DNA of 62,424 nucleotides, from NCBI GenBank assembly GCA_902793285.1, contig CADBCV010000010.1, positions 1-62,424 of the forward strand, read 5' to 3'. Source of the DNA: Oscillospiraceae bacterium. Lineage in GTDB: Bacteria > Bacillota > Clostridia > Oscillospirales > Oscillospiraceae. Position 1 is the stretch's first letter. Every line of letters starts with the position of its first letter. The notes below the pieces were generated by a model. That model was not told where the DNA came from, did not search any database, and worked only from the letters and a program-made list of their open reading frames with translations. Below are positions 1 through 62,424 of this stretch, piece after piece. The position numbers and the translations under genes are program-made.

Positions 1-1
1 G

Positions 2-715
2 CTGGACTATGACTTCTCCGAAAAGCGGAAACTCATGGAGTCCCAGGCGGGACTCTTCGGCGCGCTGGAGGTGGCCCAGCGGCAGTATGACCTCATGTGT
101 GAGGTGCGGGACTATCTGAAAACCCACCCAAAAGCGGCAGTGGTCAACCTGGGCTGCGGGCTGGACGACACCTTCTCCCAGGTGGATAACGGTCAGTGCC
201 ATGGCTACAACCTCGACATGCCGGATGTGATATCTGTGCGGAACGAGCTGCTGCCCGCGGGCGAGCGGGAGCAGAATATCGGCATCGACTTGAACGACCA
301 CGGTTGGATGGACCGGATCGACGCAAGCGGGGGCGCGGTGTTCTTCGCCTCCGGCGTGTTCTACTACTTTGAGACAGAGGCGGTCAGGGCGCTGTTTCGA
401 GCGATGGCGGAGCGCTTTTCCGGCGCGGTGCTGGCCTTTGACTGCTGCAACCGGCGCGGCGCGAAGATGATGACCAAGACTTGGCTCAAGGGGGCCGGGA
501 TCCGGGATGTCAACGCGCTGTTCTCTCTGGATGACCCGATGACCCTGAAGGGCTGGAGCAAACATTTCGCTGCCGTCTCGACGAAGAGCTATATGCGCGG
601 CTACCGGGACATCTACCCTGAGGTGAACGCCTTTCATAAGCTGATGATCCGCTTCTGCGACAGCCTGGTCAAGATGGTGGTCGTGAAGATCACATTCGGA
701 GAGGGTAAAGAATGA
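2..715 (+). CDS. Class I SAM-dependent methyltransferase, LCM type (5' partial)
   Basis: The reading frame is open from the first complete codon in the window, so the gene begins upstream; the ATG at 35 is internal or an alternative start. The motif LGCGLDDTF (residues 39-47 counted from that ATG), followed by the acidic stretch YNLDMPDV, is the SAM-binding signature of the leucine carboxyl methyltransferase-like O-methyltransferase family, often annotated as 'involved in polyketide biosynthesis'. About 226 residues are visible, compatible with a nearly complete domain. The substrate cannot be told from sequence. It overlaps the next gene by four bases (ATGA), so the two are translationally coupled. 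I am sure of the fold and unsure of the reaction. Confidence 0.8.
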   Translation: MDYDFSEKRKLMESQAGLFGALEVAQRQYDLMCEVRDYLKTHPKAAVVNLGCGLDDTFSQVDNGQCHGYNLDMPDVISVRNELLPAGEREQNIGIDLNDHGWMDRIDASGGAVFFASGVFYYFETEAVRALFRAMAERFSGAVLAFDCCNRRGAKMMTKTWLKGAGIRDVNALFSLDDPMTLKGWSKHFAAVSTKSYMRGYRDIYPEVNAFHKLMIRFCDSLVKMVVVKITFGEGKE

Positions 716-1341
716 AGTACATGGGAATGCCGCTGGGCATGTGGCTGCTGTATCGGAAGTCTTTCCGGGAACACCTGGTCTCCGTGCTGGGCTGCACCCC
801 GCGAGAAGCAAAGGAGATCACGGAAAAGGCAGAACCGAAGTACCGGGAGATTATCGAAAAGCTCCCGGCATTTGAAAAGGGCGACCGCTTCCAGATGAAT
901 ATCGTCAACTGTGCCCTGTTCTGCGCCTTTCTGCTGAGTATGGAGCGTCGGCCGAAAGTGGAGGATGCCACCGTGTTTTACGCGCAGGCCATGATGACCG
1001 CGCCCACCCGGTGGTTCTGCCGGATGAGCGCCAAGCGCAAGTTTACAGACGCGGATCTTCAGGGCATGAAGGATACCGCCGCGCTGCGTGCCGCCGACCG
1101 CAATCCCTATTCCTGGAACATGGACTATCTGCCCTATCCGGACGGCAGCGGCTATGAGGCCCGCTTTACCAAATGCGGCATCTGCACGCTGATGAAAGAA
1201 CTGGGACTTTTTGAACTGACCCCCGCCATGTGCCGTCTGGACTACACCATGAGCGAGGCGGGCGGCGCGTCCAAATTCGTACGGCAATACACGCTGGCAA
1301 ACGGCGGACCGTATTGCGACTGCGGATATAAGAAAAAGTGA
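712..1341 (+). CDS. L-2-amino-thiazoline-4-carboxylate hydrolase-like protein
   Basis: This 209-residue protein matches my memory of the ATC-hydrolase family (PF14196): an N-terminal basic helix, a mid-protein M-N-I-V-N-C segment, and a Cys-rich C-terminal half containing KCGICTLMKELG, a Cys in PAMCRLDY, and CDCG near the end. Family members found in Clostridia commonly sit beside small methyltransferases, and few have a tested activity. The start overlaps the upstream methyltransferase stop by ATGA, indicating one transcript. No signal peptide or membrane segment is seen. The family name should not be read as proof of thiazoline hydrolysis. About 40 bases separate it from the next gene. Confidence 0.65.
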   Translation: MKYMGMPLGMWLLYRKSFREHLVSVLGCTPREAKEITEKAEPKYREIIEKLPAFEKGDRFQMNIVNCALFCAFLLSMERRPKVEDATVFYAQAMMTAPTRWFCRMSAKRKFTDADLQGMKDTAALRAADRNPYSWNMDYLPYPDGSGYEARFTKCGICTLMKELGLFELTPAMCRLDYTMSEAGGASKFVRQYTLANGGPYCDCGYKKK

Positions 1342-1383
1342 AAAACCCGGCAAGGGCCGGGCAAACATAGGAGGATAAAAGAT

Positions 1384-1644
1384 ATGACTACCACAGGAAA
1401 GATCGCACTGTTTGTGGGCGGCATGCTCTTTGGCTCCGCCGGCTTTAAAACCCTGGGCAGCAAGGACGCCCGCAAGGTCTACACTCATGCCACCGCCGCC
1501 GTGCTGCGCTGCAAAGACCAGGTGATGCGCGATGTGGAAGCCGTACAGGAGGGCTGCTCGGACATCCTGGCCGACGCCAAAGCAATCAACGATGCGCGAG
1601 CTGCCGAAGAGGCAAAGTACATCGAAGATATCGCCAAAGCATGA
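1384..1644 (+). CDS. DUF6110 family small protein
   Basis: The 86-residue product starts with a glycine-rich hydrophobic segment (IALFVGGMLFGSAG, residues 7-20) and continues as a charged helix with KDQVMRDVEAVQEGCSDI. This matches the small DUF6110 proteins found next to heavy-metal P-type ATPases in Clostridia. The ribosome site AGGAGG at 1370-1375 is well placed. The stop overlaps the next start (ATGA at 1641), tying it to the metal-ATPase remnant downstream. Its role is unknown; one N-terminal membrane helix is plausible. Confidence 0.65.
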   Translation: MTTTGKIALFVGGMLFGSAGFKTLGSKDARKVYTHATAAVLRCKDQVMRDVEAVQEGCSDILADAKAINDARAAEEAKYIEDIAKA

Positions 1645-1858
1645 GATTTCAGATTCTGCATGAGAGCCGGGGGCGCGTCCGTCTGCGGGCCATGCAGCGC
1701 TCCATGAGCCTGCGTGAAGCCGACCTGCTGGAGGCCTGGATTCGGGCACTGCCCGGCGTCGACCAAGTGACGGTAATGAGCGTATCTGCGGCGTGACCAT
1801 CCTCTTTAGCGGCCAGCGGGACACCCTGTATAGCGCCCTGTCCCGCTTTTCCTACTGA
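1641..1858 (+). pseudogene. Heavy-metal P-type ATPase N-terminus, frameshifted and truncated
   Basis: The ATG at 1641 overlaps the DUF6110 stop. The reading frame gives MRFQILHESRGRVRLR and then ALPGVDQVTV, the N-terminal HMA-like domain of clostridial heavy-metal-transporting P-type ATPases, but ends at a TGA at 1794-1796. A one-base shift at about 1775 restores the family-like continuation NERICGVTILFSG and then DTLYSALSRFSY, which stops at 1856-1858. A functional ATPase would run for some 600 more residues, none of which is present. The sequence after about 1857 belongs to an oppositely oriented adenylation gene. Two lesions, a missing base and a cut, therefore make this a remnant, or else a sequencing or assembly artefact. 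Confidence 0.75.
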
Positions 1859-2138
1859 GCTGCGGGTCGATGGGCACGGCCATGTTCCCGTCGATAAAAC
1901 TGCCGAAGAGGCAGGTCAGGTAGGCTATGGAGGCGCTGCCCACAAGCCCCGCGTGTATGGGGCCGTCCCCCTGCGTTCTGAGAAAGGCGGAGACCCGGCG
2001 GCTGTCATCCAGAAAGTCACCGAAGCTCTTCTCGGCGATATCCTTGCCCGCCTTCTCCCGGAGCCATACCTTCTGCGGGCGCTCCTTTGCGGCCCGCAAC
2101 AGCAGGTCCTGAAGGGTGCGCACTTGCGTGTCTTCCAT
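1857..2138 (-). pseudogene. Adenylation (AMP-binding) domain, N-terminal fragment
   Basis: Reading leftward from the ATG at 2138, the product begins MEDTQVRTLQDLLLRAAKER and continues to GLVGSASIAYLTCLFGSFIDGNMAVPIDPQLS, split here as GLVGSASIAYLTCLFGSF then IDGNMAVPIDPQLS. This is the start of an acyl/aminoacyl-adenylating enzyme of the ANL superfamily. The family-like sequence ends at about base 1857; the remaining 18 codons of the open frame are antisense to the ATPase stub. Only about 94 of an expected 500 or so residues remain, and none of the AMP-binding core motifs. It lies directly downstream of the carrier-protein gene (four-base gap), so the intact locus was condensation, carrier, adenylation. 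Confidence 0.75.
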
Positions 2139-2142
2139 CGGC

Positions 2143-2370
2143 TCAAGCCTGCTTGGCCTGTATGTAGGCCATGATGTCCCCCACGGTATGGATGTCGGTC
2201 AGCTCGCTCTCGTCGACCGTGATGCCGAATTCCTCCTCAAAGTCGCCCATCATGGTCATGACGGCGAAGGAGGTGAGGGCCAGATCCTCGGCCAGTCTCG
2301 AATCCTCCCGGATCTCCCCGGGCTCAAGCTCCACATAGCGGGTCATGATGTCTCTGATTTTTTCCAGCAT
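2143..2370 (-). CDS. Acyl/peptidyl carrier protein
   Basis: This protein of about 75 residues contains EDLALTSFAVMTMMGDFEEEFGI. Split for reading, EDLALTSFAVM is followed by MGDFEEEFGI. The Ser in LTSF aligns with the phosphopantetheine attachment site; the usual DSL is replaced by TSF, as in several stand-alone carriers. The ATG at 2370 (MLEKIRD) is preferred over that at 2376 because the AGGAGG at 2379-2384 lies eight bases from the former and only two from the latter. It sits between the condensation fragment and the adenylation fragment, so it probably served a small NRPS-like pathway that is now broken. Confidence 0.85.
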   Translation of the reverse strand: MLEKIRDIMTRYVELEPGEIREDSRLAEDLALTSFAVMTMMGDFEEEFGITVDESELTDIHTVGDIMAYIQAKQA

Positions 2371-2386
2371 GGTCATATCCTCCTGA

Positions 2387-3250
2387 TTATATCCAGTCTA
2401 AAATCTCGCCGATGGTTCTGGTGGGGTCCTCGATGCCGCGGAAGATGGCGCGGCAGAGGTAGTAGTAGAGCTTCTCAATCTCGTCGAGGGAGACGGAGTT
2501 CTTCTCATACTCAAAGTGGAAGCTGAAGCCGTTGTCGGTGGGCCGGTGCATGACGGTGACATAGATGAGCTGCATGGCGACGCCATTGGAGTACCACTTG
2601 CTCTTAAAATTCATGTCGGGGATCTGGTGTCCTTTCATGGACGCGGCGGACACCGGCTGATAGGTCAGCGTCGTGCACTCATAGCCCGTGCCCTGAGGGA
2701 CGCCGTAGTGCGCCGCAGTCTCGCCCATGTAGCGGACGGAGTCGTAGTTTGCGTGGCGCAGGAGGGCGTTTTCCTTGGCCTGGACGATTTTCAGCGCGTC
2801 CATGAAGCTGGTCTCCGGCTCGATCACGGTGCGCAGCGGCCAGAAGTGGATGCGCGTGCCGCCGGACTGACTCTCGAGCAGGGTGCCGCGGCGGGCCACG
2901 GCGTTTTTGACGCTCACGTCCTTCTCGTTGCCCGAGAAGTGAGAGAACACGGTCCGAAGCCCCAGCAGCAGGATCGTCGCGATCGGGATCTTCTTCTCCC
3001 GGCTGAAGGCGAGCAGGGCGCGGGACGGCTCGTCCTCCAGCTCATAAACCTGGATATCGGCCTCGAGATCCCCAGTGCCGTAGCAGGCGCGGAGCTCGGG
3101 CTTGCCCATTTGCTCCCGCAGCTCCAGCAGGCGGTTGCGCGCGCTGAAGGGGGTGTAGATAGGTTCCGGCTGCTCAAGCTGCTCCAGCCAGTATTTCCGG
3201 TCCCGCTCGAGAGCGGGGCTGTTGTCCTCATACGCGAGATCCCCGGCTAT
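2387..3250 (-). pseudogene. Condensation-domain protein, N-terminally truncated
   Basis: The leftward frame from about 3250 to 2387 encodes DLAYEDNSPALERDRKYW and, further on, ARRGTLLESQSGG, FSFHFEYEKN and a C-terminal DEIEKLYYYLCRAI. These match the second half of an NRPS condensation-type domain. The catalytic HHxxxDG segment should lie upstream but is absent: beyond about 3250 the frame runs into the promoter and antisense strand of the GH13 gene, and I see no start codon with a ribosome site. The exact left edge of homology is uncertain by some 20 bases. As it stands the protein would lack its active site. Confidence 0.7.
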
Positions 3251-3278
3251 GACAAGGGGAAATTCATGCCCCGGGAAA

Positions 3279-3313
3279 TTGCACTTGCAATCGCCCGGTC
3301 TGCTTGGTATACT
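3279..3313 (+). promoter_or_regulatory. Sigma-A promoter of the GH13 gene
   Basis: TTGCAA (3285-3290), a 17-base spacer, and TATACT (3308-3313). It lies 55 bases ahead of the ATG at 3368, which follows an AAGGAG ribosome site. An overlapping TTGCAC at 3279 is an alternative -35. The intact promoter shows that the GH13 transcription unit was not damaged by the neighbouring truncation. Confidence 0.7.
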
Positions 3314-3367
3314 GCAAAAGTATTCATGCCCTGCTGAATACAAAACAGACTTGAAGGAGCTTTCAAA

Positions 3368-5041
3368 ATGGCATGGTACGATGAAGCTGTTTTTTACCAT
3401 ATCTATCCCCTGGGTCTGACCGGGGCGCCGAAACAGAACGACTATGGCGAGCCCGTGCATCGCCTCAATACCCTCCTGCCCTGGATCGACCATCTCAAGC
3501 GTCTGGGCTTCACGGCCCTCTACATAGGCCCCCTGTTCCAGTCCGTGGGCCACGGGTATGAGACCACCGATTACCGCGTGCTGGACAGCCGTCTCGGCAC
3601 GAATGAGGATCTCAAGAACTTTGTCGCGGCCTGCCACGGGGCGGGGCTCCGGGTCATCTTTGACGGCGTGTTTAACCACACCGGGCGCGATTTCTTCGCC
3701 TTCAAGGACCTCCAGGCCCACCGCGAGGGGTCACAGTATCGGGACTGGTACTGCAATGTGAACTTTTGGGGCAACAATGAGTATAACGACGGCTTCTCCT
3801 ATGAAAACTGGGGCGGGTATAACCTGCTCGTAAAGCTCAACCAGCGAAACCCCGCCGTCCGGGATTATATCTGCGATGTGATCTGCTTCTGGGTGCGGGA
3901 GTTTGACGTGGACGGCATCCGCCTCGACGCTGCCGACGTGCTGGACTTTGAATTCATGAAGGCCCTGCGCCGCACGGCCGATGAGGTCAAGCCGGACTTC
4001 TGGCTCATGGGGGAGGTCATCCACGGCGACTACTCCCGCTGGGCCAATGAGAATACCCTGCACTCCGTCACGAACTATGCCCTGCACAAGGCCCTTTACA
4101 GCGGCCACAACGACCACAACTACTTCGAGATCGCCCACACCGTCCAGCGCACGAACGGCCTTGTGCCCGCGCACATAAAGCTCTATAACTTCGTGGATAA
4201 CCACGATGTCGAGCGCATCCACACAAAGCTCATGAACAAGGCGCACTACCTGCCGACGCATGTCCTGCTCTACACCCTGCCCGGCATCCCCTCCGTGTAT
4301 TACGGGAGCGAGTTCGGCATCGAGGGGCGCAAGGAGCGCGGGTCGGACGATTCGCTGAGACCTTATATCGACCTCAAGGACCACGCGGGCGATTATGACC
4401 AAAACCCCTGCACAAGTCTCATCGCCGCCCTCGGGAAGATCCACCGGGACTGGAACGGCGAGCTCGTCTGGGGCGATTACCGGCAGCTTGCCCTCACGAC
4501 GCAGCAGTACGCCTTCGCGCGCGGCAGGCTCATCGTCATGGTGAACAACAGCGACGGCGAGGCCTGGATCAATGTGGAGGCGAGCGCCCCCGCCTATGTG
4601 GGGCTTCTCACCGGCAGGCGCATCGAGAGCGGCGGGGGACGGCTGAACGTGAACCTCCCCGGCTGCGGCGGCGATATCTTCGCCCCGGACGACGGAACGC
4701 TCCGCGTCGAGACGCCCGCCAGGGCGGAGACCCCCGCAAAGCCGGAGAAGAAGCCGGAGTCCCCCAAGAAAACAGCGCCGGAGAAAAAGCCGGAGCCTCC
4801 CAAGACAAAGCCCGCCGCGCCAAAGCCTGAGACAAAGCCCGCCGAAAAGACGGAGGCCCCGCGCCCGGAGGCTGTGGAGATCCCCGATATCCCCTATGAC
4901 CTCATGACGGTGGAGCAGCTCCAGGCCGTGATCCTCAAAAAGATGGCCAATAACGGCCCCGTCACAGACCGTATGCGCCAGGATGTGGTGGAGAACATCT
5001 GGCACAACTCCCTCGTGAACTGGGCCAACAGCTTCCGCTGA
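3368..5041 (+). CDS. GH13 alpha-amylase family glycosidase with Pro/Lys/Ala-rich tail
   Basis: The 557-residue protein has the GH13 conserved blocks: FDGVFNHTG, GIRLDAADV (catalytic nucleophile Asp), GEVIHG (acid/base Glu) and FVDNHD (transition-state Asp). There is no signal peptide, so it should act on intracellular maltodextrins or alpha-glucan. The catalytic part ends near residue 445. It is followed by about 55 residues made almost only of Pro, Lys, Ala, Glu and Thr, then a short domain of about 45 residues beginning VEIPDIPYDLMTVEQLQ. That C-terminal domain is unfamiliar in GH13 enzymes and may anchor the enzyme to a partner or polymer. Maltodextrin glucosidase or cyclomaltodextrinase-like activity is the best guess. 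Confidence 0.85.
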   Translation: MAWYDEAVFYHIYPLGLTGAPKQNDYGEPVHRLNTLLPWIDHLKRLGFTALYIGPLFQSVGHGYETTDYRVLDSRLGTNEDLKNFVAACHGAGLRVIFDGVFNHTGRDFFAFKDLQAHREGSQYRDWYCNVNFWGNNEYNDGFSYENWGGYNLLVKLNQRNPAVRDYICDVICFWVREFDVDGIRLDAADVLDFEFMKALRRTADEVKPDFWLMGEVIHGDYSRWANENTLHSVTNYALHKALYSGHNDHNYFEIAHTVQRTNGLVPAHIKLYNFVDNHDVERIHTKLMNKAHYLPTHVLLYTLPGIPSVYYGSEFGIEGRKERGSDDSLRPYIDLKDHAGDYDQNPCTSLIAALGKIHRDWNGELVWGDYRQLALTTQQYAFARGRLIVMVNNSDGEAWINVEASAPAYVGLLTGRRIESGGGRLNVNLPGCGGDIFAPDDGTLRVETPARAETPAKPEKKPESPKKTAPEKKPEPPKTKPAAPKPETKPAEKTEAPRPEAVEIPDIPYDLMTVEQLQAVILKKMANNGPVTDRMRQDVVENIWHNSLVNWANSFR

Positions 5042-5062
5042 ACCCGGGCAGAATAGAAAACA

Positions 5063-5096
5063 GGGGCTGCGGCAGTCGGTTGCTGCAGCCCCTTTT
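5063..5096 (+). terminator. Rho-independent terminator after GH13
   Basis: GGGGCTGCGGCA (5063-5074) pairs with TGCTGCAGCCCC (5081-5092) with a single G-T wobble, followed by a run of T. It lies 22 bases after the GH13 stop. Confidence 0.9.
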
Positions 5097-5171
5097 TGCG
5101 CGCAAGAGCACGCCCGGCAGAAGGACCGGAAAAGCAAGACGGGATTCGACAAAATTTGTTTACATAATGGC

Positions 5172-5200
5172 TGGAAATCTGTGCCGGCCTGATGTATAAT
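5172..5200 (+). promoter_or_regulatory. Promoter of the PP2C phosphatase gene
   Basis: TGGAAA (5172-5177), 17-base spacer, TATAAT (5195-5200), 42 bases before the ATG at 5242. The -10 is consensus and the -35 matches four of six bases. Confidence 0.65.
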
Positions 5201-5241
5201 AAGACATCCATTCCTATCTATCATCGCGGAGACAGCAGCTT

Positions 5242-7419
5242 ATGAAAAAATACAAAAACATTGTGATCGGCGGCATCCAGCAAAAGGTCTTCAATCTCGT
5301 GCTCGTCACGATCCTCCTGATGATGGCGGCCTATACCGTGGTGGTCATCCACCAGGCGGGGCAGCTTGCCGCTCTCGTGGAGGAGACGAACGCCCAGCAG
5401 AAGCAGTCCATTACCCAAATCTCGCAGGGGACCATGGACGCCGTTTTGGATGCGAGCTTTACCGACAGCACGCAGATGCAGGCCATGCTCGCCGATGACT
5501 TCTTTGCCGACGCGGAGAATGTCGTTTTGCTGCTCGCCGACTATGCAGAGCATCTCTTCGCCGATCCGGATTCCTACAGCCCCCGCGCCGTCGCCCCGCC
5601 GGACAAAGCCCTGGACGGGGAGATCAGTGCCCAACTCCTCTGGGAGGAGGGGGCCGATTTTTCTGACCCGGCCCTTCGCGCAAGACTCGGCCTCGTCGGG
5701 AATCTCGCGGATCTGATGACGGCCCTCTATCGTACCGCCCATGTGGACTCCTGCTATATCGCCCTGCCGGACGGGGTGATGCTCCTTGTGGACGACCACG
5801 CGGCCTCCAAATTCGATGAGGGCGGTAACCTCATTACCATTCCCATTCATGAGAGAGTGTGGTACACCAACGCGGTGGAAAAAGGGGAGCTCTCCTTTAC
5901 CGATGTGACCACCGACCTCTTCACCGGGCGCATCAGCGTCATGTGCTCCGTGCCGGTCTATCGGGAGGGGGCGCTTGCCGCCGTCATCGGGGCGGATCTG
6001 TTTTTGAACGATATGGAAGCGGCGGTCTCCGCGTCCATCAAAGACGGCAGCTTTGTCTGCATTGTGAACGAAAACGGCCACATTGTCTTCTCCCCGCAGA
6101 CGGAGGGGGTGTTCCGCGTCCTCCCGGCGGACGAGGCGCAGGACCTGCGCGAATCTGAGGATCGGGCGCTTGCCGAATTTATCAGTGCCGCGCTCACGGA
6201 GAACACCGGCGTGCGCACGGCGGAGATCGCGGGGGAGGCCTACTACATGGCCGGTGCCCCGATCCGCACGATGAACTGGGCGATCGTCGCGGTCGTGTCC
6301 AAGGAGGCGATGGACCAGCCCACCGCCATGCTCGAGACACAGTATGACAACATCCAGCGCGGCGCGGTGGAGCGGTATGAAAGTGGTCTCGGCAACGCGA
6401 AACGGACCATTATCGTCCTGATCTTCATCGTTTTTGCGCTTGGTTCCATGGCGGCGCTCCTTGTCTCCAAGCGCATCGTAAAGCCGCTGGAGGCCATCAC
6501 CCGGCGTGTCAGCTCCCTTGGGGGAGAAGATCTGCAGTTTTTCGTGGAGAAGGAATACCGCACCGGGGACGAGATCGAGCTTCTGGCGGAGTCCTTTGCC
6601 AAGCTCTCGGCCAAGACCCTCCAATATGTGGACAAGGTCAAAACCGTCACCGCGGAGAAGGAGCGCATCGGGGCGGAGCTCCACATGGCCACCGAGATCC
6701 AGGCAAGCCAGCTCCCGCGCCTGTTCCCGCCCTTCCCGCAGCGCTCGGAGTTTGACATCTTCGCTTCCATGACCCCTGCCAAGGAGGTCGGCGGCGATTT
6801 CTATGACTTCTTCCTTGTGGATGACGACCACATCGCCCTCGTCATGGCGGACGTGTCCGGCAAGGGCGTCCCGGCGGCGCTGTTCATGATGGTGTCGCGG
6901 GTGCTCATCAAGTCCCACCTCCAGGGCGGTGAGAGCCCCAAGCAGGCGCTTGCAAGCGTGAATAACCAGCTCTGCGAGGGCAACAACGCCGGCTTCTTTG
7001 TTACGGTCTGGCTCGCGGTCATTGAGATCTCCACCGGCAAAGGCGTCGCCGCGAACGCCGGGCATGAGCATCCGGCGCTCCGCCGCGCGGGCAAGCCCTA
7101 TGAGCTTGTGGTCTATCGCCACTCCATGGCTGTCGCCACCCTGGAGGATCTGCCCTTCCGGGAACACAGCTTCCAGCTTGAGCCCGGGGACAGTCTCTTC
7201 GTCTACACCGACGGGGTGGCGGAGGCGACCAATGCCGAGAACGAGCTCTTCGGGCCGGAGCGTATGCTGGCCGCTCTGAACAGAGACCCGGACGCAACGC
7301 CCGAGCAGACGCTCAGAAACGTCATGGACGGCATCGACGCCTTTGTCGCCGGGGCCGAGCAGTTTGACGATATCACCATGCTCTGCCTCAAATACCGCGG
7401 CCCGAAGAAGGAAAAATAG
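5242..7419 (+). CDS. Membrane Cache-HAMP-PP2C (SpoIIE/RsbU-type) serine phosphatase
   Basis: This 725-residue protein has an N-terminal membrane helix (about residues 17-37), an extracellular Cache-like sensor region, a second helix near 390-412 (IIVLIFIVFALGSMAALLV), a HAMP segment, and a C-terminal PP2C/SpoIIE phosphatase domain from about 480. The metal-binding motifs GGDFYDFF and MADVSGKGVPAALFM are intact, as is the late DDITML. Such proteins dephosphorylate anti-anti-sigma factors in response to an external ligand. No anti-sigma or anti-anti-sigma partner is encoded nearby, so the partner is elsewhere. It is a single-gene unit between its own promoter and terminator. Confidence 0.88.
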   Translation: MKKYKNIVIGGIQQKVFNLVLVTILLMMAAYTVVVIHQAGQLAALVEETNAQQKQSITQISQGTMDAVLDASFTDSTQMQAMLADDFFADAENVVLLLADYAEHLFADPDSYSPRAVAPPDKALDGEISAQLLWEEGADFSDPALRARLGLVGNLADLMTALYRTAHVDSCYIALPDGVMLLVDDHAASKFDEGGNLITIPIHERVWYTNAVEKGELSFTDVTTDLFTGRISVMCSVPVYREGALAAVIGADLFLNDMEAAVSASIKDGSFVCIVNENGHIVFSPQTEGVFRVLPADEAQDLRESEDRALAEFISAALTENTGVRTAEIAGEAYYMAGAPIRTMNWAIVAVVSKEAMDQPTAMLETQYDNIQRGAVERYESGLGNAKRTIIVLIFIVFALGSMAALLVSKRIVKPLEAITRRVSSLGGEDLQFFVEKEYRTGDEIELLAESFAKLSAKTLQYVDKVKTVTAEKERIGAELHMATEIQASQLPRLFPPFPQRSEFDIFASMTPAKEVGGDFYDFFLVDDDHIALVMADVSGKGVPAALFMMVSRVLIKSHLQGGESPKQALASVNNQLCEGNNAGFFVTVWLAVIEISTGKGVAANAGHEHPALRRAGKPYELVVYRHSMAVATLEDLPFREHSFQLEPGDSLFVYTDGVAEATNAENELFGPERMLAALNRDPDATPEQTLRNVMDGIDAFVAGAEQFDDITMLCLKYRGPKKEK

Positions 7420-7461
7420 ATTTATGTAAATAATGTTATGTAAACTCAATACAGCAAAGAG

Positions 7462-7505
7462 CGGGCGCGCTGCAAGAACCAAACTTTTGCAGCGCGCCCG
7501 TTGTT
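7462..7505 (+). terminator. Strong hairpin terminator
   Basis: CGGGCGCGCTGCAA (7462-7475) pairs perfectly with TTGCAGCGCGCCCG (7487-7500), followed by TTGTT. It lies between two converging genes and may serve both strands. Confidence 0.8.
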
Positions 7506-7567
7506 AATCCGATTCCCTGACAGAAAGCGGGACAAGGAATTCCGTGCAAAATTTGTGTCAGATAGTA

Positions 7568-8368
7568 TTACGACCCTGCCGTGAAGAAATCCTGCGCGAG
7601 CTGGCGGAAATCGAAGAGGTTCGGCATGTCGCAGTGGGCGACGGTGGCGACGGCGCTCACGTCCATCATCTCCGGCAGCCAGATCTGCACGCGCACGACG
7701 CCGTTTTGCGGGTAATCAAACACGCCCGCATTGCTCCATTTCTCCCCGTCGCTGACCCAGACGGAGCGCGGGCCCCAGACGAGATTCTTGTTCGCCGTGT
7801 TCTCCGCGATGAGCTGATATTCAAGCGTGAAGCCGACACAGTCCTTCACCGGCTCTGCCAGCACGGTATAGGGCTGCTCCGTCCCGGGAAGATAGCCATA
7901 GGACCAGGCGTTCTCCACATCGGGCACAGGCTCGCAGCTGTCCGGCGCGGCGCCGAGGGTGACCTCTTCCCCGGGAAATTCATCCAGCAGGCGGATGCTC
8001 TTGATCCAGCCGGTGTAGCGCCTGTAATCGGGCGTGGAGTAGAGGATGCAGGACATGCCGTTCTCCTCCGCCACCACGGTGACCTCCGTCCCCTCAAAGA
8101 CGGAGGGCTGGGGCGGGATGCCGCTGCCGATTTCGGGCATGGTCTCCACAAAAAGACTCGGGGCGTACCAGGCCTGGCGGGTGTAGAGCGTCTTCCAGTC
8201 CTCCAGATAGCTCTCCTCCCGGGGCAGCACGATGCAGTCCCAGTTGCGGGCGGTTTTGATCTTTTCAAGTCCACGCTCTGCCGCCGTCTCTCCCGCGGCG
8301 AGGGCGGGGGAGCGGAGAGAGACGCACAGGAGCAGAAGCGGGAGAAAAATAAAACAGAATCTTTTCAT
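7568..8368 (-). CDS. Secreted protein of unknown function
   Basis: The start at 8368 (MKRFCFIFLPLLLLCVS) gives a clear signal peptide ending near an Ala-Leu-Ala-Ala motif and follows an AGGTG ribosome site. The longer open frame up to 8473 is only readthrough of the neighbouring palindromic repeat. The mature part, about 240 residues, is rich in Trp, Tyr and Pro. It has a segment resembling SH3-type beta strands (GTEVTVVAEENGMSCILYS) and a C-terminal beta-rich half with WGPRSVWVSDGEKW. I do not recognise a family. It ends with FDFRQLAQDFFTAGS. It has no operon partner. Confidence 0.7.
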   Translation of the reverse strand: MKRFCFIFLPLLLLCVSLRSPALAAGETAAERGLEKIKTARNWDCIVLPREESYLEDWKTLYTRQAWYAPSLFVETMPEIGSGIPPQPSVFEGTEVTVVAEENGMSCILYSTPDYRRYTGWIKSIRLLDEFPGEEVTLGAAPDSCEPVPDVENAWSYGYLPGTEQPYTVLAEPVKDCVGFTLEYQLIAENTANKNLVWGPRSVWVSDGEKWSNAGVFDYPQNGVVRVQIWLPEMMDVSAVATVAHCDMPNLFDFRQLAQDFFTAGS

Positions 8369-8397
8369 AAAAACACCTGCTTGTACCGGCAGTCCCT

Positions 8398-8562
8398 TAA
8401 GGCAACACCGCACAATCCGCCTTCGGCATCTTTCGGAAAAATCACGCTCTGATTTTGTCACTTTTTCTTGCAATACACAAAGTATTCCTGCGAAAAATTG
8501 CCTTCATCAGAACCTGATTTTTCTCGAAATCTGCTCTTGCCGAATTATGCGGTATTGCCTTA
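8398..8562. repeat. 165-bp palindromic MITE-like repeat
   Basis: The ends are inverted: TAAGGCAACACCGCACAATC at 8398 against TAAGGCAATACCGCATAATT read back from 8562. The similarity continues inward (TCAGAxCxTGATTTTTC on both arms) to a small central hairpin AATAC-ACAAA-GTATT near 8480. The whole element can therefore fold into one long imperfect hairpin. It separates the secreted-protein gene from the ABC permease gene and carries no coding capacity. Confidence 0.75.
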
Positions 8563-8580
8563 TATGATTCCCTGACAGTA

Positions 8581-11490
8581 TCAAAGCACATCCGAGAGCT
8601 TCAGATACTTGACCCGCCGGAGGGCGGCACTGCTGATAAGGGCGGAGAAGCCCGCCGTGATGAGCGCCGAATAGACATAGGTGCGCAGATCCGGCTCGTG
8701 CACGAACTGCATGTACGGCCCCTCGGTGACCGGCAGGGCGTGCAGACCGGCAAAATGCCCGCCCACAAGCCCGAGCAGGATGCCGAACGCCGTCGTCACC
8801 ACAAGATCCCAGGACACATAGGTCACGCACTCGCGCACCGTGAAGCCGTTGATACGCATGATGGTGAGCTCCTTCGTCTTCCGGTTGATGTAGGTCACAG
8901 ACAGATTCATCACGATGAAGTAGGCCATCACGCCCGCGAGCCCCAGCAGCAGGAAGATCGCCGCGTTCAGAACGGAGGACAGGCTGTCAAGGCGTGCGCG
9001 GTCGGCCGTGGCGTCCCTGATGCGCAGAAAGCCGTCCACCCCGCGCAGCTCCCCGAGGCTCTCAAGGCTGAGATCCCCCAGCTTGACAAGCGCGCAGTTT
9101 TGCGCGGCCTCCGTGCCGAATACGCGCGCATAGCATTCCGGCGTGAAGAAGAGCAGGTTCCCAAAGTGGTTGGTGAACACGCCGGAGATGGGGATGGTAT
9201 GGGTTGCGAGGGCAGCGTCATAGGCGAGGAGCATGTCCCCGGGCTTCAGGCCCTGATAGCTGCTCATGCGGCTCGGGATCAGAACGCCGGCAGGCGACGG
9301 CCGGACGGGCTCGCCGGTCGCGGGATCTGTGAGCCCGTAGATCCCGTCGAGAGTCTCCGGCTCCGCGACGATGGCCGTGGCGGAGCTCACGCTGCCGCCG
9401 TTTCTGAAAACAAAGTCGTATCTCCCGACGAGGGCATAGGAAAGCCCCTTCCCGTCGAGAAACGCCGTAATCCCGGCGGAAGCCCCCTCCGTATCCGGGT
9501 CAAAGTAGATCTCCGCCTGGTAGCGTATGATCTGGCCGAATTGCCGGTCGTTCACCCGCTCGATGGCGTACTTGATCGTAAACCCGGCCGTGAGCAGCAG
9601 ACAGCAGCCGGCGATGCTGACGATCGTGACCAGCACGCGCCTGAGATCGGTGCGGAGGTTGCGGTAGATAAGCCTTGTATAGAGCCCCCGGCTGGAGGAG
9701 CGGCGGCTGCTTTTGCGCCGGAGGGCGGGCTGCTCACCCTGGAGGAGGCGGATCGCCGGGATGCGGATGAGCCCCGCGCAGGCAAACCAGACCGAGACCA
9801 CCGCGGCAAGCGGCATGAGGAGCGAGACAGCTGCGGTCTCCACGGGCTTGAAGCAGAGCGGGATGGAATCGAGGACAAAGAAGGGCTCGTAATTGGAAAG
9901 GAATCTTCTCTGCACCACAAAATACGTGAGCGCGACGCCCAGCGCAACGGCGGTAACGGCGGCGCTCGCCCCGAAAAAGAGGTACTTTGCCAGCACCTCC
10001 CGGTTATAAAGGCCGAGGGCCTTGGAGGTCCCGATGAGCGGGCGCTGCTCCTCCACCATGCGCCCGACCGTGGCGTAGATCACAAGGGCCGCGATCACAA
10101 GGAAGAGACTCGAGAAGGTATAGCTCATGGAGGAGAGGCCGTTTGCCTGGTTCTCGGCGAAAACATAACCCGCGTTGCCGCGGTTGTCCAGGACGAGCCA
10201 GCGGCATTCGCCGACATTTCCAAGCTGCTCCTGCGCCTCGCGGAGCTTTTGGAGGCCGTCCTGATACTGGGCCCGGCCTTCCTCGTATTTTCGAAGCCCC
10301 GCGGCATATTCCTCTTCGCCGGCCTGGAGCTTTTTCAGGTTCGCGTTATAGAGGGTGAGCCCGTCCAGATACTCCTCGCCCGCGGTGTACCAGGCGGTCC
10401 GCCCCTCGCCGTACTTGCGCGTCCCGTCCCTGTACTGGGTGATGAGACTCGTAAGCTCACCCGGGAGAACGTCCATTTCCGCCTGGCTGATCTGCTCGGC
10501 CGCCAGTCTGAGCAGGGGCGGCACGGCGGCGAGCGTGTACTCGGCCTCACCCAGCGCGCGCGCCCCTTCGTCAAGCTGGCGCTTTATCGCGATCAGCTCA
10601 AGCTCCGCCTTGTGAAGCTCGCGCCTGCCTTCGTCAAGCTGGCGCCGCACGTCGGCAAGCGTCTCTTCGGCGTGCTCAAGCTCGGCCTTCGCCTCGTCAA
10701 GCTTTTCCTGCCCCGCGCGGATCTCCTCCTCATACACGGCGGTGATCTTCCGCTCCCGTGCCCCGGTCCGCTCTTCCGACAGGGCGAGGACGGCTTCCCG
10801 CACGGGCTCCACCGCCGCGCTGTAGGCGCCGGCGTAGCGGTAGGCCGGGGCGTCCTTCACGTGCAGGCGCAGCTTCATGAACGCGCCGTTCAGGCCCTCA
10901 AGATTGAAGCTCTCCCGCGTCACCAAGAGATACGGGGCCTCGGGCAGCTCAAAGCTGATGTGGTCCGGGTGGCGGAAAAAGCCGGTGACGGTGAACGTTG
11001 TGCTGTGTAAAAGCGCTGTCCCCGCGGCCGTGGGGTTCTCCACCCGGAGGGTGTCCCCCACGTGCAGGCCGAGCGACTTCTGAAGCTGCCGCTCCACGGC
11101 GCACTCCCCGGCGGCGGAGGGGAGACGCCCCTCCAGAAGCTCCGGTACGGAGATCTCCGCCGACAGGGTCTGGACCGCGACACTGGTCTCATGCTCTGTA
11201 TCCCGGAGCTTTGCCATGGCTGTCCACAGAGGCTCCGCACGCTCCACCCCGGGGACGGCGCGGACCGCCGCAAGGTCGTCCTCATCCAGAAGGAGGGAGG
11301 AGCTGATCTCAAGATCCCAGAGCCTATAGGCGTCGAAAAAGCCGGACGCCGCGTGCCGGATGGCCTCCGAGCTGTAAACGAGACTCAGATAGGCCACGAG
11401 CGCCACCATCCCGATCACCACAATGGAGGTCCAGGACACAAGCTGCTTTTTTACATTGCGGCGCGCGTCTGTAAACTGTGTTCTCGTCAT
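8581..11490 (-). CDS. FtsX/MacB-type ABC transporter permease with long coiled coil
   Basis: About 969 residues. There is an N-terminal membrane helix (LVSWTSIVVIGMVALVAYL), a MacB-like extracytoplasmic region, then about 200 residues of heptad-rich coiled coil (repeats such as AELEHAEETLADVRRQL). After these come membrane helices and a second FtsX unit ending with three C-terminal helices. This is the duplicated permease architecture of large lipoprotein/peptide exporters or mechanotransmitters. The ATG at 11490 starts five bases after the ATPase stop; a GTG at 11502 that overlaps the ATPase gene is the alternative. It is the last gene of the MBL-cyclase-ATPase-permease operon. Confidence 0.85.
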   Translation of the reverse strand: MTRTQFTDARRNVKKQLVSWTSIVVIGMVALVAYLSLVYSSEAIRHAASGFFDAYRLWDLEISSSLLLDEDDLAAVRAVPGVERAEPLWTAMAKLRDTEHETSVAVQTLSAEISVPELLEGRLPSAAGECAVERQLQKSLGLHVGDTLRVENPTAAGTALLHSTTFTVTGFFRHPDHISFELPEAPYLLVTRESFNLEGLNGAFMKLRLHVKDAPAYRYAGAYSAAVEPVREAVLALSEERTGARERKITAVYEEEIRAGQEKLDEAKAELEHAEETLADVRRQLDEGRRELHKAELELIAIKRQLDEGARALGEAEYTLAAVPPLLRLAAEQISQAEMDVLPGELTSLITQYRDGTRKYGEGRTAWYTAGEEYLDGLTLYNANLKKLQAGEEEYAAGLRKYEEGRAQYQDGLQKLREAQEQLGNVGECRWLVLDNRGNAGYVFAENQANGLSSMSYTFSSLFLVIAALVIYATVGRMVEEQRPLIGTSKALGLYNREVLAKYLFFGASAAVTAVALGVALTYFVVQRRFLSNYEPFFVLDSIPLCFKPVETAAVSLLMPLAAVVSVWFACAGLIRIPAIRLLQGEQPALRRKSSRRSSSRGLYTRLIYRNLRTDLRRVLVTIVSIAGCCLLLTAGFTIKYAIERVNDRQFGQIIRYQAEIYFDPDTEGASAGITAFLDGKGLSYALVGRYDFVFRNGGSVSSATAIVAEPETLDGIYGLTDPATGEPVRPSPAGVLIPSRMSSYQGLKPGDMLLAYDAALATHTIPISGVFTNHFGNLLFFTPECYARVFGTEAAQNCALVKLGDLSLESLGELRGVDGFLRIRDATADRARLDSLSSVLNAAIFLLLGLAGVMAYFIVMNLSVTYINRKTKELTIMRINGFTVRECVTYVSWDLVVTTAFGILLGLVGGHFAGLHALPVTEGPYMQFVHEPDLRTYVYSALITAGFSALISSAALRRVKYLKLSDVL

Positions 11491-11495
11491 GGCGC

Positions 11496-12719
11496 TTACC
11501 ACACAAGCTCGGATGCGCTGAGGGGGTGGAGGTTCACCTTGATGCTGGAGACCTTCCCGTCGCGCAGCTTGATGACCCGGTCTGCCATTTTGGCGATCTC
11601 CGGGTTGTGGGTGATCATCATGATCGTCGCGCCGAGCTGGCGCTTGACCTCCTCAAACACCGACAGCACCTCGATGCTGGTCTGGTAGTCGAGCGCGGCT
11701 GTGGGCTCGTCGGCAAAGATGATCTTCGGGCGCTTGACGATGGCGCGGGCGATGGCGACGCGCTGCTGCTGCCCGCCGGAGAGGGCGGCGGGGTAGTTTC
11801 CCGCCCGGTCCGTGAGCCCCACCTTGGCGATGGCCTCGGCGGCGGGCATGGAGTTCGGCGCGATGTCCGCGATGAACTGCACGTTCTCCAGCGCCGTCAG
11901 ATTGGGCATGAGGTTGTAGGACTGGAACACAAAGCCCAGATATTCCCGGCGAAAGCGCGTGAGCTCCTTGTCCCCCGGGTGCGAGAAATCCTTCCCGTCG
12001 ATGGTGAGCTGCCCGTCGGTGAGAAAGTCCATGCCGCCGATGATGTTCACCATCGTGGACTTGCCGCAGCCGGATTCGCCCAGCACGACCACAAACTCGT
12101 TCTTGTACACGTCCAGATTGATGCCCCGGAGCACATGGGACACCCCATCGCCGGAGGGAAAGTCCTTCGTGACGCCCCGCAGGGAGATGATGACCTCCTT
12201 CTCGGCACCGGGGCGAAAGTCGAGCCCCTTGTCCTCCATGGCGATCGCCGCGAGGGACGCCAGCGCCTCACAGAGGTTCAGATCCTCCGCATCGAAGGGA
12301 CTGCCGTCCGTTTTGTTGATGACCTGGACACAGCCGATGGTCTCCGCGCTGTTTTTGAGCGGGACGCAGAGAATGCTCCGGGTCTCAAAGCCGGACTCCT
12401 CATCCACGCTGCGGCTGAAGCGCGCGTCCCCGGCGGCATCCGCCACAAGGAGAGACTCCCCGCTCTGCGCCACGCGGCCCGCGATGCCCTGGCCTTTTTC
12501 GATGGTGATGCCGGTGATGTCCACAGGCCCGTGGTTATAGAGCGGATAGAGGCGGCTGCCCGCCCTGTCCAAAAGCCAGATGGTCCCCGCCTCGCAGGGG
12601 AGTGTGCGGATGATATACTCCAGGCTTGCCGAGAGGGCGTCGTCCAACGCGGCGGCGTTCTGCAGCTCCTGCGTAAGGTGCCAGATCGCCCGGGTAAAGC
12701 GCGTCTTTCTGTCTGCCAT
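11496..12719 (-). CDS. GAF domain fused to an ABC transporter ATPase (LolD/MacB type)
   Basis: The start at 12719 (MADRKTRFTRAIWHLTQEL) follows GAGGAGG at a seven-base spacing; the longer open frame upstream overlaps the cyclase gene and is not needed. Residues 1-155 form a GAF sensor domain (ending around NKTDGSPFDAEDLNL). Residues from about 175 form an ABC ATPase with Walker A GESGCGKST, signature LSGGQQQRVAIARA, Walker B IIFADEPTAAL and switch His. A GAF domain N-terminal to a MacB-type ATPase is unusual. GAF domains often bind cyclic nucleotides, and the gene just upstream encodes a nucleotide cyclase, so ligand-gated transport is a reasonable inference. Confidence 0.9.
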   Translation of the reverse strand: MADRKTRFTRAIWHLTQELQNAAALDDALSASLEYIIRTLPCEAGTIWLLDRAGSRLYPLYNHGPVDITGITIEKGQGIAGRVAQSGESLLVADAAGDARFSRSVDEESGFETRSILCVPLKNSAETIGCVQVINKTDGSPFDAEDLNLCEALASLAAIAMEDKGLDFRPGAEKEVIISLRGVTKDFPSGDGVSHVLRGINLDVYKNEFVVVLGESGCGKSTMVNIIGGMDFLTDGQLTIDGKDFSHPGDKELTRFRREYLGFVFQSYNLMPNLTALENVQFIADIAPNSMPAAEAIAKVGLTDRAGNYPAALSGGQQQRVAIARAIVKRPKIIFADEPTAALDYQTSIEVLSVFEEVKRQLGATIMMITHNPEIAKMADRVIKLRDGKVSSIKVNLHPLSASELVW

Positions 12720-12730
12720 GTCGCGCCTCC

Positions 12731-13474
12731 TCAAAGCCAATGTGTTCCGTAACCCACCACGTCGTGCAGCTGGATCTCCTCCCGGATGCCCTTGGGCTTT
12801 ACCCACATTGTGCCCGCCTCGTTTACATGGACGAGATCGCCCGCGGCCTTCAGATGCTCTGTCGTCACGAGGATCTGCCCGCCCGCCGTGCAGCCCTGCA
12901 CCCGGGAGGCGAGATTGACGTTTCGCCCGATCATGTCGTATTTCATCCGCGTCTCGGAGCCGATGCTACCGAGAATCGCCTCGCCCGTGTGCAGGCCGAT
13001 GCCCATGGCAAGCTCGGGGTAGCCCTGCTCCCGGTTCCAGGCGTTCACGGCCCCCATGCGCCGCTGCATGGCGACGGCACAGGCGGTGGCGTCCCGGGCG
13101 GAGAGCTCGTTTTCGCGCGGCGCGCCGAAGACGACGACGATAGCGTCGCCAACGAATTCCAGAATGTTGCCGCGCCAGGCGTTGATGATCTCAATCATTT
13201 CGCCGAGATAGTGGTTGAGCATTCGGATGAAATCCACGGCGTCCATCTGTTCGGACAGCTCCGTGGAGCGGCGCAGATCGCTGAACAGGATCGAGACAAT
13301 CCGCCGCTCGCCCTCGATGCACACGTCATCCCGGTGCTCCAGGATCTCCTCCAGCACCTCGTCGGTGAGATAGCGCCCGAAGGTGCTGCGTATAAAGCTG
13401 TCCCGCTGACGCAGAGTCTCACGCAGGTGCTCGTTCTCCGCCCGCAGCGCGTCCAGTTCCGTAGTCGTTGTCAC
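12731..13474 (-). CDS. Class III adenylate/guanylate cyclase, soluble
   Basis: The 247-residue protein opens with a short coiled coil, then the FGRYLTDEVLEEIL motif that precedes many class III cyclase domains. The catalytic set looks complete: metal-binding Asp in SILFSDLRRST and in EFVGDAIVVVFG, Lys and Asp in RMKYDMIG (base selection, adenine-like), and Asn and Arg in NVNLASR. There is no membrane segment, so it is cytosolic. It starts with GTG at 13474, sharing GTGA with the MBL stop, and ends 11 bases before the GAF-ATPase start, so expression is coupled to both. Confidence 0.9.
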   Translation of the reverse strand: MTTTTELDALRAENEHLRETLRQRDSFIRSTFGRYLTDEVLEEILEHRDDVCIEGERRIVSILFSDLRRSTELSEQMDAVDFIRMLNHYLGEMIEIINAWRGNILEFVGDAIVVVFGAPRENELSARDATACAVAMQRRMGAVNAWNREQGYPELAMGIGLHTGEAILGSIGSETRMKYDMIGRNVNLASRVQGCTAGGQILVTTEHLKAAGDLVHVNEAGTMWVKPKGIREEIQLHDVVGYGTHWL

Positions 13475-14262
13475 AGATTGATCTCCTCCCCCTGCCGGGC
13501 GTAGCGCACATCCGCTCTCCTGAGCTCCCGCTCCCGGCGCAAAAGCTCCTCATCCGTAGCGTGGGGATCATGGTGGATGAGAAGAAGCCGCTCTGCCCCG
13601 CTCCTTTCCAGAAGCTCGATCCCTTTCCCGGCGGTCGAATGCCCAAAGCCCCGCCGCTTTTCGTATTCGGCGCGGGTATACTGCGCGTCGTAGAGGATCA
13701 GCGCCGCGCCCCGGCTGAACGCGGTGAGCGCCTCAAAGGACGCCTCGTCCGGCTCATAGTCTGTCACATAGACGAGGGCCTTTCCGCCGTAGCGAAGGCG
13801 GAAGATCACGCACCCGCCGGGGTGCCGGCCCTGCATGGTGTCGATTTCGATCTCCCCGACGGAGAAGGCGCGGGGGATCGTCTCAATGTCCAGCCTGCCC
13901 GCGTAATCCGTCAGCCGCAGCGGCCAGAAGGGTGGGGCGTAGAGCGCGGCCAGCAGCTCCCCGGCTTCCGCGGCGGAGCTGCACGGGAGCCGCAGCCTTG
14001 TCACGGCACCCTTTTCGGAAAGCCGCGGATACATGCCGAGCCCCAGAATATGGTCCAGATGCAGGTGGCTCAACAGAATGACCGGGGCCTTTCCGGAAAG
14101 CTCCGGCGCAAAAATGAGACCGCTGCCCGCGTCGAGAAACACATGCTCGCCCCCGGCCTCTACCAGGTAGCAGGAGGTGTCGCCGCCGAACACGGAGCTG
14201 CGGCACACGGGGACAGAGCCGCGCGCGCCCAGCACGGTGAGACGGAAATCAGAATGGTCCAT
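13471..14262 (-). CDS. MBL-fold metallo-hydrolase
   Basis: The 263-residue protein has the metallo-beta-lactamase metal motif SHLHLDHILG (His66, His68, Asp70, His71), a later His in GRHPGG, Asp in YVTDYEPDE and DAQYT, and the GFGHST and LIHHDP motifs. This is the COG1235-like group of MBL hydrolases, several of which are phosphodiesterases. It is the first gene of the operon and overlaps the cyclase by four bases. A role in degrading the cyclase product is an inference from that coupling. A general phosphodiesterase is the alternative. Confidence 0.88.
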   Translation of the reverse strand: MDHSDFRLTVLGARGSVPVCRSSVFGGDTSCYLVEAGGEHVFLDAGSGLIFAPELSGKAPVILLSHLHLDHILGLGMYPRLSEKGAVTRLRLPCSSAAEAGELLAALYAPPFWPLRLTDYAGRLDIETIPRAFSVGEIEIDTMQGRHPGGCVIFRLRYGGKALVYVTDYEPDEASFEALTAFSRGAALILYDAQYTRAEYEKRRGFGHSTAGKGIELLERSGAERLLLIHHDPHATDEELLRRERELRRADVRYARQGEEINL

Positions 14263-14296
14263 AGAAAACGCTCCTCAGACCCCGGCCAAAGCCGGG

Positions 14297-14320
14297 ACAG
14301 ATCATCGCTGAATGATCTGT
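14297..14320 (-). promoter_or_regulatory. Inverted repeat at the transcription start (candidate operator)
   Basis: ACAGATCAT and ATGATCTGT form perfect 9-base arms separated by six bases. They lie immediately downstream of the -10 box of the MBL-cyclase operon, so they span the expected start point. This could be a repressor operator or a 5' leader hairpin. Confidence 0.45.
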
Positions 14321-14349
14321 ATTATACTTCCTTTCTATGGCAAAAGCAA
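14321..14349 (-). promoter_or_regulatory. Promoter of the MBL-cyclase-ABC operon
   Basis: On the minus strand: TTGCTT (14349-14344), 17-base spacer, TATAAT (14326-14321). The leader to the ATG at 14262 is about 50 bases. Confidence 0.75.
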
Positions 14350-14355
14350 GAAGAA

Positions 14356-14384
14356 GCGCCGCCCCGACCGTGTCGGAGCGGCGA
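14356..14384 (-). terminator. Terminator of the VTC-DUF4956 unit
   Basis: On the minus strand CGCCGCTCCGAC pairs with GTCGGGGCGGCG, followed by CTTCTTCTT. It lies just downstream of the DUF4956 stop and overlaps the start of the next promoter region. Confidence 0.7.
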
Positions 14385-14405
14385 TGTATATAAAGCGGGC
14401 GGCGC

Positions 14406-15071
14406 TTACAGGGCATCCTTGACCACGGGCCTGCCGCAGACGATGTTGAGATTCCCGTTGCGGCAGCGGATCTCGTCGAGAAAGGCTTTGAGCCTGTGCT
14501 CGTCCCGCAGCACGATCCGGTACTCCAGCTCGTAGAGCGTGCCCATGTTGCTGGTCTTCACGCGCTCAAGCTCGGAGGAGACGGTGTAGGTCTGGAAGAG
14601 ATCGTCGAACAGACCGTCGTAGTCCTGATTCTCCCCGATGGTGATCTTGAGTGTGCGCACATTCTCCGCCGCGGCGCCGAAGCGCAGGACCTGGAGAGCA
14701 AGCAGAAACGCCGCCATGATGACGAAGAACAAAACCGCCGCCGCCACATAGCCCATCCCGGTGGCAAGGCCGATGGCCATGGCGAGGAAGATAAGGCTGA
14801 TCTCCCGCGCGGACCCGGAGGCGGAGCGGAAGCGCACCAGCCCGAAGGCCCCGGCCACGGCGACACCGGTGCCGATGTTCCCGTTGACGAGCATGATGAT
14901 GACCTGTACCACCGCCGGCAGCATCGCAAGGGCGAGCGCAAAACTCTGGCTGCTCTTCTCCTTCACCTGGCTCAGAAGCGCCGTCAGCACGCCGAGCACA
15001 AGGCTCACCGCCGTGCAGAGGAGAAAGGACGTGAGGGTGATCTCCGTCCCCGTGATGATCGTGTTAAGCAT
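14406..15071 (-). CDS. DUF4956 membrane protein
   Basis: The 221-residue protein has about four N-terminal membrane helices (first two TLTSFLLCTAVSLVLGVLTA and FALALAMLPAVVQVIIMLVN) and the family hallmark GLVRFRSASG between helices. A cytosolic C-terminal domain of about 80 residues contains ENQDYDGLFDDLFQ. DUF4956 proteins are commonly encoded with VTC-domain proteins and CotH kinases in Firmicutes. The start overlaps the VTC gene by eight bases. Function is unknown; a membrane partner of the VTC protein is likely. Confidence 0.85.
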   Translation of the reverse strand: MLNTIITGTEITLTSFLLCTAVSLVLGVLTALLSQVKEKSSQSFALALAMLPAVVQVIIMLVNGNIGTGVAVAGAFGLVRFRSASGSAREISLIFLAMAIGLATGMGYVAAAVLFFVIMAAFLLALQVLRFGAAAENVRTLKITIGENQDYDGLFDDLFQTYTVSSELERVKTSNMGTLYELEYRIVLRDEHRLKAFLDEIRCRNGNLNIVCGRPVVKDAL

Positions 15072-15798
15072 AGTGTTTTACCTCCGGCCAATAATTTCCG
15101 TACACGGGCGCTTCGCCCAGCAGAGATTTGTAATAGGTTCCGTATTTGGAGAAGGACGTGGGATAGATCCCGTTCTCGCTCAAAAGATGCGAAAGCCAGA
15201 GCGGCGCGCCGCCCGTGAACTTGAGCTCCATGAGGATGCTCTCCCGGGGGAGGATGAGCTCCCCAAAATCCCCTGCACGCAGATCGAGATCCCAGCTCCG
15301 GCCGCGCAGATTCGTGTCGAACGTGATGCGAAGCTCGCTGTCCTCGATCCCGGCCCAGGCCTCACGGTCATAGCCGATGTAGACCGCGGGCTGCGGCTTC
15401 CAGACGTGCAGAAACCAGTTGATCTCCCGGCTGATCTGGTCATCCCCGAGGAGCTTCCCGCGGCTGATGCTCTTTGCGGCCTCGGCTGCGTTTACGGTCA
15501 CGCGCCGCTTGTAGACGACGCCGTCGTATTTTTTCTTGAGCTCCACAAAGGCCGTGTCCCGCCCGCCCGGCACGCCGTAGCTGCGCAGGCGGAGCTTTTC
15601 CTTGTAGACGGGCTTTTCAAGACTTGTCCGCACGAGGGAGAAGTCCTCTGTGTCGCAGTAGATGCTGCAGATGGTGTAGCGGCTGTATACATCGGGCTTC
15701 ACATAGGCCGCCATGCCGCGGCGCAAAGCCAGATATTGACTGATCGTGAGCAGGTACTTGACCTCCACACGCTGAAAGCTGTTTTGAATGGCACTCAT
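15064..15798 (-). CDS. VTC-domain (polyphosphate polymerase-type) protein
   Basis: The 244-residue protein carries the VTC fold: basic strand residues in RVEVKYLLT, YKEKLRLRSYG and ELKKKYDGVVYKRR, with acidic metal ligands in the later MELKFTGG. In yeast Vtc4 this tunnel domain polymerises ATP gamma-phosphate into polyphosphate. Bacterial VTC proteins next to DUF4956 and CotH have mostly untested roles. AAGGAGG precedes the ATG at 15798. The operon is divergent from a two-component system whose last gene encodes a secreted carbohydrate-binding protein. Confidence 0.85.
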   Translation of the reverse strand: MSAIQNSFQRVEVKYLLTISQYLALRRGMAAYVKPDVYSRYTICSIYCDTEDFSLVRTSLEKPVYKEKLRLRSYGVPGGRDTAFVELKKKYDGVVYKRRVTVNAAEAAKSISRGKLLGDDQISREINWFLHVWKPQPAVYIGYDREAWAGIEDSELRITFDTNLRGRSWDLDLRAGDFGELILPRESILMELKFTGGAPLWLSHLLSENGIYPTSFSKYGTYYKSLLGEAPVYGNYWPEVKHYA

Positions 15799-15943
15799 GA
15801 AAGTCGCCTCCTTGCCTCACGGGCTTTCTCGTCCGTTGTGGCTGTATCATAGCAGACGGGGCGGCGGGAAGTCTCCGAGAAACAGCGGCGAAATTTACAA
15901 AATTTATACGAAGCCCTGCGTACAATCTGCGGCAGGGCGCGTG

Positions 15944-15972
15944 TTGCTTTTCGGGGAGAGCAATGCTAATAT
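15944..15972 (+). promoter_or_regulatory. Promoter of the response-regulator operon
   Basis: TTGCTT (15944-15949), 17-base spacer, TAATAT (15967-15972). The -35 lies inside GCTTTTCGGGGAGA, a motif seen again upstream of the carbohydrate-binding gene (18063-18076). Confidence 0.65.
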
Positions 15973-16001
15973 AAAGAAAAACCATGCAAAGGACGGTCAA
16001 C

Positions 16002-16700
16002 ATGGCAGACACAAAAACCATCTACATCGCGGACGATGACGACAATATCCGTCAGGTGATCCGCACCTTTCTTCTGAGCGACGGCTACCTTGTGGAGGAT
16101 TTCCCCACGGGCGACCTGCTGCTCGCGCGCTTTCGGCAGGAGCCTGCGGACCTTGTGATCCTGGACGTGATGATGCCGGGCTCTGACGGCTTCACGGTCT
16201 GCACGGCGCTTCGCAAACTGAGCACCGTGCCCATCATCATGCTCACGGCCCGGGACTCGGAGAACGACTTTGCCATGGGTCTCGGCCTCGGCAGCGACGA
16301 CTACATCACAAAGCCCTTCTCCGCCATGGCGCTTCTGATGCGCGTGCGGGCCATCTTCCGCCGCATCGACTTCGAGAGCCAAAAGCACGCGGCGCCGGAA
16401 TCGGCGGCGGTACACGCCGGGCATCTCACACTGGATGAGGAGGGCCGCCATATTTTAAGGGACAGCGCGCCCCTCGCCCTCACGCCGACGGAGTATGAGG
16501 TGCTCCGCTACCTGATGCTCCACGCGGGGCAGGCTGTCTCGCGGGAGGAGCTTCTGACCGAGATCTGGGGCTTTGAGACCGCCGTGGAGACCCGCGCCAC
16601 CGACGATACCGTCCGCCGCCTCCGGCAGAAGCTCGACGGCTGCGGCGTGAGCATTGCGGCGGTCTGGGGCTTCGGTTTCCGGTTGGAGGAGAAGGCATGA
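16002..16700 (+). CDS. OmpR-family response regulator
   Basis: The receiver domain has ADDDDN near the N-terminus, phospho-acceptor Asp in LVILDVMMPG, Thr in MLTARD and Lys in YITKPF. The C-terminal winged helix contains LTPTEYEVLRYLMLHAGQ. I chose the ATG at 16002 because AAAGGA is eight bases upstream; an in-frame ATG at 15984 lies too near the promoter. It overlaps the kinase gene by ATGA. The likely target is the carbohydrate-binding gene downstream and perhaps its own promoter. Confidence 0.92.
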   Translation: MADTKTIYIADDDDNIRQVIRTFLLSDGYLVEDFPTGDLLLARFRQEPADLVILDVMMPGSDGFTVCTALRKLSTVPIIMLTARDSENDFAMGLGLGSDDYITKPFSAMALLMRVRAIFRRIDFESQKHAAPESAAVHAGHLTLDEEGRHILRDSAPLALTPTEYEVLRYLMLHAGQAVSREELLTEIWGFETAVETRATDDTVRRLRQKLDGCGVSIAAVWGFGFRLEEKA

Positions 16701-18040
16701 AGCGGCAGCGGCATATTCGGACGCATGTCCTCGCCACCATGATCGGCCTCACCTGCGGGGTGCTGCTCGTCGTGATCGCGGCCTTCAATCTCTCCGTCCG
16801 GGGCTATGTGCGCGCGCGCGTCGCGGCCCAGCTCGACTCCATCTATAAAAATGCCTCCGAGATGTGGCGCGGCGGGATGCGGGACCACCGGGCCATGGAG
16901 CCCTTTGAAAACCGCCCGGACCGCGAGACCGGGATGCGCGGCAGCGCGATCCTTTTGGATGAGGACGGGTCGGTGCTCACGGTGCTGAACGATACTGATG
17001 AGGTGAGTCGGGAGCTTGCCGCCTTCGCGGAAGGGCAGACGCTCAGCGACATGGAAAACCGCACCGTCACGCTCGAGAGCGGGACCTACGCCGTCTCCTG
17101 CGTCAAAGACCCGAACCAGCCGGACAAGGTGCTGCTCGCCTATGTGGACATGACTGCCATCACGGCCTTCTCCCGCCAGGTGAACCTCATTCTCCTCATC
17201 GTCATCTTAGCGGCGATCCTTCTCTCCGTTCTCCTGAGCCGGCGCTTTGCCCGCACGCTCACAAGCCCGGTGCAGTCCCTCTCGGATTTCGCCGGGGCCA
17301 TCGGCGCGGGGAGTCTCGAAAACCGCGCGCTCTCCTTCCCGGATGTGGAGTTTGATAAGCTCGCGGAATCCATGAACCGCATGGTCTCGGAGCTCCGGGA
17401 CGCAAAGCAGAAGCAGGAGACCTTTTTTCAGAATGTGTCGCATGAGCTGCGCACCCCGCTCACTTCCATCCGCGGCAATGCCGAGGGGCTGGTCTACGGC
17501 CTCATGGAGCCGCAGCAGGCCGGGCGCGTGATCCTCGCGGAGTCGGACAAGCTCGGCGGCATGGTGGAGGAGCTTCTGTACCTCTCCCGCATGGGCCGGG
17601 CGAAGCCCGCGGGGGAGGCAGAGCCTCTCGACCTGCGGGAGCTTCTGTCCCTCTGCGTGTCCGAAGCGCGGGCCGAGGCGGAGGGCAAGGGCATCCGCTT
17701 TGCCTTTGATTTTGATGAGGAGCCAGTCATGCTCGCCGTCCGGGAGGAGGACGCCCAGCGCCTCTTCGGAAATCTCCTCTCAAACGCTCTGCGCTATGCC
17801 AAAAGCGAAATCACGCTGACCTGCCGGCGGAAAGGGGAGGGCGTCTTTGCCTCCGTCCGGGATGATGGGCCCGGCGTATCAGAGGCGGACCTGCCCCACG
17901 TGTTCGAGCGCTTTTATAAGGGCGCGGGCGGCAAACACGGCATCGGCCTCTCCATCGCCCAGTCCGTCGCGGAGAGCTGCGGCGGCGCACTCACGGTCCG
18001 AAACGACAACGGCGCTGTCTTCGAGGCGCGCTTTTCGTAA
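16697..18040 (+). CDS. Sensor histidine kinase
   Basis: 447 residues. The first membrane helix is near residues 9-33 and the second near 156-178 (LILLIVILAAILLSVLLS), with an extracellular loop of about 120 residues between. Then come a HAMP linker, the H-box NVSHELRTPLTSIRGN, and an ATPase domain with NLLSNALRYAK, DDGPGV and GKHGIGLSIA. This is a classical cell-surface sensor partnered with the upstream regulator. Confidence 0.93.
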   Translation: MKRQRHIRTHVLATMIGLTCGVLLVVIAAFNLSVRGYVRARVAAQLDSIYKNASEMWRGGMRDHRAMEPFENRPDRETGMRGSAILLDEDGSVLTVLNDTDEVSRELAAFAEGQTLSDMENRTVTLESGTYAVSCVKDPNQPDKVLLAYVDMTAITAFSRQVNLILLIVILAAILLSVLLSRRFARTLTSPVQSLSDFAGAIGAGSLENRALSFPDVEFDKLAESMNRMVSELRDAKQKQETFFQNVSHELRTPLTSIRGNAEGLVYGLMEPQQAGRVILAESDKLGGMVEELLYLSRMGRAKPAGEAEPLDLRELLSLCVSEARAEAEGKGIRFAFDFDEEPVMLAVREEDAQRLFGNLLSNALRYAKSEITLTCRRKGEGVFASVRDDGPGVSEADLPHVFERFYKGAGGKHGIGLSIAQSVAESCGGALTVRNDNGAVFEARFS

Positions 18041-18100
18041 ATTTTGCGTGAGCTTTACCGCCGCTTTTCGGAGATGTCCGCCGCTCCTTCGGGGTATAAT
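18029..18100 (+). promoter_or_regulatory. Regulated promoter of the carbohydrate-binding gene
   Basis: TATAAT at 18095-18100 lacks a recognisable -35. CGCTTTTCG occurs twice upstream, at 18029-18037 and 18062-18070, 33 bases apart (three helical turns), a layout typical of OmpR-type activator sites. The second copy abuts the -35 position. Confidence 0.5.
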
Positions 18101-18132
18101 CCTGCCAGAACCTTGAAAGGAGACTTCAAACC

Positions 18133-19446
18133 ATGAAACGTTCTGTCACAGTATTGATTCTCATTCTGATCCTGGCGCTCGCGGTGCCGGTGCTCTCAGG
18201 CGGCGCCCGGGCCCACGCGGAGGAGGGCGATCTCTATACCGCCTCCTTCTCCGACCGGGACCTCTCCGCAAGCTATGACGCCGAGGTCTTCCGCATCACC
18301 CTGAGCGGCGCGTCGGCTTCCTCCGATTCTGACCGCGTCACCATCTCCGGCGGCACGGTCACCGTCACGGGCCCCGGCACCTATCTCCTCTCCGGCACGC
18401 TCACAGACGGCAGCATCCGCGTGGAGGCGGGCGCGCAGGACAAGGTGCAGCTCGTCCTGGACGGCGTGACGATAAACGCCGCAAGCGACGCCGCCATCTA
18501 TGTCGCCGAGGCCGACAAGGTCTTCGTGACTTTAGCGGAGGGCAGCGCCAACACCCTCACAAACGGCGGCAGCTTCACGGGGGCCGCGGACGAGAAGGTG
18601 GACGCCGTCATCTTCTCGAAGGACGACCTCACCTTAAACGGCAGCGGCAGCCTCACCATCACATCTCCCGCGGGCCACGGCATCGTCGGCAAAGACGATG
18701 TGGTCATCACCGGCGGCAGCTATGCCATCACCTCGTCCGACACCGCCGTCAGCGCGAAGGACTCCCTCTCGGTCGCGGGCGGCAGCTTCCAGATCGAGAG
18801 CGGGGAGGACGGTCTGCACGCGGAAAACGACGACGACAACACCCTCGGCTCCGTCTACATCGCGGGCGGCAGCTTCGAGATCCGCGCCGGGGACGACGCC
18901 ATCCACGCCACGACCCTCCTGCAGATCGACGGGGGCACCCTCGATCTCACGGGCGCGGAGGGCCTGGAGGGGACCTGTATCCGCGTAAACGACGGTGCCG
19001 TCTCCATCAGCGCCACGGACGACGGCGTGAACGCCGCGCACAAGTCCACGCTCTATACCCCCGCCGTGGAAATAAACGGCGGCACGCTCACCGTCACCAT
19101 GGGCCCCGGGGACACGGACGGCATCGACTCCAACGGAAACCTCATCATCACCGGCGGCACCGTCGACGTGACGGCAGGCTCCGCCTTCGACATTGACGGC
19201 ACTGTCACCTTCACCGGCGGCACAGTCATCGTGAACGGCCAGCAGGTCGACACCATCCCAAACCAGATGATGGGCGGCTTCGGCGGCATGATGGGCGGCA
19301 AGCGCGGCGGCATGATGCAGGGCGACCCCGGCATGATGGGCGGCGACCCGGGTATGATGCAGGGCGAGCGCGGCGCCGGCTTCGGCGGTCCCGACGGGAT
19401 GCAGGGCGGTATGATGCAGGGCGGCCACGGCCGAAAGAACTGGTAA
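18133..19446 (+). CDS. Secreted carbohydrate-binding (DUF4353-type) protein with Met/Gly-rich tail
   Basis: The 437-residue protein has a signal peptide (VLILILILALAVPVLSGGARA) and a long run of short beta-helix-like repeats with patterns such as ITGGSYAI, VAGGSFQI and IAGGSFEI. These match the carbohydrate-binding/DUF4353 proteins that accompany CotH-VTC loci. The last 60 residues are Gly- and Met-rich low complexity (units like MMGGF, MMQGDPG and MMGGDPG). The Met-rich tail could bind metal or mediate self-assembly; that is inference. It follows the two-component genes but has its own promoter. Confidence 0.8.
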   Translation: MKRSVTVLILILILALAVPVLSGGARAHAEEGDLYTASFSDRDLSASYDAEVFRITLSGASASSDSDRVTISGGTVTVTGPGTYLLSGTLTDGSIRVEAGAQDKVQLVLDGVTINAASDAAIYVAEADKVFVTLAEGSANTLTNGGSFTGAADEKVDAVIFSKDDLTLNGSGSLTITSPAGHGIVGKDDVVITGGSYAITSSDTAVSAKDSLSVAGGSFQIESGEDGLHAENDDDNTLGSVYIAGGSFEIRAGDDAIHATTLLQIDGGTLDLTGAEGLEGTCIRVNDGAVSISATDDGVNAAHKSTLYTPAVEINGGTLTVTMGPGDTDGIDSNGNLIITGGTVDVTAGSAFDIDGTVTFTGGTVIVNGQQVDTIPNQMMGGFGGMMGGKRGGMMQGDPGMMGGDPGMMQGERGAGFGGPDGMQGGMMQGGHGRKNW

Positions 19447-19461
19447 AACCGAATTCAAAGA

Positions 19462-19659
19462 GGCTGTGAAAAAAGTCAGTATGATAGCGTAGGGGAGGGG
19501 CTTGCCCCTCCCGGCAGCATAGGGTAACCATTAAAAAGCGATGTACGGCGAAATCGTAATTTTCTACGAAATCGCCGTACATTTTTGCGTTTTTAACATT
19601 TCTGCGCGCGGGAGGGGCAAGCCCCTCCCCTACGCCTGTGGGGTACTTTTTTCACAGCC
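19462..19659. repeat. Palindromic intergenic repeat, family A (full-length copy)
   Basis: The ends are a perfect 15-base inverted repeat, GGCTGTGAAAAAAGT at 19462 and ACTTTTTTCACAGCC at 19645. Inside are a second inverted pair, the GTAGGGGAGGGGCTTGCCCC type, and a central palindrome with TGTACGGCGAAATCG against its complement. The rest of the 19447-19736 gap holds no gene. The T-rich right end may act as a terminator. Confidence 0.8.
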
Positions 19660-19736
19660 CCTTTTGCAATGGGCGCAGATAGTCCAGGCTCCCGCGCGCA
19701 TACGATAGATTAGCCTGTTGCGTGAAAGGAGCCTTT

Positions 19737-20870
19737 ATGCAGATCTATATCGTCAAAGCCGGGGACAGTCTCTATGCCGTCGCCCGGCGCTTCGGGACAA
19801 CGGTGGACGCGCTCGTCCGATTGAACCAGATCGCGGACCCGTCCCGCCTTGTCATCGGGCAGAGCCTTCTGATCCCCGGCCCCTCCGTGGACGTGCGCGA
19901 GCAGATCGAGGTCAACGCCTATGTCTATCCCACGGTGCGCGACTCCGTCCTCACGGAGACCATGCCGTATTTCACCACGCTCTGTCCCTTTTCCCATGCG
20001 GCAACAAAGGAGGGGGAGCTGCGCCCCATCGAGGATGAGCGTCTCATCCGGGCGGCTTATGCAGGCCAGACCGCGCCGCTTCTCACGGTGACGAATCTCG
20101 GGGAGTCGGGCGGCTTCTCCTCGGACCTTGCCCATGTGCTCCTTACGGATGAGGGGGTGCAGGCGCGGCTTTTTGAGAGCATCGTTTCCCTCATCCGGGA
20201 GAAGGACTATTACGGCCTCAACATCAACTTTGAGTACATCTATCCCTTCGACCGGGACAGCTACAGCCAGTTTGTGGCAAAAGCGGCGGAGCGCCTGCAC
20301 CCCCTGGGCTGCCCGGTCTCCACGGCCATCGCCCCGAAGGAGAGCGCGAACCAGCAGGGCCTCCTCTATACCGCCCACGACTATGAGGCCCACGGCCGCT
20401 ACGCCGACCGGGTGATCCTCATGACCTATGAGTGGGGCTATACCTACGGCGCGCCGCAGGCGATCTCTCCGGTGGACCGTATCCGCCGGGTGCTGGACTA
20501 CGCCGTGACGGTGATGCCGGCGGGGAAGATCCTCCTGGGCTTTTCCAACTACGCCTACGACTGGACCCTCCCCTGGAAGCAGGGCACGGCGGCGCGCTAT
20601 CTCTCGAACGCCGGGGCGCAGGAGCTCGCCGCCTCCCGATGGGCGGAGATCCGCTATGACGAGCGGGCCGAGGCGCCGTATTTCCGCTACACCGACACCG
20701 CCGGCAGGACCCACGTGGTCTGGTTCGAGGACGCCCGCAGCATCCGCGCGCGGCTGCGTCTTGTGGGGGAGTACGGCCTTGCGGGCATCAGCATCTGGAC
20801 CGCGGACCGCCTCTGGCAGCCGCTCTACGCGCTTTTGGAGAGCATGTACAGCGTGGAGAAAATCCTGTAA
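19737..20870 (+). CDS. LysM-GH18 spore cortex-lytic/peptidoglycan hydrolase (SleL/YaaH-like)
   Basis: The start at 19737 (MQIYIVKAGDSLYAVARRFG) follows AAAGGAG. Residues 1-50 are a LysM domain. The rest is a GH18 barrel of the SleL/YaaH spore-lysin type, which act as N-acetylglucosaminidases on cortex peptidoglycan. The catalytic motif reads GLNINFEYI. The proton-donor Glu is present, but the Asp two residues before it, usual in GH18, is Asn. The last 27 bases of the gene, including the stop codon, are repeated 3.3 kb downstream, marking an insertion right at its 3' end. Confidence 0.85.
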   Translation: MQIYIVKAGDSLYAVARRFGTTVDALVRLNQIADPSRLVIGQSLLIPGPSVDVREQIEVNAYVYPTVRDSVLTETMPYFTTLCPFSHAATKEGELRPIEDERLIRAAYAGQTAPLLTVTNLGESGGFSSDLAHVLLTDEGVQARLFESIVSLIREKDYYGLNINFEYIYPFDRDSYSQFVAKAAERLHPLGCPVSTAIAPKESANQQGLLYTAHDYEAHGRYADRVILMTYEWGYTYGAPQAISPVDRIRRVLDYAVTVMPAGKILLGFSNYAYDWTLPWKQGTAARYLSNAGAQELAASRWAEIRYDERAEAPYFRYTDTAGRTHVVWFEDARSIRARLRLVGEYGLAGISIWTADRLWQPLYALLESMYSVEKIL

Positions 20871-20871
20871 G
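20844..20871. repeat. Left 28-bp direct repeat (att-like)
   Basis: Starts ATGTACAGCGTGGAGAAAAT and ends with the stop codon TAA and one G of the GH18 reading frame. Identical to 24149-24176. Confidence 0.85.
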
Positions 20872-20903
20872 TTGATTTGCCGTCGTCCTTACTCAGGTGG
20901 GTT

Positions 20904-22040
20904 TCAATTCCCAACTTGAAGCCTGCGGTATTTCCGCCGTCCAATCAAAAATGCTGCCATGAAAATCACAGCGTATATCACAGACGCTGCCTGAAAGTTC
21001 AAAAATAATCTGCCCGCCAGATGTATCAGCCGGTAGTTGGTAAATCCTGTATTCATCAAAACCGCATTCGGCCGGAGAAGCCATATTCTTTGGATGATGC
21101 CGAAGCGATCCGGAAGATTCGCAAACAGATCAACGATCAGATATCCCAACAAGCCGCAGGTCACCGCGGGCTGATTCTGCGTAATCACAGACAGCAGCAT
21201 GGTCACAGCGGCAAAAAGGAGCGCTGCAAGAAGGTATATTTCTGCGTACACCCCCAGCATTTGCCCGAGCGTATAGGGAAGCATGGACCACGGCTTCACC
21301 AGCTGCAGCATTTCCCCCATTCCTTCCATCCCGTAAACAAAGAAATACGGGGTGGATACCGCAAGGAGCAGAAGGAATGCCGCTGCCAGAATCCAGGTAA
21401 GGCCGGCAGCAAACTTGATCAGATACAGTTCTTTCTTTCCGTATCGGCTGCACAACAGAAGCTGATTCATGTTATCCGCCGTTTCTCTTGCATAGACGCC
21501 TGACAGTCCGACAGTAGACAGGAGAAAGATAAAGAATCCAAGCACCTGAAAGGCTTTGAGCAGGTTCGCAGGTCCGCTGTGGTAATGATAAACAAATGGT
21601 TTGGAAACCTGCGCCTCCTGGCTGCGCCAGAATTCCTTTTCTGTTTCTGAGAGTCTCTGTTTCTCGATTCGTTGATTCAGTTCCTGCTCACGCAGCGCAT
21701 AAAACTCCGTTCCATCAAGCTGAGTAAGGTCCATGTCATAACCGGTCACAGAAGTTATCACATCCATAATAGGAACATATTTTTCGGACTCCGCTCTGAT
21801 CTCTATCACCGTTGATCCGTTTTCAACCCTCATGGCAGGCTTCAGTTCCTCTATCAGTTCTCCGTCAATGGCCCTGCCGTCCAGTTCTTTGGCCGCTTCC
21901 CGGGATACCGGCTGGACCTCCGAGATGGAGAATATCACCAGGAACACAAGCATAATGACCGCTCCTGCGAGCGCAATCAGATTTACCTTCGCACGGAACA
22001 GTTTTTTCAGTTCATACATATATATAATCCGAAGCATCAC
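20904..22040 (-). CDS. ABC-2 type transporter permease
   Basis: The 378-residue protein has an N-terminal helix (LIALAGAVIMLVFLVIFSIS), a long extracytoplasmic loop of about 130 residues, and five further membrane helices grouped in the C-terminal half. This fits ABC-2 permeases with BcrB/LanFEG-like topology. It ends RRKYRRLQVGN and is the last gene of the four-gene leftward cargo. It lies six bases after the ATPase gene. The substrate is unknown; peptide antibiotic resistance or lipid export is typical for such modules. Confidence 0.8.
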   Translation of the reverse strand: MMLRIIYMYELKKLFRAKVNLIALAGAVIMLVFLVIFSISEVQPVSREAAKELDGRAIDGELIEELKPAMRVENGSTVIEIRAESEKYVPIMDVITSVTGYDMDLTQLDGTEFYALREQELNQRIEKQRLSETEKEFWRSQEAQVSKPFVYHYHSGPANLLKAFQVLGFFIFLLSTVGLSGVYARETADNMNQLLLCSRYGKKELYLIKFAAGLTWILAAAFLLLLAVSTPYFFVYGMEGMGEMLQLVKPWSMLPYTLGQMLGVYAEIYLLAALLFAAVTMLLSVITQNQPAVTCGLLGYLIVDLFANLPDRFGIIQRIWLLRPNAVLMNTGFTNYRLIHLAGRLFLNFQAASVIYAVIFMAAFLIGRRKYRRLQVGN

Positions 22041-22046
22041 GCAAGT

Positions 22047-22745
22047 TCACCTCTTTTCCCCAATCTTAGAGATATAGAATGCCTCCAAGTCTTCTCCCCC
22101 GGCAGAACGGTTTCCCTGCCAGAGCAGCTGTCCGTCTTTCATAATCATCAGTCGGTCTGCGATATGCTCCAGATCCGATACGATGTGCGTCGATAACAGA
22201 ACGATTATATTCTGTCCTAATCCTGAGATCAGATTGCGGAAACGGATTCTCTCTTGTGGATCAAGACCTGCGGTCGGTTCATCCATAATCAGAATCTGCG
22301 GATCATTTAAAAGAGCCTGCGCAATTCCAAGCCTCTGCCTCATCCCACCGGAATACGTACGCACCTTTTTCCCGGCTGAATCTCTCAGCCCGACCAGTTC
22401 GATCAGTTCCTGTGTTTTTCGAATAGCATCCTTTTTTGTCAGTCCCTTTACAGCGGACATATAGAGGAGAAAATCCTTTCCGGAGAATTCCGGATAAAAG
22501 CCAAAGTCCTGCGGAAGGTACCCCAGAATATCTCGATATTCCTCCGTTCCCACACTCATTCCGTCACAGGAGACGCTTCCGCTGTCAGGGGCGAGAATCC
22601 CACAGAGCAGACGCATCAGTGTTGTTTTCCCTGCTCCGTTTGCACCCAGAAGTCCCGTTACTCCTTTTGTCAAGGTAAATGACATCCGATCAACGGCAAT
22701 CTTATTTTTATATTGTTTGGTGATTCTGTCTGCTATAAGTTCCAT
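22047..22745 (-). CDS. ABC transporter ATP-binding protein (CcmA/BcrA type)
   Basis: 232 residues with Walker A GANGAGKTTL, Q-loop region YLPQDFGFYPEF, signature YSGGMRQRLGIAQAL and Walker B ILIMDEPTAGLD, then H-loop STHIVSD. It is short but complete. It overlaps the upstream membrane-protein gene by 13 bases and forms a transporter with the permease that follows. Confidence 0.92.
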   Translation of the reverse strand: MELIADRITKQYKNKIAVDRMSFTLTKGVTGLLGANGAGKTTLMRLLCGILAPDSGSVSCDGMSVGTEEYRDILGYLPQDFGFYPEFSGKDFLLYMSAVKGLTKKDAIRKTQELIELVGLRDSAGKKVRTYSGGMRQRLGIAQALLNDPQILIMDEPTAGLDPQERIRFRNLISGLGQNIIVLLSTHIVSDLEHIADRLMIMKDGQLLWQGNRSAGGEDLEAFYISKIGEKR

Positions 22746-23479
22746 ACCGGTTCCTCCAACTCACAAATCCATCTGCGTACGCTGATGAAAAGACATAAAA
22801 TAAGCAGGATAAACGCCACTGTCCATATGAAAGTAAACCTCTCTTCATATAAACTGCTTAAACAATATGGTGCCGCTGCAAAAAGCCCTGATGACATAAA
22901 GCAGATTATTATGCTTCCCAAGCCACTGTGCGACCTGTTCTTCCTTTCATACACCGAGCCTGACAGTGAGGCTGCCAGATACGGCACCATCATGTAAAGG
23001 AATACTCTGCTCAGAGAATATGAAAACCATGGTCGTACCACCCAGATAACGACCAGGAGTCCTGCCGTCTCCACGATACCAACCAGAAACATCCTTGCAA
23101 GCATTACGCTCCTTAATGAAAATCTGGCAGTATACTCCAATTCAGCCATTTTCCACCTGAAAGATCTTCCTGTCTCCACAAGGATTCCGACCGCCAGAAG
23201 AGGAGTTAAGGCAAAAGGATAGTTTTCTGTGTTGCCGTAACAGATTCCGGTGATGCACAACAATAAGACCGCCGTCAGCAGCCATACCCATTTGCCAACA
23301 TAAAAAAACTGTCTCAGGAGAAATTCCCCATGATTTATGACTTCTGGCCGTCTGGATGTCAGGCCCCGCGCCTCTAATCCCTGAAAGAAAGTCTTTTTCT
23401 TCTCCGGTTCCGGAGCCCGGCAGATTTCTTTCAGATGCCTTATAATCCTGGCATTATCCATTTTCTGCCTCCATTTCAT
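22733..23479 (-). CDS. Membrane protein of the sigma-ABC cargo
   Basis: 248 residues; an N-terminal cytosolic segment of about 60 residues (LKEICRAPEPEKKKTFFQGL) is followed by five or six hydrophobic helices. There is no recognised domain. It overlaps the sigma gene by 26 bases upstream and the ATPase by 13 bases downstream. By position it could be an anti-sigma factor whose soluble N-terminus holds the sigma factor while the membrane part senses a ligand; this is inference. Confidence 0.65.
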   Translation of the reverse strand: MKWRQKMDNARIIRHLKEICRAPEPEKKKTFFQGLEARGLTSRRPEVINHGEFLLRQFFYVGKWVWLLTAVLLLCITGICYGNTENYPFALTPLLAVGILVETGRSFRWKMAELEYTARFSLRSVMLARMFLVGIVETAGLLVVIWVVRPWFSYSLSRVFLYMMVPYLAASLSGSVYERKNRSHSGLGSIIICFMSSGLFAAAPYCLSSLYEERFTFIWTVAFILLILCLFISVRRWICELEEPVWNL

Positions 23480-24032
23480 CCTTGACCTTTTTCAATATCC
23501 CTTTCAGCCTTCTGTATACAGCAAACCTTGATATATTGTATAGACGGCTTATCACAGGGACAGGGACGTCGTTAACATATCGCAAAAGCAGCATTTCCCG
23601 CTCCTCCGGTGAGAGCGTCTGGAGAGCGTCTATCAGGCTGATACGCTCTAACAATGACTGCTCCGATTCTTCCGATTGCGGGATATCCAACACTTCATCG
23701 AAGTTGAAAACAATCACCTTGTCTCTGTAATACTGACTGCACAGATTGCGAGCAATCGTATACAGGTACTGCAGCTGTCGGTTCTCGTCCTGATACGTCC
23801 TGCTTCCAATAAACCGAAAGAAGGTTTCCTGCGTCAGGTCTTCCGCTGTATGTTGGTCATGAAGGCGAAAAAACAGATATTGATAGATCCGATCATATTG
23901 CTCTTCCAGATTCAACGAACGGCCTCCTTCCTCCGTGTAATCTTCAATGTGTATAACGGAATTAAACCCTGTTTGTGCGCCATTTAAAAAATTTTTTAAC
24001 ATTTGTTTTTTCGGATCACCGCCGAGCGGCAT
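23454..24032 (-). CDS. ECF-like sigma-70 family RNA polymerase sigma factor
   Basis: Region 2 is represented by QYDRIYQYLFFRLHD and AEDLTQETFFRFIG, and region 4 by LSPEEREMLLLRYVNDVPVPVISRLYNIS (split: LSPEEREMLLLRYV and VISRLYNIS). The length, about 182-192 residues, is that of an ECF sigma. The ATG at 24032 has no ribosome site; an internal ATG at 24002 (MLKNFLNG) is equally possible. A GGAAC-like and a CGTC element lie just upstream, hinting at autoregulation, but the spacing (19) is long. Confidence 0.85.
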   Translation of the reverse strand: MPLGGDPKKQMLKNFLNGAQTGFNSVIHIEDYTEEGGRSLNLEEQYDRIYQYLFFRLHDQHTAEDLTQETFFRFIGSRTYQDENRQLQYLYTIARNLCSQYYRDKVIVFNFDEVLDIPQSEESEQSLLERISLIDALQTLSPEEREMLLLRYVNDVPVPVISRLYNISRFAVYRRLKGILKKVKDEMEAENG

Positions 24033-24148
24033 AATGACGCTACAGATTCATGAAAAATGTTCCACAGTCTGCCGCCACCTGTCAATTGTCGCCCAGCATA
24101 GCCGTCCTTCCCGGTAAGCATGAGTAAGAAAAACAAAAAGGTCAAAAA

Positions 24149-24176
24149 ATGTACAGCGTGGAGAAAATCCTGTAAG
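24149..24176. repeat. Right 28-bp direct repeat (att-like)
   Basis: Exact copy of 20844-20871. The -35 box of the next gene begins four bases beyond it, so the original intergenic sequence is intact on this side. Confidence 0.85.
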
Positions 24177-24179
24177 GGC

Positions 24180-24208
24180 TTGCGCCCGGGAACGAATGGG
24201 ACTATAAT
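24180..24208 (+). promoter_or_regulatory. Promoter of the AAA ATPase gene
   Basis: TTGCGC (24180-24185), 17-base spacer, TATAAT (24203-24208), followed by a GGGGAGGATC ribosome site before the ATG at 24244. Confidence 0.75.
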
Positions 24209-24243
24209 GATCTTCACGAAAAAGACAGAAGGGGAGGATCATC

Positions 24244-25671
24244 ATGCCCACCACCTGGACCCGCTCGCCCGAGGAATTCCACAAGATCTACACCGCCAAT
24301 ACCGACGCCTTCTACCGGCTCGGCGGCTCCGGCATGGCCAGGGAGCTTGACGAGTTCATGACCAAGTGCGCCCTGAATCTGTGGAGCAAGGGGGGCGGCA
24401 TCACCCAGCGCCATGTGGACATGGCAAACCAGATCTACTCCCGCAATCAGCCCCAGCCCCGCTGGATGCTCTGGTCGCTGACCGGCTCCATCTGCGAGGG
24501 GGAGGTGTTCCTGCCCCCGGTGTTCTACTGGAACCTCGCCGAGAGCGACGCAAAGCGCGGCACGGAAGCCTCGCGCACCTTCATCCGGATGCTGACAAAC
24601 ATCCTCCTCTACCTCGCCGCGGTAGACGACGATGTGACCTATGAGGAGGCCGCCTTCATCACCGAGTGTACCGACAAGCTCACCGCCATCTGCGACACCA
24701 CGGGTGTGCGCAAGAGCAAGGAGCCGTTGAACCCCCTGGAGTTTGTCACAAGCGGGGAGCCGAGCTTTATCGAAAAGCACAGGCTCCAGACCCAGACCAC
24801 CGGCGGCGGGAGCGAGAAGAAGGACGAGGCCAAAGCCGAGATGGAGGAGAGGCCCAGCTTTGACGAGCTCATGGCCCAGCTTGAGTCCCTTGTCGGCCTG
24901 GAGGAGGTCAAGCGGGACATCAAGAATCTCATAAACCTCATGAAGGTCCGCAAGCTCCGCGAGCAGAACGACCTGCCTGTCCCGCCCATGAGCCTGCACA
25001 TGGTCTTCATGGGAAACCCCGGCACCGGCAAGACCACCGTCGCCCGCATCCTCTCCGGCCTCTATGCCGCCATCGGCGTGCTCGAAAAGGGCCAGCTCGT
25101 GGAGGTGGACCGCTCCGGCCTTGTTGCCGGCTACGTGGGGCAGACCGCCCTCAAGACGCAGGAGGTCATCAAAAAGGCCCTCGGCGGCGTCCTCTTCATT
25201 GACGAGGCATACTCCCTCTCCTCCGGCGGGGAGAACGACTTCGGGCGCGAGGCTATCGAGACCATGCTCAAGGCCATGGAGGACCACCGCAAGGAGCTCA
25301 TCGTCATCGTCGCGGGCTATACCGGGCCGATGGAAAAGTTCCTCAGCTCGAATCCCGGGCTCGAGTCTCGCTTCAACAAATACTTCTTCTTCCCAGATTA
25401 TAATGGGGAGCAGCTCATGGAGATCTTCCGCTCCCAGTGCAAGAAGAACGGCTATACGCTCACGGAGGAGTCCGAGAAGGCCGCGGTGGAGCTCTTCACC
25501 GAGCTCTATGAGGAGCGCAGCGAAAACTTCGGCAACGGCCGCGATGTGCGAAACTGCTTTGAGGACATGGTGGTCCGCCAGTCAAACCGCGTGGCCCAGA
25601 TCGAAAACCCCAGCAAGGAGGACCTCATGAACGTCCTGCCCGAGGATCTCGAGGACGAGGAAGAAAAGTGA
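24244..25671 (+). CDS. CbbX/SpoVK-type AAA+ ATPase
   Basis: 475 residues. The C-terminal half is a complete AAA+ module: Walker A MGNPGTGKTTVAR, Walker B GVLFIDEAYSL, sensor region VIVAGYTGPM and arginine-finger region LESRFNKYFFF. This is the CbbX/SpoVK family, ring ATPases that remodel protein complexes; SpoVK acts in spore maturation. The N-terminal 170 residues look TerB-like (AVDDDVTYEEAAFI), joined by a Gly/Lys/Glu-rich linker. It has its own promoter and no operon partner. Confidence 0.85.
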   Translation: MPTTWTRSPEEFHKIYTANTDAFYRLGGSGMARELDEFMTKCALNLWSKGGGITQRHVDMANQIYSRNQPQPRWMLWSLTGSICEGEVFLPPVFYWNLAESDAKRGTEASRTFIRMLTNILLYLAAVDDDVTYEEAAFITECTDKLTAICDTTGVRKSKEPLNPLEFVTSGEPSFIEKHRLQTQTTGGGSEKKDEAKAEMEERPSFDELMAQLESLVGLEEVKRDIKNLINLMKVRKLREQNDLPVPPMSLHMVFMGNPGTGKTTVARILSGLYAAIGVLEKGQLVEVDRSGLVAGYVGQTALKTQEVIKKALGGVLFIDEAYSLSSGGENDFGREAIETMLKAMEDHRKELIVIVAGYTGPMEKFLSSNPGLESRFNKYFFFPDYNGEQLMEIFRSQCKKNGYTLTEESEKAAVELFTELYEERSENFGNGRDVRNCFEDMVVRQSNRVAQIENPSKEDLMNVLPEDLEDEEEK

Positions 25672-25682
25672 TTTACACATTG

Positions 25683-25829
25683 CCGTAGGGGCGGCTGTCA
25701 GCCGCCCGCGCGGTAGAAAAGCAGCATAGAAGAACCCTCCGGCGAATCCGTTGTCAAAAGTACGGACCTGTCGGAGGGTATTTGAATTTTGAACTGGTTT
25801 CATCGGGCGGCTGATAGCCGCCCCTACGG
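25683..25829. repeat. Palindromic intergenic repeat, family A variant (GGCGGCTGTCAGCC ends)
   Basis: CCGTAGGGGCGGCTGTCAG at 25683 is the inverted counterpart of CTGATAGCCGCCCCTACGG ending at 25829, with one mismatch. The middle holds a hairpin ACCCTCCG...CGGAGGGT with an inner TCCGT...ACGGA stem. It fills the gap between two convergent genes and may terminate both. Confidence 0.75.
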
Positions 25830-25842
25830 TCAGATATGCGCG

Positions 25843-26814
25843 TCAGCTTCTCGCGATGAGCTCTTCGACCTGCGCGCGCTCGGGCATGGCGCGGATGGCG
25901 CCCTTCTTGGTGGTGACGATATAGGCGGCGGTGTTTGCAAAGCGGAGCATAGCCTCGAGCTGTGCATCCGTGAGTCCGTCGAGTCCGTTTTCCAGCACGA
26001 AGTTCAAAACGCTCCCGCAGAAGGTGTCGCCCGCGCCGGTGGTCTCAATCACGCCGCCGAGTTTGCAGGCCGGCACGAACACATGCCGCCCGCCATAGAA
26101 GCTGTGGCTCCCGTCCCCGCCGGCGGTGACGTTCAAGAGGCGGATCTGGGGGAAGCGGGCCTTCAGAATGGCGGCGCCCTTGTCAAAATCCGTCTCCCCG
26201 GTCATGAACTCGATCTCGTTGTCCGCGATCTTCAAAATGTCGCAGCGCGAAAGGCCCCACTCGATGGCGGCCCTGGCGCTCTCCTCATCGGGCCAGAGCG
26301 GCGGGCGGAGGTTCGGGTCGAAGGAGATGAGGGCCCCGGCCTCCTTGGCGATCTCATAGGCTCTCACCGTGGCGCTCCTGCAGGGCTCGTCCGTGAGGGA
26401 GAGAGTGCCGAAATGGAAGATGCGGGTCTCGCGCAGAAGCTCCTCGTCCAGCTCTTCGGGACGCAGCATGATGTCCGCGCCGGGCTTGCGGTAAAAGCTG
26501 AAATCCCGGTCGCCGTTCGGGAAGGTGTGCACCACGGCGAGGGTCGTGGGGATATCACTGTCCCGCTTGAGGGCGCGCACGTCGATGCCGGCCTCCTCTA
26601 CGGTTCGGGCGAGCATGTCGCCGAAGCTGTCCTTGCCCACCTTGCCCAGAAAGGCGCAGCGCTTGCCGAGCTTTCGCAGCATGGCGAGCACGTTCGCGGG
26701 CGCGCCGCCGGGGTTTGCCTCAAAGAGAAGATTGCCCTGGCCGCTCAACCCGTTCTGGGTGAAGTCCACCAAAAGCTCGCCGAGGGCGACAACGTCAAAT
26801 TGTTTCTGATCCAT
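25843..26814 (-). CDS. PfkB-family fructokinase
   Basis: 323 residues with the N-terminal PfkB signature GGAPANVLAMLRKLG and the C-terminal signature ETTGAGDTFCGSVLNF, where Asp is the catalytic base. The overall match is to bacterial fructokinases. It lies 45 bases downstream of the amylosucrase gene, on the same strand. Amylosucrase releases fructose from sucrose, and this kinase would convert it to fructose 6-phosphate, so the two form a sucrose-use pair. Confidence 0.88.
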   Translation of the reverse strand: MDQKQFDVVALGELLVDFTQNGLSGQGNLLFEANPGGAPANVLAMLRKLGKRCAFLGKVGKDSFGDMLARTVEEAGIDVRALKRDSDIPTTLAVVHTFPNGDRDFSFYRKPGADIMLRPEELDEELLRETRIFHFGTLSLTDEPCRSATVRAYEIAKEAGALISFDPNLRPPLWPDEESARAAIEWGLSRCDILKIADNEIEFMTGETDFDKGAAILKARFPQIRLLNVTAGGDGSHSFYGGRHVFVPACKLGGVIETTGAGDTFCGSVLNFVLENGLDGLTDAQLEAMLRFANTAAYIVTTKKGAIRAMPERAQVEELIARS

Positions 26815-26859
26815 GGGTGAATCCTCCTGTCACAGTCTGTATTCAAAAAAGTACAGCGT

Positions 26860-28725
26860 TTACCGGGCCTCTTCCTGCCCAAAGTCGCAGATGAGCCAGA
26901 CGAAGCCGCCCGGCGGGAGCAGGATGCCGCTGGGGTCTGCCTGCTCCCCGGTGAGCAGATCTTGAAAGCTGCCGGGGGTATTGACAGGGACCCGGCGCTC
27001 ACTCTCGCCGAAGTTAAAATACGCGGCGAGCTTTTCGCCCTTAAAATAGCGCCCGATGCCGAGTACTGCGTTGTCCCCCGTAAGGAGGAGCCAGGTGTCG
27101 GCCCCGGCCTCGAAGACCCGGTGGGCGGCGCGGAGCTTCTCGAGAAACACCAGCGTGGAGAAAAGGCGCCCCTCCACGCTCTCGGGATTATTACGCTCCG
27201 CCGCGGCGTCCCAGTTCATTTTGCCCCGGTGGAGATAGCGGCTGTCGGAGGCTTTGAGCGGGTCCTCGTGATAGGCGTAGTCGTTCTCCTGGCCGATCTC
27301 GTCCCCGCTGTAGAGCACCGGGATGCCGCTGAGCGTGAACATGTAGGCGTGCAGCATGATGTCAAGGCGCAGGGCCCACTCGATCTTCGCGTGGTTATGT
27401 TCGTAGCGTCCGGCCTCCAGCCCGCAGAGGGAAGCGGTGGTGCCGCAGAGCCGCGCGTCGCGCAGGCGCGGGTCGTTGTTGTAGAGCTCGCCCCGCGCGG
27501 GGCTTCCATACCAGACGCCGGTGAGATAGTCGTTGAGAAACTGCTTGTGCTCGGCCTCGCGGCTTCCGAAGCGGCCCAGAAAGTCGTAATCCAGACCCCA
27601 GCCGATATCGTCGTGGCAGCGCAGGTAGTTTAAGAAGGTGTACTCCCGCGGCAGGGCAAACACCTGGCCGAGCTGGTGCTGGAGAAGGCGCACGTCCTTG
27701 GTCGCGACAGTGTGCCAGGTGCTCGCCATGGTGGTGACGTTATAGAGCAGGTGGCACTCCGGCTTTTCCACCGTGCCGAAGTAGGGGACCACCTTGCTCG
27801 GCTCCATCACGACCTCCCCGAGCAAGAGGCACGAGGGGCACACGATCTCGCACACCATGCGCATGATGCGCACGAGGGAGTGGACCTGGGGCAGGTTCCG
27901 GCAGCTGGTGCCGAGCTGCTTCCAGATATAGGGCACCGCGTCGAGCCGGATGATGTCCACGCCCTGGTTGCAGAGATAGAGCATGTTCTCCGTCATGTCG
28001 TTGAAGACGGTGGGGTTTGCGTAGTTGAGATCCCACTGATAGGGGTAGAAGGTGGTCATGACGACCTTTTTGGCCTCCTCGCACCAGGTAAAGTTGCCCG
28101 GCGCCGTGGTGGGGAAGACCTGGGGCACAGTCTTTTCAAACTGGTTTGGCACGTCCCAGTCGTCGTAGAAGAAGTAGCGCTCCTGGAAGCTCCGATCCCC
28201 CGCGCGGGCGCGCCTTGCCCACTCGTGGTCCTCGCTCGTGTGGTTCATCACAAAGTCGAGACACACGGCGATCCCGCGTTCATGGCAGTCCTCCGCGAGC
28301 GCCGCGAGATCCTCCATCGTGCCGAGCGACGGCTGCACCTTCCGGAAGTCCGACACGGCATAGCCCCCGTCGCTGCGGCCGACCGGGCTCTCCAGCAGGG
28401 GCATCAGGTGCAGGTAGTTGACGCCGCAGTCCTGGATGTAATCGAGTTTTTCCCGAACGCCCTGGAGCGTGCCGGCAAAGCAGTCCACGTACATGAGCAT
28501 CCCGACAAGGCCGTTGCCCTTGTACCAGTCAGGGTCCGCAAGCCTTTTCCGGTCGAGCTCGCAGAGCTTCTCGCTGCGCTCTTCATACATGCGCCGCAGC
28601 ATCCCGGTAAAGAAGCTGTATGCCTGCTCGTCCCCGTGGTAGAGCTCCATGAAGAGCCAGCGCAGCTCCTCCTCATGCCGTGCAAAGCGAAGGCGGAATT
28701 CCTCCGTCCGGTCTGTTCTGCCCAT
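26860..28725 (-). CDS. Amylosucrase-like GH13 enzyme
   Basis: 621 residues, the expected size. It has the amylosucrase-type N-terminal helical region and a GH13 barrel with YLHLMPLLESPVGRSDGGYA, CLDFVMNHTSEDH, IIRLDAVPYIWK (nucleophile Asp), LLGEVVM (acid/base Glu) and RCHDDIGW. Amylosucrase transfers glucose from sucrose onto an alpha-1,4-glucan and releases fructose. There is no signal peptide, so it is cytosolic and would need sucrose uptake. The partner is the fructokinase downstream. Sucrose hydrolase is the main alternative within the same subfamily. GGAGG precedes the ATG. Confidence 0.85.
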   Translation of the reverse strand: MGRTDRTEEFRLRFARHEEELRWLFMELYHGDEQAYSFFTGMLRRMYEERSEKLCELDRKRLADPDWYKGNGLVGMLMYVDCFAGTLQGVREKLDYIQDCGVNYLHLMPLLESPVGRSDGGYAVSDFRKVQPSLGTMEDLAALAEDCHERGIAVCLDFVMNHTSEDHEWARRARAGDRSFQERYFFYDDWDVPNQFEKTVPQVFPTTAPGNFTWCEEAKKVVMTTFYPYQWDLNYANPTVFNDMTENMLYLCNQGVDIIRLDAVPYIWKQLGTSCRNLPQVHSLVRIMRMVCEIVCPSCLLLGEVVMEPSKVVPYFGTVEKPECHLLYNVTTMASTWHTVATKDVRLLQHQLGQVFALPREYTFLNYLRCHDDIGWGLDYDFLGRFGSREAEHKQFLNDYLTGVWYGSPARGELYNNDPRLRDARLCGTTASLCGLEAGRYEHNHAKIEWALRLDIMLHAYMFTLSGIPVLYSGDEIGQENDYAYHEDPLKASDSRYLHRGKMNWDAAAERNNPESVEGRLFSTLVFLEKLRAAHRVFEAGADTWLLLTGDNAVLGIGRYFKGEKLAAYFNFGESERRVPVNTPGSFQDLLTGEQADPSGILLPPGGFVWLICDFGQEEAR

Positions 28726-28784
28726 TCGCGATCCTCCGATCTATACGATATAATTTAAACAAATATGGGGTTCTCGCTGTAAAT

Positions 28785-28878
28785 CAGTGTGGAGTTTGGA
28801 GAGTGGAATTAAGGTATCGCTGCGCGATGATTTAAAATTGCGCCGAAGCCGCTCCATCACGCCACATTCCGCTCTCAT
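28785..28878. repeat. MITE-like repeat, family B, in a 507-bp gene-free gap
   Basis: The ends AGTGTGGAGTTTGGAGAGTG and CATTCCGCTCTC resemble those at 49533-49626. The middle (GGTATCGCTGCGCGATGA through GCCGAAGCCGCTCC) is present there in inverse orientation. The rest of the 28726-29232 gap is AT-rich and holds only a leftward terminator near 29122-29148; I see no gene. Confidence 0.65.
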
Positions 28879-29121
28879 ACAAGATTGCAGACAAAAGCCG
28901 ATACTTCTATAGTTTTATTCTACCTTTTCCGCGCCCCGGTGTCAACGCTTATCCGTCACGGAAGGGCAGAAAAAAGCGTCGGCGCACGGAAATCGTTTCC
29001 ATCAAAAAGATGAACTAAAATGATTCTGAAAATTGAAATACTGGAAGTTTCAACAGAAAATAAGGATAAAATTCAGCAAAATCCCATCTTGAAGCCGGCG
29101 GTTAGAGTGTGATAACATAAC

Positions 29122-29148
29122 AAAAAAAAAGACCCTCTCCCGGAGGGG
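29122..29148 (-). terminator. Leftward hairpin with nine-T tract
   Basis: CCCTC (29133-29137) and GAGGG (29143-29147) form a short stem; on the minus strand it is followed by T-C-T and a run of T from the nine A residues at 29122-29130. It would stop leftward transcripts from the rhodanese region. Confidence 0.5.
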
Positions 29149-29232
29149 ATACACAATGGCGGGAAAGGAAGGGATGCAAAAGGGGAGCGCCGGCCCTTGG
29201 GGGAGGAAAAACGCAGCCAGAGGAAGGTGCCT

Positions 29233-29436
29233 ATGGACCGACAGACCGTGATCCGCGATCTCTCCTCGCAGATCGAGACACTGACCAGACTCCACATTCA
29301 GCACGGCCTGCACCGCACGCCCGGATTTGACGCGCAGAAGAACAGTATCACGCGGCTCATCCGGGACAACGAGATCGATCTGAACAGGGAACTGGACCCG
29401 CTCACCCGCAATCTCTACCGACGCTATTTTGAATAG
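29233..29436 (+). CDS. Small hypothetical protein (67 aa)
   Basis: The ATG at 29233 follows GAGGAAGG at a good distance; an in-frame TTG at 29197 would add 12 residues but has no ribosome site. The product is highly charged and helical (MDRQTVIRDLSSQIETLTRL and later RNLYRRYFE), with no Cys and no membrane helix. I do not recognise a family. It lies alone between a leftward terminator and a family A repeat that probably ends its transcript. Confidence 0.5.
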   Translation: MDRQTVIRDLSSQIETLTRLHIQHGLHRTPGFDAQKNSITRLIRDNEIDLNRELDPLTRNLYRRYFE

Positions 29437-29443
29437 GGGGAGG

Positions 29444-29642
29444 GGCTGTGAAAAAAGTATCCCACAGCCGTAGGGAAGGGGCTTGCTCCTCCCGTGCGCA
29501 GAAATGTTAAAAACACAAAAATGTACGGCGATTTCGCAGAAAGCTGCGATTTTGCCGTACATTGCTTTTCCATCCTTACCCTGTGCCGCCGGGAGAGGCA
29601 AGCCCCTTCCCTGCGGGTTCATACAAACTCTTTTCACAGCTC
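29444..29642. repeat. Palindromic intergenic repeat, family A (second full copy)
   Basis: Same ends as the copy at 19462 (GGCTGTGAAAAAAGT, with the far end as ACTCTTTTCACAGC, two differences). It has the same GGGCTTGCYCCTCCC stems and central TGTACGGC core, here in inverse order. Both arms have drifted, so it is an older or recombined copy. Confidence 0.75.
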
Positions 29643-29644
29643 CT

Positions 29645-29962
29645 TTATTTTTCCAGCGCGTCCTTGTAATCCCGGATGCCGCCGATGCTCTCGCAGTTTA
29701 CATAACCCATGCCGCGCAATCTCGCCGCGGCGCGCCTGCTGCGGGAGCCGACCAGGCAGTAGGCAAAGATCGGCGTTTCGTGATCGGGCAGCAGCGTCTC
29801 GGCTGTCTCGATCTCGGAGAGGGGGAGGTTGACACTCCCGGGGATGCGCCCCGCGGCGAACTCGTCCGCCTCGCGCACATCGAGCAGGACGCCGCCCGCC
29901 GCCTTGCAGCGCTCGAGCCCGTCATAGAGATCCGGCTGTTTGAAAAAATCCAAGAGACTCAT
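29645..29962 (-). CDS. Rhodanese-like domain protein
   Basis: The start at 29962 (MSLLDFFKQPDLYDGL) follows AAGGAG; the longer frame upstream is repeat DNA. The 105-residue domain has VLLDVREADEFAAGRIPGS (LLDVREADEFAAGRIPGS) and the active-site loop YCLVGSRS with catalytic Cys and the Gly-Ser-Arg typical of single-domain rhodaneses. It probably moves sulfane sulfur or acts as a thiol redox protein. It is monocistronic. Confidence 0.85.
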   Translation of the reverse strand: MSLLDFFKQPDLYDGLERCKAAGGVLLDVREADEFAAGRIPGSVNLPLSEIETAETLLPDHETPIFAYCLVGSRSRRAAARLRGMGYVNCESIGGIRDYKDALEK

Positions 29963-30030
29963 GATGATGCTCCTTTTCTTGCGATACAAAATGGGGGGAG
30001 AAATAGAAATATGCATATCGGCTTTAGACA

Positions 30031-30310
30031 GCTTCTAAGCTCCCTTTCGAAAAGGGAACTGTCATGGCCGATCTCCCGCGAGGTCATGACTGAGGGATCG
30101 AACGTCTTGCACTGTGTTTCAACAGAAGCGTATGCAAACGGAGAAATTGATCCCTCCGGCCTTCGGCCACACCGCAGCGTTAAGCAAATGTGCCGGCGGC
30201 ACATTTGTAGCGTAGGCCGCAGCGGCTATGCCGCGAGGAGGGAAGTGCGTTTCTGCGTTGATCCCTCCGGTCTTCGGCCACATCCCTTTTCAAAAGGGAG
30301 CTTAGAAAGA
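30031..30310. repeat. 280-bp repeat with CTAAGCTCCCTTT ends, family C
   Basis: The left end CTTCTAAGCTCCCTTTCGAA and the right end, read in reverse complement as CTTTCTAAGCTCCCTTTTGA, are inverted copies extending to GGGA. Internally GATCCCTCCGGYCTTCGGCC occurs twice as a direct repeat, and CAAATGTGCC pairs with GGCACATTTG. There is no coding capacity. It fills most of the gap between the rhodanese gene and the ncRNA. Confidence 0.65.
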
Positions 30311-30343
30311 GGCTTGCTGCGTTAACCCAATATCCGAAAATAG

Positions 30344-30531
30344 AAAAGGCAGTCAGTCTCATGAGAGACCCGGACTGCCTTAGAACCGGTTGTTCCGCCT
30401 ACACAATAAATGGTATGCTGGTGTTGCCCGCTCAACGTCCGGCCACAATGCCGCCGGCGGCCCGCAAGTAAACTTCGCTTGCTCCTACGGGTTAAGGTGC
30501 CGATTACACCGATGGGTGACGCCCATCTCCT
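30344..30531 (-). ncRNA. Candidate structured small RNA (about 188 nt)
   Basis: On the minus strand a consensus promoter (next entry) is followed about seven bases later by a region without a start codon or ribosome site but with successive hairpins. These are GATGGG/CCCATC, GGTG/CACC, CCCG-GCAAG/CTTGC-GGG and CCGGC/GCCGG. The region ends in a classical terminator, GGCAGTC...GACTGCC with inner GTCTC/GAGAC, then TTTTCTATTTT. Bases CCTTAACC near the 5' side can pair with GGTTCTAAGG near the 3' end. Size and architecture suit an independently transcribed RNA such as a 6S or raiA-type RNA; I cannot assign the class from memory. A riboswitch is unlikely because no gene follows on this strand. Confidence 0.65.
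30345..30379 (-). terminator. Terminator of the candidate ncRNA
   Basis: Minus-strand GGCAGTC (30379-30373) and GACTGCC (30354-30348) enclose a second stem GTCTC/GAGAC with loop TCAT, followed by TTTT. Confidence 0.85.
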
Positions 30532-30537
30532 GTATCT

Positions 30538-30566
30538 TTTATACCACAGGCCAGGAATTATGTCAA
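30538..30566 (-). promoter_or_regulatory. Consensus promoter of the candidate ncRNA
   Basis: Minus strand: TTGACA (30566-30561), 17-base spacer, TATAAA (30543-30538). This is one of the best sigma-A promoters in the window. The remaining gap up to 30756 is AT-rich with no gene that I can support. Confidence 0.85.
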
Positions 30567-30756
30567 GGATTTTTTGTAAAAATTTGATATATTTTCAAAG
30601 CCACCATGCGCTAAAAATGTGGGAATCGACAGAACGGGTTTTTATAATTACAAAAAACAGGCATATCGCGCCAATAAGCGAACAAAAGCGGGCATGTGGG
30701 AACTGCCCAAATCGGCGGCCCGGGCAGCGGAAAAATTGTCGAATTTGGCGATAGAA

Positions 30757-30787
30757 AACCCCGGGGGACAGCGGCTCCTCCGGGGTT
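30757..30787 (-). terminator. Terminator after the glycerophosphodiesterase gene
   Basis: AACCCCGG (30757-30764) and CCGGGGTT (30780-30787) form a stem followed on the minus strand by TTTTC. It lies just after the stop at 30795. Confidence 0.85.
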
Positions 30788-30794
30788 AAAAGCA

Positions 30795-31643
30795 TTACTG
30801 CTTTTTGAACACGCGCTGGGGGCGGTAAAACTCAAAGATCACGCCGTCGCGCCCGCGCTCCGCTCTCTCGTTGTGGGCCGTCCATCCAAAGCGCATAGCG
30901 CCCAGCGCCTCGGCGAGACGCACCGTGAGCGGGCGGTAGCCGATGCGGTAGGCGATGAACTGCGGCCTTGACAGGAAGTTCAAAAGACAGCGGCTGAGAA
31001 GAAAGGCGGTGCGTTTATTCACAGTGTCGCCGTAATCCCGCCTCACGCTTGCAAGCTGCCCGCGCACAAGATCCTTCGCGTGGAAGCGGAACCAGCGCAC
31101 GATCATGGGGTTAAAGCTCTCGATGCACACCTCGCCCAGGTAATCCGAGAGGATGGCGTAGGTCTTTTCGCAGAGCTCCCGGTTGTGCCTGCCGGTCTTG
31201 AGCTCCACAATCAGGGGCCCGCGCCCGGCATAGACCTCCAGCACCTCGGTCAAAAGCGGGATGCGCTGCTCCGTCCCGCAGAGGGAGAGGAGCTTTAACT
31301 CGTCATAGCTTTTCTCGTCCACCCGCGCGTGCACGCCGCAGACGCGCTCAAGCGTGTCGTCGTGGAAGACCACGACCTGCCCGTCCTTTGTGAGCTGCAC
31401 ATCGAGCTCCGCGCCGTAGCCCGCGCGGCCTGCGAGCCGGAAGGCTTCAAGCGAGTTTTCGGGCACGCTCCTATCCTCGCTGTGGAGCCCCCTGTGGGCA
31501 AAGTTCCGCCCGTAGAAGGGGGCCTTCTGCCGCTTGGTCACGGCCCCGGGCGCCGCAAGGAACACCGGCAGCCCCGCCGCAAGCGCGGCGCACCCGCCGA
31601 GGATCGCGGCCTTTTTCAGCTTTTTGGAGAGAGTATTGTTCAC
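30795..31643 (-). CDS. Membrane-anchored glycerophosphodiester phosphodiesterase
   Basis: I chose the GTG at 31643 because GAGGTG lies six bases upstream. The protein has an N-terminal hydrophobic anchor (AAILGGCAALAAGLPVFLAA) and a GDPD barrel with NFAHRGLHSEDRSVPENS, AELDVQLTKDG and VVFHDDTLER, containing the catalytic HRG..., E-x-D and His. Later come IVELKTG and IESFNPM, and FGWTAHN near the end. It would hydrolyse glycerophosphodiesters to glycerol 3-phosphate and an alcohol at the membrane. It stands alone between its terminator and a hairpin-rich gap. Confidence 0.88.
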   Translation of the reverse strand: MNNTLSKKLKKAAILGGCAALAAGLPVFLAAPGAVTKRQKAPFYGRNFAHRGLHSEDRSVPENSLEAFRLAGRAGYGAELDVQLTKDGQVVVFHDDTLERVCGVHARVDEKSYDELKLLSLCGTEQRIPLLTEVLEVYAGRGPLIVELKTGRHNRELCEKTYAILSDYLGEVCIESFNPMIVRWFRFHAKDLVRGQLASVRRDYGDTVNKRTAFLLSRCLLNFLSRPQFIAYRIGYRPLTVRLAEALGAMRFGWTAHNERAERGRDGVIFEFYRPQRVFKKQ

Positions 31644-31686
31644 AGACAGCACCTCAATGATAGCGTATTTGCAAAACAAATCATTT

Positions 31687-31819
31687 ATCGTAAACGAATT
31701 TGAAAAATGAGTTTACGATTTAGCCATGTTTTTCGGTTGCCCCGTCAGGGGCGAGCGTCTCCCGCAAGCGAGTGCGCGCAGCGGGGTGCAAACTCGATCA
31801 AGTGCCCGCACTTGATCGA
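31687..31819. other. Two inverted repeats between GDPD and MFS genes
   Basis: ATCGTAAAC (31687-31695) and GTTTACGAT (31711-31719) form perfect 9-base arms upstream of the GDPD gene. TCGATCAAGTGC and GCACTTGATCGA (31794-31819) are perfect 12-base arms two bases apart, right after the MFS stop, and could end the MFS transcript though no T tract follows. No gene is present here. Confidence 0.5.
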
Positions 31820-31823
31820 AATT

Positions 31824-33266
31824 TCAGTCCCCGTCCAGCGCCTCGAGGCCGACGACATTCTCAACCTTGCGCGCCTTGATGTTTTTGACGAGCGCTGTGA
31901 ACACGATAAAGGAGAGCACCGTGAGACAGCAGGAGTAGACCGGCAGCGTCCGCCAGGCTCCGGTGCGGTTGAACATCAGGCCGAGCAGCACCGGCGTCAC
32001 GGTCTGCGCGGACATGGAGGCCGCGTAGTAGTAGCCCGTGAACTTGCCGATCTTCTTACTGGAGCAGAGCTCCACCACCATGGGGAAGGAGCAGTTGTGC
32101 ACAAGCGCCATGCCGAAGCCCTTGATGGCCCAGACAATGTAGAGGACGGCGGGGAAGGTGAACTCCCCGTGGGCGGCGTTCGCGGCGGTGACGCCGGTGG
32201 GCGCGACCGTGCACATGATGACAAGGGCGACGAAGGTGATGCCGAGGCCGCAGGAGATCGTCCACTTGCGCCCGATCTTCTCGGCGATCCCGCCAGCGAT
32301 GGCAAAGCCCACGACGGAGGCGAGCCCGCCCGCGATGGTCAGCACCATGGTCGCGCTCGAGACGGCATTTAAGTAATAGATGACGTAGTTTCCGATATAG
32401 GTCCCGATGGCGTTGTCGGACATGAACCACAGAAACTCAGCCCCGAGGATGGCGAGCAGCATGGTCCGGTTCGCCTTGGACATGGGCCTGTCGTCGTCCA
32501 CCGGGGTCGCGATGGCGGCGAGACGCTCCCCCTCGGCCATCTGGTCGCGCATTTCCTCGTGGATGTCGTTTTCCCGCACGGTGAAGAAGAGCACGAGGGC
32601 GGAGATGACCATGAGGACAGAGGCAATGAGAAACGGCAGCTCGATGGTCCAGACCTTCCGCGCCTCGTCGGCCGCGTTGATGTAGTCGGAGAGCTTGAGG
32701 AAGATGCCGAGCACGGTGGCGAACGCGCCGCCGAGATAGCCCATGATGTTGATGATGCCGTTGGCCTTTGCTCTGAGCGGCTTCGGCGTGATGTCCGGCA
32801 TGAGGGCGACGGCGGGGTTGCGGTACATCATCATGAACATCAGGACGATGCCCATCAAAATCACCATGCCGAGGATGTTGTTGTGATGAAAGAAGAAGGG
32901 GATAAACGGGAAGGCCACGGCGGAGACAAAGGTCCCCACGAGGATATAGGGCATACGCTTTCCGATGGGCGTCCTCGTTTTATCGGAGAGGTTGCCGAAG
33001 ACCGGCAGCAGGATGAGCGCCGCGAGATTATCGCAGGCCATGATGATGCCGACGAGCCACTGGACGTTCAGGATCTTTCCGGGGTCGCCCGCCTTGAGCT
33101 CGGCCGAGGAGATCCCGTACATACGCCGGGCGAAGATGTCCGTCAGAAACGTGGGGCACCAGGAGTCGTACACCTGCCAGAGGAGCAGGATGCCGAAAAA
33201 GGCAAAGCCGATGAGAAAGGTGCGCTTATAGTTGAGCCTGAGACTGTTTGCGGACTTGGCGTTCAT
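31824..33266 (-). CDS. MFS transporter, GPH/SLC45-like sugar symporter
   Basis: 480 residues with about 12 hydrophobic helices, the N-terminal FLIGFAFFGILLLWQVYDSW, and the loop motif NLSDKTRTPIGKRMPYI, which is characteristic of the glycoside-pentoside-hexuronide and SLC45 sucrose-type cation symporters. The second half has IAEKIGRKWTI. Sucrose or another alpha-glucoside is a plausible substrate, which would feed the amylosucrase 3 kb away, but this is inference. It follows the MarR gene by 18 bases on the same strand and is probably cotranscribed with it. Confidence 0.82.
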   Translation of the reverse strand: MNAKSANSLRLNYKRTFLIGFAFFGILLLWQVYDSWCPTFLTDIFARRMYGISSAELKAGDPGKILNVQWLVGIIMACDNLAALILLPVFGNLSDKTRTPIGKRMPYILVGTFVSAVAFPFIPFFFHHNNILGMVILMGIVLMFMMMYRNPAVALMPDITPKPLRAKANGIINIMGYLGGAFATVLGIFLKLSDYINAADEARKVWTIELPFLIASVLMVISALVLFFTVRENDIHEEMRDQMAEGERLAAIATPVDDDRPMSKANRTMLLAILGAEFLWFMSDNAIGTYIGNYVIYYLNAVSSATMVLTIAGGLASVVGFAIAGGIAEKIGRKWTISCGLGITFVALVIMCTVAPTGVTAANAAHGEFTFPAVLYIVWAIKGFGMALVHNCSFPMVVELCSSKKIGKFTGYYYAASMSAQTVTPVLLGLMFNRTGAWRTLPVYSCCLTVLSFIVFTALVKNIKARKVENVVGLEALDGD

Positions 33267-33284
33267 AGGGCGGCCTCCTCGGTG

Positions 33285-33728
33285 TCAGCGTTTGCACTCG
33301 GGCATGAGCTCATCCGACATGATCTGAAGGATCCTGTCGAATACGGCGATATCCTCCTCCGAAAAGCGCTCCTTCACGCGCTGCATGACGGTCAGCTCGT
33401 AATTTGCGTAGAGATTGAGATAGGTATAGTATTTCTCGGAGAGGATGAGATGGTACTCGCGCCGGTCCACGGTGGAGTTCTGCCGGAGTATGTAGCCCTT
33501 TTTGATGAGATTGTTCACCTTATAGGTGGCGTTGGACTGGGAGATGTTCAGAAAGTCGGCGAACTGGCTCACCGTCGGCTCCCCCAGCAAATGGATGACC
33601 TCCAGCGAGAAAGCCTCCATCGCGGAAAGGGACCCGTCCCGCTCCCGGACCAGCTCGAAAACGCGGCGATAAAACTGCAGCTTAAACTTATCATAGACCT
33701 GCGCGAAGTGTTTTTCCAGCATTGACAT
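33285..33728 (-). CDS. MarR-family transcriptional regulator
   Basis: I take the ATG at 33728 (MSMLEKHFAQVYDKF); the next ATG at 33722 is also possible given GGGGG upstream. The 147-residue winged helix has EPTVSQFADFLNISQSNATYKVNNL as recognition region (split: TVSQFADFLNIS and QSNATYKVNNL) and the wing DRREYHLILSEK. The longer frame upstream spans its promoter. It probably controls itself and the MFS gene. Confidence 0.85.
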   Translation of the reverse strand: MSMLEKHFAQVYDKFKLQFYRRVFELVRERDGSLSAMEAFSLEVIHLLGEPTVSQFADFLNISQSNATYKVNNLIKKGYILRQNSTVDRREYHLILSEKYYTYLNLYANYELTVMQRVKERFSEEDIAVFDRILQIMSDELMPECKR

Positions 33729-33773
33729 ATTCCCCCTTTTCGTGTATATTATCAAGTTTTGTATGTTATATCT

Positions 33774-33802
33774 ATTGTACTTCATATTTTTAAAATTGTA
33801 AA
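33774..33802 (-). promoter_or_regulatory. Promoter of marR-MFS
   Basis: Minus strand: TTTACA (33802-33797), 17-base spacer, TACAAT (33779-33774). It sits in an AT-rich stretch with several short dyads that may hold the MarR operator. Confidence 0.65.
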
Positions 33803-33867
33803 TACAGAAAAAGGAAAAATGCATTTGTACAAACTGTGAATTTTCACGGATTGCCGCCGCGGAAGGC

Positions 33868-33896
33868 TTGACAAACGCGGGGGACAATGCTATATT
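33868..33896 (+). promoter_or_regulatory. Promoter of the hrcA operon
   Basis: TTGACA (33868-33873), 17-base spacer, TATATT (33891-33896). The -10 box overlaps the left arm of the CIRCE operator. Confidence 0.9.
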
Positions 33897-33921
33897 AGCA
33901 CTCGAAAGGAAAGAGTGCCAA
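33895..33921. promoter_or_regulatory. CIRCE operator (HrcA-binding)
   Basis: TTAGCACTC (33895-33903), nine bases, GAGTGCCAA (33913-33921); one departure from TTAGCACTC-N9-GAGTGCTAA. An extra perfect right half-site GAGTGCTAA occurs at 33936-33944. Confidence 0.93.
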
Positions 33922-33991
33922 CAGTCAAGGCGCGAGAGTGCTAAAACATCCTCCGCCTCGGCTGCGTCGTTACGGAGCTTGTGAGGACGTC

Positions 33992-35077
33992 ATGGGTATC
34001 AGCGAGCGCAAAAAGAAAATACTGGCCGCTGTCGTGGATGAATACGTCCGCACGGCGGAGCCTGTGGGCAGTAAGTCCATCGCGGCAAACGCGGGGCTCG
34101 GCTGTTCCTCCGCCACGATCCGAAACGAGCTTGCGGAGCTTGTGAGTCTCGGCTACCTTGAGCAGCCCCACACCTCCGCCGGGCGCATCCCGACGCCGAT
34201 GGGCTACCGCCTCTATGTGAACGAGCTCATGCAGAAGCAGAAGCTCAGTCTCGAGGAGACGGAGGACATCAACCGCCGCATGAACCAGAAGCTGCGGGAG
34301 TTGGACGACACCATCGGGGACATAAGCCGCCTCGCCTCCCAGGTCACAAATTATCCGGCCCTCGCGCTCACCACCCGCACGGCGGTGACGATCAAGCGCT
34401 TCGATCTCATCTATGTGGACGCGAACACCTTTATCATCGTGGCGCTCCTGAGCGACAACACGGTGAAAAACAAGCTCGTGAAGCTCCCGGTCTCGGTGGA
34501 CCAAAAGCTCGTGCAGCGCCTCTCCGCACTCTTCAATTCCGGCTTCACGAACATCACCGAGGAGGCCGTCACCCCGCTTCTCATCAATTCCACCGAGCGC
34601 GCGGCGGACGACACCATGGGCGTCACCTCCGTCATCGCGGCCTTCGTGATCGAGACTTTGTCAAGCGCCGTCGCCCCCTCCGCCTTTGTGAGCGGGGAAA
34701 ACAGGCTCCTAAACCAGCCGGAGTTTCGTGACCCCGACAAGGCCCACAAACTCATGGGCTACCTCTCCGGCGGCGGCTACATCCTCCCCTCGGAGGAGAG
34801 CCTTGACGAGGCGGGGGAGATCAAGGTCCTCATCGGGCCGGAGAACGTGGCGGAGGAGCTCAAGGACTCCAGCGTTGTGATTGCGACCTATGACGCCGGG
34901 GACAACACCAGGGGCATGATCGGCGTGATCGGGCCGACGCGCATGGATTATTCCACCGTGGCCGCAAAGCTCTCCATCCTCGCCGCGGGCCTTTCGAGAA
35001 GGCTCGGCGGGGGAGAGGCCCCGCCCGAGGGGATGCACAATAAACTGATCATCAAGGGAGACAGGGAAAATGAGTAA
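33992..35077 (+). CDS. hrcA: Heat-inducible transcription repressor HrcA
   Basis: I chose the ATG at 33992 (MGISERKKKILAAVVDEYV), preceded by GAGG; the in-frame GTG at 33938 lies inside the operator region. The product, 361 residues, has the N-terminal winged helix with EPVGSKSIA, SSATIRNELAEL and GYLEQPHTSAGRIPT, and the GAF-like dimerisation domain ending in GPTRMDYSTVAAKL. It represses its own operon and hsp20 by binding CIRCE, with help from GroEL. It overlaps grpE by eight bases. Confidence 0.96.
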   Translation: MGISERKKKILAAVVDEYVRTAEPVGSKSIAANAGLGCSSATIRNELAELVSLGYLEQPHTSAGRIPTPMGYRLYVNELMQKQKLSLEETEDINRRMNQKLRELDDTIGDISRLASQVTNYPALALTTRTAVTIKRFDLIYVDANTFIIVALLSDNTVKNKLVKLPVSVDQKLVQRLSALFNSGFTNITEEAVTPLLINSTERAADDTMGVTSVIAAFVIETLSSAVAPSAFVSGENRLLNQPEFRDPDKAHKLMGYLSGGGYILPSEESLDEAGEIKVLIGPENVAEELKDSSVVIATYDAGDNTRGMIGVIGPTRMDYSTVAAKLSILAAGLSRRLGGGEAPPEGMHNKLIIKGDRENE

Positions 35078-35669
35078 GAAGAAGCAGACCGCGGAAGAAG
35101 CCGAACAGGAGAAGACCGACGCCGCGGAGACCATAGAGGAGGAAAAGCAGGACCCCGCGCCCGAGACCGAGGCCAAGACCGCGGAAAAGGCGGCGGCGGA
35201 GGAAAAGACCGACGAGGCAAAACCCAAGGCCGAGGAGGCAAAGCCGAAGACCGATGAAGTCGCCGCCATGAACGACAAGTATCTCCGCCTCTGCGCCGAG
35301 TATGACAACTTCCGCAAGCGCAGCCAGAAGGAGAAGGACGCCATCTATGACGAGGTAAAGGCCAACACCCTCAAATCCTTCCTGCCGGTGTACGACAATC
35401 TCGTGCGCGCCCTCGCCCAGGAGACCCAGGACGAGGCGTATAAAAAGGGCGTCGAGATGATCATGGCCCAGTTCAGGACCACGATGGAAAAGCTCGGCGT
35501 AAGCGAAATGGACTGCCTCGGCAAGACCTTTGACCCCGCCTTCCACAACGCCGTCATGCACGTTGAGGACGCCGAGAAGGGCGAGAACGAGATCGTGGAG
35601 GTCTTCCAGCAGGGCTTTTTGCTCGGCGACAGGGTGATCCGCTTCGCCATGGTCAAGGTAGCAAACTGA
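35070..35669 (+). CDS. grpE: Nucleotide exchange factor GrpE
   Basis: 199 residues. The first 65 are a Lys/Glu/Ala-rich disordered tail, longer than usual. It is followed by the GrpE coiled coil ([20 protein letters not shown]) and the beta-wing with [19 protein letters not shown]. GrpE releases ADP from DnaK. It overlaps hrcA and lies 76 bases before dnaK. Confidence 0.96.
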
Positions 35670-35745
35670 TACCGCACTTTCCGGCGATGAGCCGTTAAGT
35701 ATAAATTTGTTGAAAAATAAATCACATATACAGGAGGAAATTACA

Positions 35746-37593
35746 ATGGGTAAGATCATAGGTATAGATTTGGGAACCACCAACAGCTGCGTCGCCGTGC
35801 TTGAAGGCGGCGAGCCTGTCGTCATCACGAACGCCGAGGGCGCGCGCACCACGCCTTCCGTCGTGGCCTTCGCCAAGACCGGCGAGCGCATGGTCGGCCA
35901 GGTTGCCAAGCGCCAGGCCGTCACGAACCCCGACCGCACCGTCTCCTCCATCAAGCGTGAGATGGGCTCCAATTACCGCGTGAACGTGGACGGCAAGTCC
36001 TACACCCCGCAGGAGATCTCCGCCATGGTCCTGCAGAAGCTGAAGGCCGACGCCGAGGCCTATCTCGGCCAGCCCGTGACCGAGGCTGTCATCACCGTCC
36101 CCGCCTACTTCACCGACGCGCAGCGCCAGGCCACGAAGGACGCCGGCAAGATCGCGGGCCTCGAGGTCAAGCGCATCATCAACGAGCCGACCGCGGCCGC
36201 CCTCGCCTACGGCATGGACAAGGAGACCGACCAGAAGATCATGGTCTACGACCTCGGCGGCGGCACCTTCGATGTGTCCGTGCTCGAGATCGGCGACGGC
36301 GTCATTGAGGTTCTCGCAACCGCCGGCAACAACCGCCTCGGCGGCGACGATTTCGACGCCTGCATCACCGACTACCTCGTGGCGGAGTTCAAGAAGACCG
36401 AGGGCATCGATCTGTCTACCGACAAGGTTGCCATGCAGCGCCTGCGCGAGGCCGCAGAGAAGGCCAAGGTCGAGCTCTCCGGCGTCACCACCTCGAACAT
36501 CAACCTCCCCTACATCACCGCGGACGCCACCGGCCCCAAGCACCTCGACGTCACCCTGACCCGCGCCAAGTTCAACGAGCTGACCCACCACCTCGTCGAG
36601 AAGACCGCCGGCCCTGTCAAGCAGGCGCTCTCCGACTCCGGCCTCCAGCCGAGCGACATCACCAAGGTCCTGCTCGTCGGCGGCTCCAGCCGTATCCCCG
36701 CCGTGCAGGAGATGGTCAAATCCCTGACCGGCAAAGAGGGCTTCAAGGGCATCAACCCCGATGAGTGCGTCGCCATCGGCGCGGCCATCCAGGGCGGCGT
36801 CCTGAATAAGGACGTGGACGGCATCGTCCTCTTGGACGTGGCGCCTCTGTCCCTCGGCATCGAGACCCTGGGCGGCGTCTGCACCAGACTCATCGAGCGC
36901 AACACCACCATCCCCACCCGCAAGAGCCAGGTCTTCTCCACCGCGGCCGACAACCAGACCTCCGTTGAGGTCAACGTCCTCCAGGGTGAGCGCGAGATGG
37001 CCGCCTACAACAAGAGCCTCGGCCGCTTCCACCTGGACGGCATCGCCCCGGCCCGCCGCGGCGTGCCGCAGATCGAGGTCACCTTCGACATCGACGCAAA
37101 CGGCATCGTGAACGTCTCCGCAAAGGATCTCGGCACCGGCAAGGAGCAGCACATCACCATCACCGCCTCCTCCAACATGTCCAAGGAGGACATCGACAAG
37201 GCCGTCAAGGAGGCCGAGATGTACGCTGCCGAGGATAAGAAGCGCAAGGACGAGGTCGACACCCGCAACGAGGGTGACCAGATGGCCTACCAGATCGAGA
37301 AGACCCTGAACGAGATGGGCGACAAGCTCGACCCCGCCGACAAGAGCGAGGCCGAGGCCAAGCTCCAGAACCTCAAGAGCGCCCTGACCGGCACGGATTC
37401 CGCCGCCATCAAGAGCGCGACCGAGGAGCTCAAGCAGGTCTTCTACAAGATCTCCGAGAAGATGTACCAGGCCCAGGGCGGTCAGCCCGGCGCGGGCTTC
37501 GATCCCAGCCAGGCGGGTCCGAACCCCGGCAGCCAGGGCGGTCAGGATTACTACGACGCCGACTACACCGTCGTGGACGACGACAACAAGTAA
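35746..37593 (+). CDS. dnaK: Chaperone DnaK (Hsp70)
   Basis: The start is the ATG at 35746 after AGGAGGA (35732-35738). The 615-residue protein has [49 protein letters not shown] ([17 protein letters not shown]), [12 protein letters not shown], and a substrate-binding domain from about residue 380. The tail is Gly/Gln-rich and ends [12 protein letters not shown]. It is transcribed from the hrcA promoter; I see no clear separate promoter. Confidence 0.98.
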
Positions 37594-37618
37594 TTCGCAT
37601 TTCACAATCAGCAGAGCT

Positions 37619-37646
37619 TGAGGCGGAGCCAATCAACTCCGCCTCA
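37619..37646. terminator. Hairpin after dnaK
   Basis: TGAGGCGGA and TCCGCCTCA form perfect 9-base arms around a 10-base loop, 26 bases after the dnaK stop. No T tract follows, so it may attenuate transcription or protect the dnaK 3' end rather than terminate. Confidence 0.5.
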
Positions 37647-37670
37647 GGTTGTAGACAAGGTTTGTTATCA

Positions 37671-37807
37671 CGTCATTGCGAACCAGTGACCGATGTCACT
37701 GGTGTGGCAATCCGCCCGCCGGAGGCCGTAACCGGCTGCAGCCCGTCAACTGGCCGCGGGGAGAGACGGATTCCCACGCCAGTGTGCGCACTGGCTCGGA
37801 ATGACGC
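37671..37807. repeat. MITE-like repeat between dnaK and dnaJ
   Basis: CGTCATTGCGAACCAGTG at 37671 is inverted at the right end (CACTGGCTCGGAATGACGCG). Inner segments GTGGCAATCCGCC and GGATTCCCACGCC are also inverted partners. This ends-CGTCATTGCGA type is a widespread intergenic repeat. It lies inside an operon, so dnaJ may be partly uncoupled from dnaK. Confidence 0.65.
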
Positions 37808-37882
37808 GCTGTTTTGCCTTTGGCGGCATGTTGAGGGGGAGAGTTTTCTTCACCTCAAGAGCATATAAATGAGGAGGCCCAC

Positions 37883-39010
37883 ATGGCCGAGAAGAGAGAT
37901 TACTATGAGGTGCTGGGCGTCAGGAAGGACGCGACCCAGGACGAGATCAAAAAAGCATACAGAAAGCTGACCAAGGAAAACCACCCCGACCTGCACCCGG
38001 GGGATAAAGCCTGCGAGGAGCGCTTTAAGGAGGCGAACGAGGCCTACGAGATCCTCTCCGATGAGGAAAAGCGCAAGAAGTACGACCAGTTCGGCCACGC
38101 GGCCTTCGACCCCAACGCGGGCTACGGCGCGGGCGGCTTCGGCGATTTCGGCGGCTTCGGGGGCTTCGGCGATATCTTCAGCGATATCTTCGGGGGCTTC
38201 GGCGGCGCATCGCGCGCAAACCCCAACGCCCCCCGCAAGGGGGAGAGCCTGCGCGCCACGGTGAACATCAGCTTTGAGGAGGCCGCCTTCGGCTGCAAGA
38301 AGGAGGTCACCGTCGGCAGGGTCGAGCCCTGCGCCGACTGCAAGGGCAGCGGCTGCGCCCCCGGCACCACGCCCGAGATCTGCCCCGACTGCAAGGGCAC
38401 CGGCCAGGTCACCGTGAGCCAGCGCACCCCCTTCGGCATGATGCAGTCCTCCTCGCCCTGCTCCAAGTGCCGCGGCACCGGCAAGATCATCCACCAGCCC
38501 TGCAAAACCTGCCGGGGCATGGGCAGCGTCCGCCGCCAGCACAAGATCGAGGTCAACATCCCCGCCGGCATCGACGACGGGCAGACCATCTCCAAGCCGG
38601 GCGGCGGCAACGCCGGCGTGAACGGCGGCCCCGCGGGGGATCTGCTGGTGTCCGTCATCGTGCGGCCCCACGCCCGCTTCGAGCGCGACGGGACCTCCGT
38701 CCTCCTCGAACAGGAGATCAGCTACGCCCAGGCGGCTCTCGGCGCCGAGGTTGAGGTGCCGACGCTTGACGGCAAGGTGAAGCTCACCATCCCCGAGGGG
38801 ACGCAGCCCGGCGCGGTGTTCAGACTGCGCGGCAGGGGCATCCCCTATCTGCGCGGCTCCGGCCGCGGGGACCAGTTCGTCTCCGTCACCGTCAAGGTGC
38901 CGAAGAATCTGACCGGCTCCCAGAAGGAGCTTCTGCGCCAGTTTGCCGCCTCCATGGGCGAGCTTGACGGCGATGCCGGCCGCGGCATCTTCGGAAGGAA
39001 GAAGAAATAA
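37883..39010 (+). CDS. dnaJ: Co-chaperone DnaJ (Hsp40)
   Basis: 375 residues. J domain with KRDYYEVLGVRKDATQDEI and the HPD triplet (ENHPDLHPG); Gly/Phe-rich region GAGGFGDFGGFGGFGDIF; four zinc motifs of the CxxCxGxG type (CADCKGSG, CPDCKGTG, CSKCRGTG, CKTCRGMG); and a C-terminal substrate domain. It stimulates DnaK ATP hydrolysis. GAGGAGG precedes the ATG. Confidence 0.97.
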   Translation: MAEKRDYYEVLGVRKDATQDEIKKAYRKLTKENHPDLHPGDKACEERFKEANEAYEILSDEEKRKKYDQFGHAAFDPNAGYGAGGFGDFGGFGGFGDIFSDIFGGFGGASRANPNAPRKGESLRATVNISFEEAAFGCKKEVTVGRVEPCADCKGSGCAPGTTPEICPDCKGTGQVTVSQRTPFGMMQSSSPCSKCRGTGKIIHQPCKTCRGMGSVRRQHKIEVNIPAGIDDGQTISKPGGGNAGVNGGPAGDLLVSVIVRPHARFERDGTSVLLEQEISYAQAALGAEVEVPTLDGKVKLTIPEGTQPGAVFRLRGRGIPYLRGSGRGDQFVSVTVKVPKNLTGSQKELLRQFAASMGELDGDAGRGIFGRKKK

Positions 39011-39043
39011 ACGATTCCAGGCGCGTTGTAGAATTGTTTGACC

Positions 39044-39136
39044 GTAGGGGAGGGGCTTGCCCCTCCCGGCAGTACCAGGTATCAATTAAAAAGAAATGTA
39101 CGGCGAAATCGCAGCATTTTGCGAATTCGCCGTACA
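39044..39136. repeat. Family A repeat, left half only
   Basis: It has GTAGGGGAGGGGCTTGCCCC and the central palindrome TGTACGGCGAAATCGC paired with GCGAATTCGCCGTACA, then CTTTTTT. The right half of the element is missing. Between two convergent genes, it probably serves as a bidirectional terminator. Confidence 0.75.
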
Positions 39137-39164
39137 CTTTTTTGCTATTTAGCGCGCCCTATCT

Positions 39165-40526
39165 TTATCTTCTCCGGGCGGGCATGGCTTTGTGATGCTC
39201 GCCCTTGTTTTCGTACATGGCCTCGTCCGCGCGGACAAAGACCTCGCGGAAGGAGGCGTCGGCCCCGGCAAGGTAGGCGGCGCTGCCCATGGATACGGAG
39301 AGCTTTGCCGCGTGCCCGGGCTCTGAATTGAAGGCGTCGATGGCCTCCGTCACGGCGAGAAGGCGGGCCTGCATCTCGCCCTCCGGCAGGCCATGGCATA
39401 TGGCGATAAACTCATCCCCGCCGATGCGGTAGGTGTTCTCCCGCCCAAAGGCGGAGGCGATGGCCCGCGCCGCGCCCCGGATGATCTGGTCACCGCAGGC
39501 GTGGCCGTGCTCGTCGTTCACGATCTTGAGATTGTCGATGTCGAAGACGGCGGCGGAGAAGTTTGCGCTGCCGTGCGCGATCTCCTCAGTGATGCTGCGG
39601 ACGGCCTCCTGATAGGCGTTGGTGTTGCCGACGCGCGTGAGATTGTCCGTGTAGGCCTGGGCGTGGACATAGACGAGATAGCGCTCCAGCTCCTGGCGCA
39701 TGGAGTGGATCTTCACGCCGAGAGACTCCAGCTCGTCCTGGGCGGCGTAAACGACCGCGGGCTCTGCCCCCATGCCGACGCTCTCGCGGTAGCCGGGGTT
39801 GGAGGTGATCTCCTCCGTCAGGGCGTCCACGTTTTTGGACAGATCCAGAAGCTCCCGGTCAAGATCGCGGAAACGTCTGCGCACCTTGCCGGTGATGAGG
39901 ATCATGACAAAGCCGCCGATCAGCACCGAGAGGATCGAAATGACGCTGATGGAGAGCGTGGACTTCTGAAGCTGCTCGTCATACCACGCGGCGCTGAAGT
40001 CGAGCCCGACCACGCCCGCGACCTGCCCGGCGGAGTCGAAGATGGGGCTGTAGGCGCTGTAGAAATTGCCCCAGCGGTCCGCCTGGGGGGCACTGTCCAC
40101 CGAGGCGACGCCGTCCGCCGCGTCGATGAGGGCCTGCGTGATGACGATCTCCTCCCCAAAGTCACCCGGGTCTACGGGGTCGGGATCCACTGTGAACACA
40201 TAGTGCCCGGGATAGTCCTCCTTCACGGCGTAGATGAATTCGATGTCCGCGTTATTCTGGAAGACCGTGAGCTTGTCCGCAATGTCCCGGAAGACGGGCG
40301 TGCCCACGTCCTCCTCGGTCAGGGCGGCCATCACGTCCCCGTCGAGAAAGTCTGCGGCCGTGTTGGAGATGTCCAGCATGTTCTTGTGGATCATCATCGT
40401 CATCATGGCCTTGGACTGGTTCAGCATCACGATGCCGAGCACGATGTTCGCCGCGAAGAGCAGCAGGCCCACAATGACCACATAGCGCGTGGTCAGGCTG
40501 AATCTATGTTGTTTTTTCAAACGCAA
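39165..40526 (-). CDS. Membrane diguanylate cyclase with Cache-type sensor
   Basis: 453 residues. Membrane helices near residues 14-34 and 190-212 enclose an extracellular Cache-like sensor (WGNFYSAYSPIFDSAGQVAGVVGLDFS, here split WGNFYSAYSPIF and GQVAGVVGLDFS). After a coiled linker comes a GGDEF domain with YRIGGDEFIAI intact. The product inhibition site is degenerate (REN-T where R-x-x-D is expected). It would make cyclic di-GMP. It starts with TTG at 40526 after GGTGGTGA, 17 bases after the permease-kinase fusion, so the two are cotranscribed. Confidence 0.88.
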   Translation of the reverse strand: MRLKKQHRFSLTTRYVVIVGLLLFAANIVLGIVMLNQSKAMMTMMIHKNMLDISNTAADFLDGDVMAALTEEDVGTPVFRDIADKLTVFQNNADIEFIYAVKEDYPGHYVFTVDPDPVDPGDFGEEIVITQALIDAADGVASVDSAPQADRWGNFYSAYSPIFDSAGQVAGVVGLDFSAAWYDEQLQKSTLSISVISILSVLIGGFVMILITGKVRRRFRDLDRELLDLSKNVDALTEEITSNPGYRESVGMGAEPAVVYAAQDELESLGVKIHSMRQELERYLVYVHAQAYTDNLTRVGNTNAYQEAVRSITEEIAHGSANFSAAVFDIDNLKIVNDEHGHACGDQIIRGAARAIASAFGRENTYRIGGDEFIAICHGLPEGEMQARLLAVTEAIDAFNSEPGHAAKLSVSMGSAAYLAGADASFREVFVRADEAMYENKGEHHKAMPARRR

Positions 40527-40543
40527 TCACCACCAAAACGGAG

Positions 40544-43447
40544 TCAAGTTCCCGCGCGTGTGAGTTTCTTGATCGTCTCATACAGGCGCTCCGGCTCCAC
40601 GGGCTTACTGAGATGCGCGTTCATTCCCGCCTGGAGGGAGCGCTGTACGTCGTCGTCGAAGGCGTTGGCGGTCAAGGCGATGATGGGGATGAGCGCGGCG
40701 TCTGCCCTTGGCAGGGCGCGGATGGCGGCCGCGGCGCGGAGCCCGTCCATCACCGGCATACGCACATCCATCAAAATCGCGCCGTAGTAGCCCGCCTCAT
40801 GCCGGGAGAAGGCTTCCAGCGCAGCCTGGCCGTTCTCGGCGCGCTCGGACTTAACCCCGTACATGTCGAGGAGATCGGCCAGCACATCGGCATTGAGGTC
40901 GATGTCCTCCGCGATCAGCACGCGCATCCCCCGGAGGGCCTCGCCGTAGTCCGGCTCCTCCCCGGGGCCGGGAGGGGCGCTGTGCTCGGCGGCGCGGAGC
41001 GTCACGGTCACGGCAAATTCCGTGCCGACGCCCTTCTCGCTCTCTACCCGGATCTCGCCGTTCATCATCTCCACCAGGTTTTTCACGATGGCCATGCCGA
41101 GCCCGGTGCTGCCGTAGCGATTGACGGAGGCGGTATCCTCCAGCGAGAAGGGGTCGAAGATCCGGGCGAGATACGCCTTGCTCATGCCGACGCCGGTGTC
41201 TTTGATGCCGAAGCGCAGCGTGCGAAAATCGTCAAAACGCGCGGTCTCCTCCGCCGTAAAGCTGACGCTGCCGGGGCTGTCGGTATATTTGACGGCGTTC
41301 GAGAGAATGTTCGTAAGTACCTGGCGGAGCTTGGCCTCATCCCCCCGGTAATAGTCGCTGACTTCGTCGGAGCGCGTGAAGGTATAGCAAATCCCCTTTT
41401 CCCGGCACTGGCTCTCGGTGATGCCGCTCACCTGGTCCAGCAGCGCGGTGAGGGAAAACTCCACCTCATCCACGCTCATGCGCCCGGACTCGATGCGGCT
41501 GAGATCCAGGATGTCGTTGATGAGGGACAGGAGGTGCTGCGCGCTCGCGCCGATCTTTTCAAGCTGCTCCCGGGTGCGCGGTTTGAGCTCCGGGTCCTTG
41601 AGGGCGATGCTGTCAAGGCCGATGATGGCGTTCATGGGGGTGCGGATCTCATGGCTCATGTTCGAGAGGAAGCTGGTTTTTGCCCTGCTCGACTCTTCCG
41701 CCAGGAGCTTTTCCCGCTCGATCTGCCGCTCCCGCCTGTGGATCACGCCGTAGATGGAGAAGAGCGTCACCATGGACAGCACCATGAAGCTGATCTGGAT
41801 GATGCTGTTTGCGGTGAGTGCGCTGCTGAAGCTGCTCTTCTGCCGCGCAAGAAAGTCCGCCTCCCGCCGCGTGTCCTGCTGGCTGCGCTCCGCTCCCTCG
41901 TTCTGAAGCTCCTGCACGTAGTAGGCGCTCACCTCGTCGATGCTGCTGCGGGCAAGGTCCGTGGACCTCTCCCGCATCCACACGAGGGAGGTGAAGAAGA
42001 TGAGCGAGAGCGTCACGATCCACACGATCGTGGAGTGGCCGAGTCTCCGCGCCTCGTCCCGCCCCAGCAGATAGCGGAACACGATGAGCCCCAGAAGGCT
42101 CCACAGGGCGAGAATGAGATAGGACTCCCGCGCGAGAGCGGACACGGCCAGAAGGTTCGGCACCAGGTAGTAGAGCAGGAAGACCAGGGAGATCACGACG
42201 CCGATCAGCCCCGTCGCGGTGACGAAGCGGTCGTCGGCCTCCCGCGCCCGCTTGTAGGCGCAGGCGGAGGTATAGGCGTAGACGATGGCGGCACCCACGG
42301 TGGTCACGTCCACGATCCAGCTGACGGCGGTCCTGCCGAAGAGGGGGATGACGACGGACACCGCGAGGATGAGCAGGATCGCGTTCTGCGGCGCGCCGTC
42401 CCGGTTGAGCTTTGCAAACTGCTTCGGCATGAGCCCCTCCCGCGCGAGGGCGCAGACGAGCCTGCTCGCGGCGAAGGTGTTGCCCACAAGCCCGGTGATC
42501 ACGCCGCCCAGCACCGTGAAAACCAAAATCGGCGTCGCGGTGCGGCCAAGGGCCTGGTGCACGGCGTAGAAGGTGGGGGCGGCCTCGGTCCTCTCGAGCG
42601 TGTCCAGCGCCGCGATGTAGGCGGGCCAGCCGGAGAAGCCAGCCGGCACGGTGCTCGCCGCGATCAGGGCCAAAAGCGCGTAGGCGCCCGCCCCTATGAG
42701 CAGGGAGAGGGCCATGATGGGCAGCGCCTTTTTCACGGGGAACTTGAACTCCCCGGCGGCGTGGGAGATGGATTCAAAGCCCACAAAGGCCCAGGGCCCC
42801 ATGGCGACGATGGTGAACACGCCGATGACGGGAGACTTGCCCGGGGCGAAGGCGGGTCTCATGGACGAAAACCCGCCCGGCATGTGCCGGAACACAGCCC
42901 AGGCGCACAGGAGCACCCCGGCGCAGAGCACAAACACCATCACGATCTGCACGAGCACGGCGGCCCTGCGGTTCAAGCACAGAAAGCAGAACAGGGCGAG
43001 CGCCCCGACCGCAAGCAGCACTTCGCCGAGATAGATGTCAAAGCCCGCGATGCGGTAGTGTAGGCCGACCTGGAAGAGATCCCCCAGCAGAAAGCGCCCG
43101 ATCAGCGGAAGGGCGGTGGCGTTGGCCCAGACGATGGCAATATAGCTCAGAAGCAGGAACCACGCGGCGACGAAGCCATGGTCAAAGTCAAAGGTGTTTT
43201 TGACATAGCTGAAGCTGCCGCCCGCGTCGGGATAGCGCCCCATCATATAGTGATAGTTGACGCCCACGAGCAGCATGATAACGGCGCCGATCCCGATGCC
43301 GAGCACGGTGCCGAGCGGGCCCGCAAGCGGCAGGAAGGTGGTGCCTGGCATCATGAACGAGCCCCAGCCGACAGCGCAGCCGAGGGACAAAGCCCAGGCG
43401 CCGAGCGGCGTGAGGAAGGGGCGTGGCGTGGAATTGTTCTGCTTCAT
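40544..43447 (-). CDS. APC-family amino acid permease fused to hybrid histidine kinase and receiver
   Basis: 967 residues from the ATG at 43447, with AAAGGAG upstream. Residues 1-445 form a complete APC-type permease (first helix LGAWALSLGCAVGWGSFMMP; later SISHAAGEFKFPVKKALP). A helix-rich linker and one more membrane span lead to a kinase with SNMSHEIRTPMNAIIG (phospho-His), NILSNAVKYTD, KDTGVGM and GSTGLGMAI, and a C-terminal receiver with ILMDVRMPVMDG. It resembles CbrA-like transporter-kinases but uses an amino-acid permease. No DNA-binding regulator is nearby. It is cotranscribed with the diguanylate cyclase. Confidence 0.92.
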   Translation of the reverse strand: MKQNNSTPRPFLTPLGAWALSLGCAVGWGSFMMPGTTFLPLAGPLGTVLGIGIGAVIMLLVGVNYHYMMGRYPDAGGSFSYVKNTFDFDHGFVAAWFLLLSYIAIVWANATALPLIGRFLLGDLFQVGLHYRIAGFDIYLGEVLLAVGALALFCFLCLNRRAAVLVQIVMVFVLCAGVLLCAWAVFRHMPGGFSSMRPAFAPGKSPVIGVFTIVAMGPWAFVGFESISHAAGEFKFPVKKALPIMALSLLIGAGAYALLALIAASTVPAGFSGWPAYIAALDTLERTEAAPTFYAVHQALGRTATPILVFTVLGGVITGLVGNTFAASRLVCALAREGLMPKQFAKLNRDGAPQNAILLILAVSVVIPLFGRTAVSWIVDVTTVGAAIVYAYTSACAYKRAREADDRFVTATGLIGVVISLVFLLYYLVPNLLAVSALARESYLILALWSLLGLIVFRYLLGRDEARRLGHSTIVWIVTLSLIFFTSLVWMRERSTDLARSSIDEVSAYYVQELQNEGAERSQQDTRREADFLARQKSSFSSALTANSIIQISFMVLSMVTLFSIYGVIHRRERQIEREKLLAEESSRAKTSFLSNMSHEIRTPMNAIIGLDSIALKDPELKPRTREQLEKIGASAQHLLSLINDILDLSRIESGRMSVDEVEFSLTALLDQVSGITESQCREKGICYTFTRSDEVSDYYRGDEAKLRQVLTNILSNAVKYTDSPGSVSFTAEETARFDDFRTLRFGIKDTGVGMSKAYLARIFDPFSLEDTASVNRYGSTGLGMAIVKNLVEMMNGEIRVESEKGVGTEFAVTVTLRAAEHSAPPGPGEEPDYGEALRGMRVLIAEDIDLNADVLADLLDMYGVKSERAENGQAALEAFSRHEAGYYGAILMDVRMPVMDGLRAAAAIRALPRADAALIPIIALTANAFDDDVQRSLQAGMNAHLSKPVEPERLYETIKKLTRAGT

Positions 43448-43532
43448 AAAACAGCGCTCCTTTGACAAAACCCGAGAGGGCGCAAAATCATAAGAGAGGA
43501 AATGATTTCCATATATACTTTCTCAGTATCTT

Positions 43533-43561
43533 ATCATACAAGAAAAGCCTGAAAATGGCAA
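43533..43561 (-). promoter_or_regulatory. Promoter of the permease-kinase operon
   Basis: Minus strand: TTGCCA (43561-43556), 17-base spacer, TATGAT (43538-43533). It is nested in a short AAGCCT/AGGCTT hairpin region and divergent from the GH65 promoter 15 bases away. Confidence 0.7.
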
Positions 43562-43576
43562 GGCTTTTTTCAAGTC

Positions 43577-43605
43577 TTGCGCGGGATAGGCGCCTCTGTT
43601 ATAAT
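43577..43605 (+). promoter_or_regulatory. Promoter of the GH65 gene
   Basis: TTGCGC (43577-43582), 17-base spacer, TATAAT (43600-43605). The same unusual -35 occurs in front of the AAA ATPase gene. Confidence 0.75.
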
Positions 43606-43667
43606 AAGTCGGCAGAAGAAACAAAAGCGGCCGCACGGCCGCGTGATTCGGATGAAATGAGGCGAAA

Positions 43668-45938
43668 ATGATGGCGTCCAAATTCCCTTATGAGGCATGG
43701 CAAATCACGGAGAACGGCTTCTCCCCGCGGGATCTGCGGGAGAACGAATCTGTCTTCGCCCTGGGCAACGGCTTTATCGGCCTGCGCGGCAATCTGGAGG
43801 AGGGCACGGCCTCCGGCGCGGAGACCATCCAGGGCAGCTTTCTCAACGGCGTTTTTGATTCCGAGCCCATTGTCTACGGCGAGAAAGCCTACGGCTACGC
43901 GAAAAACCACGAGACCATCTGCAATGTCATGGACGCGAAGGGCCTTGCGCTCACGGCGGACGGGGAGCGGCTCGATCTCGGCGTCTCGGATGTGCGGGAG
44001 CACCGGCGCGTGCTCGACATGCGCAAGGGCGCCCTCTGCCGCAGCTTTTTCTGGCGCACGAAGAGCGGGGCCCTGCTGGAAGTGCGCTTTGCCCGGCTTG
44101 TGAGCCTTGCCCATATGGAGCTTGCGGCGCTGTCGCTGGAGCTAACATGTCTGGAGGGGGCCTGCGCCCTCCGCCTGGAGAGCGCCCTTGCCCCCGCCGT
44201 GATCGCCGAGGGGGACCCCAACGACCCCAGAAACGCTGCCGGGAAGGACCGCAGTCTCACGCGCGGCAGGGTCCTCGCGGAGGGCAGTCTTCTCGCCATG
44301 GAGCAGAAGACCAAGAACAGCGGCTTTGCGATCTGCTGCGCACTCGAGCACCGGGGCATCCCGGGCAGCGCCCGCGCGACCGAAAACGGCGCCCTCTGGG
44401 AAGCACAGCAGAGCCTGAGGGCGGGGGAGAGCCTGCATTTTGAAAAGAGCATCTGCTACGCCGCGGCGCGCCATGGGGAAGGCCCCGCACTCTGGGAGGA
44501 TACGATCGACGCCTGCCGCAGGGTCCCCGCCTTCGACACCCTCCTCGAAGAGCAGCAGGCCGCGCTGGATGCCTTCTGGGACGGCGTCGGCCTTGAGATC
44601 CGGGGGGACGATGCCCTTTTGCAGGGGCTTCGCTTTAACCTCTTCCATCTCTTCCAGTCCGCCGGGCGCGACGGCAGGCGCAACATCGCCGCCAAGGGCC
44701 TCACGGGCGAGGGGTACGAGGGGCACACCTTCTGGGATACGGAGGCGTATATCCTCCCCGTCTTCCTGCACACGGACCCCGCCCTTGCGCGAAAGCTCCT
44801 CGAGTACCGCTACGCCATCCTCCCGAACGCGCGGGCGCGGGCGCGGGAGCTGGGGCATGAAAAGGGCGCGCTCTATGCCTGGCGCACCATCGACGGGGAG
44901 GAGTGCAGCGCCTATTTCCCCGCCGGCACCGCCCAGTACCACATCAACGGCGACATTGCCCACGCGGTCAGCGAGTATTATGAGGTCACGCAGGATCTGG
45001 ACTTTCTCGCCTCCTGCGGGGCGGAGATCCTGGTGGAGACCGCGCGGCTCTACTGCGACCTCGGCTTTTTCAGCGCGGCGAAGGGCGGGCGCTTCGTCCT
45101 CAACTGCGTGACCGGGCCGGACGAGTATAACGTCATGGTCAACAACAATGTCTACACAAACTGCGTCGCGGAGGAGAACTTCCGCCGCGCGGGGGAGGCC
45201 ATGGCCATCCTGCGGGAAAAGCGGCCGGAGGACTATGCCCGCCTCTGCCGTGACATCGCCTTTGACCCCTGTGAGGCGGAGGCATGGCTTGAGGCGGCGG
45301 AGAAAATGTACTATCCCGCCCCGCAGGACGGCATCTACCCCCAGGACGACGATTTTCTGAGTCGCAAGCCCTGGCCGCTTGACACGATCCCGCCGGAGAA
45401 GCACCCGCTGCTCATGCACTATCACGGTCTCACCATCTACCGCCACATGGTATGCAAGCAGGCGGATCTCATCCTTGCCATGACGCAGTACGGCGAGCGC
45501 TGGACCCTCGAGGAAAAGCGCCGGAACTTCGCCTTCTATGACAGCGTCACCACCCACGACTCCAGCCTCTCCATGGCGGTGTTCTCCATCCTCGCCATCG
45601 AGATCGGCGAGGTGCAGACCGGTTATGACTACTTCATGTCCTCAGCCCGTCTCGACCTTGACGACATGCACCGCAACACCAAGGACGGCCTGCACATGGC
45701 GAACATGGCGGGCACCTGGACAGGGCTTGTGCGCGGCTTCGGCGGGATGCGCGTCAAAGACGGCCTTCTCCGCTTCGCCCCGGTCTGCCCGCCCCAGTGG
45801 GAGGGCTACAGCTTCTGCGTGGGCTACCGCGGCAGAACGATCCGCGTCACGGTGGACAGAGACGGCGCCCGCTACAGCCTCCTCCATGGCGAGCCCATCA
45901 CGATCCAGTCGTTTGATGAGGTGGTACGGCTTGCGTAA
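43668..45938 (+). CDS. GH65 disaccharide phosphorylase (maltose/trehalose/kojibiose type)
   Basis: 756 residues, the family length. It has the N-terminal beta-sandwich with GNGFIGLRGNLEEG and the (alpha/alpha)6 barrel with GHTFWDTEAYILPVF, HINGDIAHAVSEYYEVTQD (HINGDIAHAVSEYYEVTQ) and CVTGPDEYN, where Glu is the general acid. Late motifs are SLSMAVFSI and RNTKDGLHMANMAGTW. These enzymes split alpha-glucobioses with phosphate to beta-glucose 1-phosphate. No beta-phosphoglucomutase gene is adjacent. Substrate specificity cannot be read from the sequence alone. Confidence 0.9.
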   Translation: MMASKFPYEAWQITENGFSPRDLRENESVFALGNGFIGLRGNLEEGTASGAETIQGSFLNGVFDSEPIVYGEKAYGYAKNHETICNVMDAKGLALTADGERLDLGVSDVREHRRVLDMRKGALCRSFFWRTKSGALLEVRFARLVSLAHMELAALSLELTCLEGACALRLESALAPAVIAEGDPNDPRNAAGKDRSLTRGRVLAEGSLLAMEQKTKNSGFAICCALEHRGIPGSARATENGALWEAQQSLRAGESLHFEKSICYAAARHGEGPALWEDTIDACRRVPAFDTLLEEQQAALDAFWDGVGLEIRGDDALLQGLRFNLFHLFQSAGRDGRRNIAAKGLTGEGYEGHTFWDTEAYILPVFLHTDPALARKLLEYRYAILPNARARARELGHEKGALYAWRTIDGEECSAYFPAGTAQYHINGDIAHAVSEYYEVTQDLDFLASCGAEILVETARLYCDLGFFSAAKGGRFVLNCVTGPDEYNVMVNNNVYTNCVAEENFRRAGEAMAILREKRPEDYARLCRDIAFDPCEAEAWLEAAEKMYYPAPQDGIYPQDDDFLSRKPWPLDTIPPEKHPLLMHYHGLTIYRHMVCKQADLILAMTQYGERWTLEEKRRNFAFYDSVTTHDSSLSMAVFSILAIEIGEVQTGYDYFMSSARLDLDDMHRNTKDGLHMANMAGTWTGLVRGFGGMRVKDGLLRFAPVCPPQWEGYSFCVGYRGRTIRVTVDRDGARYSLLHGEPITIQSFDEVVRLA

Positions 45939-46008
45939 AACTGCACTTTATGGAAAAAAGTTCCTCCAGCACCGTAGTAGCTTATAACACCTTAAACTTC
46001 ACATGTCA

Positions 46009-46345
46009 TCCTGAGCGCAAGCGAAGGATCCCCCGGTTGTCTACGGGATTCTTCGTCGCTTCGCTCCTCAGAATGAGAATGACATGAAGTTTTAGTTGAT
46101 AACATCCAGTAGAGGCGGCTGTCAGCCGCCCGCGCGGCGAGAACGAAAGCACAATAAAAATGTTGGGCGAATTCGTATCTTTTTACGAATTCGCCCAAAT
46201 ACATCTATAAACGATAACATTTCCCCGCCGGGCGGCTGATAGCCAATGTCATGAAGTTAAAGCCTGTCATCCTGAGCGTAAGCGAAGGATCCCGTGGTTG
46301 GTTACAATTGGGACGGGATTCTTCGTCGCTATGCTCCTCAGCTGC
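46009..46345. repeat. Nested repeats in a 438-bp gene-free gap
   Basis: Two copies of a TGTCATCCTGAGCG-type palindrome (46009-46087 and 46266-46345; arms AAGCGAAGGATCC and GGATTCTTCGTCGC) flank a family A-variant element at 46112-46244. That element has GGCGGCTGTCAGCCGCC ends and a core TTGGGCGAATTCGTA paired perfectly with TACGAATTCGCCCAA. The 45939-46376 gap holds no gene. Confidence 0.7.
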
Positions 46346-46376
46346 TTTTTCGGTTTTGCCTTAACCGCTCAAGCGA

Positions 46377-47354
46377 TCATTCGCCCGCAGGCTCCTCATT
46401 TTCGTTAAGGAGCTCCGGCGCGAGCTGGAAGCTCTCGACCTGCTCCTCGCCGCCGGGGTTGAAGTTCGCGGGCGCGGCGCTCGGTCCGGCGGAAGCGCCG
46501 GGATTGAAGCCCTCGGGCGCGGCGCTCGGTCCGGCGCTTGCGGCGGACTGGAGACCGGCGGGAGTCTCACCGGGATCATTCACTTCATGTCCCACATGGA
46601 TGGCAATGGCGTTCGGACCGGTGCCGACGCCGGAATCCTCAGGCGCGACGGAGAGCCCTGTTTCGGGGTCAACAACAACGGCGTTGTCCACATCGGGCCC
46701 ATGCACCACCAAACCGGGGAAGAAGAAATCCCAGGCCCAGGGGTTGGCATAGCAGAAGGCGATGATCTGCTCATAGGTCCAATCCTGCCACCAGTATTTC
46801 TTGGGCGCGGGCTGCTCATAGGTCCAGATCCGCGCGACCTCCGTATAAACGGTGCCGTCCGACCCGGTGAAGCACGCCTGCACCTGGTAGCCGTTCATCC
46901 AGGAGGGGATCCCGCTGAGAGAGAGGGTGTCGGTCTTCGTGCCGGAGACAGAAAGCCCGGAGTTGTAGGCGGGAGCCTCGGAAGCCTCCGCGATGACGGT
47001 GGCGTCGGCGTTGGCGATGTACCAGGTGACGGAGCTCGCGTTATCCGCGTGGGCAATAAAGATGCAGGAGCCGCCGTAGGGCACGGACTCGGTATACGGG
47101 CTCTTGGTGACGCGCAGATTCCCGACGGAGCGGACGCTGCTTTTGAAGGGGCCCGCGGGCGTATCGGTCTTCGGCGTGGAGGCGACGCTGCCGTCGGCGT
47201 GGACGACCGCCGTCGCACAGTAGGGGCAGACATTGCTGTCAACGGGGATCTGCCTGCCGCAGATCCGGCAATACAAAACATCCTCCGCAAATACCTCTGC
47301 GCCGAGAGAGAACACCAGTATCAGCGCAAGCAAAAGGCAAAAAACACGCTTCAT
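46377..47354 (-). CDS. Secreted zinc-ribbon protein with repetitive Ala/Pro/Gly tail
   Basis: The start at 47354 (MKRVFCLLLALILVFSLGAE) follows AAAGGTGG and gives a signal peptide. The mature protein starts with a zinc ribbon, CRICGRQIPVDSNVCPYC (two C-x-x-C pairs). Then comes a region with an Ig-like beta segment (GGSCIFIAHADNASSVTWYI), a Trp-rich stretch KKYWWQDWTYEQIIAFCY, and a tail with near-repeats of SAGPSAAPEGFNPG. A zinc ribbon outside the cell is unusual. I do not know its function. Confidence 0.75.
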   Translation of the reverse strand: MKRVFCLLLALILVFSLGAEVFAEDVLYCRICGRQIPVDSNVCPYCATAVVHADGSVASTPKTDTPAGPFKSSVRSVGNLRVTKSPYTESVPYGGSCIFIAHADNASSVTWYIANADATVIAEASEAPAYNSGLSVSGTKTDTLSLSGIPSWMNGYQVQACFTGSDGTVYTEVARIWTYEQPAPKKYWWQDWTYEQIIAFCYANPWAWDFFFPGLVVHGPDVDNAVVVDPETGLSVAPEDSGVGTGPNAIAIHVGHEVNDPGETPAGLQSAASAGPSAAPEGFNPGASAGPSAAPANFNPGGEEQVESFQLAPELLNENEEPAGE

Positions 47355-47507
47355 AAAAACCACCTTTCCAAATAGAGAAAACATGAAACCTGAACGAAAT
47401 GAAAGACATATCTTGCACAGGCCGACACAGCCGGCCGCAATATACAGTCTCATTATAGGCCAAAGCGCCGGGAAATGCAAGTAACAATCCGGATTGTAGC
47501 CCTTCTG

Positions 47508-48383
47508 TTACAGTACGTAAAGACTCTCGTCCCGCGTGTCCTGGGACAGGGGCGCAAGCTCGAGCCTCGCGTATTCCCTGGGGTTCATGCCGACGCTCCT
47601 GCAAAATACGCGGGCAAAGTAGTTGGCGTTGGAGAAGCCGCAGGCGTCGGATACGAACTGCACCGGGTGCTGTCCCTCCCGCAGGAGGAGCTTCGCGTTT
47701 TCAATGCGCACCTGGTTGAGGTATTTTCCCGGCGTCACGCCGATATACTTGCAGAAGCAGCGCGTGAGATATTCCTGGCTCACCTCAAGTCTTGCCGCAA
47801 GCTCCCCAATGCCCTCCAGAAAGGCGTAGTCCCGGCGCAGGATGCCGAGGGCCGCCTCCACCACCGGGGGCACGGCGCGCCCTCCCGCGGGGCCCTTTGT
47901 GCCGGTGCCGCAGAGCGCCATCAGAAGCGTATAGGCGCGGCCGGAGGCTTCCCGCGCCGAGACCTGCCGCCCTCCCTGCGAGAGGAGGGTCCTCAACGCC
48001 CGTTCGGCCGGGCCGCCGCCGCGCTCGAAAAAGAGGCCGCCCTCGGCAAGGCAGCGCGCGAACACCCGGTCGGCAGCGGTACCGCGGAGAGACAGAAGCC
48101 CCAGCTCACAGTCCCCGGCCGGGAGAAGCGCCGCCTCTTCCGCTCCGGGGACGCAGGCCGCCTGCCCGGGGGAGAGGGGAAAGCTCGTCTCCCCGGCCGT
48201 GACACGAACCTCCCCGCTGAGCGGCGTGAGCACCTGCCAGAGCCCCGTATCTGCCGGCAGCTCCAGAAGTGCCCCGCCCCGGAGTGAGAGCGTGCCCGCG
48301 GCGCACACAGCCAAAAGCTCCGAGAGAAAATCTCCCGGAGCTTCGAGCAATGCCGATTGTGTCAGAAAGTCAGACCCGCGCAT
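47508..48383 (-). CDS. AraC-family transcriptional regulator
   Basis: 291 residues: an N-terminal cupin-like sensing domain (VRVTAGETSFPLSPGQAACV) and two C-terminal helix-turn-helices (LAARLEVSQEYLTRCFCKYIG and SDACGFSNANYFARVFCRSVG; each shown in part: LEVSQEYLTRCF, FSNANYFARVF). The ATG shares one base with the stop of the ATPase gene (TGATG), so it is translated with it. Such regulators usually respond to a sugar that the coupled transporter imports. Confidence 0.9.
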   Translation of the reverse strand: MRGSDFLTQSALLEAPGDFLSELLAVCAAGTLSLRGGALLELPADTGLWQVLTPLSGEVRVTAGETSFPLSPGQAACVPGAEEAALLPAGDCELGLLSLRGTAADRVFARCLAEGGLFFERGGGPAERALRTLLSQGGRQVSAREASGRAYTLLMALCGTGTKGPAGGRAVPPVVEAALGILRRDYAFLEGIGELAARLEVSQEYLTRCFCKYIGVTPGKYLNQVRIENAKLLLREGQHPVQFVSDACGFSNANYFARVFCRSVGMNPREYARLELAPLSQDTRDESLYVL

Positions 48384-49483
48384 CAGTGGCAGATCGCAAG
48401 CTCGGTCTCCTTGTCGAAGAAGTGAGCCTTTGCCATGTCCACGGGGATCTTGACGAACTCGTCCTTGGGGCTCTCCACGGAGGAGGACATGCGCACGATG
48501 ACCTTCTGCTCGCCGACGAAGACATAGAGGTTGGTTTCGGCGCCGAGCAGCTCGCAGAAGTCGACCTTGGCGGAGATGCCGTTGTCGGCGGTGAGCTGGT
48601 CGAAGGTGAGGAAGTTCTCGGGACGCACGCCGAGGATGACGGTCTTGCCGATGTAGGGCTTGAGCGCGGCTTCCTTGGCGGCGGGGATCGTGAGCTTGTC
48701 GTTATTGAGAATGGCGACGAGCTTGCCGCCCTCGTTTGCTATCTTGACCTCGAGGAAGTTCATCTGGGGAGAGCCGATGAAGCCCGCGACGAAGAGGTTG
48801 CACGGGGAATCGTACAGCACCTTCGGGGTATCGAACTGCTGGATGATGCCGTCTTTCATGACGACGATGCGGTCGCCCATGGTCATGGCCTCGGTCTGGT
48901 CGTGGGTGACGTAGACGAAGGTGGTGTCAAGGCGGCGGTGCAGGCGGGCGATCTCGGAGCGCATGGAGGTACGCAGCTTTGCGTCAAGGTTGGAGAGCGG
49001 CTCGTCGAGCAGGAAGACGGCGGGGTTGCGGACCATGGCGCGGCCGAGGGCCACGCGCTGTCTCTGGCCGCCGGAGAGGGCCTTGGGCTTGCGCTCAAGC
49101 AGATGCTCGAGGTCGAGGATCTTCGCGGCCTCATGGACGCGCTTGTCGATCTCATCCTTGGGGACCTTGCGCAGCGTGAGACCGAAGGCGATGTTCTTGT
49201 AGACGCTCATGTGGGGATAGAGGGCGTAGTTCTGGAACACCATGGCGATGTCGCGGTCTTTGGGCGGGACCTGGTTTACCAGTCTGTCGCCGATGTAGAG
49301 CTCGCCGCTGGAGATGGACTCCAGACCCGCGATCATGCGCAGGGTGGTGGATTTGCCGCAGCCGGAGGGGCCGACCAGGATGATGAATTCCTTGTCCTTG
49401 ATCTCAAGGTTCAGGTTGGGGACGACGGGCTTGTCGGCGCCGTCATAGATCTTGGTGACGTTTCTGAAGCTGATGGAAGCCAT
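48383..49483 (-). CDS. Sugar ABC transporter ATPase, MsmK/UgpC/MalK type
   Basis: 366 residues with Walker [18 protein letters not shown]-loop [10 protein letters not shown], signature [15 protein letters not shown], Walker [14 protein letters not shown]-loop [10 protein letters not shown] and a C-terminal TOBE/OB regulatory domain. No permease or binding-protein genes accompany it, so it probably energises several sugar transporters, as MsmK does in streptococci. AGGAGG precedes the ATG. Confidence 0.92.
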
Positions 49484-49532
49484 AGTGTATCCTCCTGTTT
49501 CCTTTTTATTTTGTTTAATTTATAAGCAGTTG

Positions 49533-49626
49533 AAAGAGAGCGGAGTTTGGAGAGTGAAGTTATGGAGCGCCTTCGGCACAATTAAAATTATCGCGAAGCG
49601 ATACCATCACTCCACTCTTCACTCTT
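49533..49626. repeat. MITE-like repeat, family B (second copy)
   Basis: The ends AGCGGAGTTTGGAGAGTGAA and CACTCCACTCTTCACTC are similar to those at 28785-28878, but the inner body (GCGCCTTCGGCACAATTA, TCGCGAAGCGATACC) is inverted relative to that copy. The rest of the 49484-49779 gap carries the next promoter. Confidence 0.65.
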
Positions 49627-49715
49627 TTAATCTATACCTAAGATACCATCCCGGAGGTCAAAACGCAAGCCTATTTTCTTGATAAAAGGATAAATTTTTG
49701 ATCTATTTTTCTCTC

Positions 49716-49744
49716 TTGCCTGGGCGCCGGGGCTATGCTATAAT
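49716..49744 (+). promoter_or_regulatory. Promoter of the ParB-like/BMP gene
   Basis: TTGCCT (49716-49721), 17-base spacer, TATAAT (49739-49744), 36 bases before the ATG at 49780. Confidence 0.75.
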
Positions 49745-49779
49745 ACCAGACAAAAATGTGAGCGTGAAAGGGAACTTTT

Positions 49780-51699
49780 ATGGCAGACCAGACCTATCAG
49801 CAGGCCCGCAAGCTGGGGCTCAAGGAAGTGAAGATCCGCACCGCGCGGCATGAGGACCCGTATCTCCCCGCGCTGGAGGAGCTGCTTCCCCACATGAACG
49901 CCCTCAACGAGGATGATCTCGGCACCATCCGCATCGACATTGAGCAGATCGTCGGCACCCGTTCCGGCGCGCGGCGGGACGCCTTCTCCGCCTCCTTCTT
50001 CCCGCTTCTGGAGGAGGGGAGCGAGTTTGCCTCCAAGTGGGGCGCGCTCGCGGCTTCGCACGTGAAGGAGGGCATCCGCGATTCCATCGTCGCGGTGGAA
50101 TATCTCAACCGCTTCTATGTGGTGGAGGGGCACAAGCGCGTCTCCGTCCTGCGCTTTTTCGGCGCGACCACTGTCCGGGCCGAGGTGAAGCGCCTCATCC
50201 CGCCCCGCAGCGGAGACCCGGAGATCGAGGCGTATTATGAGTTTCTGGATTTCTATAAGGTCACCCGGGTCAATAACCTGCTCTTTGACCGCGTCGGGGC
50301 CTATCCCGCGATGCTTCGCCTTCTGTGCGGGGACGATCTCACCCCCTGGGACGAGGACCGGCGGCGCAGCTTTTTCTCAGACCTTGTGCGCTTTCGCAAG
50401 GTCTTCGCGGCCTCGCCCCTGAGCAGCGCCCTCACCCAGGACGAGGCGCTGATGCGCTATCTGGAGATCTACGGCGCGGCGGCCCTCGCAGAGCGGTCGA
50501 CAGCGGAGCTCAAGAACGATCTCGCCGTCATCGTGCCCGAGCTCAAGAGCGTCCGGAACGAGAGCGAGCCGGTCCTGCTCACGGACCCGGCCGACCCGCC
50601 CCGCGGCATCCTGAGCCGCATTGTACACCCGAGCGTGAAGACCCTGCGCGCGGCCTTCCTCCACGACAAGGACCCCGAGAGCTCCTACTGGACCTACGCC
50701 CACGAGCAGGGGCGCCTTGCCGCGCAGGAGGCCCTGGGCGAGCGCGTCGAGACCGAGAGCCGCTTCAACATGCTCGAGGCGGACTTCGACAATACCATAC
50801 GCGAGCTTGCCGAGAAGGGGACAGACATGGTCTTCAGCACGACCCCGCGCCTGCTCGCCTCCACGCTCTCGGCGGCGGCGGCGTACCCGGCGATCAAGTT
50901 CCTGAACTGCTCCTTGAACGTGAGCCACCCGATGCTCCGCTGCTACTACGCCAGAATGTACGAGGCTAAATTTTTGACCGGCGTCCTCGCCGGGGCCCTG
51001 AGCGAGCATGAGAACATCGGCTATGTCTGCGACTACCCCATCTACAGTATGCCCGCCTCCATCAACGCCTTTGCCCTCGGCGTGCGCATGGTCAACCCCA
51101 GGGCGCGCGTCCTGCTCGAGTGGTCCACCGTCGAGGGCGCGGATGTCGAAGGGGTCTTTGCCAATTACGGCGTCACGGCGATCTCGGGCCAGGACAGTCT
51201 CATCCGGGATGAGCGCAGCCGCAGGACCGGCCTTTTTCTCACGGTGGGGGACCGCCAGGAGAACATGGCGAGCTCGTTCTGGAACTGGGGCGCCTTTTAC
51301 CGGAAGATCTTCGAGTCTTTCCTTGACGGCTCGTGGGGGGAACTTGACAGTACCAGCGACGCGGGCCAGACCATCAACTACTGGTGGGGCCTCTCGGCGG
51401 GCGTGGTGGATGTGCGCGTCGGGGAGAAGGTCCCGGCGGAGACCGCACGACTCATCGACTTCCTGCGCCGCAGCATCGCGGACGGCAGCTTCCGCCCCTT
51501 CGACGGGCCGGTGTACGATCAGGACGGGAAGCTCCGCATTGAGAAGGGGGAGATCCTCACGCCGCACCAGATCCTGATGATGGACTGGCTTGTGGAGAAT
51601 GTGGACGGCGCGATCCCGACGCTCGAGCAGCTCACGCCCCCCGCGCAGGAGCTCGTCAAAATCCAGGGCATCCGCAAGGAGAGCACGGAGACCGTGTAA
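49780..51699 (+). CDS. Cytosolic fusion of ParB-like domain and BMP (PnrA-like) ligand-binding domain
   Basis: 639 residues without a signal peptide or lipobox. Residues about 90-140 hold a ParB/sulfiredoxin-like segment (VEYLNRFYVVEGHKRVSVLR). A helical region follows. From about 285 a periplasmic-binding-type BMP domain begins (LRAAFLHDKDPESSYWTYAH), with EKGTDMVFSTTPRL and NIGYVCDYPIYSMPASINAF. BMP proteins normally bind nucleosides outside the cell; here the domain would be inside. A nucleoside-sensing regulatory protein is a reasonable guess. It is monocistronic, ended by the family A repeat. Confidence 0.78.
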   Translation: MADQTYQQARKLGLKEVKIRTARHEDPYLPALEELLPHMNALNEDDLGTIRIDIEQIVGTRSGARRDAFSASFFPLLEEGSEFASKWGALAASHVKEGIRDSIVAVEYLNRFYVVEGHKRVSVLRFFGATTVRAEVKRLIPPRSGDPEIEAYYEFLDFYKVTRVNNLLFDRVGAYPAMLRLLCGDDLTPWDEDRRRSFFSDLVRFRKVFAASPLSSALTQDEALMRYLEIYGAAALAERSTAELKNDLAVIVPELKSVRNESEPVLLTDPADPPRGILSRIVHPSVKTLRAAFLHDKDPESSYWTYAHEQGRLAAQEALGERVETESRFNMLEADFDNTIRELAEKGTDMVFSTTPRLLASTLSAAAAYPAIKFLNCSLNVSHPMLRCYYARMYEAKFLTGVLAGALSEHENIGYVCDYPIYSMPASINAFALGVRMVNPRARVLLEWSTVEGADVEGVFANYGVTAISGQDSLIRDERSRRTGLFLTVGDRQENMASSFWNWGAFYRKIFESFLDGSWGELDSTSDAGQTINYWWGLSAGVVDVRVGEKVPAETARLIDFLRRSIADGSFRPFDGPVYDQDGKLRIEKGEILTPHQILMMDWLVENVDGAIPTLEQLTPPAQELVKIQGIRKESTETV

Positions 51700-51778
51700 G
51701 CCGCAGGGCCAGATCCCCGGCCCGGCCTGCAAGAGTACGGCCCGGAAACGTATACCATGTTCTAAAACGTCCGAGCAT

Positions 51779-51935
51779 TCCGCAGGGGCGACCCCTGCGG
51801 CCGCCCGGCGAAGAAAACCAAAGCAGGAAAAACCCGCGGCGATTTCGTATCACACGTTACGAAATCGCCGTACTTTTTTGGATGTCGGAGAATTTCCTCA
51901 CGCGGGAGGGGCATACCCGCAGAAGGCATCACCTT
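51779..51935. repeat. Family A repeat after the BMP gene, in a 355-bp gap
   Basis: GCAGGGGCGACCCCTGC forms one hairpin. The core CGGCGATTTCGTA (51837-51849) pairs perfectly with TACGAAATCGCCG (51858-51870), then TACTTTTTT. It should end transcription from the BMP gene. The remaining gap holds the next promoter. Confidence 0.75.
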
Positions 51936-51984
51936 TCCCCGTTTTGCAGCGCGCGCATCTTTTTTGCAAAATCGTGAAAAACCC

Positions 51985-52013
51985 TTCACAAAAAGAGACG
52001 GATGCGGTATAAT
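51985..52013 (+). promoter_or_regulatory. Promoter of the five-gene glycosyltransferase operon
   Basis: TTCACA (51985-51990), 17-base spacer, TATAAT (52008-52013). Confidence 0.7.
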
Positions 52014-52054
52014 ATGTTTACATAAATATGCTTGCGGACAGGGGGCGGGCAGCG

Positions 52055-53602
52055 ATGGACGGACGGCGGAACAGGATCTCCGGCGGCGCTGAAAAGGCGG
52101 CGGCGGCACTTGTGCTGCTCCTTGTGTTTGCTTTTGTGCTGGTGCTTACATATACCGCCTGCCGGGAGACAAGCGTTTTGAATACGGACAATCTCTCCGG
52201 GGAGAATATCGAGTTTTACGCGGACAACGTCTTTCTCAACTGCATCGTGCTCGGCATCCTGCTCTCGGCGGCCTATCTCTTCTACCTCCACGGGGACGGA
52301 ATCCATATCAAGAAAATGGAGCGGGCGCTTCTCGTCTGGACCTTTCTCTTCGGCACGGCCTACATCGCCTCCGCAAAGCTGCGCGCCCCGACCTACAGCG
52401 ACTCCTTCCTCGTGACCTATGGGGCGCAGCGCGCGGCTCTCGGGGACTATGCCGTTTTGTACGAGAACTACTATTACCGCTTTCCCTTTCAGCTCGGCTA
52501 CGTGCTCTATTCCGAGATCCTCTTTCGCCTTCTGGGGATCGTCCTGCGCGGGGAGCCGGAGGGTTACGCGGTTCTCGCCCTGCAGGAGGTGAATCTCCTG
52601 TGGCTTCTGCTGGAGTATCACGCCCTTGTGGAAATCACAGCCCTGCTCTTTAAGAATGAGCGCATCCGCAAGCTCCTCATCCTCCTGCTCTTTCTGTGCT
52701 TCCCGCCGCTTCTGACGCTTCCCTATCTCTATGGCAGCATCCCCGCCTTTTCCTGCGGGGCGCTCGCGGTGTGGATGTTTTTGCGCTATATGAAGCAGGG
52801 CGGCAGAAGCCGCGCCATCCTCTGCGCGGCGTTTCTGACGCTCGCCGTCACGCTCAAGCTGAACCTTCTGATCGTCTGCGTCGCAGTTGGCGGCGTGTGG
52901 CTCGTGATGCTGCTGAAGGCCCCCTCGCGGGAATCGCTTCTCTGCTTTCTCCTCGCCCTGGCCTGTGTGCTGACGCTCCCGTCTCTGCCGCAGAAGCTCT
53001 ATGAGCGGCGCCTCGGCATCCGCTATGGCGACGGGATTCCCATGCTCGCCTGGATGGCCATGGGCTTTGACGAGGGGCACGCCGCCCCCGGCTGGTATAA
53101 GGAGGAGCACACCGTCACGGCCTTTGAATCGAGCGGGCACGACGCGGACGCGACAGCCGAGAGCGCGAAAGCCTTCCTCCGCGAGCGTCTCGCGGTATTC
53201 AAGGGTGACCGGCGCTATGCCCTGCACTTTTTCTATGACAAGCTCCGCAGCCAGTGGAACGAGCCGAGCTGCGGCTCGCTCTGGATCAATCAGGTATACC
53301 CGAGCTACAGCAGCAAGGGCAGGCTCTGCACCTTCCTCTGCGAGAGCGGGGCAAAGCGCACGCTTGCCGTGATGAACCAGATCCAGCAGCTTGTCTTCCT
53401 CGGCCTTCTCTTTGGGATCATCCGTCTCTGGCGCAAGAAGGATCTGCTGCGCTGCCTGCTCCCGCTGATTCTGCTGGGGGGGCTTTTGTACCACCTGCTG
53501 TTTGAGGCCAAAAGTCAGTACGCTCTCCCGTATTTCGTGCTGATCCTGCCCATCGCGGCCTACGGACTGTTTACACTCTTTCGAAAGGTTGAGCTTCGAT
53601 AA
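52055..53602 (+). CDS. Multi-pass membrane protein, GT-C glycosyltransferase-like
   Basis: I prefer the ATG at 52055 (MDGRRNRISGGAEKAAAAL) because the ATG at 52028 is only 15 bases from the -10 box; the latter would add nine residues. About 515 residues with some ten hydrophobic helices. An extracellular segment after the third helix (APTYSDSFLVTYGAQRAALG) sits where GT-C enzymes carry their catalytic acidic residue. A conserved family name does not come to mind. It shares TAATG with the next gene, which is a recognised membrane glycosyltransferase. Confidence 0.65.
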   Translation: MDGRRNRISGGAEKAAAALVLLLVFAFVLVLTYTACRETSVLNTDNLSGENIEFYADNVFLNCIVLGILLSAAYLFYLHGDGIHIKKMERALLVWTFLFGTAYIASAKLRAPTYSDSFLVTYGAQRAALGDYAVLYENYYYRFPFQLGYVLYSEILFRLLGIVLRGEPEGYAVLALQEVNLLWLLLEYHALVEITALLFKNERIRKLLILLLFLCFPPLLTLPYLYGSIPAFSCGALAVWMFLRYMKQGGRSRAILCAAFLTLAVTLKLNLLIVCVAVGGVWLVMLLKAPSRESLLCFLLALACVLTLPSLPQKLYERRLGIRYGDGIPMLAWMAMGFDEGHAAPGWYKEEHTVTAFESSGHDADATAESAKAFLRERLAVFKGDRRYALHFFYDKLRSQWNEPSCGSLWINQVYPSYSSKGRLCTFLCESGAKRTLAVMNQIQQLVFLGLLFGIIRLWRKKDLLRCLLPLILLGGLLYHLLFEAKSQYALPYFVLILPIAAYGLFTLFRKVELR

Positions 53603-55101
53603 TGCTGCCAGAAGATGCACGCAGGCCCCTCTCTGCCCGGGCCTCATTCCTGTGGGAGAAAAACCGCGCGCCCTTTCTCACGGCGCTTGCCGTGGGCTTC
53701 TGCGCGCACGGCTACGCCTTTGCCAATAAACTCCTCAACCACGATGAGATCGAATCGCTCTTCGGCAAGGGGGCGACGGTGACCTCGGGCCGCTGGGGTC
53801 TGGAGCTTGTGAAGGTCCTGTTCCCGGACTGGTCCATGCCCTGGATCTACGGGATCATAAGCCTTGTGCTCATCGCGGCGGCCGCCTGCCTCATGCTCGA
53901 GACGCTGGAGATCCGAAGCCGGGCGCTCCGCGTCCTGCTCCCCGCCATGATCGTGAGCTTCCCGTCCCTCACGGGAAACTTCTGCTTCATGTTCACGGCC
54001 GCGCCCTATGCCTGGTCCTTCTTCCTCACGGCCCTCGCGGTGTATCTCATCAGCCGGGGCGGGGCGGCGCGCCTGTGTCTGAGCGTTGTGCTGCTCGTCC
54101 TCGCTCTCGGGATCTACCAGGCGTATATCTCCGTCGCGGCGGCGCTTTTCGTGGTCCTCATGATCCGGGACACTCTCGATGGCGAGCGCTCCGTGTCGGA
54201 GATCATCCGCTTCGGGGTGAAGGCCCTCGCGCTCCTGCTTCTCTCCGTCGCACTCTACTACGGGGTGACGCAGCTTGTCTTCCGTCTCACGGGGGCGGAA
54301 TTCAACGACTATGTGGTGCAGAATGTAAACGGCGCCGTCTCGCTCCCGCGCAGGGTCCGCATGGCCTATGACGCCTTCCTCTATATCTTCACCTTCCGCA
54401 ATTTCTATCTCATCACCTCGGAGACCCTGCGCTGGGTCCATATCGCGCTGGGACTTCTGACGCTCGCAGCCCTCGGGCTTCTGTCGCTTCGCAGAAGGAG
54501 CGCGCTGCACACGGCGCTGCTGCTCGTGCTGCTGCTCCTGCTGCCGCTCAGCGTGTGCTGCATGTTCCTCATCATGTCGCAGGACTCCATCCACACCCTC
54601 GTCCTCTACAGCTTCGTGTGCGTCTACCTTCTCATGGGCCTCACGGCGGAGCGGGTAATGCTCCGGGCGGAGAGCTTTCTCGCGCTGGCCCTCGCCTGCG
54701 TCACGCTCGGCAATGTGTATTTTGCCAATATGTGCTACCTCAAGATGCAGCTTCTGACGGAGAACGCCGTCGCCTTTTATACCACCCTCACGACCCGGGT
54801 GATGAGCACCGAGGGCTTTGACGAAAACACCGCCCTCGCCCTCGTCGGGCGGCAGGAAAATCTGCTGCACCGCTTCCCGGAGCTGGATACCGAGCTTTTC
54901 ATGGGCGTGAACCGGGACCTCGTGAACATCTATTCCCGCGAAAACCTGATCCGCTGCCATCTCGGTCTCGACATCCCCTTCGCGGATGAGGCCGCGGTCG
55001 AGGCGCTCGCGGAGGACCCCCGCGTGCGCGCCATGGCGGAATACCCCTATGACGGGTCCATACAGAAAATTGACGATATGATCGTGGTAAAGCTGGGGTA
55101 A
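53602..55101 (+). CDS. GtrII-type membrane glucosyltransferase
   Basis: 499 residues with about ten membrane helices. The N-terminal LNHDEIESLFGKGATVTSGR segment, then WGLELVKVLFPDW, matches the glucosyltransferase GtrII family (PF14264), which adds glucose from a polyprenyl-phosphate donor to surface polymers. The long C-terminal tail (about 120 residues after the last helix, with VMSTEGFDENTALALVG) faces outside. The start overlaps the previous stop by one base. Confidence 0.8.
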   Translation: MLPEDARRPLSARASFLWEKNRAPFLTALAVGFCAHGYAFANKLLNHDEIESLFGKGATVTSGRWGLELVKVLFPDWSMPWIYGIISLVLIAAAACLMLETLEIRSRALRVLLPAMIVSFPSLTGNFCFMFTAAPYAWSFFLTALAVYLISRGGAARLCLSVVLLVLALGIYQAYISVAAALFVVLMIRDTLDGERSVSEIIRFGVKALALLLLSVALYYGVTQLVFRLTGAEFNDYVVQNVNGAVSLPRRVRMAYDAFLYIFTFRNFYLITSETLRWVHIALGLLTLAALGLLSLRRRSALHTALLLVLLLLLPLSVCCMFLIMSQDSIHTLVLYSFVCVYLLMGLTAERVMLRAESFLALALACVTLGNVYFANMCYLKMQLLTENAVAFYTTLTTRVMSTEGFDENTALALVGRQENLLHRFPELDTELFMGVNRDLVNIYSRENLIRCHLGLDIPFADEAAVEALAEDPRVRAMAEYPYDGSIQKIDDMIVVKLG

Positions 55102-55124
55102 AGTCTGTGACGGGGGGATGCGTC

Positions 55125-55709
55125 ATGTCCCGCGCCTTGAAGCGCTGCGCCGCGTTTTTGCTTCTGCTGGCGCTTACAGTGTGTATTCTGCCCGCGGCCT
55201 TTGCGGATACCGGAGAGGCCGCGGCGCTCCCGAAGGACTGGTACGGCTGGTGGAAGATGGACCGCTGCAGCGGCGACTGGGCCAGGATGTACGGCTACTA
55301 CTGGGATTGCTGTGCCGAGCTGGAAACCGACGGCGAAGGCCCGCTGCACCTGCGCCTCTGGGACGAGGACCTTCCAAAGGAGACCCTGCTTGCGGATGCC
55401 CTCCTCACGGAGGAGGAGGGGGTGCTGTCCTGCCGGAGCGGGTCCTTCCTCGACCGCGCACTCGGCGAGTCTGACTGGACCGTCACAAAAAGCGCGGATG
55501 CCTGCGGGACCCTCCTCACGCTCGAGGGGCAGTATCAAGCCGTCGGGAAGGGCGGCTTTCATTACGTGATTTACCTGCGCCCCTGGGGCGAGCTCTGGCC
55601 CGGGAGCGAGGACGAGAAGCCCTATTATTATGAGAGCTGGTATCTCCCGCTGGTGGAGGCGGATCTCCCCATGCCGGAGAAAATCGGAGAGACCGAGGAG
55701 GAAACATGA
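55125..55709 (+). CDS. Secreted protein of the glycosyltransferase operon
   Basis: The ATG at 55125 (MSRALKRCAAFLLLLALTVC) follows GGGGGG and gives a signal peptide; the GTG at 55107 is less likely. The mature part of about 165 residues is rich in Trp, Tyr and acidic residues (KDWYGWWKMDRCSGDWARMY) with four to five Cys. I do not recognise the family. It overlaps the next gene by ATGA, so its product is made with the glycosyltransferases and PLP-fold enzyme and may bind the surface glycan. Confidence 0.7.
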   Translation: MSRALKRCAAFLLLLALTVCILPAAFADTGEAAALPKDWYGWWKMDRCSGDWARMYGYYWDCCAELETDGEGPLHLRLWDEDLPKETLLADALLTEEEGVLSCRSGSFLDRALGESDWTVTKSADACGTLLTLEGQYQAVGKGGFHYVIYLRPWGELWPGSEDEKPYYYESWYLPLVEADLPMPEKIGETEEET

Positions 55710-56794
55710 AAAAAAACGCGTTTGGATGCGGCGGCATGAAGAGAGCCCTGGAATACGGAAGCGAGTTTGACCTTGCCTCCAATGAGCTCGTGCGCGGCCG
55801 CTGGGACATCCCGGAGAGCTGGCAGCTTTTCCGCAGCGGGCGGGACGCGCTGAAGGCTTTCGCGCGCCTTGCCGGGAGACAGCGGGTGCTGATGCCGGCG
55901 CTCTGCTGCGACGCCATGATCCTGCCCTTCCGGCAGAGCGGCTGGGAAGTCGCCTTCTACCGCCTGCGGGCGGATCTCACCGCGGACGAGGAGGACCTGC
56001 GCCGGAAGCTCCGGGCGGGGGACGTGCTCCTCTACATGCCCTATTTCGGCATCCCGGCGTTTTCGGAAGAGCAGCTTCTGAAACTGCGGCGGGATCACCC
56101 CTCCATCCTCTTTCTGGAGGACCGCACCCACGATATCCTGGTCCCGCGTGCGCCCTGCGGCTTTACGCCCGACGTGACAGCGGCGAGCCTGCGCAAATGG
56201 GCGGCCCTGCCCGAGGGCGGGATGCTCGTGTTCCGTGATGCTTTCGCGGGCGAGCCGGACCCCCGCTACGGCGATCTGCGCCTCGAGGCCATGGAGAAGA
56301 AGAGCCGCTATCTGCAAAGCGGGGACGAAGCCCTGCGCGGGGAGTACACCGCGCTTCTGCACCGCGCGGACAACCTCCTGGACGAAGCCGCGGAGCCTGC
56401 CGTGATGCATCCCCGTTACAGGGAGCTGCTCGCCGGGCTCGATCCCGAAAAGATCCTCGACGCGCGCAGGAGAAATCTTGCGAGACTGATCGAGCGCCTC
56501 TCGCCCGTGATCGGGCGCGGGGATATTCACCTCATGACCGAAACGCCGGAAAAAAGCGGTCTGTATCTGCCGACCCTGGTCGAAAACCGGGACGCGATCC
56601 AGCGTGGGCTCATTCGCCGCAGGCTCTACTGTCCCGCGGCCATCTGGCCCGAACCCCCGGAGGCGGCGGGCGTGTGCCCTGTGAGCCATCGGGTCACAAC
56701 GCATATGCTCTCCCTCCTCTGCGACCAGCGCTGCGGCGAGGGGGATATGGATTTTCTCGCGGAAAATTTGATGGACATGATGAGGAGACCTTGA
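55706..56794 (+). CDS. PLP-dependent enzyme, DegT/DnrJ-like fold
   Basis: 362 residues. An aminotransferase-fold large domain is visible: RVLMPALCCDAMILPFRQSG, the cofactor-contacting FLEDRTHDIL, and ASLRKWAALPEGGMLVF, whose Lys should hold PLP. The fold resembles DegT/DnrJ/EryC1/StrS sugar aminotransferases but the motifs are divergent (ED-x-TH in place of ED-x-AQ). An amino-sugar or glycan-decorating enzyme fits the operon. It shares TGATG with the next gene. Confidence 0.7.
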   Translation: MKKNAFGCGGMKRALEYGSEFDLASNELVRGRWDIPESWQLFRSGRDALKAFARLAGRQRVLMPALCCDAMILPFRQSGWEVAFYRLRADLTADEEDLRRKLRAGDVLLYMPYFGIPAFSEEQLLKLRRDHPSILFLEDRTHDILVPRAPCGFTPDVTAASLRKWAALPEGGMLVFRDAFAGEPDPRYGDLRLEAMEKKSRYLQSGDEALRGEYTALLHRADNLLDEAAEPAVMHPRYRELLAGLDPEKILDARRRNLARLIERLSPVIGRGDIHLMTETPEKSGLYLPTLVENRDAIQRGLIRRRLYCPAAIWPEPPEAAGVCPVSHRVTTHMLSLLCDQRCGEGDMDFLAENLMDMMRRP

Positions 56795-57363
56795 TGAACA
56801 TGGACCCCGTTCTCTATACCGGCAGACCGGCCGAGACACGCATCCCCAAGGAGGAGCGCTGCTATGATCTGCTTGAGCGTCTTGGCGTGCCCTTTGCGAG
56901 GGTCGACCACGCACATGCCGATACCATCGAGGCATGTCATGAGATCGAAAAGACGCTCGGGTGCGAGATCTGCAAAAACCTCCTGCTCACGAACCGGCAG
57001 ATGACCGAGCTGTGGCTGCTGCTCATGCCGGGGGACAAGCCCTTCAAGACAAAGCTCCTGTCAAAGCAGATCGGCTCTGCCCGCCTGTCCTTTGCCAGCG
57101 CCGAGCAGATGCTGCGCCATCTCGACATCACGCCGGGCTCTGTGAGCGTTTTGGGACTCATGAACGACAGCGAGGGCGCGGTCCGCCTTCTCATCGACGA
57201 GGACCTTGTGAAGAAGCCCTTTATCGGGATGCACCCCTGCATCAACACGTCCTCTCTGCGCATCGAAACCCGGGACCTTCTGGAGAAGCTCCTGCCCGCC
57301 ATGGGCCATGCGCCGACCTTCGTCTCCCTCCCCTGGGACCCGGACGCGGCGGAGCAGGCATAG
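56794..57363 (+). CDS. Prolyl-tRNA editing (YbaK/PrdX-type) protein
   Basis: The ATG at 56794 shares a base with the previous stop and follows GAGGAGA; the open frame upstream is out of context. 189 residues with the PrdX pattern: LERLGVPFARVDHAHADTIE, CKNLLLTNRQ, KLLSKQIGSARLSFAS, and GMHPCINTSSLRI near the end. These proteins deacylate Ala-tRNA(Pro). Its presence at the end of a surface-glycan operon is probably incidental. Confidence 0.88.
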   Translation: MNMDPVLYTGRPAETRIPKEERCYDLLERLGVPFARVDHAHADTIEACHEIEKTLGCEICKNLLLTNRQMTELWLLLMPGDKPFKTKLLSKQIGSARLSFASAEQMLRHLDITPGSVSVLGLMNDSEGAVRLLIDEDLVKKPFIGMHPCINTSSLRIETRDLLEKLLPAMGHAPTFVSLPWDPDAAEQA

Positions 57364-57393
57364 CGGCTGTATGAGATCGGCATGTGCAAACAC

Positions 57394-57422
57394 TTGTATT
57401 GTTCATGCTTTTGTGCTAAAAT
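57394..57422 (+). promoter_or_regulatory. Promoter of the transglutaminase-like gene
   Basis: TTGTAT (57394-57399), 17-base spacer, TAAAAT (57417-57422), then a leader of about 70 bases with GGAAGGAGA before the ATG. Confidence 0.65.
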
Positions 57423-57495
57423 AAATTATTAAAGATTTATTCACCGCCGCGATAGGCTGCGGTTCCGCTGCCCGGCTGCCGGAAGGAGACTGAAC

Positions 57496-59520
57496 ATGAT
57501 CAAGAAAACCAACAGAGTGCTGGCCATGCTGCTCTGCCTTGCGCTGTGCCTGGGGCTTTTACCCGCTGCCTATGCGGAGGATATCGCTCCCGCCGATGCG
57601 GAAGCTGCGATAATCGACGCGGCGGAATATGACACGCCCGCCACGGAGCCGGCGGACGCGGAGGAGCCGGAGACAGAAAGCGACGACGCCTCCGAGCTCC
57701 CGGCGCTGGCGCTTTCCGAACCGGAGGAGAGCGTGCAGGATGCGGCGGAGCTGCCGAACCCGGTAAACGTCCAGTTCCTTGCAGATGCGGAGGAGCACCT
57801 CGCCCTCCTCACGGTTACGGATGCCTTCGGCGTTTATCAGGAGCCTGTCACAGACCCGGATACCGGCGCGGTCTGCTTCGGATGCTATGCGCTCCTGCCC
57901 GGGGACTATATCTGGCGCTTCCACGATGAGAGCGGCCGCTATGACGATCTGGAGGAGAGCTTCACCGTGGAGGAGGGGGTCGGAGGCCAGTTTCTGACCG
58001 TGTATCCGGACCCCGTTATTGAGGTTTTCACCGCATCCTTCACCTACATAAACCCCATCTATGCCGACGTTATCACAGAGGATGACATTCCGCGCCCCTC
58101 GATCAGTGAAGAGGAGCTCGCGGCGGAGATGCGCGACTTCCTGGAGACGATGGCGTACAGCGGCGCCCGCACGGACGCCAGGTTCGGCAGAAACAGCGGC
58201 ATCTACCACCCCACGGCGGAGGCGGCCGGGCTTGAGCTTCGGCAGCAGATCAAGGATTTCGAGGACGAGGCGATAATCTATGTCGCCTGCGAGGAAGAAC
58301 CGAACGACACTGTCTGGAATACCCTGGGCAGCAGGCTGATCGAGATCGCCTTCACCCACACCGGGAACCCCACCGAGGGGGACTATCTCCGCTATGAGTA
58401 CGGCGGATATTCCGCGAAGGGCGCCTATGGCGGCGAGCCGGGAAGCTATTACTGCAGCTATGTCTTTACCCTCAAGCATTTCACCAACGCCGCTCAGGAG
58501 AAGGAGCTTGACGAAGTCGCAGAGGACGTACTCAAAGACCTCGCCCTCGACGGGAAAAGCGACTACGAGAAGATCTCTGCAATCTATCAGTATCTCTGCA
58601 CCACGGTGAAGGGCAGCGGCTCCGGCGATCTCAAGTACACGGCCTATGGGGCCCTTGTCCAGAAGGGCGCCCTCTGCCAGGGATTTTCGAGCGCATTTTA
58701 CCGCCTCTGCCTCGCCTCGCGCGTCGATACCCGTATCGTTACTTCCAGCAAGATGTCACATGCTTGGAATATCGTCAAGCTCGGCAGCCGGTATTATTAC
58801 CTGGACGCCACCTGGGACAGCAACTACACCGCCGCAAATTATCGCTATTTCCTCAAGGGAAGCGATTTCTGGCTCAATGGGCACAAGCTCGGCGGCGTCT
58901 CCGAGCTCGGCGACCAGTTCAGCAAAGCGAGCTTCACGTCGGCATATCCCGTGCCGACATACGACTACGCGCCCGAAATCGCCGCGCATCCGACGGACAC
59001 TTCCGTCTTCGCCGGCGAAGAAGCGCGCTTCACGGCGGAAGCGAGCGGCGGCGACCTGCAGTTTTCATGGCAGACCCGCACGGGCGAAGCGGACGAGTGG
59101 GAGAGTGTTCCCGACGCTGACACGAGTACGTTGACGCTTATCCCGACGCAGGCCGATACCGGCCGTCTCTACCGCTGCGAGGTTTCAAACCTCGCGGGCG
59201 CCGTCTATTCCGAGGAAGCTGTACTGACGGTGTACTGGTACGACCTTGTCCTGCCCTCCGGCCTTACGGAGATCGGCGAGGAGGCCTTCTCCGGCGGCGC
59301 GTTCGCGGGCGTGAAGCTGTCGGAGAGCACGGCGGTGATCGGGGCGTGCGCCTTTGCGGATTGCCCGAATCTCGCCTGCATCTATATCCCGGCGGGTACA
59401 ACGGAGATTGCGCAGGACGCCTTTGGCGACAGGATGAAACTGATGATCTTCGGCGCGGAGGAGAGCTATGCCCAGAGCTATGCCCTTGAGCGCGGCTTTG
59501 ACTTTACGGCGGTCGCCTGA
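57496..59520 (+). CDS. Secreted transglutaminase-like protein with Ig-like and BspA-type LRR modules
   Basis: 674 residues. Signal peptide (MLLCLALCLGLLPAAYAED); about 60 acidic low-complexity residues; a transglutaminase/protease core with GALCQGFSSAFYRLC (Cys), KMSHAWNIV (His) and YYLDATWDSNY (Asp); an Ig-like domain (FAGEEARFTAEASGGDLQFS); and a C-terminal BspA-type leucine-rich unit (LTEIGEEAFSGGAF, IGACAFADCPNL). It has no sortase motif or anchor that I can see. Likely a surface or secreted enzyme that modifies peptides, or a structural adhesin. Confidence 0.85.
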   Translation: MIKKTNRVLAMLLCLALCLGLLPAAYAEDIAPADAEAAIIDAAEYDTPATEPADAEEPETESDDASELPALALSEPEESVQDAAELPNPVNVQFLADAEEHLALLTVTDAFGVYQEPVTDPDTGAVCFGCYALLPGDYIWRFHDESGRYDDLEESFTVEEGVGGQFLTVYPDPVIEVFTASFTYINPIYADVITEDDIPRPSISEEELAAEMRDFLETMAYSGARTDARFGRNSGIYHPTAEAAGLELRQQIKDFEDEAIIYVACEEEPNDTVWNTLGSRLIEIAFTHTGNPTEGDYLRYEYGGYSAKGAYGGEPGSYYCSYVFTLKHFTNAAQEKELDEVAEDVLKDLALDGKSDYEKISAIYQYLCTTVKGSGSGDLKYTAYGALVQKGALCQGFSSAFYRLCLASRVDTRIVTSSKMSHAWNIVKLGSRYYYLDATWDSNYTAANYRYFLKGSDFWLNGHKLGGVSELGDQFSKASFTSAYPVPTYDYAPEIAAHPTDTSVFAGEEARFTAEASGGDLQFSWQTRTGEADEWESVPDADTSTLTLIPTQADTGRLYRCEVSNLAGAVYSEEAVLTVYWYDLVLPSGLTEIGEEAFSGGAFAGVKLSESTAVIGACAFADCPNLACIYIPAGTTEIAQDAFGDRMKLMIFGAEESYAQSYALERGFDFTAVA

Positions 59521-59609
59521 AACAGACCTTGCCGATTGCGAAGATCCGGCCTGGCGGGACATGAGATCGTTTTGCAATCGGACGTAAACAGACGGAAAAG
59601 GAGCAGCCA

Positions 59610-60677
59610 ATGAAAACACCCATTGTACTGAACGGCAAAACAATCCTCGTCACGGGGTCGCCGGGCTTCATCGGCGCATATCTGGTGATTCGCCTGCTCG
59701 GAGAGCTCGGCGGGGGGACGGTCGTCTCCCTGGACAATATGAACGACTATTATGAGGTCAGCCTGAAAGAATGGCGCCTGCGGCAGATCGAGAAGGCCGC
59801 GGCCGCGTCGGGCGCACGGCATGTCTTCGTCCGCGGGTCCATCGGGGACAAGGCGCTCGTGGAGCGGCTCTTTGAAGAATACCGCTTTGACATCGTTGTC
59901 AATCTCGCGGCCCAGGCGGGCGTGCGCTACAGTATCGACCATCCGGACGCTTATATCGAGTCCAACATCATCGGCTTCTATAACCTGCTGGAGGTCTGCC
60001 GCCGCCATCCGGTGGAGCATCTGGTCTATGCCTCAAGCTCCTCCGTGTACGGCGGGAACAGAAAGGTTCCCTTCTCTACGGAGGACCGGGTGGATTTCCC
60101 CGTCTCCCTCTACGCCGCCACCAAGAAGAGCGATGAGCTTCTGGCGCACGCCTACGCCAAGCTCTATGAGATCCCGTCCACCGGCCTTCGCTTTTTCACC
60201 GTTTACGGGCCCGCCGGCCGGCCGGACATGTTCTATTACAGCGCCACGCGGAAGCTCGCCGCCGGGGAGAAGATCCAGATCTTCAACTACGGCGACATGA
60301 GCCGGGACTTCACCTATATCGACGATATCGTCGAGGGGATCGTGCGCGTCATGCGGGGGGCCCCGGAGAAAAAAACGGGGGAGGACGGCCTGCCTCTTCC
60401 GCCTTATGCGCTCTATAACATCGGCGGCGGGCGGCCGGAAAACCTGCTGGACTTTGTCTCGACCCTGCAGGAGGAGCTGGTGCGCGCCGGGATCTTGCCG
60501 GAGGATTATGATTTTGCCGCGCATCGGGAGCTCGTCGGGATGCAGCCCGGCGATGTGCCCGTCACCTGCGCGGATTCCGGCAGCTTTGAACGGGATTTCG
60601 GCTTTACCCCAAAGGTGAATATCCGCGAAGGCCTGCGCGCCTTCGCCGAATGGTACCGGGAGTACTACAAATTATAA
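59610..60677 (+). CDS. UDP-glucuronate 4-epimerase-like NAD-dependent epimerase
   Basis: 355 residues of the extended SDR type: TGSPGFIGAYLVIRLL (NAD-binding GxxGxxG), NLAAQAGVRYSIDHP, the catalytic SSSSVYG and YAATKKSDE (Tyr-x-x-x-Lys), and GDMSRDFTYIDDIV. This matches CapI/UDP-glucuronate 4-epimerases that make UDP-galacturonate for capsules. AAAGGAG precedes the ATG. The next gene makes its substrate. Confidence 0.9.
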   Translation: MKTPIVLNGKTILVTGSPGFIGAYLVIRLLGELGGGTVVSLDNMNDYYEVSLKEWRLRQIEKAAAASGARHVFVRGSIGDKALVERLFEEYRFDIVVNLAAQAGVRYSIDHPDAYIESNIIGFYNLLEVCRRHPVEHLVYASSSSVYGGNRKVPFSTEDRVDFPVSLYAATKKSDELLAHAYAKLYEIPSTGLRFFTVYGPAGRPDMFYYSATRKLAAGEKIQIFNYGDMSRDFTYIDDIVEGIVRVMRGAPEKKTGEDGLPLPPYALYNIGGGRPENLLDFVSTLQEELVRAGILPEDYDFAAHRELVGMQPGDVPVTCADSGSFERDFGFTPKVNIREGLRAFAEWYREYYKL

Positions 60678-60698
60678 TTATAAAGGAAACAGAAACGA

Positions 60699-61937
60699 AT
60701 GAAGATTACAGTAGCGGGTGTGGGTTATGTGGGCCTCAGTCTCGCCGTGCTGCTTTCGCAGCGGCATGAGGTCACGGCAATCACGACAACAGAGGAGAAG
60801 GCGATAAAGCTCAACCGCTTTGAAAGCCCCATCCAGGACAGCGAGATCGAGCGCTTCTTCCGCGAAGCCCGGGCAGGGGAGCGGAAGCTCAATCTGCGCG
60901 TCACCACCGACAAGGCGGCGGCCTACGCCTCAGCGGAGCTGGTCATCATTGCCACCCCGACAAATTATGACAGCCGGAAAAACTATTTTGACACCAGCGC
61001 CGTGGAGGACGCCATCGGGGAGACCATCCGGGTCAATCCCAATGTCTATATGGTCATCAAGAGCACGATCCCCGTGGGCTATACGCAGTCCGTGCGGGAG
61101 CGCTTTCACTCCGACAAGATCCTCTTCAGCCCGGAGTTCCTGCGGGAGTCCAAGGCCCTGTACGACAATCTCTATCCCAGCCGCATCATTGTCGGCTGCG
61201 ACGAGGGATCGCGCGAGGCGGCGGAAAAATTCGCGGGCCTTCTTCTGGAGGGGGCGGAGAAGACGGATGTCCCGGTGCGCTTCATGGGCTTTACGGAGGC
61301 GGAGGCGGTCAAGCTCTTTGCCAACACCTATCTTGCGCTGCGTGTCTCCTTCTTCAATGAGCTTGACACTTACGCCGAAATCAAAAATCTCAATACCGGG
61401 GAGATCATCGACGGCGTGTGTCTCGATCCCCGTATCGGCAGCCATTACAATAACCCCTCCTTCGGCTACGGGGGCTACTGCCTGCCGAAGGATACCAAGC
61501 AGCTTCTGGCAAACTATGCGGACGTGCCGGAAAACCTGATCCAGGCTATTGTGGAGAGCAACCGGACCCGCAAGGATTTCATTGCCAACAGAGTACTGGA
61601 AAAGGCGGGCTACTATACCGCAAACAGCGCCTGGGACGCAAAACGGGAAAAGCCCGTCACAGTCGGCGTCTACAGGCTCACCATGAAGGCCAACAGCGAC
61701 AACTTCCGCCAGTCCTCCATCCAGGGCGTCATGAAGCGCGTCAAGGCCAAGGGCGCGGCCGTCATCATCTATGAGCCGAGTCTTGCGGACGGTGAGACCT
61801 TCTTCGGCTCCGAGATCGTGAACGATCTTGAAAAGTTCAAATCGCGCTCCGACGTCATCCTGGCAAACCGCTTTGATGACTCTCTTCGCGACTGCGAGGA
61901 AAAGGTATATACCCGCGACCTCTTCCGCAGAGACTGA
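60699..61937 (+). CDS. UDP-glucose/GDP-mannose dehydrogenase family protein
   Basis: 412 residues. N-terminal NAD-binding [17 protein letters not shown], middle [20 protein letters not shown] (Lys) and catalytic Cys in [13 protein letters not shown]. The size fits UDP-glucose 6-dehydrogenases such as Ugd. It oxidises UDP-glucose to UDP-glucuronate; the epimerase 21 bases upstream would then give UDP-galacturonate. Both serve surface polysaccharide. Confidence 0.9.
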
Positions 61938-61985
61938 AAATGGCTGCTGCAAAACGCACTTTTTGCAGAATCCGGCCATAAATAC

Positions 61986-62093
61986 CGCAGGGGAGGGGCT
62001 TGCCCCTCCCGCGCGGATTCCCGCCGACCTCCCTTTCAAAAAGGGAGGGGGACCCCCGAAGGCGGTGGAGGGATCGATCCCTCATCAGTGGGA
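61986..62093. repeat. Composite repeat remnants in a 421-bp gap
   Basis: GCAGGGGAGGGGCTTGCCCC (family A left part) is followed by CCTCCCTTT...AAAGGGAGG (62028-62048) and the perfect palindrome GAGGGATCGATCCCTC (62068-62083), which recall family C at 30.0 kb. The rest of 61938-62358 holds the hsp20 promoter and no gene. Confidence 0.65.
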
Positions 62094-62217
62094 TTGTTGA
62101 CAGATAAACAGGGGGAGTTTTTCGCGGGAGCCGAGTGAATGTTCGGCTCCCGTCTCATATGCGTGGGCTCATTGATGGGACAAGTTAACAAAATGTGTTA
62201 GGATTGTTCATAAAGTT

Positions 62218-62259
62218 TTAGCACTCTCGACTTGACAGTGCTAAAAATGGTGATATAAT
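62218..62259 (+). promoter_or_regulatory. CIRCE operator and promoter of hsp20
   Basis: TTAGCACTC (62218-62226), nine bases, CAGTGCTAA (62236-62244), one departure from CIRCE. A promoter TTGACA (62232-62237), 16-base spacer, TATAAT (62254-62259) lies inside and just after it, so HrcA would block the -35. Confidence 0.88.
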
Positions 62260-62358
62260 CATAATCGAACAGAGGAACGAAGATCGAATAGATGACCTCC
62301 ATCCCCCTTGCTCAGGTAACAGACAAAAATGATTGCAGTATTGAAGGAGGCATGACTT

Positions 62359-62424
62359 ATGTTACCGAGTATTTTTGGAGAGAGTTTGTTTGATGACTGG
62401 ATGGGCTTCCCGTTCAGAAGCTTT
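62359..62424 (+). CDS. Small heat-shock protein Hsp20 (3' partial)
   Basis: The ATG at 62359 follows AAGGAGG at eight bases. The first 22 residues, MLPSIFGESLFDDWMGFPFR and two more, match the N-termini of clostridial Hsp20/alpha-crystallin proteins; the alpha-crystallin domain would lie beyond the window. Control by CIRCE supports the call. Confidence 0.8.
   Translation, partial: MLPSIFGESLFDDWMGFPFRSF

Follow-up and report, generated by a model that had tools for sequence, protein, structure and literature searches.

How can a block of genes come to lie exactly at the 3′ end of another gene, with that gene intact and no recombinase in sight? This question is raised by the locus described here, which forms part of a 62,424-nucleotide stretch of DNA (the window) from the genome of an Oscillospiraceae bacterium of the gut (G000). 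A sequence-only reading of the locus had proposed that foreign cargo sits at a gene 3′ end that was rebuilt upon insertion, and this proposal is borne out by the repeat, the base composition and the empty sites described below.

Boundaries and content of the block

The target of the insertion is an intact LysM-GH18 gene (19737–20870, + strand; Pfam LysM, 9.2e-15, and Glyco_hydro_18, 9.6e-22). Its last 27 bases, including the stop codon at 20868–20870, together with one following G constitute the left, attL-like copy of a 28-bp direct repeat (20844–20871, + strand), whose right, attR-like copy is found at 24149–24176 (+ strand). Both copies are identical (28/28), as the sequence-only reading had described, and their starts are 3305 bp apart. 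With uniform bases, the number of exact 28-mer pairs expected by chance in 62 kb is ~3e-8. The pair is the longest among the direct repeats listed for the region 19500–26500, and is one of five pairs retrieved when the entire window was scanned for exact direct 20-mers. A wider local duplication is ruled out, since the bases flanking the two 28-mers diverge immediately on either side.

The block enclosed by the repeats (20872–24148, 3277 bp) displays a GC content of 0.473, as opposed to 0.636 over the 5 kb on its left and 0.604 over the 5 kb on its right, which confirms that the enclosed genes are richer in AT than both flanks; elsewhere in the window, the lowest 1-kb value is around 0.53. Four genes, all on the − strand, occupy the block, leaving 32 and 116 bp uncovered at the two extremities. 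They encode a permease-like membrane protein of 378 aa (20904–22040), an ABC transporter ATPase of 232 aa (22047–22745; Pfam ABC_tran, 2.5e-30), a membrane-type protein of 248 aa (22733–23479) and an ECF-type sigma factor of 192 aa as listed (23454–24032; Pfam Sigma70_r2, 1e-11, and Sigma70_r4_2, 6.5e-8; TIGR02937 over its cut-off). The permease-like and the 248-aa proteins match no Pfam or NCBIfam family and are labeled from reading of the sequence, the latter being a possible regulator of the sigma factor. Judging from the families represented, the cargo is probably a sigma-controlled ABC exporter acting against envelope or peptide stress. In agreement with the sequence-only reading, no recombinase or relaxase was found by Pfam or NCBIfam among the four ORFs, two of which match no family. 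Downstream of the block lies a SpoVK/CbbX-like AAA gene (24244–25671, + strand; best NCBIfam matches below cut-offs), and what is likely its promoter (TTGCGC...TATAAT, identified by eye) starts immediately 3′ of the right repeat copy.

Two familiar types of element were considered and rejected. In a classical transposon the block ends would be linked by inverted repeats and the target duplication would be short, whereas no such inverted pair of at least 14 bp was present among the repeats listed and the duplication is 28 bp long. pdif modules and XerCD-exploiting elements are cargo-only and make use of 28-bp recombination sites, two features shared by the block, but no more than 5–7 of the 28 positions of the window repeat agree with either of two dif sequences, in either orientation.

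Empty sites and a shared right junction

In eight relatives (G072, G084, G037, G085, G059, G157, G022 and G042) a single GH18 end is followed by the AAA gene with no block in between, although in G084, G085 and G157 just the 3′ part of GH18 is present at the site. The block is therefore not carried by all relatives. It had been anticipated that dropping one repeat copy would restore a clean GH18-AAA junction. Indeed, when the block and one 28-mer are subtracted from the window, the GH18 stop and the AAA start lie 68 bp apart, compared with 69 bp in G072 and G084 and 67 bp in G037 and G085.

The same right junction is present in a second species, G056, where the right repeat copy is conserved at 27/28 positions. 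The G056 assembly lacks the left junction, and the comparison with the window accordingly covers the right one. Within the block, only 22 of 1069 sites differ (98% identity), while the flanking genes are 86–92% identical (119/1428 differing sites in AAA and 135/972 in PfkB) and the adjoining intergenic sequence differs at 14 of 67 sites. This disparity is even more pronounced at third codon positions, with 3/192 differences in the sigma gene versus 99/476 in AAA. Because the block is far more alike than the genes beside it, it must have arrived at the junction shared by G056 and the window after the two species split. Nevertheless, patches of high identity are not peculiar to the block, since a nearby intergenic repeat (25672–25842) differs at just 2 of 171 positions between both genomes. 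Homologous recombination with a crossover within the 28-mer would equally place a young block at this junction.

Possible routes of insertion

The explanation that we favor, with a probability of about 0.5, is that the block is a CIME-type cargo-only element, inserted site-specifically by a recombinase supplied in trans. According to this model, a form that bears the sigma-ABC genes, along with 28 bp matching the end of GH18, would recombine with that 3′ end, the 28-mer presumably acting as the attachment core. The recombinase, most likely of the tyrosine type, would come from another locus of the host cell or from a co-resident element. The GH18 end would thereby be rebuilt on one side (attL-like) and the displaced copy would remain on the other (attR-like); with the gene end rebuilt and the displaced copy on the far side, both GH18 and the AAA promoter would be left unharmed. 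The compact form may itself still be mobile, or it may represent what is left of a larger island.

A compact cargo-only element, which had been suggested to be new or else mobilized in trans, is not new in principle. The CIMEs and microCIMEs of streptococci are described as 1.2–13 kb of cargo at a gene 3′ end, flanked by repeats of the attachment site and lacking recombination or transfer genes (PMC7563491). The window block is likewise flanked on either side by att-type repeats, one of which is the end of the target gene, and none of its ORFs matches a recombination or conjugation gene, two of the four matching no family. It differs from the CIMEs so described in that no same-site ICE or IME was found, in tandem or elsewhere, in that its target is a GH18 gene, and in that its cargo also uses another vehicle in relatives. 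A second precedent is provided by the ssrA islands of Dehalococcoides, which are bounded by 20-bp 3′-end direct repeats and occur in tandem, some of them devoid of integration genes and discussed as possible cis-mobilizable elements (PMC3146451). The likeness to the window block lies in the 3′-end direct repeats and in those islands without integration genes; unlike the block, 16 of the islands have a serine-recombinase integration module, and their target is tmRNA (PMC3146451).

The sequence-only reading had suggested looking for the 28-bp core next to integrases, and this search returned no partner. Allowing up to 3 mismatches, a threshold that misses more divergent cores such as those at the end of GH18 in G037 and G085, the core was found in 102 genomes of the genus at seven places in six genomes, namely five GH18 3′ ends and the right junction in G000 and in G056, none of them beside an integrase. 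In IMG/VR there were no matches to a degenerate form of the core, nor to the left junction. Inspection by eye of ORFs of at least 90 aa within 5.5 kb of GH18 at 14 further loci, including G031, in which GH18 is broken before its end, revealed no integrase 3′ of the gene. Hence, no ICE or IME using the same attachment site was found in any of these three sets, and no tandem element was seen adjoining the block. Phage_integrase matches do exist in both genomes carrying the junction (11 in G000 and 5 in G056), but such matches occur in each of the 14 control genomes as well and are thus no more than permissive for action in trans.

A different origin, which we consider doubtful, is a one-time illegitimate capture, in which part of a sigma-ABC cassette would have entered the 3′ end of GH18 through a staggered break or template switching, making the 28-bp copy, and would then have been spread between sister species by homologous recombination. 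In favor of capture, the window copy is truncated with respect to the cassette of G088 (see below), and the copies of the window, G055 and G041 have no fixed ends in common. However, a random break is not expected to generate a 28-bp duplication ending one base past a stop codon, and identity between G056 and the window drops within ~10 bp past the right copy, where a random crossover would rarely fall. Ku was found in neither G000 nor G056 (0/2 genomes, 79.5% and 67% complete, versus 1/14 controls), which argues weakly against capture by end joining.

It is unlikely, and a little more so than capture, that a larger island with its own integrase once occupied the 3′ end of GH18 and was reduced to its cargo, the block being the now immobile remnant, even though CIMEs are thought to originate in this way (PMC7563491). 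GH18 is targeted by another element, given that in G027 it is split by a 49.7-kb conjugative element that encodes a large serine recombinase, and in G060, G084, G085, G157 and G031 the gene breaks at the same codon or close to it; in addition, a Mogibacterium copy of the module lies in an apparent mobilizable element. Nonetheless, a parent island at the GH18 end was found neither in the 102 genomes nor at the 14 further loci, and since the compact right part is shared by two species whose block postdates their divergence, the compact form itself seems to have moved. Finally, the compared genomes are drafts (57 contigs for G000), and a short shared repeat could in theory have led the metagenome assembly to connect the block with GH18 and AAA. 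Such an artefact is highly improbable, as the right junction occurs independently in G056, where it bears substitutions of its own, and unique sequence lies beside the 28-mer at both junctions.

If the trans-acting, CIME-type reading is correct, small cargo genes would travel among gut bacteria on elements without any mobility gene, which would evade the usual integrase and transposase searches. The window supplies a candidate attachment site open to testing, and the tRNA cassettes of relatives supply ends for tracing the missing enzyme.

Other positions and vehicles of the cargo

The same genes had been expected at other sites, and close copies of the sigma-ABC module were indeed located in 7 of the 102 genus genomes. 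Further relatives were found in four MAGs (Oscillospiraceae, Mogibacterium, Parasporobacterium and Lachnospiraceae), together with four additional loci that are just 28–29% alike. Besides other places, copies lie at the 3′ ends of GH18, of tRNA-Ala (L090), of tmRNA (G041, by Rfam; cassette end at 31788–31804) and of rlmD (G055, NCBIfam match over cut-off, and G157 at the same site). Carriage by phages or plasmids was considered and rejected: the permease-like protein has no relative in IMG/VR and a single plasmid match at 22% identity, and the two partial DNA matches in phage records (69% and 72%) both fall in the ABC ATPase part.

In relatives such as G088 and L090, the cargo is also contained in cassettes that have inverted-repeat ends but no transposase and lie behind tRNA CCA ends, an arrangement for which no published description was found in the literature searched. 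Mobile insertion cassettes (MICs) consist of passenger genes flanked by inverted repeats with no transposase, a description that fits the G088 and L090 cassettes, whereas the window copy has no such ends. In this genus the cassettes end in terminal GATTGCTATTTTAACAA repeats in inverted orientation, with no matches in G000 at up to 1 mismatch. The window copy lies behind GH18 and not behind a tRNA or tmRNA CCA end; relative to the G088 cassette, its first base falls 194 bp inside the left inverted repeat, a stretch of 248 bp is missing near the right end, and ~40 bp separate the final matched base from the right inverted repeat. No autonomous member of the inverted-repeat family was seen by eye among the ORFs listed for 39 loci, several of which represent one end only, no transposase or integrase was detected among 15 scanned cassette proteins (10 + 3 + 2), and the cassette hairpin end has no match in IMG/VR. 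At the order level, a search for the cassette end hit 18 of 394 genomes versus 11 of 394 for the reversed control; outside the genus it is therefore near background, save for a few paired or exact cases.

It may tentatively be postulated that the cargo is relayed in this genus between two recombinase-less vehicles that both contain the sigma-ABC module. One would be the inverted-repeat cassettes homing to tRNA or tmRNA CCA ends, in tandem or empty, and moved in trans; the other would be the att-type form, which would insert at, and rebuild, the 3′ end of a protein-coding gene. It speaks against the CIME-type reading that six of seven other copies tested (G041, G087, G088, L091, L092 and G055) lack flanking direct repeats of more than 12 bp, L090 being the only one with a longer repeat, 22 bp of the tRNA end. 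Two observations are in its favor. In Mogibacterium, the module adjoins the gene of a MobA/MobL relaxase and a serine recombinase lies ~5 kb further, which looks like a mobilizable element. Moreover, other segments without a visible recombinase lie in the same genus between duplicated tRNA 3′ ends of 20–71 bp.

The repeat-bounded block and the GH18-AAA gap

Comparison within the window sequence confirms that two identical copies of a 28-mer, at 20844-20871 and 24149-24176, enclose a block of 3277 bp (20872..24148), the left copy being the end of the LysM-GH18 gene (19737..20870, forward strand). The block consists of four genes, all oriented toward GH18, which encode an ECF-type sigma factor, a membrane-type protein, an ABC ATPase and a permease-like protein, plus 32 and 116 bp of non-genic DNA at its ends. 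Its GC content is 0.473 and that of the left and right 5-kb flanks 0.636 and 0.604, respectively, in agreement with the sequence-only reading, which had described it as AT-richer than both flanks.

The same reading had proposed that removal of the block and one repeat copy gives a clean junction, and this agrees with relatives in which the empty site is indeed present. Among the 102 genus genomes compared, a single copy of the GH18 end followed by the SpoVK/CbbX-like AAA gene (24244..25671 in the window, forward strand) is found in G072, G084, G037, G085, G059 and G157. The window without the block would have a gap of 68 bp between the GH18 end and AAA, and the gap measures 67-69 bp in the first four of these genomes and 55 and 145 bp in G059 and G157, respectively. 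As GH18 is split further upstream in G084, G085 and G157, the empty site is shown there by the 3′ part of the gene. In G022 and G042, AAA adjoins GH18 and the block is absent.

Three further genomes (G027, G060 and G068) carry different small inserts in the GH18-AAA gap, which is therefore prone to insertion. The insert of G027 (locus L018), lying between the GH18 stop and the AAA start, is ~0.65 kb long, contains small ORFs and has TCTTGCAC at both ends. GH18 itself is broken at or near the same codon (window equivalent 20427-20428) in G027, G060, G084, G085, G157 and G031. The two halves in G027 are located on one contig, 49.7 kb apart (L041, L073, L042; G027:C5 43070-92774), and the element between them encodes a large serine recombinase, a MobA/VirD2-type relaxase and a T4SS coupling protein.

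Block age and mode of arrival

Contig C153 of G056, which represents a second species, starts within the block and contains its right 1069 bp together with the right junction, where the block border coincides with the repeat; only this junction was seen, as a search of the G056 assembly for GH18 found none. The window and G056 differ at 22 of 1069 sites in the block, versus 119/1428 in AAA and 135/972 in the PfkB kinase gene, and at 3/192 third codon positions in the sigma gene versus 99/476 in AAA. There are 14 differences in the first 67 bp past the right repeat. The low divergence of the block relative to the flanking genes indicates that it is younger than the split of both species. Counting against this simple reading, an intergenic inverted-repeat element at 25672-25842 is also nearly identical between both species (2/171 sites differ, 99% identity), while its neighbour genes are 86-92% identical.

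From sequence comparison, the best-supported mechanism has the block inserted site-specifically at the end of GH18 by a candidate enzyme supplied in trans, which would make the block a CIME-type (cis-mobilizable) element, that is, cargo between attachment-type repeats without recombination genes. The block could also have come in by homologous recombination, the crossover falling within the 28-mer, and of these two possible routes site-specific arrival is favoured. Tyrosine recombinase domain matches number 11 in the window's own genome (G000) and five in G056, and some are also found in 14 of 14 control genomes.

Segments with no visible recombinase, bounded by tRNA 3′-end direct repeats of 20-71 bp, occur in the same genus, and the window is therefore not alone in having this architecture. 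Examples are 71-bp tRNA-Ser copies that lie 943 bp apart around a single SHOCT-domain ORF (G155) and a segment bounded by 33 bp of tRNA-Arg (G056). Coordinates of such segments are L149 807-1018, L157 129-295, L158 86-1099, L150 860-2196 and L152 893-2048. Two of them, each of just ~150-190 bp, resemble microCIMEs. The suggestion that a compact cargo-only element would be new, one of two options in the sequence-only reading, is not supported in principle, the element type being already known as the CIME. On the other hand, the parts of the open-access literature covered by our search offered no precedent for GH18 as a site, for the absence of a parent element or for a cargo with a double life in two vehicles.

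The sigma-ABC cargo at other sites

Some match to the cargo is found in 30/102 genus genomes and a close one in seven (G000, G041, G087, G088, G055, G157 and G056), the copies of G055 and G157 being incomplete and at contig ends. A second, broken copy in the window's own genome (L040, G000:C12 634-1301) is 92% identical to its counterpart in the window, whereas over the longer piece it shows ~95-96% identity to the G041 and G088 copies; given this closer relationship, it was probably acquired separately. A scan of public genomes recovered 12 loci, all from MAGs, several of which come, to judge by their titles, from the gut of goat, sheep or roe deer. Four of the loci repeat copies known from the genus genomes; the others are one each from an Oscillospiraceae (85%), a Mogibacterium (77%), a Parasporobacterium (64%) and a Lachnospiraceae (a broken copy, 86%), plus four loci at 28-29%. 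The window itself would most likely derive from an Oscillospiraceae of the ruminant gut.

The same genes occur at other gene 3′ ends: downstream of tRNA-Ala (L090), behind tmRNA in G041, where a cassette end lies 7 bases behind the gene (Rfam 150 bits, L034 11813-12162), and behind rlmD, identified by family search, in G055 and G157. The rlmD 3′ end and its surroundings differ among nine relatives compared (L170-L178), a pattern that looks like the result of many elements inserting there. At L091, the Mogibacterium locus, the module adjoins a MobA/MobL relaxase gene, with a serine recombinase ~5 kb off; at L092 the module is ~7 kb from a tyrosine integrase.

Inverted-repeat cassettes behind tRNA-CCA ends

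In G088 and L090 the module is contained in a ~3.75-kb segment with inverted repeats at its ends. Compared with the G088 cassette, the window copy begins 194 bp inside the left inverted repeat and ends ~40 bp short of the right one, with 248 bp missing near its right end. It thus has no cassette ends and did not arrive at GH18 as such a cassette. These cassettes are the more unusual part of the data, yet they are the context of the GH18 finding and not the finding itself.

The cassette end GATTGCTATTTTAACAA occurs 63 times in 35/102 genus genomes with at most one mismatch (reversed control, 0). Script-based classification of 43 loci yielded 36 hairpin-side and 35 far-side ends, counts that retain some visibly misclassified ends (e.g., L238 and L245 on the hairpin side, L232 and L089 on the far side). 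CCA lies 2-12 bases upstream of 31/36 hairpin-side ends, versus 10.7% of random positions, and is preceded by a T-arm pattern at 24/36, while TGG or TGA is present within the preceding nine bases at 32/35 far ends. Internal comparison of G033 shows the insertion separating CCA from the tRNA terminator and flanked by CCA on both sides. No transposase was seen in the cassette loci.

Across the family (L149-L167, L229-L248, L087-L090), the cassettes lie mostly directly behind tRNA or tmRNA CCA ends and their cargo is varied, including HNH proteins, XRE regulators, an ArsP permease with ArsR, LysR with a glycine-transporter family protein, and a different sigma-ABC set. L240 is an empty cassette copy and L153 a tandem pair.
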